This document shows positions 1 to 26,340 of a stretch of DNA of 26,340 nt, piece after piece. This stretch comes from a virus. The position numbers and the translations under genes are program-made. The stretch spans positions 1 through 26,340 of IMG/VR virus record IMGVR_UViG_3300042555_001266; one strand, written 5' to 3'. The notes under the pieces are model-generated. The model saw only the letters and a list, made by a program, of their open reading frames with translations. It made no database searches and was not told the origin of the DNA. The first letter of the stretch is position 1, and every line of letters starts with the position of its first letter.

Positions 1-327
1 AGAGAATCAGCGTTAGACAGAATAAACGTAAGAAGATTGTTATTACAAGCTCGTAAATTGATTTCAGCGGTTTCAGTGAGATTGTTGTTTGAACAAAACG
101 ACCAAAAAGTAAGACAAGATTTCTTAAATGCGGTTAACCCTATCTTAGATTCAATTAGAAGAGACAGAGGTTTATACGATTTCCGAGTTACTGTATCGTC
201 AGACACTGCTGATTTAGATAGAAATCAAATGACAGGTAAGATTTTCATCAAACCAACTAAATCATTAGAGTTCATTGATATCACATTCTACATTACACCG
301 ACAGGAGCATCGTTTGAAAACATATAA
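1..327 (+). CDS. Tail sheath protein gp18, C-terminal part (5' end outside window)
   Basis: The reading frame is open from the first base and ends at a TAA at 325-327, giving the last 108 residues of a longer protein. It begins ALDRINVRRLL, and later shows FDFRV-like (YDFRVTV) and DRNQMTGKIFIKP segments. These match the conserved C-terminal domain of T4-type contractile sheath proteins, where the sheath packs on the inner tube and neighbouring subunits exchange arms. The sheath polymerises round the gp19 tube and contracts to drive it into the host. T4 gp18 is about 660 residues, so most of the gene lies upstream. A strong terminator follows, and the tube gene lies about 1.2 kb downstream, which fits a T4-like tail module. 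Family assignment is confident; the missing N-terminus cannot be assessed. Confidence 0.93.
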   Translation, partial: RESALDRINVRRLLLQARKLISAVSVRLLFEQNDQKVRQDFLNAVNPILDSIRRDRGLYDFRVTVSSDTADLDRNQMTGKIFIKPTKSLEFIDITFYITPTGASFENI

Positions 328-343
328 CAAACAACTCTATAAT

Positions 344-373
344 AAAAAGGGAGACTAGTTCTCCCTTTTTTTT
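344..373 (+). terminator. Rho-independent terminator after the sheath gene
   Basis: Bases 344-354 (A5-GGGAGA) pair with 360-370 (TCTCCC-T5) around a five-base loop, and the T run continues to 373. It lies 17 bases after the sheath stop codon and ends just before a TATTTATA box and the next gene, so it separates two transcription units. Confidence 0.9.
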
Positions 374-382
374 ATAACATAA

Positions 383-390
383 TATTTATA
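383..390 (+). promoter_or_regulatory. TATTTATA box upstream of the HAD-like gene (putative phage promoter element)
   Basis: TATTTATA sits between the terminator at 344-373 and the ATG at 394, only three bases before the start codon. The same octamer recurs before several other transcription units in this window. If it is a -10-type element, the transcript would be leaderless or nearly so. Role inferred from recurrence and position. Confidence 0.4.
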
Positions 391-393
391 GGT

Positions 394-1350
394 ATGAGTA
401 ATAGAAATTTAATTAAAAAAATATTAAAAGAGGTTGCCGAAGAAAGAAATTTAAGATTATATGCTTTAGATTGGGATGATAATATTTTAGGAATGCCAAC
501 TAAAATTTATCTTAAAGATGAAGAGGGTAACTCTGTTGGTATGCCAACGGACCATTTTGCGGAATATAGACATTTAATAGGTAAAGAACCTTTTGAATAT
601 GAAGGGTCAACTATATTAGGTTTTGATGAAGACCCGTTTAGAGATTTTACACATCCAGAAACGTTTTTAAGGGACACTATTAAAGCGGTTAAAAATAATA
701 GATTTTCCCCAAGTTTTGAGAAATTCAAAGAAACATTAATTTATGCAAATCCATTTTCAATTATCACGGCAAGAGGTCATAGTCCAAAGGTAATTAAAAA
801 AGGTGTTAAATTATTTATCAACATCGCATTAACACCGGAAGAAAAACAAGAAATGATTAGTAACATCAAAGACGTTTTGGACTTCGAAGAAATTGGAGGT
901 TACTATAAAACAGGTGATTTAGACGATTCTCAATTGATTGACGTGTATTTAGATGAAAAAGGTGATTACTACCCTGTATCATCAAAAGAATTCGGTCAGA
1001 GGTTTAAATTGGATTCAAGTAAAGGAGCGTCTAGTCCGGAACATAATAAGAAATTAGCATTATCAGACTTTTTAGACCAAGTATATTATAAAGTAGGTCG
1101 ATTAATTGATAGTGGTAAATATGGTTCGGTTTCATTAGGATTTTCAGATGACGACATAAGTAATGTTAGGAGTATGGTTCAACACATAGAAGATGAACTT
1201 TCAAGAGTTTATCCTGAAATACATTTTGTTGTGAAAGATACTTCTGAAGGTGGAATGAAAAAAATAGTTATAACTAGACTTAACAATGAGGCAGACTCTG
1301 AGTCTTTACTAGAAAATTATATGATTAATAAAATATTAAGCTATTTATAA
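394..1350 (+). CDS. HAD-superfamily hydrolase-like protein in the tail module
   Basis: This 318-residue protein carries HAD-fold hallmarks. Motif I is LYALDWDDNI near residues 22-31, with D26 as candidate nucleophile and D28 as general acid/base. Motif II is SIITARG with T125. An acidic motif IV is GFSDDD, with D252-D254. A lysine for motif III is probably one of the pair in HNKKLALSDF, ahead of motif IV. HAD enzymes are usually phosphatases or nucleotidases; the substrate cannot be read from the sequence. The long stretch between motifs I and II (about 95 residues) may hold a cap. The protein lies between sheath and tube genes as its own transcription unit. The ATG at 394 leaves motif I complete, and the next in-frame ATG would remove it. 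There is no Shine-Dalgarno sequence. Fold confidence is good; function (nucleotide metabolism, host modification or tail role) is unknown. Confidence 0.75.
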   Translation: MSNRNLIKKILKEVAEERNLRLYALDWDDNILGMPTKIYLKDEEGNSVGMPTDHFAEYRHLIGKEPFEYEGSTILGFDEDPFRDFTHPETFLRDTIKAVKNNRFSPSFEKFKETLIYANPFSIITARGHSPKVIKKGVKLFINIALTPEEKQEMISNIKDVLDFEEIGGYYKTGDLDDSQLIDVYLDEKGDYYPVSSKEFGQRFKLDSSKGASSPEHNKKLALSDFLDQVYYKVGRLIDSGKYGSVSLGFSDDDISNVRSMVQHIEDELSRVYPEIHFVVKDTSEGGMKKIVITRLNNEADSESLLENYMINKILSYL

Positions 1351-1381
1351 TAAATTAATATATTAAAATAATTAACTAGAA

Positions 1382-1389
1382 TATTTATA
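1382..1389 (+). promoter_or_regulatory. TATTTATA box, distal copy upstream of gp19
   Basis: TATTTATA lies in the 146-bp gap between the HAD-like gene and the tube gene, with short ACTAGA repeats on either side (ACTAGAAT, ACTAGATT, ACTAGAAT between about 1374 and 1407). It may be a second or upstream promoter element. The surrounding DNA is almost entirely A/T, so chance is a real alternative. Confidence 0.25.
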
Positions 1390-1452
1390 ACTAGATTACT
1401 AGAATTATAAAAAAAATAAAAATAAAAGTCAATAGAAAAATATTTCAAAGAC

Positions 1453-1460
1453 TATTTATA
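1453..1460 (+). promoter_or_regulatory. TATTTATA box upstream of the tail tube gene
   Basis: The octamer TATTTATA ends 36 bases before the ATG at 1497 and would give a leader rich in A and free of G runs. It fits the series of boxes before structural genes here. The tube is among the most abundantly made tail proteins, so a dedicated promoter is expected. Confidence 0.4.
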
Positions 1461-1496
1461 TACAAAAATAAACATAAAAATTAAAAATAAGATAAG

Positions 1497-1985
1497 ATGG
1501 CTGATTTATTAATGAAAATGCCGATACCATATGAACCTAAAAGACAAAACAGGTTTATTTTACGTTTCCCTTCAACATTAGGAATTAACGAATGGTTTGT
1601 GGAAAGTACGGCTAGACCTAAATTAACTATTGGAGCAACTGAGATTCAATTCTTAAATACTTCAACTTGGGTTGCGGGTCGTTTTAACTGGGGTGATATA
1701 AATGTTAAATTTAGAGACCCAATCGGACCTTCGGCATCACAAGCGTTAATGGAATGGGTTCGTTTATGTGCGGAATCAGTAACAGGACGTATGGGTTATG
1801 CTGCAGGTTATAAGAAAAATATCGACTTAGAACTTTTGGACCCAACAGGTGTTGTTGTTGAGAAATGGATTTTAGAAGGTGCTTGGTTATCAAGTGTTGA
1901 CTTTGGTTCGTTAGGTTATAGTACTGATGGTATTGCTGAGATTAATGCAACATTGAGACCTGACCGTTGTATATTAGTGTACTAA
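1497..1985 (+). CDS. Tail tube protein gp19
   Basis: The protein has 162 residues, almost the same as T4 gp19 (163). It opens with a short tail followed by KRQNRFILRFP, and continues with WFVESTARPKL, NTSTWVAGRFNWGDI and a C-terminal EINATLRPDRCILVY. These features are typical of T4-type gp19 tube subunits, which stack as hexameric rings inside the sheath and form the channel for DNA. The ATG at 1497 gives the family length; there is no Shine-Dalgarno sequence and the leader is A-rich. A terminator follows at 2009-2041. In related phages the tail-assembly and tape-measure genes come next; here a methyltransferase gene intervenes. Assignment is confident. Confidence 0.95.
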   Translation: MADLLMKMPIPYEPKRQNRFILRFPSTLGINEWFVESTARPKLTIGATEIQFLNTSTWVAGRFNWGDINVKFRDPIGPSASQALMEWVRLCAESVTGRMGYAAGYKKNIDLELLDPTGVVVEKWILEGAWLSSVDFGSLGYSTDGIAEINATLRPDRCILVY

Positions 1986-2008
1986 TTAAATTATTCAAAT
2001 ATAATTTC

Positions 2009-2041
2009 AATCCACGTAACTTGGTTTGCGTGGATTTTTTT
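2009..2041 (+). terminator. Rho-independent terminator after gp19
   Basis: AATCCACG (2009-2016) pairs with CGTGGATT (2029-2036) around a 12-base loop, and the T run extends to 2041. It lies 23 bases after the tube stop codon. An identical hairpin ends the methyltransferase unit at 2759-2791. Confidence 0.9.
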
Positions 2042-2048
2042 GTTATAT

Positions 2049-2056
2049 ACTTTATA
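2049..2056 (+). promoter_or_regulatory. ACTTTATA box in the left repeat (variant of the TATTTATA box)
   Basis: ACTTTATA, followed by TAAA, lies directly behind the gp19 terminator and 39 bases before the methyltransferase ATG. It shares the TTTATA core with the boxes before other units, and the same variant is kept in the right repeat at 2799-2806. A promoter role is inferred from the terminator-box-leader order. Confidence 0.35.
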
Positions 2057-2095
2057 TAAAAAAAAAGTAAATTATATTAAAAAAAAAGATATAAT

Positions 2096-2722
2096 ATGGA
2101 AATGAGAAACTTACATGATTTAATCATACGGGACCAATATGATGGTGGTGGACGTTGTGATGACACTAAAGGGATTGTTATTAAAAACCTAATCATTGAA
2201 ACTAATGCTCAATTATGTGTTGAAATTGGTGTTTTAAAAGGAGCTTCGTTAATGTACTTTGCAGAAGCATTAGAAATCACTAAAGGTAAAGTAATTGGTA
2301 TTGACCCATATTCAATGGAAACATTATATAATGAAATACCCGATAAAGAAATACAAAAATATACTTATGAGGTTTTATTTAACGAGCAAATTGTATTAGA
2401 CAATTTGTATAATGGTTTGTCAAAAGTTATAAGTGAAAATAATTTAGAAAACACAATATCATTGGTTAGAAGTAAATCAGAAGATTACTATACCAATATA
2501 GAAAAAGAATCTATTGATATTCTTCATATTGACGGGAATCACGACGAAGAATTTGTAACTAAAGATATCCAATTTTACTTACCTTTAGTTAAGAAAGGTG
2601 GTTATATTATTATGGATGATACTACATGGCCGGGAGTAATTAATTCAATTAACAATCATTTAAATAATCAAACAGTTCTAATTAATTCGTATAACGAATA
2701 TTCGGTTCACAAAAAAATTTAA
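2096..2722 (+). CDS. Class I SAM-dependent methyltransferase-like protein (Methyltransf_24 type), probable inserted cargo gene
   Basis: The 208-residue product has the layout of small class I methyltransferases. The SAM-binding motif I is VEIGVLKG (42-49), an acidic residue closes the second strand in VIGIDPYS (D70), LHIDGNHDEE lies at 143-152, and KKGGYIIMDD at 166-175. The IDGxHxxE and GGyiimDD pattern is typical of Methyltransf_24-like enzymes, many of which methylate sugars or other small molecules; the substrate here is unknown. The gene stands alone inside the tail module, between tube and tail-assembly genes, bracketed by 114-bp direct repeats that give it its own terminator and leader. 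Its first three codons (Met-Glu-Met) belong to the repeat and are shared with the next gene. This suggests acquisition as a moron-like cassette, perhaps for host-surface or virion modification. Confidence 0.75.
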   Translation: MEMRNLHDLIIRDQYDGGGRCDDTKGIVIKNLIIETNAQLCVEIGVLKGASLMYFAEALEITKGKVIGIDPYSMETLYNEIPDKEIQKYTYEVLFNEQIVLDNLYNGLSKVISENNLENTISLVRSKSEDYYTNIEKESIDILHIDGNHDEEFVTKDIQFYLPLVKKGGYIIMDDTTWPGVINSINNHLNNQTVLINSYNEYSVHKKI

Positions 2723-2758
2723 AATAATTAATACATTTAGTTATTCAAATATAATTTC

Positions 2759-2791
2759 AATCCACGTAACTTGGTTTGCGTGGATTTTTTT
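2759..2791 (+). terminator. Rho-independent terminator after the methyltransferase gene
   Basis: Same hairpin as at 2009-2041: an 8-bp stem built on TCCACG/CGTGGA, a 12-base loop and a T7 run. It lies 36 bases after the methyltransferase stop codon. Confidence 0.9.
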
Positions 2792-2798
2792 GTTTTAT

Positions 2799-2806
2799 AC
2801 TTTATA
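2799..2806 (+). promoter_or_regulatory. ACTTTATA box in the right repeat
   Basis: Identical to the left-repeat box at 2049-2056 and 39 bases before the ATG at 2846. It is unchanged although the neighbouring leader bases have drifted between the copies, which mildly supports function. Confidence 0.35.
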
Positions 2807-2845
2807 TAAAAAGTATGTGAATTATATTTAAAAAAAAGACATAAT

Positions 2846-3604
2846 ATGGAAATGGATGAAAATACTTTAAAGGCAGCGACCGAAGGTTTAACTTTACCAC
2901 ACGACGTTATTAAATTACCAACACAAGGTATTTTTTATAAGTCAAAAAAATCATCATTAAAAGTTGGTTATTTGACGGCTAGTGACGAAAACTATTTAAT
3001 GAGTAATGATAATAAAGAAAATATTGTAATTTCATTATTAAGAAATAAAATATATGAACACGATTTAAGACCTGAAGAACTTATTGAAAGTGATGTTGAA
3101 TCTGTTTTAATATTTTTACGAAATTCATCTTTCGGACCTGAATATAAACTTAATTTGGTTGACCCTAAAACAAATAAATTGTTTGAGCATACTGAGATTA
3201 TTGATACTTTGGCTTTAAAAGAATGTGAATTAAAACCAGATGAAAATGGTACATTTAGTACTGTCTTACCAAAATCAAATGTTGAGGTTAAATTAAGACC
3301 GATAACTTTTTATGAATCAGTTGAGTTGGATAAGTTATCTGAAAAATATCCAAAAGGGGTTACTGCACCAATTATTACACATCGTTTAATGAAAGAGATT
3401 GTTTCTATTGAAGGAAACTCTGACCTTGGAAACATATCTCAATTTGTTACTACACTACCTATTATGGATTCAAAACATATTAGAAAAATATTAAGAGAAA
3501 ATGTTCCTCAATTGGATTTAAAAAGACAAGTATACGCCCCGTCAGGAGAATTGGTTACATTTAATGTATCCTTTGGGGTGGACTTTTTTCGCCCTTTCTT
3601 CTGA
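2846..3604 (+). CDS. gp26/gp51-type baseplate hub assembly protein, likely tail assembly chaperone (frame-0 product)
   Basis: The frame-0 product is 252 residues. Its N-terminal part has a LPTQGIFY motif (LPSxGxxY type) followed by a KVGYLTASDENYL segment, and it ends GVDFFRPFF. The same start motif and DFF-type end occur in T4-type gp26/gp51-family baseplate hub assembly proteins (Pfam T4_baseplate), about 200-260 residues long. The gene lies directly upstream of the tape measure, the place where long-tailed phages encode tail assembly chaperones that keep the tape measure soluble. The last codons overlap a +1-frame ORF, and the sequence at the overlap looks slippery (see 3575-3592). The start lies in the duplicated leader; MEM codons are shared with the methyltransferase gene, so the ancestral start could be the second ATG. 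Family assignment is moderate to good; the chaperone role is inferred from position. Confidence 0.75.
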   Translation: MEMDENTLKAATEGLTLPHDVIKLPTQGIFYKSKKSSLKVGYLTASDENYLMSNDNKENIVISLLRNKIYEHDLRPEELIESDVESVLIFLRNSSFGPEYKLNLVDPKTNKLFEHTEIIDTLALKECELKPDENGTFSTVLPKSNVEVKLRPITFYESVELDKLSEKYPKGVTAPIITHRLMKEIVSIEGNSDLGNISQFVTTLPIMDSKHIRKILRENVPQLDLKRQVYAPSGELVTFNVSFGVDFFRPFF

Positions 3605-3746
3605 TTATGGAAAACATTTAATAGAGGAATATTATTTAATGTCAAAAATATTAAGGACACAATATTCCGAATTCCTGAAAATCCCTACTTACATACGAAA
3701 ATATATCATAGATAGAATAATTGAAGATAATACACCAAAGACTTAA
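3564..3746 (+). CDS. Short +1-frame ORF overlapping the gp26-like gene; probable C-terminal extension made by frameshifting
   Basis: The +1 frame is open from 3522 to the TAA at 3744-3746. An ATG at 3564 would give 60 residues and another at 3639 would give 35; neither has a Shine-Dalgarno sequence and the first lies deep in the upstream gene. A compact helical stretch runs from ALSSDYGKHLIEEYY to PTYIRKYIIDRI, beginning upstream of the 3639 ATG, so that start would cut it. A +1 shift at the TTTTTT run (3584-3589) joins GVDFF (residues 244-248 of the upstream product) to ALSSDYGKH, giving a fusion of about 299 residues. This resembles the G/GT pair of lambda-like phages. Independent translation from 3564 or 3639, or a sequencing slip in the T run, are the alternatives. 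No enzymatic function is suggested. Confidence 0.6.
   Translation: MYPLGWTFFALSSDYGKHLIEEYYLMSKILRTQYSEFLKIPTYIRKYIIDRIIEDNTPKT
3575..3592 (+). promoter_or_regulatory. Putative +1 programmed frameshift site
   Basis: In the frame of the gp26-like gene the bases read GG GTG GAC TTT TTT CGC. A Phe-tRNA on TTT (3587-3589) can move forward one base onto TTC, its better match, while the A site waits at CGC, a rarely used arginine codon here. GGGGTG at 3575-3580 can pair with the 3' end of 16S rRNA three bases ahead of TTT, like the stimulator in bacterial prfB (RF2). The zero-frame stop TGA follows at 3602. Inferred, not shown. Confidence 0.5.
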
Positions 3747-3770
3747 ATTACGTCTTTGGTGTATTTATTT
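3729..3770 (+). terminator. Terminator-like hairpin at the end of the chaperone unit
   Basis: Bases 3729-3742 (AATACACCAAAGAC) pair perfectly with 3752-3765 around a nine-base loop that contains the TAA stop codon of the short ORF. The following TATTTATTT is U-rich but not a pure T run. Its tail merges with the TATTTATA box for the tape measure gene. Confidence 0.75.
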
Positions 3771-3773
3771 ATA
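3766..3773 (+). promoter_or_regulatory. TATTTATA box upstream of the tape measure gene
   Basis: TATTTATA begins right at the foot of the preceding hairpin and ends 13 bases before the ATG at 3787. It repeats the terminator-then-box arrangement seen at 344-390. Confidence 0.4.
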
Positions 3774-3786
3774 AAACATATTAATT

Positions 3787-5691
3787 ATGGAAGATGAAGA
3801 ATCAGTAGGCGGTATGGCTGAAGGATTGGCCGGTAAAAGTAAAAAAGTACAAGAAATTTTAGATAGTAATACCAAAATTGGGAGTATTATGAAAGAAGTT
3901 ACTGCGGCGGAAGAATCTTATTCTAAACTCGCGAAACAAATGGGTGTCGGTCGTGAATCGGCTGAGGGGATAAAACGTGCGATGACTGATGCGTATTCTG
4001 AGGTTGCTAAGTTAGGTGGTAGTGCTGAGAGTATTGAAGAAATGCACAAAGGACTCATTGAAGCGACAGGTAGGAACATATTATTAGCGACTGATTATCA
4101 AGACGATTTATTCGCAGCTGCTGAAGTTGCAGGTCAAAGTACTTCAACTTTAACAAAGGCGTTTGTTGATGCGGGTTACAGTGTGTATAACATTGGTGAA
4201 GAAATGAATGGTGTTTTTAACACTGCTCGTGAGATGGGTGTGAGTTTATCAAAAGTTACCGAACAAGTTTTATCAAATATGGGAAAACTTGATGACTATA
4301 ATTTCCAAGGTGGTGTTGAAGGTTTAGCAAAAATGGCGGCAACCACTGCGACTTTACGTGTTGATATGGGTACGATAATGGGTGTTGTTGAAAAAGCATT
4401 TGACCCTGAAGGTGCTATTAAAATGGCGTCAGCATTCCAAAGATTAGGAGTTACCCAAAGTGAATTGTTAGACCCACTTAAATTGATGAATATGTCAATG
4501 AATGACCCTGAACAATTTGCTAAGTCACTTGGTGAAATGGGTAAATCTTTGACTGAGTTAGACGCTAAAGGTAATGTTAGAATTGCACCTGGTAGTATTC
4601 GAAAAATGAGACAATTGGCTCAGGAAATGGGTATTTCAACAGGAGAGTTATCTAAAATGTCTAAAGCAGCGAAAGAGGCTGAGATTAAAATGCAGAAAAT
4701 TCAATTCCCAAGTGATTTAGGAATTTCTGAAGAACAAAAACAATTATTAACTAATGTTTCACAACTAAAAGATGGTGAAGTGAAAATTAATGTTAATGGT
4801 CAAATGCAAGACTTAAATAAAGTTCTTCAGGATATTGGTGGTGATAAAAACAAATTAAATGAATTACTTGAAGCCAATACACCAAAGACTACTGAAGAGT
4901 TGTTAAGAGAGTCAAATACTTATGAAAAAGAACAACTTAATGCTTTAAACGCATTAAGAGGTAAAACAGGTAAAGCTATTGCTTCAAGTAGTACAACAGG
5001 TAAATTTTTAGAAGCTGAAAATCAATTAGTTTTGGGTGTTGCAAATACATTCGATAAGGCGTTAAATATATCGAGTATCAGAAAAGGATTTGATGATAAT
5101 GTTGGTGGTATAAGTACAGCTTTAGCTAAATTAGCAACAGGTGAAGGTTCTATGACTGATGTTGCAAACGCATTTAAGGACGCTGCCACAAAAACTGGTG
5201 AAGGTCTTACTAAAGTATATGATGATGTTAAAAAATTTGGTACTGAAGAGACTGAAAAAATTATGGGTGGTAAAAATGAGTACGCTAAAGCGGTTGTTAC
5301 CATTTTAGATAAATTTGTAGAGTACGCAGGTAAAGTTGAAAAAGTTGATGTTGATTTAATTGATAATAAAAAAAAAGAAACCATAAAAGAAATTTCCGAA
5401 CCGACATTAACTAAAATAAATCCCACAACGTCAACTGATGTTTTAAAAGACGTTTCTATTGGTTCAGGTATTAGTCAACAACAGTTAGAGAAAATATTGG
5501 ATGTTGAAAGTAAGACTAATAACATTAACGGTGAAATAACTCTTAAATTAGATGTTAATGCACCTCCAGGTATGGATGTTAAACAATTAGAAATTATGTT
5601 AAAAGACCCTAAAGTTCGTACTGCGGTTATAAATGCGATACACGCGGCTAAAACTAATGACGGTGCTAAAGGATATATGGGAAGAAAATAA
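3787..5691 (+). CDS. Tape measure-like protein (gp29 position)
   Basis: The product is 634 residues, close to T4 gp29 (590). It is overwhelmingly helical and low in aromatic residues and cysteine, with long amphipathic stretches such as TAAEESYSKLAKQMG and SIEEMHKGLIEATG, and repeated Met/Ala/Gly-rich helices. The middle (about residues 130-320) holds MGVSLSKVTEQVL and similar segments resembling phage tail tape measure proteins. It follows the tube gene and the chaperone-like pair and precedes the baseplate/tail-cap genes, the standard place for the protein that sets tail length and fills the tube lumen. The ATG at 3787 follows a terminator and a TATTTATA box. No hydrophobic membrane segment or lytic domain stands out. 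Sequence similarity to gp29 itself is not obvious to me, so the call rests on composition, size and order. Confidence 0.75.
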   Translation: MEDEESVGGMAEGLAGKSKKVQEILDSNTKIGSIMKEVTAAEESYSKLAKQMGVGRESAEGIKRAMTDAYSEVAKLGGSAESIEEMHKGLIEATGRNILLATDYQDDLFAAAEVAGQSTSTLTKAFVDAGYSVYNIGEEMNGVFNTAREMGVSLSKVTEQVLSNMGKLDDYNFQGGVEGLAKMAATTATLRVDMGTIMGVVEKAFDPEGAIKMASAFQRLGVTQSELLDPLKLMNMSMNDPEQFAKSLGEMGKSLTELDAKGNVRIAPGSIRKMRQLAQEMGISTGELSKMSKAAKEAEIKMQKIQFPSDLGISEEQKQLLTNVSQLKDGEVKINVNGQMQDLNKVLQDIGGDKNKLNELLEANTPKTTEELLRESNTYEKEQLNALNALRGKTGKAIASSSTTGKFLEAENQLVLGVANTFDKALNISSIRKGFDDNVGGISTALAKLATGEGSMTDVANAFKDAATKTGEGLTKVYDDVKKFGTEETEKIMGGKNEYAKAVVTILDKFVEYAGKVEKVDVDLIDNKKKETIKEISEPTLTKINPTTSTDVLKDVSIGSGISQQQLEKILDVESKTNNINGEITLKLDVNAPPGMDVKQLEIMLKDPKVRTAVINAIHAAKTNDGAKGYMGRK

Positions 5692-5700
5692 AAAACATTC

Positions 5701-5708
5701 TATTTATA
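5701..5708 (+). promoter_or_regulatory. TATTTATA box upstream of the 1696-residue baseplate gene
   Basis: TATTTATA followed by ATATAAAAG lies in the 35-bp gap after the tape measure gene and ends 18 bases before the ATG at 5727. No terminator precedes it, so the tape measure transcript probably reads through. Confidence 0.4.
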
Positions 5709-5726
5709 ATATAAAAGAAATAAGTA

Positions 5727-8700
5727 ATGCCGAATAGTACACTATCATTTGCTTCATCTTCATCATTTAGAGATGCGTTAATGGCTAAAAATTTAGCCAC
5801 ATACAGTGTGACAGGTGTGTATACACCACCTGCAGGTCCACTAAATTATGAAATTATTTTGAATCAATCAGCAGTGGTTGATTCCCCTAATGATTTAATT
5901 GCTAATGACCCATTCGCTGATAAATTATATACTTTAAATCAATTTGGGCCTGATGGTGGTTTTGATAAGACTATTGGTTTTAACGGACCATTGTTACCTA
6001 TTATTCCAAATCAAGGACCTTACGCTCCACTTCAAAGTACTGTGTTAAGTAGTGGTGGTTTATATTTAAATATTTTACCAACATCACCATTAATACAAAA
6101 CAAATTTATACCACTTACAGGGAATTATCAATATGTTATAAATGTTAATGACATACAAAATAATAATAAATTATTTTTACCATATGTTTTAGATAATACA
6201 GTAACACCAGCAACTTACATAGCGTCATTATATTCACCGTATGAAATATTAATATCTACTGACCCAACAGGTAGTGATGGTAAATTATCTAATGATTCTT
6301 ACTTAGCCAGAATTGGTGCTAAACAATTAAACTTCTTATTTCAAGAAAGAGTTAATTTTGAAATTTATCAGAATACTGTTGGTGCGGTTAATTTACAATC
6401 ATTATCAGACCCATTTGAGGCGAGTTTATTGGCTTCAGGTAAAGAACCTTTAATTTATCGTAATTGGAGAATTACAGTTCCTGAATCACCTGTGACAGCA
6501 GCCTTTGATTTTGCTACAAGATTGTCAGGTGCTTATTGGCCTGTTTCTTTTATACCTGGTGATTATTTTGATGAAAATACTAGTGGAGGTCTTCAAACTC
6601 AACAAACCTCAAACGCGTTAAATGTTATTAATCAATTAACGGGGGGGTTTTTAGGTCCGATATTAAATATTAAAAGAAATCCTTCACAAATATTTTTAGC
6701 AAACACAGGTAACGGTCAAAGGTCGGTATTGTTTAACAATATTGATTTAAATAGATATCAACCGGGTTATAAAAAAGACTTTGGTGGTATATTAGGTATT
6801 GCACAAGCGATAGTTAATTTAGCTGCGAGTCTAATTAATGATAATGGTACGTTATCGGGAGGTTACTATGTTGGTAGTGTTAATTCAGAACCTAGTACTA
6901 TAACATCACCTTCAGATGCAATACCTGTCAATCCTTATGGGGAACAAGTTGAAAGTCCTGTTTATGGGCCTTCAGAGTTAGGTATATTGTTTGAAGGTAA
7001 TCAAAATGATTTAAATTTTGGGTTTGCGGGTAAATCATTAACTGATGGGGGTGGTATTGATGGTGGTTTAGTTTGGGTTTCCCCAAAATACAAATCAAAC
7101 GCAGGGTTCAAAGCGACACCGGGTGGTGGTTCAGGTTCTAAAGACGAACAATTCAATGAGATATCAAGTAACTTTCAAAAAGCCGAATCATCAGCGATTG
7201 ATTTCAAGGAGAATTCAATATTAGACAATACTCAAAGATTAATTGATTCTGCGGATAACGTGTCAGGTGTCAACAGATTAAAACACGTTGGTAATGCGAT
7301 GAATCAAGTGAGTAAAGTCTTTAATGATGGTTATAAAGAAATGACAAAAGGTTCAATGGTGTTGTCATATAAAGATAACACTGATGGTTCTCAACAAGGT
7401 ATGGAGTATTGTCGCGTATTTACAAAAGACACTCCATATTACACTTACGCGGATTTACAAAAAACTGATGGTATAACAACATCGGGAAGACGTTTCACAT
7501 ATTCAGTATTAGATAATACATATAATCTTAATATTGCACCATTAAAAGGTGTTGATTCAACAAACATCATACCTGATGATGCTAGTGGTAAGGGAGGTCA
7601 CGTTAAAAAATATATGTTCTCGATTGAGAACTTAGCTTGGAGAACATCAAGTAAACCTGGTTTAACTTATGATGATTTACCTGTTTGTGAAAGAGGGCCA
7701 AATGGGGGTAGAGTTATGTGGTTCCCACCGTATAGTTTACAATTTAATGACACTAGTCAGGCGGATTGGGGACAAGCGGTTTTCTTAGGTAGACCTGAAC
7801 CAATTTATACGTATAAAAGTACAAGTAGAACGGGTTCGTTAAGTTGGAAAATAATTGTAGACCACCCGTCTGTTATGAATACAGTTGTTGAAAAACAATT
7901 AAAAGGTGCGTCTAAAGAACGAATTGAATCTATTATTGATTCATTTTTTGCTGGATGTGTTAAATACGATATCTATGAACTAGCTATTAAATTTAATACT
8001 TTAAGTGTTAGTGATTTGTATACCTATCAAGAAATTTTAAGTAATCCTCGATTAACAGATGTTGAAACAGTATCTCAAATAAATAAAGAAATACCAAAAT
8101 TACCGTCTGATAACTCAGGAACTGCGGGGGCTGATGTTAGTACTAATAATCAACAATCTCAAACTGAACCCGATAGTTCAATTAAAGATTTTGAAAATAA
8201 TTATTTGGATTTTGCGTTTTATTTTGAAAACGACATACCTGGTAAAAATCCGGATACGACAACATCTGAAGAATACGAGTCAATTTATAATACGTATGTT
8301 AGTTCGACAAATATTGAAAAATATAAAAAAAATGCTGAGAGTGTATTTAAATCAGATGATGTAAACATTCACGTTGGTGGGTTTTTTGATAGTGTAGTTA
8401 AAGGTAACTTTAATAAAATTGCTGGTGGTGATAAAAACTTTATTACTGATGCTTATGATATTTTATCAAAAGGATTGGGTACTATAAGTATTACGATGGA
8501 AGGTTCTGCGTCAGCTAAGGCATCACCTAGTTATAATAAAAAACTATCCGATAGACGTATTGATACAGTTAAAAAGTTTTTAAAAAGTAAAATTATTGGG
8601 ACAAAAAGTTTAGGTGAATTTTTTGATAAGAACTTGATTACGATAGTTAATGAAACGGGTAAAGGTGAAGAAATTGTTATCCCTAAAACAAATGTTGAAA

Positions 8701-10817
8701 CAGGTGCTAATGGTACTACAGGAACTACAACTGATTCGGGTACAGGAACTGATGTTAAGTGTACAGAGAATCAAGAACCAAGTAAGGCTGGTGTACCTAA
8801 GACTACTCAAAATAAAAATATAGCTGAAATAAACTCGACAACGGCAATGGCTTGTCGTAGGGTTAAAATTAAATCAATAACGGTAAAACCTAACGAAACA
8901 ACAACCACAACAACAACTGCAAGACCGGTTGATGTTACTTCAACGGCAGGTAATACTCAAACAATTCCGGTGAAAAAACCTGAACAACAAGTTAATATTG
9001 TTAAAAAAATAAAAGAAGGTATATCTAAAAAAATATTAAGAAACTTATTAACTGAGTGTGATTACTTCCAAGTAATTAAAGAAAGTTCACCAATGATATA
9101 TGATTCATTTAAAGAGAAGATTAAATACTTTAACCCAACATTTCACTCGATGACACCTGAAGGGTTAAATGCTCGTTTAACATTCTTAAATCAATGTGTT
9201 AGACCTGGTGAAACAATACCTGTTATTAGTGATAATACTGTTAAAAGTTTGGATGCGGTTAATACATCATTTGGGGCTCCTCCTGTATTAGTACTTAGAA
9301 TTGGTGACTTCTATAATACGAAGATTATTCCTGATAGTGTCGCGTTCACGTATGACCCATTAGTGTTAGATATGAATCCCGAAGGTATTGGACTTCAACC
9401 AATGATTGCTAATGTTACACTTAGTTTTAAGATAATTGGGGGTATGGGTTTAAAAGAACCTGTTGACCAATTACAAAACGCGTTATCGTTTAATTATTAT
9501 GCTAATACTGAAATATATGACGAAAGAGCTACTTGGACTGAAGATACCTCAGCGTTAGATAAAATGGTAGTTGATGCTATAGTTGCTAAACAACCACCTG
9601 TGAGTGTTAGTAATGATGCCGCACAACAACAAACAAATGATGCTGGACAAACTATTGGTGAAATCAAAACAACAACACCATTAACACCTAGTGGTGAGAC
9701 AGGTGAAATGAGTTATATGAAAATTATGGATGTTTTATACGATAATAGTAAAACGTATTTTACAAACACTTATAATTCTATGGATGAGATTAGAGCTAAA
9801 ACTAATTATGGTATGTTAAGTGTTGTGTGTAGTAAAAGAGATTTTATGAAAGGAACATTAAACTTAGGTGGGGTTGAATCAGGTAATGATGTGAAAATAT
9901 TAGGTAAACCGGTTTATCAAGATAATATTGATAAATTATTTAGTAAAGTTATTGATGATATTAATAATGGTAGTAATCCAATATTAGTTGGGTTGGTAGA
10001 TAAAGGGTTTACTGTTGGTAGTAGTGATACAACATTAAATATAATTAAAACAAATTTAGTAAAATACGTTAAAAGTCTAAAAGGACCAATGTCGAGTGAT
10101 ATAGGGACTATCGTTAATAATAAAATTGGATTACCACAACAAGATTTTGTTCAAACAATTAGAAAAGTGAGTTTTGTCAATTCAAAAACTGACGGTAAAA
10201 TATTGGATAGTGGTGGTTTAAAAATCTACAACTTACTAAGTAGTCCTGGTTTTGATGAATTAGTTGCTGATTATACTATATTCAAAAAACAATTAAATGA
10301 TTTCTATTCATTATTAACAAGTACGGATTATGATTATAAGATAATCCCTGATAAAGTTAAAGATGATTTCGCATACGTTAGTAAAGAAGATTTTAAAACA
10401 ATTGAAAACAAACGATTCTATATCATAATGGGTCGAACATTTGAAGACAAAAATAAAGTAAAAGATTTTATTGACAAAATAATCACCCCAAATATTAAGG
10501 ATGTGAAAAAACCTAAAAACTTATCTAGGGTATTTGAAAATATTGTTGATGATTTAGTTGATACATATAAAGATGAACTTAAAAATGAATTAAAAGCGTT
10601 TGAAAAGTTCAAGAAAAAAAGTACTTATGATAAATACATTAATGGTTTAGATGAGGTATTGTATAAAAAAGGTAAAGCAAGAATTGTAAAGTTTACAACT
10701 GAACCTAATCCAACTGAACAAGCAACTAAAGAAACAAATTTAACTTATTTGTATAAAGGTGACCCATCAAAAATAAATAATTTTGAAATTTTTGATGGTA
10801 AAATAAAATTTAATTGA
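5727..10817 (+). CDS. Giant baseplate/tail-cap structural protein with an embedded OmpA-like domain
   Basis: This 1696-residue protein has several parts. Residues 1-600 are Asn/Gly/Pro/Ser-rich and look like extended beta structure. Around 625-790 is a tube-like segment with WFPPYSLQF, GRPEPIYTYKSTSRTGSLSW and IIVDHPSVMN. From about 826 (LDFAFYFENDIPG) to 971 is an OmpA-like fold with TMEGSASAKASPSYNKKLSD and RRIDTVKKFLK. Residues about 990-1085 form a Thr-rich linker. Around 1190-1260 is a second tube/cap-like segment with RIGDFYNT and LDMNPEGIGLQPM followed by a Gly-rich FKIIGG strand. The tail end (1480-1696) is helical and Lys-rich. Tube-like segments in a gene right after the tape measure suggest the gp48/gp54 job of joining tube to baseplate. 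The OmpA-like part may bind peptidoglycan, but the usual GHTD aspartate is replaced in GSAS (926-929). Structural role is fairly certain; exact T4 counterpart is not. Confidence 0.7.
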   Translation: MPNSTLSFASSSSFRDALMAKNLATYSVTGVYTPPAGPLNYEIILNQSAVVDSPNDLIANDPFADKLYTLNQFGPDGGFDKTIGFNGPLLPIIPNQGPYAPLQSTVLSSGGLYLNILPTSPLIQNKFIPLTGNYQYVINVNDIQNNNKLFLPYVLDNTVTPATYIASLYSPYEILISTDPTGSDGKLSNDSYLARIGAKQLNFLFQERVNFEIYQNTVGAVNLQSLSDPFEASLLASGKEPLIYRNWRITVPESPVTAAFDFATRLSGAYWPVSFIPGDYFDENTSGGLQTQQTSNALNVINQLTGGFLGPILNIKRNPSQIFLANTGNGQRSVLFNNIDLNRYQPGYKKDFGGILGIAQAIVNLAASLINDNGTLSGGYYVGSVNSEPSTITSPSDAIPVNPYGEQVESPVYGPSELGILFEGNQNDLNFGFAGKSLTDGGGIDGGLVWVSPKYKSNAGFKATPGGGSGSKDEQFNEISSNFQKAESSAIDFKENSILDNTQRLIDSADNVSGVNRLKHVGNAMNQVSKVFNDGYKEMTKGSMVLSYKDNTDGSQQGMEYCRVFTKDTPYYTYADLQKTDGITTSGRRFTYSVLDNTYNLNIAPLKGVDSTNIIPDDASGKGGHVKKYMFSIENLAWRTSSKPGLTYDDLPVCERGPNGGRVMWFPPYSLQFNDTSQADWGQAVFLGRPEPIYTYKSTSRTGSLSWKIIVDHPSVMNTVVEKQLKGASKERIESIIDSFFAGCVKYDIYELAIKFNTLSVSDLYTYQEILSNPRLTDVETVSQINKEIPKLPSDNSGTAGADVSTNNQQSQTEPDSSIKDFENNYLDFAFYFENDIPGKNPDTTTSEEYESIYNTYVSSTNIEKYKKNAESVFKSDDVNIHVGGFFDSVVKGNFNKIAGGDKNFITDAYDILSKGLGTISITMEGSASAKASPSYNKKLSDRRIDTVKKFLKSKIIGTKSLGEFFDKNLITIVNETGKGEEIVIPKTNVETGANGTTGTTTDSGTGTDVKCTENQEPSKAGVPKTTQNKNIAEINSTTAMACRRVKIKSITVKPNETTTTTTTARPVDVTSTAGNTQTIPVKKPEQQVNIVKKIKEGISKKILRNLLTECDYFQVIKESSPMIYDSFKEKIKYFNPTFHSMTPEGLNARLTFLNQCVRPGETIPVISDNTVKSLDAVNTSFGAPPVLVLRIGDFYNTKIIPDSVAFTYDPLVLDMNPEGIGLQPMIANVTLSFKIIGGMGLKEPVDQLQNALSFNYYANTEIYDERATWTEDTSALDKMVVDAIVAKQPPVSVSNDAAQQQTNDAGQTIGEIKTTTPLTPSGETGEMSYMKIMDVLYDNSKTYFTNTYNSMDEIRAKTNYGMLSVVCSKRDFMKGTLNLGGVESGNDVKILGKPVYQDNIDKLFSKVIDDINNGSNPILVGLVDKGFTVGSSDTTLNIIKTNLVKYVKSLKGPMSSDIGTIVNNKIGLPQQDFVQTIRKVSFVNSKTDGKILDSGGLKIYNLLSSPGFDELVADYTIFKKQLNDFYSLLTSTDYDYKIIPDKVKDDFAYVSKEDFKTIENKRFYIIMGRTFEDKNKVKDFIDKIITPNIKDVKKPKNLSRVFENIVDDLVDTYKDELKNELKAFEKFKKKSTYDKYINGLDEVLYKKGKARIVKFTTEPNPTEQATKETNLTYLYKGDPSKINNFEIFDGKIKFN

Positions 10818-10818
10818 A

Positions 10819-11142
10819 ATGGGTGGTAAGTACTATAACAGATATAATAATTTTGTGATTAATGGACAACAAACGGTTGTCCCTTATGTTAATTTACCAA
10901 GTAAGAGTTCTGATAAAAGATATATATATCGAGTAGGTCAGTCAAGATTAGATAAAATATCACAACAATATTATGGTACTCCTTATTTTGGTTGGTTGAT
11001 TTTAATTGCTAACCCTAAATATGGGGGACAAGAATGGTATATAAATGATGGTGCAATCTTGACAATTCCATTTCCTTTAATAGCTTCATTACAAGATTAT
11101 AACAATCAATTAGAAAATCATTTCTTTTATTATGGTAGGTAA
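10819..11142 (+). CDS. gp53-like baseplate wedge protein with LysM-like fold
   Basis: The 107-residue product carries a LysM-like segment, YRVGQSRLDKISQQYYGT (about residues 37-54), then PYFGWLILIANPKY and INDGAILTIPFP. This is the pattern of the N-terminal domain of T4 gp53, which helps clamp wedges round the central hub. T4 gp53 is 196 residues, so this is a shortened form that keeps mainly the core. The start codon lies one base after the stop of the giant upstream gene, and its end overlaps the next gene by 11 bases, so the three are almost certainly translated together and assemble together. Start choice is forced by the tight spacing. Assignment moderate to good. Confidence 0.75.
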   Translation: MGGKYYNRYNNFVINGQQTVVPYVNLPSKSSDKRYIYRVGQSRLDKISQQYYGTPYFGWLILIANPKYGGQEWYINDGAILTIPFPLIASLQDYNNQLENHFFYYGR

Positions 11143-14100
11143 AACAGAAAATATATTAGTAGACTTCGACAGTAATAACATAGTAATTGTTGACCCGAAT
11201 AGGGTTATTGATGATAATGGTGTTGTTAGAGATAGATATGTTAAACAAGAAGATTTAGTTATGTATGCTAATCTTACTTGTCAAGTATTCCCAAGAACTA
11301 AATTAGCATTAGGTGTTGCGATTAATGACGCGATACAAACAATTTCGATAGCGTCAATCAACTTTTTAAGTCCTGGTGGTGAAACATATCTTAATAATAG
11401 ATATGTGGATGAAATTACAGGTAAAGGTAGTTTACAGGGTCAGGCTTTAAATCAGCCTAATAAAACTAAGGTAACTAACCCTAAAAACCCTGATGATGTT
11501 TATTACAGACAAAATGTCCGTTCAAATGGTGAAGATAAAGCGACTGACAATGGTTTGTTAGGTATTACCAAAATTGACATTAGACAAGGGTTAGATTTTA
11601 TGCCGACATTTAATATTAGTCTTGAAGACGTTAAAGGACGTGCATTGTTTGAAGCTGGTAATAGTTCACCATATGCCGCCTTTTTTAATATGCCATACCC
11701 AATGTTTGAATTAACATTAAAAGGGTTTTATGGTAAAGGTGTTAGGTATAAATTAATGCTTAGGTCATTCAATGCTAGATATGATTATTCAAGTGGTAAT
11801 TTTATAGTTGATTTAATTTTCCATACTTATCAATATGGTGTCATTTCTGAGGTATCTATGGGTTATTTATTGGCGACACCATATATGTATCAATCTAAAT
11901 TTTCGGTTAATCCTAAAACAGGGACTCAAAGTAATTTGGTTCAAGTTACTAATCAAAATGCTTATAAGGGTTATGAAAAAATAAAAGAAATGTATGCGGA
12001 ATATAAGACTAAAGGACTTATACCTGAAAATTTCCCTGAAATAACAATTGCTCAATTACGTTATAGTCTTGAGAATTTTGTTAAAAATGTTTTGGATAAC
12101 TTTACTAAACAAAATTTAACCCCCTTAAATGATATTACAGAATACGAAAATATTTTAATAAATTTACGTAAAGAAATTTATATAACACAATCAGTTTCGT
12201 GGTTTGAAAAATATATGGATACTAAAAATTACTTAGTATTAAAAGAATCCAATTTTGGTAATGTAAAATCGTTATTTCCGGCATCGGCACAAAACGCTTT
12301 AAATCAGATACCTTTCGGTAGAGGTAAACAATACGACCCTAAAAAAATATATACATTTAAACCTGAAATTAAAACATTTGGTGAAAGGGAAAATGCCAAA
12401 ACCGAATTAGATAAAATTGTAAAAACTGCGGTTAAAAAATTAAATGAAAATAGAACATTAGGTTCAAATGGGAAATACACCGTAAATAACAAAACAAAAG
12501 AATCTGCGATTAATATTAAAGATACGGATTTTAAGTTTAACGCTGAATTTACTAGTGATGATGTTGATTTGGAACAAACTTATTTTGTTACAAAAAATAC
12601 TAAGATAGAACCAACTAATGAAGAATTAGTAAAGTTTAAGGCTGATTTAATAAATAAAGGTATTTTAAAAAATGAATTAACGACAACGTACACTTTAAAG
12701 GATGGTGAACGTGTTCCTGTTAATGAATATTATTATTATGAAGGAAAACTTAGTTTTACTGATAAGTTAGATGATATTGAAAATCAACTTAAAAAGAAAA
12801 AAAGAGAAATTGAAGAAGACCTAACAAATGCGTTGTACGACCAATTAAAAAGTACTAATAATGGTATTGGGTTTATTCCAACAATTAGAAATGTGTTAGC
12901 GGTTATTTTTGCAAGTGGTGAGGGGTTTATTAGGTTATTAGATGAAGTTCATAAGAAATCTTGGGATGTTAGAGATGAAAAAGTCAGGAAAAATGCTATT
13001 TTTAATAGTTCAGTTGCCAATGCCAATCCTGACGCGATAACATCAGGTGTTAATGAAAAAGTTCCTGTTTATCCTTGGCCAACATTTTTACAAGCAACTA
13101 TGGGTGAAGATGGTCACGAAAAGTTCGAACCCAAATATCCTGGCGATAGTAAGATTATTCAATTAACTAAAGGTTATGATTATACAATGTGGCCTGAAGT
13201 TGAATTTGTTGAAGAGTTTATTAAAGGATTTACCGATAGAGGTAAAAGTGATGGTGTTAATAAATCGGTATCTAATGAGATTTTGGATGTTAAAAGAATA
13301 AGTTTAAACCCGATTGAATTCCCAATATCAAATCAAGTCTTTCAAAGTAAAGAAGAGGTAAAATATTTTTATGAAATATTCGAAAGATTGTTGTTCATCT
13401 CAACAACATCTCGACTTAATAGGATTTCATCAACGTCTGAAGTGATTGATATTGTAGCAAGTATTGTGGCTCAAAGTGAGGTTATTAACATTAAAGAAAG
13501 TTTATCAAATGATAATCCATTTTTAATTAAGACATTAAGTGATTATGCGTTTTCATCTAACAATTTTGTGAATGTGTTACGACACGTTTCAAATCAAGGT
13601 GTTGGTGTTAATTGGCAGAATTATATTAGAGGGATTTATAACACCCCATATATCAAAGAATTAAATAGTACTAATAAATTTTTATTTTTGGATGAATTAG
13701 TGATTCAAAATCCATTTGTTAGACCAACAGTTAGTTTAGATAATGAAGATGGGTTTATTGAGACTTTAACCGGAGATTCAAAAACTAACAATTTTGATTT
13801 GTTAGATGTTTATCCGTTTATGGATATTTCTTGGATTAAAAATCAATTACCTGGTGGGAAAAATGTTAGTAAAGCTATTGAGGTGTATAATACGACAAAA
13901 ACAGTATCGTTTGATAAACAATTAAAAACATTAACTAATTTTAGTTTAAATAATAATATCATTCCAATTACTAACTTTGTTTATAAAGGTGATTTAACAA
14001 TCCCAACACCTGAAGATTACTTAACTCAGTTAAAGATGTTCTATAATATGAGAACACCTGATAAACAATTAATAACTGAAGGTAATTTAAATTATGTTAA

Positions 14101-17100
14101 TTATAGTGGTGGGGTATCAAATAACCAAACAATATCAATGTTAAACACCCCTTATTTTGTTAATGCAATTCAAGAAGGTATTGTTAAATTTAGAAACTTT
14201 GATAAAACTCCATTTGTTAGTGCCGCTTATTTGTTTTTGAATAGTTTACCAATCTCAACATTACGTGAAAAATACAAAATATATGATTCAGGTATTAATA
14301 CAGAATTAGATTATATATTTGCAACACTTAAAAAATTTGGGGCTACACATAAATTACCATACCCACTTATTGTTAAGTTAGGTTCGATATGGCATCGTTA
14401 TAAAAGATTTGTAAATAATGGTGTAGATATCTTACAGGACGCTTGGAAAAACTTTGATTATTTAACCAATTATGACCCGGTAACAAGTAATGCAGCTAAA
14501 AACTATACACTTACTGTTGATGGTGGTGTGATTGATATTATATTACAAAAAAACTCAACATTTGGGACTGACACGTCAACACTTATTAATACAGGTTTTT
14601 ACCCTAAATTAATAAATGATATGAATGTGTTTTATCAAGGGTTTGAAGTTTTTTCGGCTTATACAAATACTGGAATACAAAGTGGTATTGATGATTTTAA
14701 AGTATCGTTAAAATATGTTCCTGAAACATTAATTAGAGGTGATAAAGGTTTTGATAAGGCAAATCCGAAAAGGGATTTAAAAGTTATCCCTTGGAGTGTG
14801 TATGTTGAAACTACCGATAGTCAATTTGTATACCCGCTTCCATCAATGGGAAGTATTATGAATCAGGCGTACAATGAATGTTTTAGTGGTAAAACTATGA
14901 ATATTGAGTTAATGAGTAACACCTCATTATATAACGGTACTGTGAGAAATTTTTGGGCATTACCGACTTATGGTTATTTTGATAATAGTAAAGTTTTCAA
15001 AAATAACCCAAAAGAATATCTTAAAGAAATGAAAGTCGGAAAACCCGATACTTCAAATGAAAAAACGGTACAAGAAAATTTTGGTATTAAAGGAGATAGT
15101 TCCAAATACGCTGACATTAGTGAATTGTTTTCTGTTTTTGAAAAAGACATTTTGGATTTATTTGAAGAGAAATTTTTAAATTTTAGTAAATCAATGTATG
15201 ACATTAATACCGAAGTTGATTATGGTTTAAATTTTCAAAAATTAATGGTTGAGATGATGAAGATACCAAAACCTACAGGTACAACATCAAATGATATTGT
15301 TAATGATGTTCAAACAAAACAATTAAATAATATTAATCAAAATTTAACTAAGTTTATTGAAACATCAATGTATGTTAAATATGGTAACCCTGGTAACTAT
15401 GACAGAAAATTATTTTTAAGTTTTTCTAATTACCAAATAACTGACCCATATGAATGGACTAAATATCAATCAATAACGCCAAATGCTTTACCAACTAATA
15501 ACGGTGGTGTTACATTATCAACTTCAAAAACTAATTACCCAAATGAGTGGAAAGCGTTAGAAACTTATATTGGGTTTTCAGAGATTAATAAATTAAAATA
15601 TTCAAACAACGGTTCTTATATAACGGATTTCTTTGTTGATATGAATGTTGCGTTTACTGTGGACAATATTAAAACATATTCCCCGATTATAAAAATATAT
15701 GCTACTCAGAAATTACAAGATTATGTTGATAGTGCTATTATACCGTCAAATGAACCAAATGTTAATTCATACGCTATATTAACTGACGGTAATAAAATAG
15801 AATTATTACCTACGACTAATAATAGATTAACGCCTGTATTGTATGACCCAAATAAACAACTACTATATGCTGGACCTTCAAGAGTTATGTTTTTGTATAG
15901 TGAGGAAGAATTATTTGAAGATACAATTACTGATTATTATGGTCCATTTGGGTTACAAGACAACCCTATAGTGACAAAATATATAAGACCTAAAGGTTTA
16001 AAATTGGATGTACCATTTAAATCAAATTTTAACATGCAAAATTTTAAAGGGTTGGTTGATGAGTATATAGATACTTTAAGTAATTTTCAAGATAAAGCAA
16101 TGAATAATTTAATGTTACGTTTACAAACTGCTTTACCGTCAATTACTCAGACACCCGAACAAATAACTAATTCTAAGATAACTGATACTATTGGTAAATT
16201 AGAACATTGGGAGTGTTTTAAATCGTTAAATGATAAATGGATTGCTGGTTATGAATTTAATAATAAAACATTGTTTGAAGATGTGTTATTATTAGACAGG
16301 GCATCAAGAAATATTGGTGATAAAATTTTAGTTGATATCTATAAGTTAAAAACTCGACTTGATAATCTATTTTCGAGTGAACCTACTATTGATATGTTAT
16401 CATTTGTTGAATCAATTTTAATAGAAAACAATTTTGTTGTGATGAACTTACCGTCATACGTTAATTTTTATAACGTACAAGAAGTAGTTAAAAAACCAAC
16501 ACCAAAATTGGAGGGGACTTTAGAATTTGCTAATAATTTGTTTGGTACATTTTTAAATGTTGATGTTAGACAATCGTCAGCTAAAATGGTTTGTACTTAT
16601 GCCGGTAAACCTAGTGAGTACTTAGCAATTAAAAATGTTGATTTTAAATTTAGGGACGATGCTTTTGATATTACTAAAGCGTCTGACAATCCGTTATTGG
16701 AAGACCAAAAAAATAAAGAAGATTGGGCAACATCAAATAGAGTTGTCGGGTTTAATGTTGATATCGGTCCTGAAAATCAATCAATATTTTTTAATTTTAG
16801 TGTTGGCCAAGAATCAGGAACTGCAACTGCGGAATCTCTTGAAGTTGAAAATATGATGGCGAATATGAGTTCAGGTAAAAATTCTGCAACACAAAGTATT
16901 TCATTATATAATATCTACAAAAACAGAAGTTATACTTGTACTGTGTCTATGATGGGTAACGCATTAATACAACCTACAATGTATTTTAATTTAAGATACG
17001 TCCCAATGTTTTACGGTCCTTATATGATAACCCAAGTAAATCACGTTATAAGTCCAGGTGTTTTTGAAACAACTATTGAAGGTATTAGACAACCAACAGC

Positions 17101-18232
17101 ATCTGTGTTAAAGATTGATGATTTCATCCAAACATTAAAAACAAGTTTATTAAAGTCAGTTATTGAAACTCAAAAAGAATCAAGTCCATCGACAAACCTT
17201 GAGAATAGTACAGGTACTAATCAAAACATACAAACACAAACACAATCAACGTTATCTACTCAAAATAAAATTGAAGAATCGGATGCTTGTAAAGAAACAT
17301 TGTATGAAGATTATAAAAAATACACACCTGTGGATAGTCCTACGGAAACATCAATAACTGTTAAAGATGTTCAAACTAAAGTGGTTTCAAGAATTCTTAA
17401 TAAGAATATTACTGATGATAATAAATTAAAGTATGTGATATTTGCGTCTTTATATTTGTCATCATATTATGGGTCATCATTTAAAGCGTATGAAAATAAT
17501 TTCACTAATCTTACATTAATTAGTAAATGGTCTAGTACACCAAGTACGAAATTTTTCTGTAAAACAATGAATTCTGTTTCACAACCATTTATGGTTTTTA
17601 AAAGTATTGATGAAAATATTGATTTTTTAATTGAAAGATATAAGGGTAGAATGGTGACGGTTAAAGACAATTCAAAGGAAGAAATTACTAAATTTATTAT
17701 ATTGAATGACTCTAATGACAAACCTGAAACGGTATATAGTCAGATGGATAAAACACAATTATTAAATATTCAAACTAAAGTTGAAGAGTCAATTAAATTG
17801 TTTAATCCGACATCAGGTAATGTTAGTTCACCACCACCAAAACTAAATCCGTTAGTTGATGTGTATAAGTATGCTCAAACAACACCACCATTATTTGAAA
17901 GTTTAACGATTACAGTCGACCCAAAAATTGATGGTCCAAGAGAAATTTTTAGTATTAACTTTGATTATGAAACTGACGCTAATTGTGCCGCGGGAAGAGG
18001 AACGGGACAACAGTTTAATACTAACTTAATCTCAAATAATAAACAACAGGTTATAATTGAGCTTCAAGACTTATTAGATGATTTGGATTGTTCTAACGTA
18101 CCGTCAAAGGATTCAAAAGGAACTTATAAATTCAAAGTGTCGATTTATACAACCCCTCTTAAACCTGATGGGACAAAAGATAATGCAAGAGCTGATTTTT
18201 ATAAAAGTTACCCAATAACTTTTACCTTATAA
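11132..18232 (+). CDS. Giant baseplate/hub structural protein (2366 residues)
   Basis: The first 270 residues form a conserved-looking structural domain with LGITKIDIRQG, RALFEAGNSSPYAAFF and ELTLKGFYGKGVRYKLML. A Lys/Glu-rich helical part lies near 540-575. Residues about 1810-1990 look like a hub domain, with SSAKMVCTYAGKPSEYL, GNALIQPTMYFNLRYVPMF and GPYMITQVNHVISPGVFET. A Ser/Thr/Gln linker (about 2010-2055) leads to a helical segment (about 2075-2210) that faintly recalls glucosaminidase-type cell wall hydrolases, and the last 110 residues resemble a beta sandwich. The start overlaps gp53-like by 11 bases. T4 spreads baseplate functions over many genes; this phage seems to fuse several, including hub (gp27-like) functions, into one chain. 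The gene alone fills more than a quarter of the window. Structural role is secure from context; domain names are inference. Confidence 0.65.
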   Translation: MVGKTENILVDFDSNNIVIVDPNRVIDDNGVVRDRYVKQEDLVMYANLTCQVFPRTKLALGVAINDAIQTISIASINFLSPGGETYLNNRYVDEITGKGSLQGQALNQPNKTKVTNPKNPDDVYYRQNVRSNGEDKATDNGLLGITKIDIRQGLDFMPTFNISLEDVKGRALFEAGNSSPYAAFFNMPYPMFELTLKGFYGKGVRYKLMLRSFNARYDYSSGNFIVDLIFHTYQYGVISEVSMGYLLATPYMYQSKFSVNPKTGTQSNLVQVTNQNAYKGYEKIKEMYAEYKTKGLIPENFPEITIAQLRYSLENFVKNVLDNFTKQNLTPLNDITEYENILINLRKEIYITQSVSWFEKYMDTKNYLVLKESNFGNVKSLFPASAQNALNQIPFGRGKQYDPKKIYTFKPEIKTFGERENAKTELDKIVKTAVKKLNENRTLGSNGKYTVNNKTKESAINIKDTDFKFNAEFTSDDVDLEQTYFVTKNTKIEPTNEELVKFKADLINKGILKNELTTTYTLKDGERVPVNEYYYYEGKLSFTDKLDDIENQLKKKKREIEEDLTNALYDQLKSTNNGIGFIPTIRNVLAVIFASGEGFIRLLDEVHKKSWDVRDEKVRKNAIFNSSVANANPDAITSGVNEKVPVYPWPTFLQATMGEDGHEKFEPKYPGDSKIIQLTKGYDYTMWPEVEFVEEFIKGFTDRGKSDGVNKSVSNEILDVKRISLNPIEFPISNQVFQSKEEVKYFYEIFERLLFISTTSRLNRISSTSEVIDIVASIVAQSEVINIKESLSNDNPFLIKTLSDYAFSSNNFVNVLRHVSNQGVGVNWQNYIRGIYNTPYIKELNSTNKFLFLDELVIQNPFVRPTVSLDNEDGFIETLTGDSKTNNFDLLDVYPFMDISWIKNQLPGGKNVSKAIEVYNTTKTVSFDKQLKTLTNFSLNNNIIPITNFVYKGDLTIPTPEDYLTQLKMFYNMRTPDKQLITEGNLNYVNYSGGVSNNQTISMLNTPYFVNAIQEGIVKFRNFDKTPFVSAAYLFLNSLPISTLREKYKIYDSGINTELDYIFATLKKFGATHKLPYPLIVKLGSIWHRYKRFVNNGVDILQDAWKNFDYLTNYDPVTSNAAKNYTLTVDGGVIDIILQKNSTFGTDTSTLINTGFYPKLINDMNVFYQGFEVFSAYTNTGIQSGIDDFKVSLKYVPETLIRGDKGFDKANPKRDLKVIPWSVYVETTDSQFVYPLPSMGSIMNQAYNECFSGKTMNIELMSNTSLYNGTVRNFWALPTYGYFDNSKVFKNNPKEYLKEMKVGKPDTSNEKTVQENFGIKGDSSKYADISELFSVFEKDILDLFEEKFLNFSKSMYDINTEVDYGLNFQKLMVEMMKIPKPTGTTSNDIVNDVQTKQLNNINQNLTKFIETSMYVKYGNPGNYDRKLFLSFSNYQITDPYEWTKYQSITPNALPTNNGGVTLSTSKTNYPNEWKALETYIGFSEINKLKYSNNGSYITDFFVDMNVAFTVDNIKTYSPIIKIYATQKLQDYVDSAIIPSNEPNVNSYAILTDGNKIELLPTTNNRLTPVLYDPNKQLLYAGPSRVMFLYSEEELFEDTITDYYGPFGLQDNPIVTKYIRPKGLKLDVPFKSNFNMQNFKGLVDEYIDTLSNFQDKAMNNLMLRLQTALPSITQTPEQITNSKITDTIGKLEHWECFKSLNDKWIAGYEFNNKTLFEDVLLLDRASRNIGDKILVDIYKLKTRLDNLFSSEPTIDMLSFVESILIENNFVVMNLPSYVNFYNVQEVVKKPTPKLEGTLEFANNLFGTFLNVDVRQSSAKMVCTYAGKPSEYLAIKNVDFKFRDDAFDITKASDNPLLEDQKNKEDWATSNRVVGFNVDIGPENQSIFFNFSVGQESGTATAESLEVENMMANMSSGKNSATQSISLYNIYKNRSYTCTVSMMGNALIQPTMYFNLRYVPMFYGPYMITQVNHVISPGVFETTIEGIRQPTASVLKIDDFIQTLKTSLLKSVIETQKESSPSTNLENSTGTNQNIQTQTQSTLSTQNKIEESDACKETLYEDYKKYTPVDSPTETSITVKDVQTKVVSRILNKNITDDNKLKYVIFASLYLSSYYGSSFKAYENNFTNLTLISKWSSTPSTKFFCKTMNSVSQPFMVFKSIDENIDFLIERYKGRMVTVKDNSKEEITKFIILNDSNDKPETVYSQMDKTQLLNIQTKVEESIKLFNPTSGNVSSPPPKLNPLVDVYKYAQTTPPLFESLTITVDPKIDGPREIFSINFDYETDANCAAGRGTGQQFNTNLISNNKQQVIIELQDLLDDLDCSNVPSKDSKGTYKFKVSIYTTPLKPDGTKDNARADFYKSYPITFTL

Positions 18233-18250
18233 TTTTTTCACAGTAAAAGA

Positions 18251-18258
18251 TATTTATT
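18251..18258 (+). promoter_or_regulatory. TATTTATT box upstream of the 74-residue gene
   Basis: ATATTTATTAATA lies in the 41-bp gap after the giant hub gene and ends 15 bases before the ATG at 18274. It differs from the commonest box by one base. Position matches the other boxes. Confidence 0.3.
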
Positions 18259-18273
18259 AATAAACTAAAAGTT

Positions 18274-18498
18274 ATGAATACAAAATTAATATTAGATAAT
18301 TATTTGGGTAAGAATACCAAATATTCTGAAAAGGATGCCGGAAACGGATTTAAACAAGTATGTGATTTAGAAACAGGTGATTGTTATACAATTAGAATGA
18401 AAGACGGGCTTATTGAAAGAGTTGACAATACTATGGCAACTAACAGAAGAGTTCAAGTGGAAACACATAATGGAGTTAAACAATTATTAAACGGGTAA
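18274..18498 (+). CDS. Small protein of unknown function
   Basis: The 74-residue product is not one I recognise. The N-terminal half is hydrophilic with two cysteines close together (QVCDLETGDCYTIRMKDGLIERVDN), which could form a small beta hairpin; the C-terminal half reads ATNRRVQVETHNGVKQLLNG. There is no signal peptide or membrane segment. It is probably expressed as a pair with the next gene, which starts two bases after its stop, and lies at the end of the structural module behind a TATTTATT box. A minor structural or assembly role is possible but unsupported. Coding is likely because it fills the gap tightly and has normal codon use. Confidence 0.65.
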   Translation: MNTKLILDNYLGKNTKYSEKDAGNGFKQVCDLETGDCYTIRMKDGLIERVDNTMATNRRVQVETHNGVKQLLNG

Positions 18499-18500
18499 AA

Positions 18501-19187
18501 ATGAGCGTAGATAAAAAAATATTAGAAGAGATTACACGATTTAATTCGATTAATAGATATATTAACGAACAAGAATTACCTCCACCACCTGTGGAAGACC
18601 CATTAGCGGCGGCACCACCTGCGGACCCATTAGCGGCAGGAGCACCACCTGCGGACCCATTAGCGGCAGGAGCACCACCAGCACCCGCAGCACCAACAGG
18701 TGATGTACCTCAACCTGTAGATATTGAAAATGACCCTGATGTTGAAAAAGTTGGTGACGATGAAAAAAGTGATAATAAAAAAGAATTAGACGTTACTGAA
18801 TTAGTTAATAGTCAAAAGAATGTTGAGGAAAAACAAGAAGAGTACTTCCAACAATTATTTTCTCACTTAGAAAATTTGGAAAGTAAATTAGGTGAGATGG
18901 ATAATATCGTTAATCAATTAAATAGTTTAGAGGCTAAAGTTGAAAAATATAGACAAAAATCACCTGAAGAAAAAATGGAACTTAGAACTTTAGATTCTGG
19001 ACCATTTAATCAAAAATTATCTCAATATTTTGAAGATAAAGAAGAGGATTTTGAAAAATTAGGTAGAGATGAATATATCTTAACTAAAGATGATGTTGAA
19101 GATTTTTCACCTAAAGAAATACAAAAAACATTTAGTGATTTTACCGGTGACGGTGAAGAGGATAATGTTTTTAAAACAAAATACTAA
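18501..19187 (+). CDS. Acidic coiled-coil protein with Pro/Ala repeat near the N-terminus
   Basis: The 228-residue protein starts with a short helix (about 1-24, SVDKKILEEITRFNSINRY). A low-complexity segment with two full ADPLAAGAPP copies and a shorter first copy follows (about 30-75). Then comes an acidic stretch (ENDPDVEKVGDDEKSD), and a long helical, probably coiled-coil region (about 95-155) with heptad-like LENLESKLGEMDNIVNQLN. The C-terminal third is acidic and ends in DGEEDNVFKTKY. It is translationally coupled to the preceding small gene and followed by a strong terminator. I do not recognise a family. Such flexible Pro/Ala linkers plus coiled coils occur in scaffold or virion structural proteins, so a structural or assembly role is the best guess. 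Confidence 0.6.
   Translation: MSVDKKILEEITRFNSINRYINEQELPPPPVEDPLAAAPPADPLAAGAPPADPLAAGAPPAPAAPTGDVPQPVDIENDPDVEKVGDDEKSDNKKELDVTELVNSQKNVEEKQEEYFQQLFSHLENLESKLGEMDNIVNQLNSLEAKVEKYRQKSPEEKMELRTLDSGPFNQKLSQYFEDKEEDFEKLGRDEYILTKDDVEDFSPKEIQKTFSDFTGDGEEDNVFKTKY
18594..18680 (+). repeat. In-frame tandem repeat, about 30-bp unit, coding ADPLAAGAPP
   Basis: Units lie at 18594-18620 (27 bases, lacking one Gly codon), 18621-18650 and 18651-18680. The last two differ only at the final base. The region is much richer in G and C than its surroundings. Recent slippage or unequal recombination is likely. Confidence 0.9.
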
Positions 19188-19201
19188 TCTATAAGTAAGA
19201 G

Positions 19202-19234
19202 AAAAAACTTGTTATAAAAAAACAAGTTTTTTTT
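19202..19234 (+). terminator. Rho-independent terminator ending the structural module
   Basis: AAAAAACTTGTT (19202-19213) pairs with AACAAGTTTTTT (19221-19232) round a seven-base loop, with T continuing to 19234. The inverted A/T arms could also terminate transcription on the opposite strand. Confidence 0.9.
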
Positions 19235-19244
19235 CCCTTACGAT

Positions 19245-19273
19245 TTGACAATACAATATGGCGGACTTATAAT
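19245..19273 (+). promoter_or_regulatory. Perfect consensus sigma70 promoter for the gp32 gene
   Basis: TTGACA at 19245-19250 and TATAAT at 19268-19273 are separated by exactly 17 bases. Both hexamers match the bacterial sigma70 consensus at all positions. The promoter lies just behind the terminator at 19202-19234 and 30 bases before the gp32 ATG. It predicts expression by unmodified host RNA polymerase, as expected for early replication genes. Confidence 0.85.
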
Positions 19274-19303
19274 TAGATAAACAAATAAAATAAATTAAAA
19301 TTT

Positions 19304-20149
19304 ATGGCGACAAACAGTTTAGATGCGGTGTTAGCTCAGTACGAGAAAGCACAACAAACGGGTAACTTTACCCCAAAAATGTCTCAAGAAGAGAGAATGA
19401 AAAGATACTTTGCGGCTATCTTAGGTGATAATGAAAAACAAGGTCAAAAAAGACTTAGAATTCTCCCAACGACAGACGGTTCCTCACCTTTTAAAGAGGC
19501 AATGTTTCACGAAATGTTGATTGATGGTAAGTATATTAAATTATACGACCCAGCGATGGATAATGAACGTTCACCGTTAAATGAGGTGTATGAAGAATTA
19601 TTAATTGAAGGTGATAAAAAATTGGCTTCAGAATATAAATCTCGTAAGTTCTACATCGTTAAAGTTATTGACCGTGATAACGAACAAGATGGTCCTAAAT
19701 TCTGGCGTTTTAAACACAACTATAAAAATGAAGGGATTTTAGATAAAATCATTCCTATTTGGAGAAATAAGGGTGATGTTACTGATTCTGAAAAAGGTCG
19801 TGATTTAATCCTTGAATTGGCTAAAGCTAAAACTCCTAAAGGTAAAGAGTACACTGTTATTCAAACAATTATGTATGATGACCCAGCTCCTTTACACGAA
19901 GATGAGGAAACTAAAAAATCTTGGGCTAACGATGAGTTAACTTGGAGAGACGTTTACTCTAAAAAACCTGTTGAGTATCTTGAAGCAATCGCTCGTGGAG
20001 AAACTCCAAAATGGAATACTGAATTGGGTAAATACACTTACGGTGACTCAACTGAAAGTGAAGAATCATTTGGTGGTTCTAAAGCTAAAACTGAAGTTTA
20101 TGCTGACCCACAAGTTAATGATGAAATCGACGAAGATTTACCATTCTAA
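19304..20149 (+). CDS. Single-stranded DNA-binding protein gp32, zinc-less form
   Basis: At 281 residues it is slightly shorter than T4 gp32 (301). A basic N-terminal part precedes the core, with MSQEERMKRYFAAIL, KRLRILPTTDGSSPF (49-63) and a KYIKLYD segment. The core continues through RKFYIVKVIDRDNE and FWRFKHN, matching the OB-fold of gp32 (ILP, then YxxxilVvkD and vFkyrfGkk in T4). The T4 zinc ligands are absent: the protein has no cysteine. The C-terminus is a Ser/Gly linker and an acidic tip NDEIDEDLPF, closer to bacterial SSB tips (DDDIPF) than to gp32. It coats ssDNA and organises UvsX, helicase and polymerase. It has its own consensus promoter and terminator, fitting high, early expression. 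Confidence 0.88.
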   Translation: MATNSLDAVLAQYEKAQQTGNFTPKMSQEERMKRYFAAILGDNEKQGQKRLRILPTTDGSSPFKEAMFHEMLIDGKYIKLYDPAMDNERSPLNEVYEELLIEGDKKLASEYKSRKFYIVKVIDRDNEQDGPKFWRFKHNYKNEGILDKIIPIWRNKGDVTDSEKGRDLILELAKAKTPKGKEYTVIQTIMYDDPAPLHEDEETKKSWANDELTWRDVYSKKPVEYLEAIARGETPKWNTELGKYTYGDSTESEESFGGSKAKTEVYADPQVNDEIDEDLPF

Positions 20150-20163
20150 CCTAACCTATAGAT

Positions 20164-20197
20164 AGGTAGTGATTTACAAAGTCACTACCTTTTTTTA
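20164..20197 (+). terminator. Rho-independent terminator after gp32
   Basis: AGGTAGTGA (20164-20172) pairs with TCACTACCT (20182-20190) around a nine-base loop, followed by T to 20197. It makes gp32 a one-gene unit or limits read-through into uvsX. No clear promoter is seen between it and the ATG at 20221, so some read-through or an unrecognised promoter must serve uvsX. Confidence 0.92.
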
Positions 20198-20220
20198 TCT
20201 TTTATTTAAAAACACAATAT

Positions 20221-21222
20221 ATGGCAGTAAAGAAAAAGGATTTCTCTTTAGATTCGATTAAAGGGAAGTTTTCAACGAAAACAAAGTATAAAGCTGATAG
20301 TTTTTATGATTGTGGTGAAGAGTTTGCCGACGCTTGTGGTCTACCTGGTCCAAGTAAAGGACATATCAATATGTTCTTAGGTCACTCTAACTCATCTAAA
20401 ACTACCGCAATGATTTTGGCAGCGGCAAACGCACAAAAACAAGGTGACTTACCTGTTTTCATTATCACTGAAAGGAAATGGAATTGGGAACACGCAGTTG
20501 AATTAGGTCTTCAGGCTGAACAAAACTCAGAAGGTGAATGGGATGGTAACTTTATCTTCAACGATAGTTTTGATTACATTGAACAAGCAACAGATTTTAT
20601 TAATCAAATATTGGACGCTCAAGATAAAGGTGAAATTCCTTACAACATTTTATTCTTATGGGATTCTGTTGGTTCAATACCTTGTAAAATGACATTTGAC
20701 GGTAAAGGTGGTAAACAACATAACGCCGCGACTTTTGCTGATAAAATTGGTATGGGTATTTCTGCGAGAATATCTAAAACTAAAAAAGAGGATGTTCCAT
20801 ATTGGGCAAGTATGGTTGTAATTAATCAACCTTGGGTTGAATTACCTGACAACCCATTTGGTCAACCTGAGATTAAAGCAAAAGGTGGTGAGGCGATTTG
20901 GTTAGCATCTTCATTAGTGTTCTTATTTGGTAATCAAAAGAAAGCCGGTATCAATCATATTACCGCAACTAAAAACGGTAGAACAGTTGTTTATGCGACA
21001 AGAACAAAAATCTCAATATTGAAGAACCACGTAAATGGATTATCATATAAAGATGGTAAGATATTAGCGGTTCCTCAAGGTTATATCAAAGATGATAAAT
21101 CTGCGATTGAGAAATACAAAAAAGAATTTTCCGATTATTGGAATAAGAAATTAGGTGGTGAGGGTGACTTTAAACTTAGTGAAGTATTTGTCCCAACAGA
21201 GGAAGAAGAATTCGAAGATTGA
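20221..21222 (+). CDS. uvsX: UvsX-type RecA-like recombinase
   Basis: The 333-residue protein is a RecA-fold ATPase with Walker A GHSNSSKT (54-61), where Ser precedes the catalytic Lys60 as Phe does in T4 UvsX, and Walker B ILFLWDS (143-149). Other segments are FIITERKWNWEHA, containing the probable catalytic Glu, and MVVINQPWVELPDNPFGQPE, the L2/motif region. UvsX forms filaments on ssDNA and drives strand exchange for recombination-dependent replication and repair. It is shorter than T4 UvsX (391), missing part of the terminal regions, and ends in an acidic tail EEEEFED. It follows the gp32 gene, its physiological partner. I do not see UvsY in this window, although the nearby 151-residue protein is in a position to help. 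Confidence 0.92.
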   Translation: MAVKKKDFSLDSIKGKFSTKTKYKADSFYDCGEEFADACGLPGPSKGHINMFLGHSNSSKTTAMILAAANAQKQGDLPVFIITERKWNWEHAVELGLQAEQNSEGEWDGNFIFNDSFDYIEQATDFINQILDAQDKGEIPYNILFLWDSVGSIPCKMTFDGKGGKQHNAATFADKIGMGISARISKTKKEDVPYWASMVVINQPWVELPDNPFGQPEIKAKGGEAIWLASSLVFLFGNQKKAGINHITATKNGRTVVYATRTKISILKNHVNGLSYKDGKILAVPQGYIKDDKSAIEKYKKEFSDYWNKKLGGEGDFKLSEVFVPTEEEEFED

Positions 21223-21247
21223 TTGTAGAACCATTTAATGGTAAAAA

Positions 21248-22249
21248 ATGACTAAAACCTTATTGGTTGATGGAAACAACCTAATTAAAATTGGTGTTCA
21301 CGGGGTGAAAGATTTCTTTCACTCCGGAAAACACATAGGTGGTGTGTGGCACTTTATAAACACATTACGACGATTTATTGAAACAGAAGGTTTTGATAAA
21401 GTTGTTGTATTTTGGGATGGTGATGAGAATTCACTGTCACGAAAAATATTATACCCCCAATACAAAGCGAATCGAAAGACCCCTTTTGATTTAACCAAAG
21501 AAGATTCTATTACCGAACAAAAGGAACGTGTTAAACAATACTTGGAAGAGTTGTTTATAAGACAGGTGTTGGTTGATAATAACGAAGCTGATGATTTGAT
21601 TGCTTACTATTGTCAAATCTCTCCTGATGAAGATAAAACGATATTCTCAGGTGACCGTGATTTAACCCAATTGATTTCGGATAAGGTAAGAGTTTATTTA
21701 CCTGATTTAAAACAATATTACAAACTTGGTGATACTATTAAGTTTAAGGATATTGAAATTCCTCACTATAACGTTAAGACTTACAAGATAATAGCCGGTG
21801 ATAAATCGGATAATATTGATGGTATCTATTACCTTGGGGATAAGACGTTAGCGAAATTATTCCCTGAGCTACTTGACCGAGAAATAAAATTCACCGATAT
21901 TTTAGAAAAAGCCGAACTTTTACACAAAGAGGATAAAGACAATAAAGTTTTACAGAATCTTTTGACGGGTAAGACTAAGAGTGGTATATTTGGTGATGAG
22001 TTTTTTGTTATAAATGAGAAAATAGTTGATTTGTCAAACCCTTTAATAACTGAAGATGGGAAAAACGTAGTAAATGAATATTATTCAGAAACCTTAGACC
22101 CGGATGGTCGAGGTCACAGGAACGTAATTAAAATGATGATGGAAGATGGATTCTTCAAGTTCCTACCAAAAAATGATAATTCTTGGGTGAATTTTTTAAC
22201 ACCCTTTTTAAAATTAACAAGAAAAGAAAAACGAAAGTTTAAAAAGTAA
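21248..22249 (+). CDS. FEN-like 5' nuclease, T4 RNase H type
   Basis: The 333-residue protein has all key acidic motifs of the 5'-3' exonuclease/FEN family: LLVDGNN (D8), VVFWDGD (D57), NNEADDLIAYYC (E113, D115, D116), FSGDRDLTQL (D136, D138) and AGDKSDNIDGI (D185, D188), the last followed by a helix-hairpin-helix GIYYLGDKTLAKLF. T4 RNase H (305 residues) uses these residues to hold two metal ions and remove RNA primers and flaps from lagging-strand fragments. The C-terminal 100 residues end in a Lys/Arg-rich tail (TRKEKRKFKK) that may touch DNA or gp32. It lies 25 bases after uvsX and four bases before the next gene, so it is part of the replication operon. FEN-family membership is certain; the RNase H role is by context. 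Confidence 0.9.
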   Translation: MTKTLLVDGNNLIKIGVHGVKDFFHSGKHIGGVWHFINTLRRFIETEGFDKVVVFWDGDENSLSRKILYPQYKANRKTPFDLTKEDSITEQKERVKQYLEELFIRQVLVDNNEADDLIAYYCQISPDEDKTIFSGDRDLTQLISDKVRVYLPDLKQYYKLGDTIKFKDIEIPHYNVKTYKIIAGDKSDNIDGIYYLGDKTLAKLFPELLDREIKFTDILEKAELLHKEDKDNKVLQNLLTGKTKSGIFGDEFFVINEKIVDLSNPLITEDGKNVVNEYYSETLDPDGRGHRNVIKMMMEDGFFKFLPKNDNSWVNFLTPFLKLTRKEKRKFKK

Positions 22250-22253
22250 AATT

Positions 22254-22709
22254 ATGAAAGAGCAAAACGAATCAACAAAGTTAGAGTTTTTAATGATGGT
22301 TAACGATAACATCATTGTACAACGTTTTTTTAACGTGAAAGATTTTAACCCAAAAGCTAAAAGTTCGGTTGACTTATACGACTTAATTAAAGATTTTAAG
22401 CACGATTTAGAACGTCAATTAAAAATGAAAACAGTTACATATATGTTAGATAATATGTATGAGATAGTTAATAATCCTGCGGTTATGGATACATCATATA
22501 CTGAAGGTCCTGAGTATTTTAACGTATTTATCAAACAAGGTGATGTGACAATTTGTCATAGACAAATCGACGCTAAAATCTATCCACCAAAAATAAGATA
22601 TACCGTGGATGTAAGACCACACCTAAAAAACTTACTTTTATCATTAACTGACATTTTTTCATCAAAAAATTTATCTTTTGAATATGCTGAAGTTAGTTTA
22701 GAGGCGTAA
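22254..22709 (+). CDS. Replication-operon protein of unknown function (151 residues)
   Basis: I do not recognise a named family. The N-terminal half reads TKLEFLMMVNDNIIVQRFFNV, then an Asp/Lys-rich helical segment (DLIKDFKHDLERQLKMKTVTYM); the C-terminal half has YFNVFIKQGDVTICHRQIDA and a helical VRPHLKNLLLSLTDIFSS. It looks like a small mixed alpha/beta protein without membrane segment or signal peptide. It is packed between the 5' nuclease (4-base gap) and the helicase (27-base gap, which holds a TATTTATC box), which suggests a replication or recombination accessory such as a mediator or loader. T4 UvsY is similar in size (137 residues), but I see no motif that would justify that name. 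Confidence 0.75.
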   Translation: MKEQNESTKLEFLMMVNDNIIVQRFFNVKDFNPKAKSSVDLYDLIKDFKHDLERQLKMKTVTYMLDNMYEIVNNPAVMDTSYTEGPEYFNVFIKQGDVTICHRQIDAKIYPPKIRYTVDVRPHLKNLLLSLTDIFSSKNLSFEYAEVSLEA

Positions 22710-22717
22710 TATTTATC
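22710..22717 (+). promoter_or_regulatory. TATTTATC box upstream of the helicase gene
   Basis: TATTTATC overlaps the end of the preceding TAA stop codon (22707-22709 followed by TATTTATC) and ends 19 bases before the ATG at 22737. One mismatch to TATTTATA. It is the only such box in the replication module and may boost helicase and reductase genes. Confidence 0.3.
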
Positions 22718-22736
22718 TAAAAATACAAAAAGATAT

Positions 22737-24149
22737 ATGAGTAAAAATAAAAATTTTGAGTACTTAGGAAGTGGTTTCCAAATACAGTTATTAAACCAAA
22801 TTATCTTAGATAAAGACTTTTCTAGGTCAATTATCGACGTGATTGATGTGACTTATTTTGAAAACAAGTATTTCAAACTAATCATTCAGATGATTAAAGA
22901 ATACTATGTAAAATACGAACACACACCAACGTTTGATACTTTGGAACAAATAACTAAGTCGGAATTACAACAAGAGACCGCTTCAAAAATAGTTATTGAC
23001 ACAATTGGTAAAATTAAAGAGGCACCAATAGAAGGTGCTGAGTTCGTTCAAGAAAAAGCAATGAAGTTTTGTAAACAACAAGAACTTCAAAAAGTAATGG
23101 GTAAAGCCCAAAAAATTATTGATGGTGGTGAGTTCGAAAACTACGACAAAGTAGAACAGTTAGTAAGAAGTGCACTACAAGTTGGGGAAAGAGAAGACGG
23201 TATGACTAACGTTTTCTCTAACTTAGACGACGTTTTAAACGAGGATTATAGACATCCGATACCAATGGGTATTTCAGGGATTGATAGACTCTTAAAAGGT
23301 GGGTTGGCTAAAGGTGAGATTGGTGTTGTATTGGCACCAACAGGGGTTGGTAAAACAACTCTAATGACTAAGATTACAAATCACGCATTTAACTTAGGTT
23401 ATAACGTCCTACAAATATTTTTTGAAGATAATCCTAAGATTATTCAACGAAAACATATAGTTTTGTGGACTAAGGTTCATCCTGACGAATTAACTTTGAA
23501 GAAAGATGAGGTATTGAAACGTGTAACTGATATCAAAACATCAATGCAAAATCAATTAATCTTGAAAAAGTTACCGTCAGATACTATGACGATGTTACAA
23601 ATCAAGAATCAGGTTAGAAAGATGATTGCTGATGGTGTTAAACTTGATATGATATCGTTAGATTACATTGACTGTGTATTACCTGATAGAAACTTAGGTG
23701 ATGAATGGAAATCGGAAGGTTCTGTAATGAGAGCGTTTGAAGCAATGTGTCACGAGTTAAATTTAGTTGGATGGACAGCAACACAAGGTAATAGACAATC
23801 TATTTCTTCTGAAGTTGTAACAACTGACCAAATGGGGGGTTCTATTAAGAAAGCTCAAGTAGGTCACGTTATCATATCGGTGGCTAAGTCATTACAACAA
23901 AAAGAAATGAAATTAGCAACTATCGCAATTACTAAGTCACGTATTGGTGATGATGGTGTTGTGTTTGAAAACTGTAAGTTCGACAATGGTATGTTAGAAA
24001 TTGATACTGAATCTTCAGTAACATTCTTAGGTCTTGAAGAACAAAACGACCAAAAACAACGTGATAAAGTTCGTGAGTTATTGGAAAGACGTAAAGAACG
24101 TGACGCACAGAAGAAAAAAGATGATGAAAATAAAAAAGATGAACAATAA
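22737..24149 (+). CDS. Replicative DNA helicase, DnaB/gp41 type
   Basis: The 470-residue protein matches T4 gp41 (475) in size. An N-terminal helical domain (1-130, with [19 protein letters not shown]) resembles the DnaB N-terminal collar. A RecA-like motor follows, with Walker [10 protein letters not shown] (200-208), LQIFFEDN (motif 1a region), Walker [10 protein letters not shown] (D309) and [11 protein letters not shown] (motif H3/Gln sensor). An Arg finger candidate lies in [11 protein letters not shown]. The last 40 residues are a charged coil ([20 protein letters not shown]), possibly for contact with loader or primase. Hexameric gp41 unwinds the fork 5'-3' on the lagging strand and partners a primase, not in this window. 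The gene ends one base before nrdB. Assignment is confident. Confidence 0.93.
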
Positions 24150-24150
24150 T

Positions 24151-25110
24151 ATGGAAAATAAAGTAGAACCAATTTTAGAAACAAATCCTGATAGATTTGT
24201 AGTATTCCCTATCCAATATCACGATATTTGGGAATTTTATGCACAACACAAGGCGGCGTTTTGGACGGCAGAAGAATTTGATTTAAGTGATGATATCAGA
24301 GATTGGAGTAATTTATCAGATAATGAAAAATATTTCATTAAAAATATTTTAGCATTTTTTGCAGCATCTGATGGTATTGTTAATGAAAACATTGCTGAGA
24401 ACTTCGCAAGGGAGGTACAGTTTCCGGAAGCTAAGTTTTTCTATGGATTCCAAGTTGCTATGGAGAATGAACATTCTTTAACTTATTCTTTATTAATTGA
24501 TACTTATATCACAGACTCAAAAGAAAAGGATGATTGTTTCCACGCGATTGACAGACTACCGGCAGTTCAGAAAAAAGCTAAATGGGCTTTAGATTGGATT
24601 GAAAACGCATCGTTTCAAGAACGATTGATAGCGTTTGTTGCTGTTGAAGGAATCTTTTTTTCAGGTTCGTTCTGTTCAATATTTTGGTTAAAATCGAGAG
24701 GAATTATGCAAGGATTATGTGACGCTAACTCATTAATTTTTAAAGATGAGAATCTTCATTGTGATTTCGCAATTCACTTGTTAAATAACCATATTGTTAA
24801 CAAACCAAGTGAGAAAAGAATTAAAGAAATATTACTTTCAGCTTTAGAGATTGAAAAGGAGTTTATAACTGAATCACTACCAGTATCATTAATTGGGATG
24901 AATTCTAATTTAATGAAACAATATTTAGAGTTCGTTGTTGATGGTTTATTATATAAGTTAGGTTGTAGTAAAGAATTTAATGTAGAACAACCTTTCAAGT
25001 TTATGGAACAGATTGCGGTTGAAACTAAAGGTAATTTCTTTGAAAATAGAACACTTGAATATCAAAAGGCGAAATTGAATGAAACAATTTCTTTTACTGA
25101 TGAGTTTTAA
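24151..25110 (+). CDS. nrdB: Ribonucleotide reductase class I small subunit (R2), eukaryote-like
   Basis: The start was set at 24151, one base after the helicase stop, because it yields 319 residues beginning at the normal R2 N-terminus; an upstream in-frame ATG at 24034 lies wholly inside the helicase gene. All diiron ligands are present: D74 (AASDG), E105 and H108 (MENEHS), E166 (VAVEG), E200 and H203 (DENLHCDF). The radical tyrosine is Y112 (HSLTY). The C-terminus SFTDEF is the tail that docks on R1. Segments [22 protein letters not shown] and SIFWLKSRG are strikingly like eukaryotic R2 and the related bacterial subclass found in Bacteroidota. With NrdA it makes dNTPs for phage replication. 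Very confident. Confidence 0.96.
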
Positions 25111-25128
25111 TAAAATATTATAATCATT

Positions 25129-26340
25129 ATGATGTCATTAAAAATTAAAAAAAGAAACGGGGAGAAACAATCATTTAATCCTCAAAAAATTTACAACAGA
25201 GTTAAAAGAGCAGCTAAAGGTCTTAATGTTAACTTTGATGAGATTTTTATTAAAGTGACAACTTCTCTACCAACTGAGGGTTACATCACAACAAAAGAAT
25301 TAGATAAATTGGTGTATGAGATTGCGTCCTCATACACTGGTAGTCATCACGATTATTCACGATTGGCGTCTTCAGTTGCTATCTCATCATATCACAAAGA
25401 TACGGTTGATAGTTTTAGTGAAACTATGCACACATTACACACTGAAGGTGTTGTTCACGATAATCTAATGAGTATTATCGAGAAATATGGACCAAGTAAG
25501 ATTGATTCAATTATTAATCACGAGAATGATTATAACTTTGACTTTTTTGCGTGGAAAGCATTACAAGAAATGTATTTGTTGAAATTACCGAATGGTAAGG
25601 TTGTTGAAAGACCACAACATATGTATATGAGAATTGCGTTGTGGGTAACTGATAGTTACGAAGAGGCGGTTGATTATTATAAGTCATTGTCAGAACAAAG
25701 AATTTCTAAGGCAACCCCAATTATGATTAACTCAGGGACATTAATCCCTCAGTTAGCGTCTTGTGTATTACATTATAATAATTCAGATTCAAGACAAGGT
25801 TTGTTGGGTACATTGAATGATATTTCTACTTACTCATCGGACGCTGCGGGTATTGGATTATGTATGTCAAACCAAAGAAGTAAAGAAAGTCGTATTACTA
25901 CATCAGGTGGTTTTGCGGGTGGATTATTAAAGTATCTTAAAATTGTTAACGAATCATTAAGATTCTTTAATCAACAAGGTAGAAGACCTGGTAGTGCAGC
26001 TATCTACATCGAACCTTGGCATAAAGATATCTTTGATTTATTGGATATTAAAAAGAATACAGGTAAAGATGAATTGAGAGCTAGAGACTTGTTTACGGCA
26101 TTGTGGATTCCTGATAACTTTATGAAAGCGGTTAGAAATAATTCTGATTGGTATTTGTTCTGTCCTAATGATATTAAGAAGGCGGGATTAAAACCTTTAC
26201 AAGAGTCTTACGGTTCTGAGTATGAAGAAACTTATGTGAAAGCGGTTGAGTTAGGTCTTGGTAAAAAAGTAAGTGCAACTGAAATTTGGACTAAGATTAT
26301 TGAGTCTCAAATTGAAACAGGTGTTCCTTACTTATGTTCT
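25129..26340 (+). CDS. nrdA: Ribonucleotide reductase class I large subunit (R1), N-terminal part, cut by window end
   Basis: Open from ATG 25129 (or the adjacent ATG 25132) to the window end, giving 404 residues. An ATP-cone regulatory domain opens the protein (KIKKRNGEKQSFNPQKIYNR). The catalytic barrel follows, with LASCVLHYN where C212 is the first redox cysteine, and DAAGIGLCMSNQR. Later segments are RRPGSAAIYIEPWHKDIFDL, DIKKNTGKDELRARDLF and ESQIETGVPYLCS. These match eukaryote-type R1 closely. The thiyl-radical cysteine, second redox cysteine and C-terminal Cys pair are beyond the window. The gene begins 18 bases after nrdB, in the order nrdB-nrdA, forming one operon with the helicase. 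R1 reduces ribonucleotides using the R2 radical; the ATP cone suggests dATP feedback control is retained. Very confident. Confidence 0.96.
   Translation, partial: MMSLKIKKRNGEKQSFNPQKIYNRVKRAAKGLNVNFDEIFIKVTTSLPTEGYITTKELDKLVYEIASSYTGSHHDYSRLASSVAISSYHKDTVDSFSETMHTLHTEGVVHDNLMSIIEKYGPSKIDSIINHENDYNFDFFAWKALQEMYLLKLPNGKVVERPQHMYMRIALWVTDSYEEAVDYYKSLSEQRISKATPIMINSGTLIPQLASCVLHYNNSDSRQGLLGTLNDISTYSSDAAGIGLCMSNQRSKESRITTSGGFAGGLLKYLKIVNESLRFFNQQGRRPGSAAIYIEPWHKDIFDLLDIKKNTGKDELRARDLFTALWIPDNFMKAVRNNSDWYLFCPNDIKKAGLKPLQESYGSEYEETYVKAVELGLGKKVSATEIWTKIIESQIETGVPYLCS

Follow-up and report, generated by a model that had tools for sequence, protein, structure and literature searches.

Introduction

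Several described systems place extra genes between conserved genes of tailed phages. Promoter early stem loops (PeSL) belong to T4-type phages; the comparison made with them here draws partly on PMC4503421. Morons are short ORF insertions flanked by a promoter and a terminator, and moron-like cases are uncommon among the extra ORFs of T4-like phages, according to PMC1524935. In T4 and its relatives intergenic sites are taken by free-standing endonucleases, and repair brings co-conversion (PMC2988022); boundaries of exchange between phages carry nuclease genes (PMC10448857). The addition of a gene to the tightly packed structural modules of T4-type phages without breakage is rarely visible stepwise.

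The stretch of DNA analysed, termed here the window, is a virus record of 26,340 bases from an uncultivated T4-type phage that is found letter for letter inside the 173,656-base IMG/VR record G001, at 96501. Its tail module has a predicted methyltransferase gene between gp19- and gp26-like genes, bracketed by two copies of the intergenic sequence. This arrangement probably arose when a gene was gained recently, almost to the exact codon, at a junction that repeatedly accepts inserts in this phage family. At this one junction the empty and the filled state can be compared, along with a likely source cluster, other cargo and apparent deletion scars, which makes the process testable. A narrow literature search on duplicated intergenic regions around T4-like gene insertions returned little; no absence from print is claimed.

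Organization of the locus

All features of the locus are on the plus strand. The left neighbour (1497-1985) is a gp19-like tail tube gene matching PHROG 4542 (tail tube, E 1.6e-26), with 24.3 bits to Pfam Phage_T4_gp19, below the 28.2 cutoff. The upstream intergenic copy (1985-2104), whose nearest sequence is the single copy of the related record L005, is now the leader of the methyltransferase gene (2096-2722). The latter codes for a 208-aa protein of the Methyltransf_24 type, assigned by homologue comparison and by a profile match of 73 bits against a curated cutoff of 26.3. A 12-base spacer (2723-2734), in which a few bases past the methyltransferase stop resemble L096, leads to the downstream copy (2735-2854). 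This is the leader of the gp26-like gene (2846-3604), identified by Pfam T4_baseplate (30.4 bits, cutoff 24.5) and PHROG 150 (baseplate hub, E 3e-9). A moron would be expected to differ in composition from the genome that received it; here GC content is 27.9% in the methyltransferase (2102-2722), 37.4% in gp19 and 29.6% in gp26, and 26-36% in the 1-kb bins of the window.

Other features of the window are recorded here in their own right. The sheath-tube interval (394-1350) holds a 318-aa ORF with no Pfam or PHROG match at E 0.1, which shows 91-100% identity in near relatives and about 29-39% in distant ones. Tandem 30-bp repeats at 18585-18701 code for protein repeats of the APPADPLAAG type. 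The end of gp26 (3575-3604) carries TTTTTTCG in 138 of 143 records, and the +1 frame past the gp26 stop is open for 43-54 codons in all 140 records that are not cut by a contig end. A conserved +1 programmed frameshift is possible at this position, and the ORF at 3564-3746 may be an extension of gp26 comparable to the frameshift extension of tail assembly chaperones. There is no ATG near the overlap in 104 of the 143 records; one is present in the other 39, including the window (ATG at 3564), so the +1 ORF may alternatively have a start of its own.

Extent and reality of the repeat

The direct repeat is 120 nt long (1985-2104 and 2735-2854), with 111/120 identical positions (92.5%) and a start-to-start distance of 750. 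The sequence-only reading of this DNA had delimited 114-bp copies (1991-2104 and 2741-2854) at that spacing; their 107/114 matching positions were confirmed, within the longer true extent. Identity falls to background level immediately outside both repeat edges. Self-BLAST in the 173,656-base contig gives the pair an E of 2.7e-43, far above chance, and no other direct-repeat pair of that contig combines 40 or more noncoding bases per copy with a spacing below 6 kb.

A 120-nt repeat in metagenome contigs calls to mind an assembly artefact, a candidate that was rejected and to which we give practically no chance: both copies are spanned by three IMG/VR records besides the window, and they differ from each other at 9 sites. 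Two of the spanning records (3300042334_001448 and 3300042314_001187) are 100% identical to the window over the 7,601 bases compared; the former includes the entire window without a single difference and so may not be an independent observation. The third, 3300042900_000584 (L090), has one mismatch in 5,429 bases around the repeat, with a second mismatch and a small indel far off, near 15.5 kb.

This phage is not alone in having duplicated intergenic sequence, since intergenic direct repeats with 40 or more noncoding bases are present in further contigs of the group: several in G007, one pair in G006 and five pairs in G012, most of these promoter-like and one by a tRNA-like end. None was found in G011 or G013. 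Six other junctions scanned for direct repeats yielded short weak pairs only.

The gp19-gp26 junction in related phages

Viral contigs were scanned with gp26 (best 80 of at least 577 matches) and gp19 (best 80 of at least 598). Together with the window and a single locus found by a pattern scan, the two scans yielded 162 sequences. Both genes are present in 155 of these; in the fetched stretch gp26 is missing from 6 and gp19 from 1. Subtraction of five second views of contigs already included left 150 distinct records, whose junctions were classed by similarity at E 0.01. Among the matches listed, the junction measures at most 130 nt in 102/150 records and holds the methyltransferase in 3/150, namely the window, L003 and L004. 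The others carry a putative endonuclease of 525-528 aa (5 records) or 296-302 aa (6), a partial match to the larger of these (22), a match to a small zinc-finger-type ORF (9, counting L150, so classed though no ORF of at least 28 aa is listed for it) or another sequence (3). L038, L065 and L066 are classed as empty; by eye they look like remnants of the 65-68-aa ORF described below. As the records are those most similar to the queries and many are near-identical to one another, these counts are not frequencies of events.

The nearest relatives among the matches listed, L005-L008 (gp26 97-98%), have a junction with a single intergenic copy, 111-112 nt long, and without the methyltransferase. 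The more distant L009-L015 likewise have one copy, of 105-114 nt, and lack the gene at this position. Among the matches listed, 3/150 junctions contain a direct repeat of 40 nt or more, and these are exactly the three methyltransferase records. The proposal that gene plus regulatory copy form a self-contained insert between the tube and gp26-like genes is supported, and the empty relatives that it called for as a check exist. The idea that the repeat is an imported cassette was abandoned: it is the native gp19-gp26 intergenic sequence, present once in near relatives, and the contig has no scattered full copies.

The absence of the methyltransferase from the junction of outgroups indicates that the gene was gained in this lineage, and the near identity of all carriers points to one event. 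The opposite polarity, an ancestral methyltransferase lost in relatives by recombination between the repeats, would yield precisely the empty junction observed. It is disfavoured by these outgroups, by the 147 other records of the 150 (among the matches listed) without the gene at the junction and by the position of the homologues in another cluster, and we regard it as extremely improbable. The suggestion that recombination between the copies would restore the empty junction is sound as geometry, but the outgroups speak for a gain and no excision was seen. No intermediate or deletion occurs in any record, and a DNA search of isolate phages gave no match.

Origin of the two copies and of the gp26 5' tract

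The two copies differ in their affinities. The upstream copy is closest to L005, with 117/123 identical aligned columns; for the downstream copy the values are 111/123 to L005, 113/122 to L008 and 110/120 to the upstream copy. In the tree the downstream copy is nearest to L008 (bootstrap 31) and not to the upstream copy, and a tree with the two copies forced as sisters is rejected (AU p=0.012, SH p=0.038); the alignment comprises about 120 nt and the bootstraps, 82 and 31, are modest and weak. Faster change in one copy could mimic a separate origin.

The divergence extends into gp26. Compared with L005, the gene has 17 differences in its first 150 nt (2846-2995) and 12 in the other 609 (Fisher p=2.8e-6, for a 150-nt limit picked after inspecting the data); L005 and L008 differ at 7 positions in the same 150 nt. 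L104 and L008, with 19 and 15 differences there, are not the source of this tract, and none was found among the sampled relatives. The pattern suggests that a foreign tract came along on the right side of the insert by recombination between two phages.

Alternatively, the intergenic region may have been duplicated in tandem within this lineage, the methyltransferase entering between the two copies then or later. This is simple and would explain why copies of 92.5% identity bracket the gene exactly; we consider it rather unlikely, as the rejection of sisterhood and the closer relationship of the upstream copy to L005 than to the downstream copy speak against it, and a duplication without the gene occurs in none of the 150 records among the matches listed.

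Source of the methyltransferase gene

A scan with the methyltransferase returned 11 loci. Four carry the arrangement of the window, one of them (L099) ending inside the gene. The other seven, L092-L098, are 71-79% identical, and gp19 and gp26 are absent from their fetched stretch. The protein match begins at window residue 3 in L092-L097; in L098 it runs from residue 1, yet the ORF starts at the equivalent of residue 3. Nucleotide similarity in the homologues aligned (L092, L096, L097, L098) extends from the third-codon ATG (2102) to within a few bases of the stop. Because homology begins at this shared ATG, the ORF appears joined to the gp26 start region almost codon-exactly, the left join consisting of the gp26 leader and ATGGAA followed by the methyltransferase's own ATG.

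The contigs G011, G012 and G013, which hold L092, L096 and L098, have largely ordered orthologues in common with G001. A DegT-type aminotransferase gene adjoins the homologues, and genes for a glycosyltransferase, a hexapeptide transferase or an epimerase lie nearby. The DegT gene of G001 is 89% identical to that of G012, but a different gene comes next and this methyltransferase does not lie beside it; the sole close copy in G001 is that of the tail module. This indicates that the ORF reached the tail module by relocation or by capture from a relative. On these sequence comparisons its likely source is a glycan-type cluster of related phages, and both the polarity of the change, a gain, and the source of the gene are well supported. 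The gene is present in 2/10 related records searched whole (G001 and G002), several of the 10 being fragments. No gp19 was found in the six homologue-bearing contigs (0/6), whose gp19-gp26 junction lies outside the sampled sequence. The main block syntenic with the 173-kb contig stops before the tail genes in G012 (about 87.7 kb) and G013 (about 82 kb) and starts after them in G011 (about 115.8 kb).

Against L092, L096 and L098 dN is 0.12, 0.12 and 0.17, and dS, near or beyond saturation, 1.5, 1.1 and 0.7. With dN well below dS, the protein was kept functional over the divergence compared, most of which may predate the insertion.

Another Methyltransf_24 gene, with a tandem 676-bp duplication (87.6%), is found in the glycan-type cluster of the same contig (L191:7250-8606, equivalent to G001:47250-48606).

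Control signals within each copy

Each copy is made up of a terminator, AT-rich boxes and an A-rich leader, with ATGGAAATG at its end; the terminator, box, leader and Met-Glu-Met start attributed to both copies by the sequence-only reading are all there. Hairpin and folding-energy analysis finds the same 11-bp-stem terminator in both (-13.7 kcal/mol, z about -4.1), an intrinsic-terminator-like hairpin with a T run at 2009-2041 in copy 1 and at 2759-2791 in copy 2. Copy 1 contains the CTTTATATA box (2050-2058), a candidate promoter element proposed from the sequence, and the GTAAATTATATT block (2067-2078), a better conserved candidate in the alignment of copies. The CTTTATATA box is present as had been noted, but only its TTTA is invariant in 14 aligned copies.

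A non-sigma70 promoter in the repeat is possible. TATTTATA lies upstream of 4/23 late versus 14/70 other genes of the 173-kb contig, an enrichment that is weak and not specific. Each copy has one sigma70-like site with a 9-of-12 match (2051-2078 and 2801-2828); over positions 1-6000 such sites number 24, fewer than the shuffle mean of 31.2. Bacteroidota have no Shine-Dalgarno sequences and use upstream adenines instead (PMC6847099). The gp19 protein has weak matches to Flavobacterium phages (35.5%) and matches a Microcystis phage best (43.6%); any host assignment is tentative.

The duplication of a terminator and a promoter-like sequence around a dispensable gene recalls the shuffling of PeSL-type regulatory cassettes in T4-type phages, the parallel drawn initially for this locus, and each copy does carry one TANNTTTG on the reverse strand. 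In the gene direction neither copy has TANNTTTG and no early promoter was recognised, though one of an unfamiliar type may be present; the module is one of structural genes, and the sequence is the native junction of near relatives. PeSL occur in many copies in plastic regions, whereas the 173-kb contig has two full copies, both at this locus, and otherwise two weak 27-base matches. The parallel was therefore not upheld, and such shuffling is very unlikely here.

Repeated promoter-like segments with TTTG and TATCTTTG elements lie between small genes at G012:58699-62213. They appear closer to what PeSL would be in a Bacteroidota phage.

Other inserts at the junction

Different cargo is found in relatives at the same junction, as had been anticipated. 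The junction is an insertion hot spot: an intact putative endonuclease occupies it in 11/150 records and part-related sequence in 22/150 (among the matches listed). The terms endonuclease and homing are applied to these inserts provisionally, from domain hints, position and patchy distribution. For the larger protein (L016, L119) the DUF7487 match exceeds its cutoff, and those to restriction-endonuclease-like families stay below theirs; the smaller one matches DUF559 above cutoff in L118 and below it in L072, and C2H2 zinc fingers weakly. Vsr matches are below cutoff in the inserts examined (L016, L119, L118, L072). L131 and L051 have the appearance of scars left by internal deletion; of an L171-like insert, L131 retains 122 nt at the left end (98%) and 111 nt at the right (97%). 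In 16 records the junction carries a 65-68-aa ORF similar to the N-terminus of the large protein (hhalign probability 93.6, E 2.2e-7), of which it may be either a remnant or a relative.

In endonuclease-like inserts the start codon falls within the 3' arm of a terminator-like hairpin, which also contains an ATATTTAT box (L172:3134-3163, L016:744-787, L118:4027-4060, L119:2470-2511). A parallel is known from mobE and segF, which have terminators within their 5' end (PMC2988022).

These inserts bring forward a more specific form of the preferred explanation, which we hold possible though doubtful. A free-standing homing endonuclease would cleave within or close to gp19-gp26, and repair of the double-strand break with DNA of a co-infecting phage would import the methyltransferase with a co-conversion tract, the gene riding on, or having replaced, a resident endonuclease. 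The occupancy of the junction by intact and partial inserts and the two insert ends left in L131 agree with this, as does the conversion-like tract that abuts the insert, co-conversion being a known outcome of homing (PMC2988022). Yet the junction of the window holds nothing endonuclease-related at E <0.1 (best E 0.11), and L005-L008 belong to the empty class; none of the 8 distinct endonuclease inserts (from 11 records) shows intergenic duplication, and their two ends are no more alike than shuffles. No cleavage site is known, and the endonuclease activity is itself putative. Unlikely in our estimate is the further proposal that the junction is a homing-endonuclease target whose repair captures cargo together with a duplicate control region. 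Because the cassette supplies expression signals and alters the junction and the gp26 start, it could then protect the phage as a plug against further invasion.

Proposed route of gene gain

For the preferred reading, a gene gain at this junction, we infer the following route. Two co-infecting phages would have recombined, with the left break at the gp26 start codons and the right break just past the gp19 stop, positions that lead to duplication of the whole intergenic region around the captured ORF. The downstream copy and about 150 nt of gp26 would stem from a different allele, like a conversion tract. This overlap would render the insert harmless: gp19 would retain its terminator and gp26 its own set of signals, and the new gene would be supplied with an A-rich translation start as well as a promoter region and a terminator. 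The methyltransferase and gp26 thus each seem to have a complete switch, and expression of the former would give the structural module one more transcription unit. The copies could recombine and so remove the methyltransferase, but no such deletion was seen. As the locus suggests, an insertion can become neutral at once if a complete intergenic control unit is duplicated with it.

Comparison with known systems

The locus resembles PeSL in that a terminator, here a stem-loop, and a promoter-like sequence are duplicated beside a movable gene. It differs from them by its situation in a structural module, at one place only and with no recognised early promoter. With seg and mob genes and HEG-islands (PMC2988022 and PMC10448857) it shares an intergenic site between conserved genes and a possible co-conversion tract, whereas its cargo is a Methyltransf_24 protein, not a nuclease, and the intergenic region is duplicated. 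The enzyme matches in family the Methyltransf_24 and rhamnosyl O-methyltransferase-type enzymes of phage glycan-type clusters, where its 71-79% identical homologues are found; it differs from them in being a single gene within a tail module. As in lambdoid morons, a single extra ORF, here with putative control signals of its own, stands between genes that are adjacent in relatives. The differences from those are that the signals duplicate the junction of the recipient, that related phages hold the nearest homologues and that this is a T4-type phage. With terminators present and a promoter candidate in each leader, the insert of the window would work like a moron.
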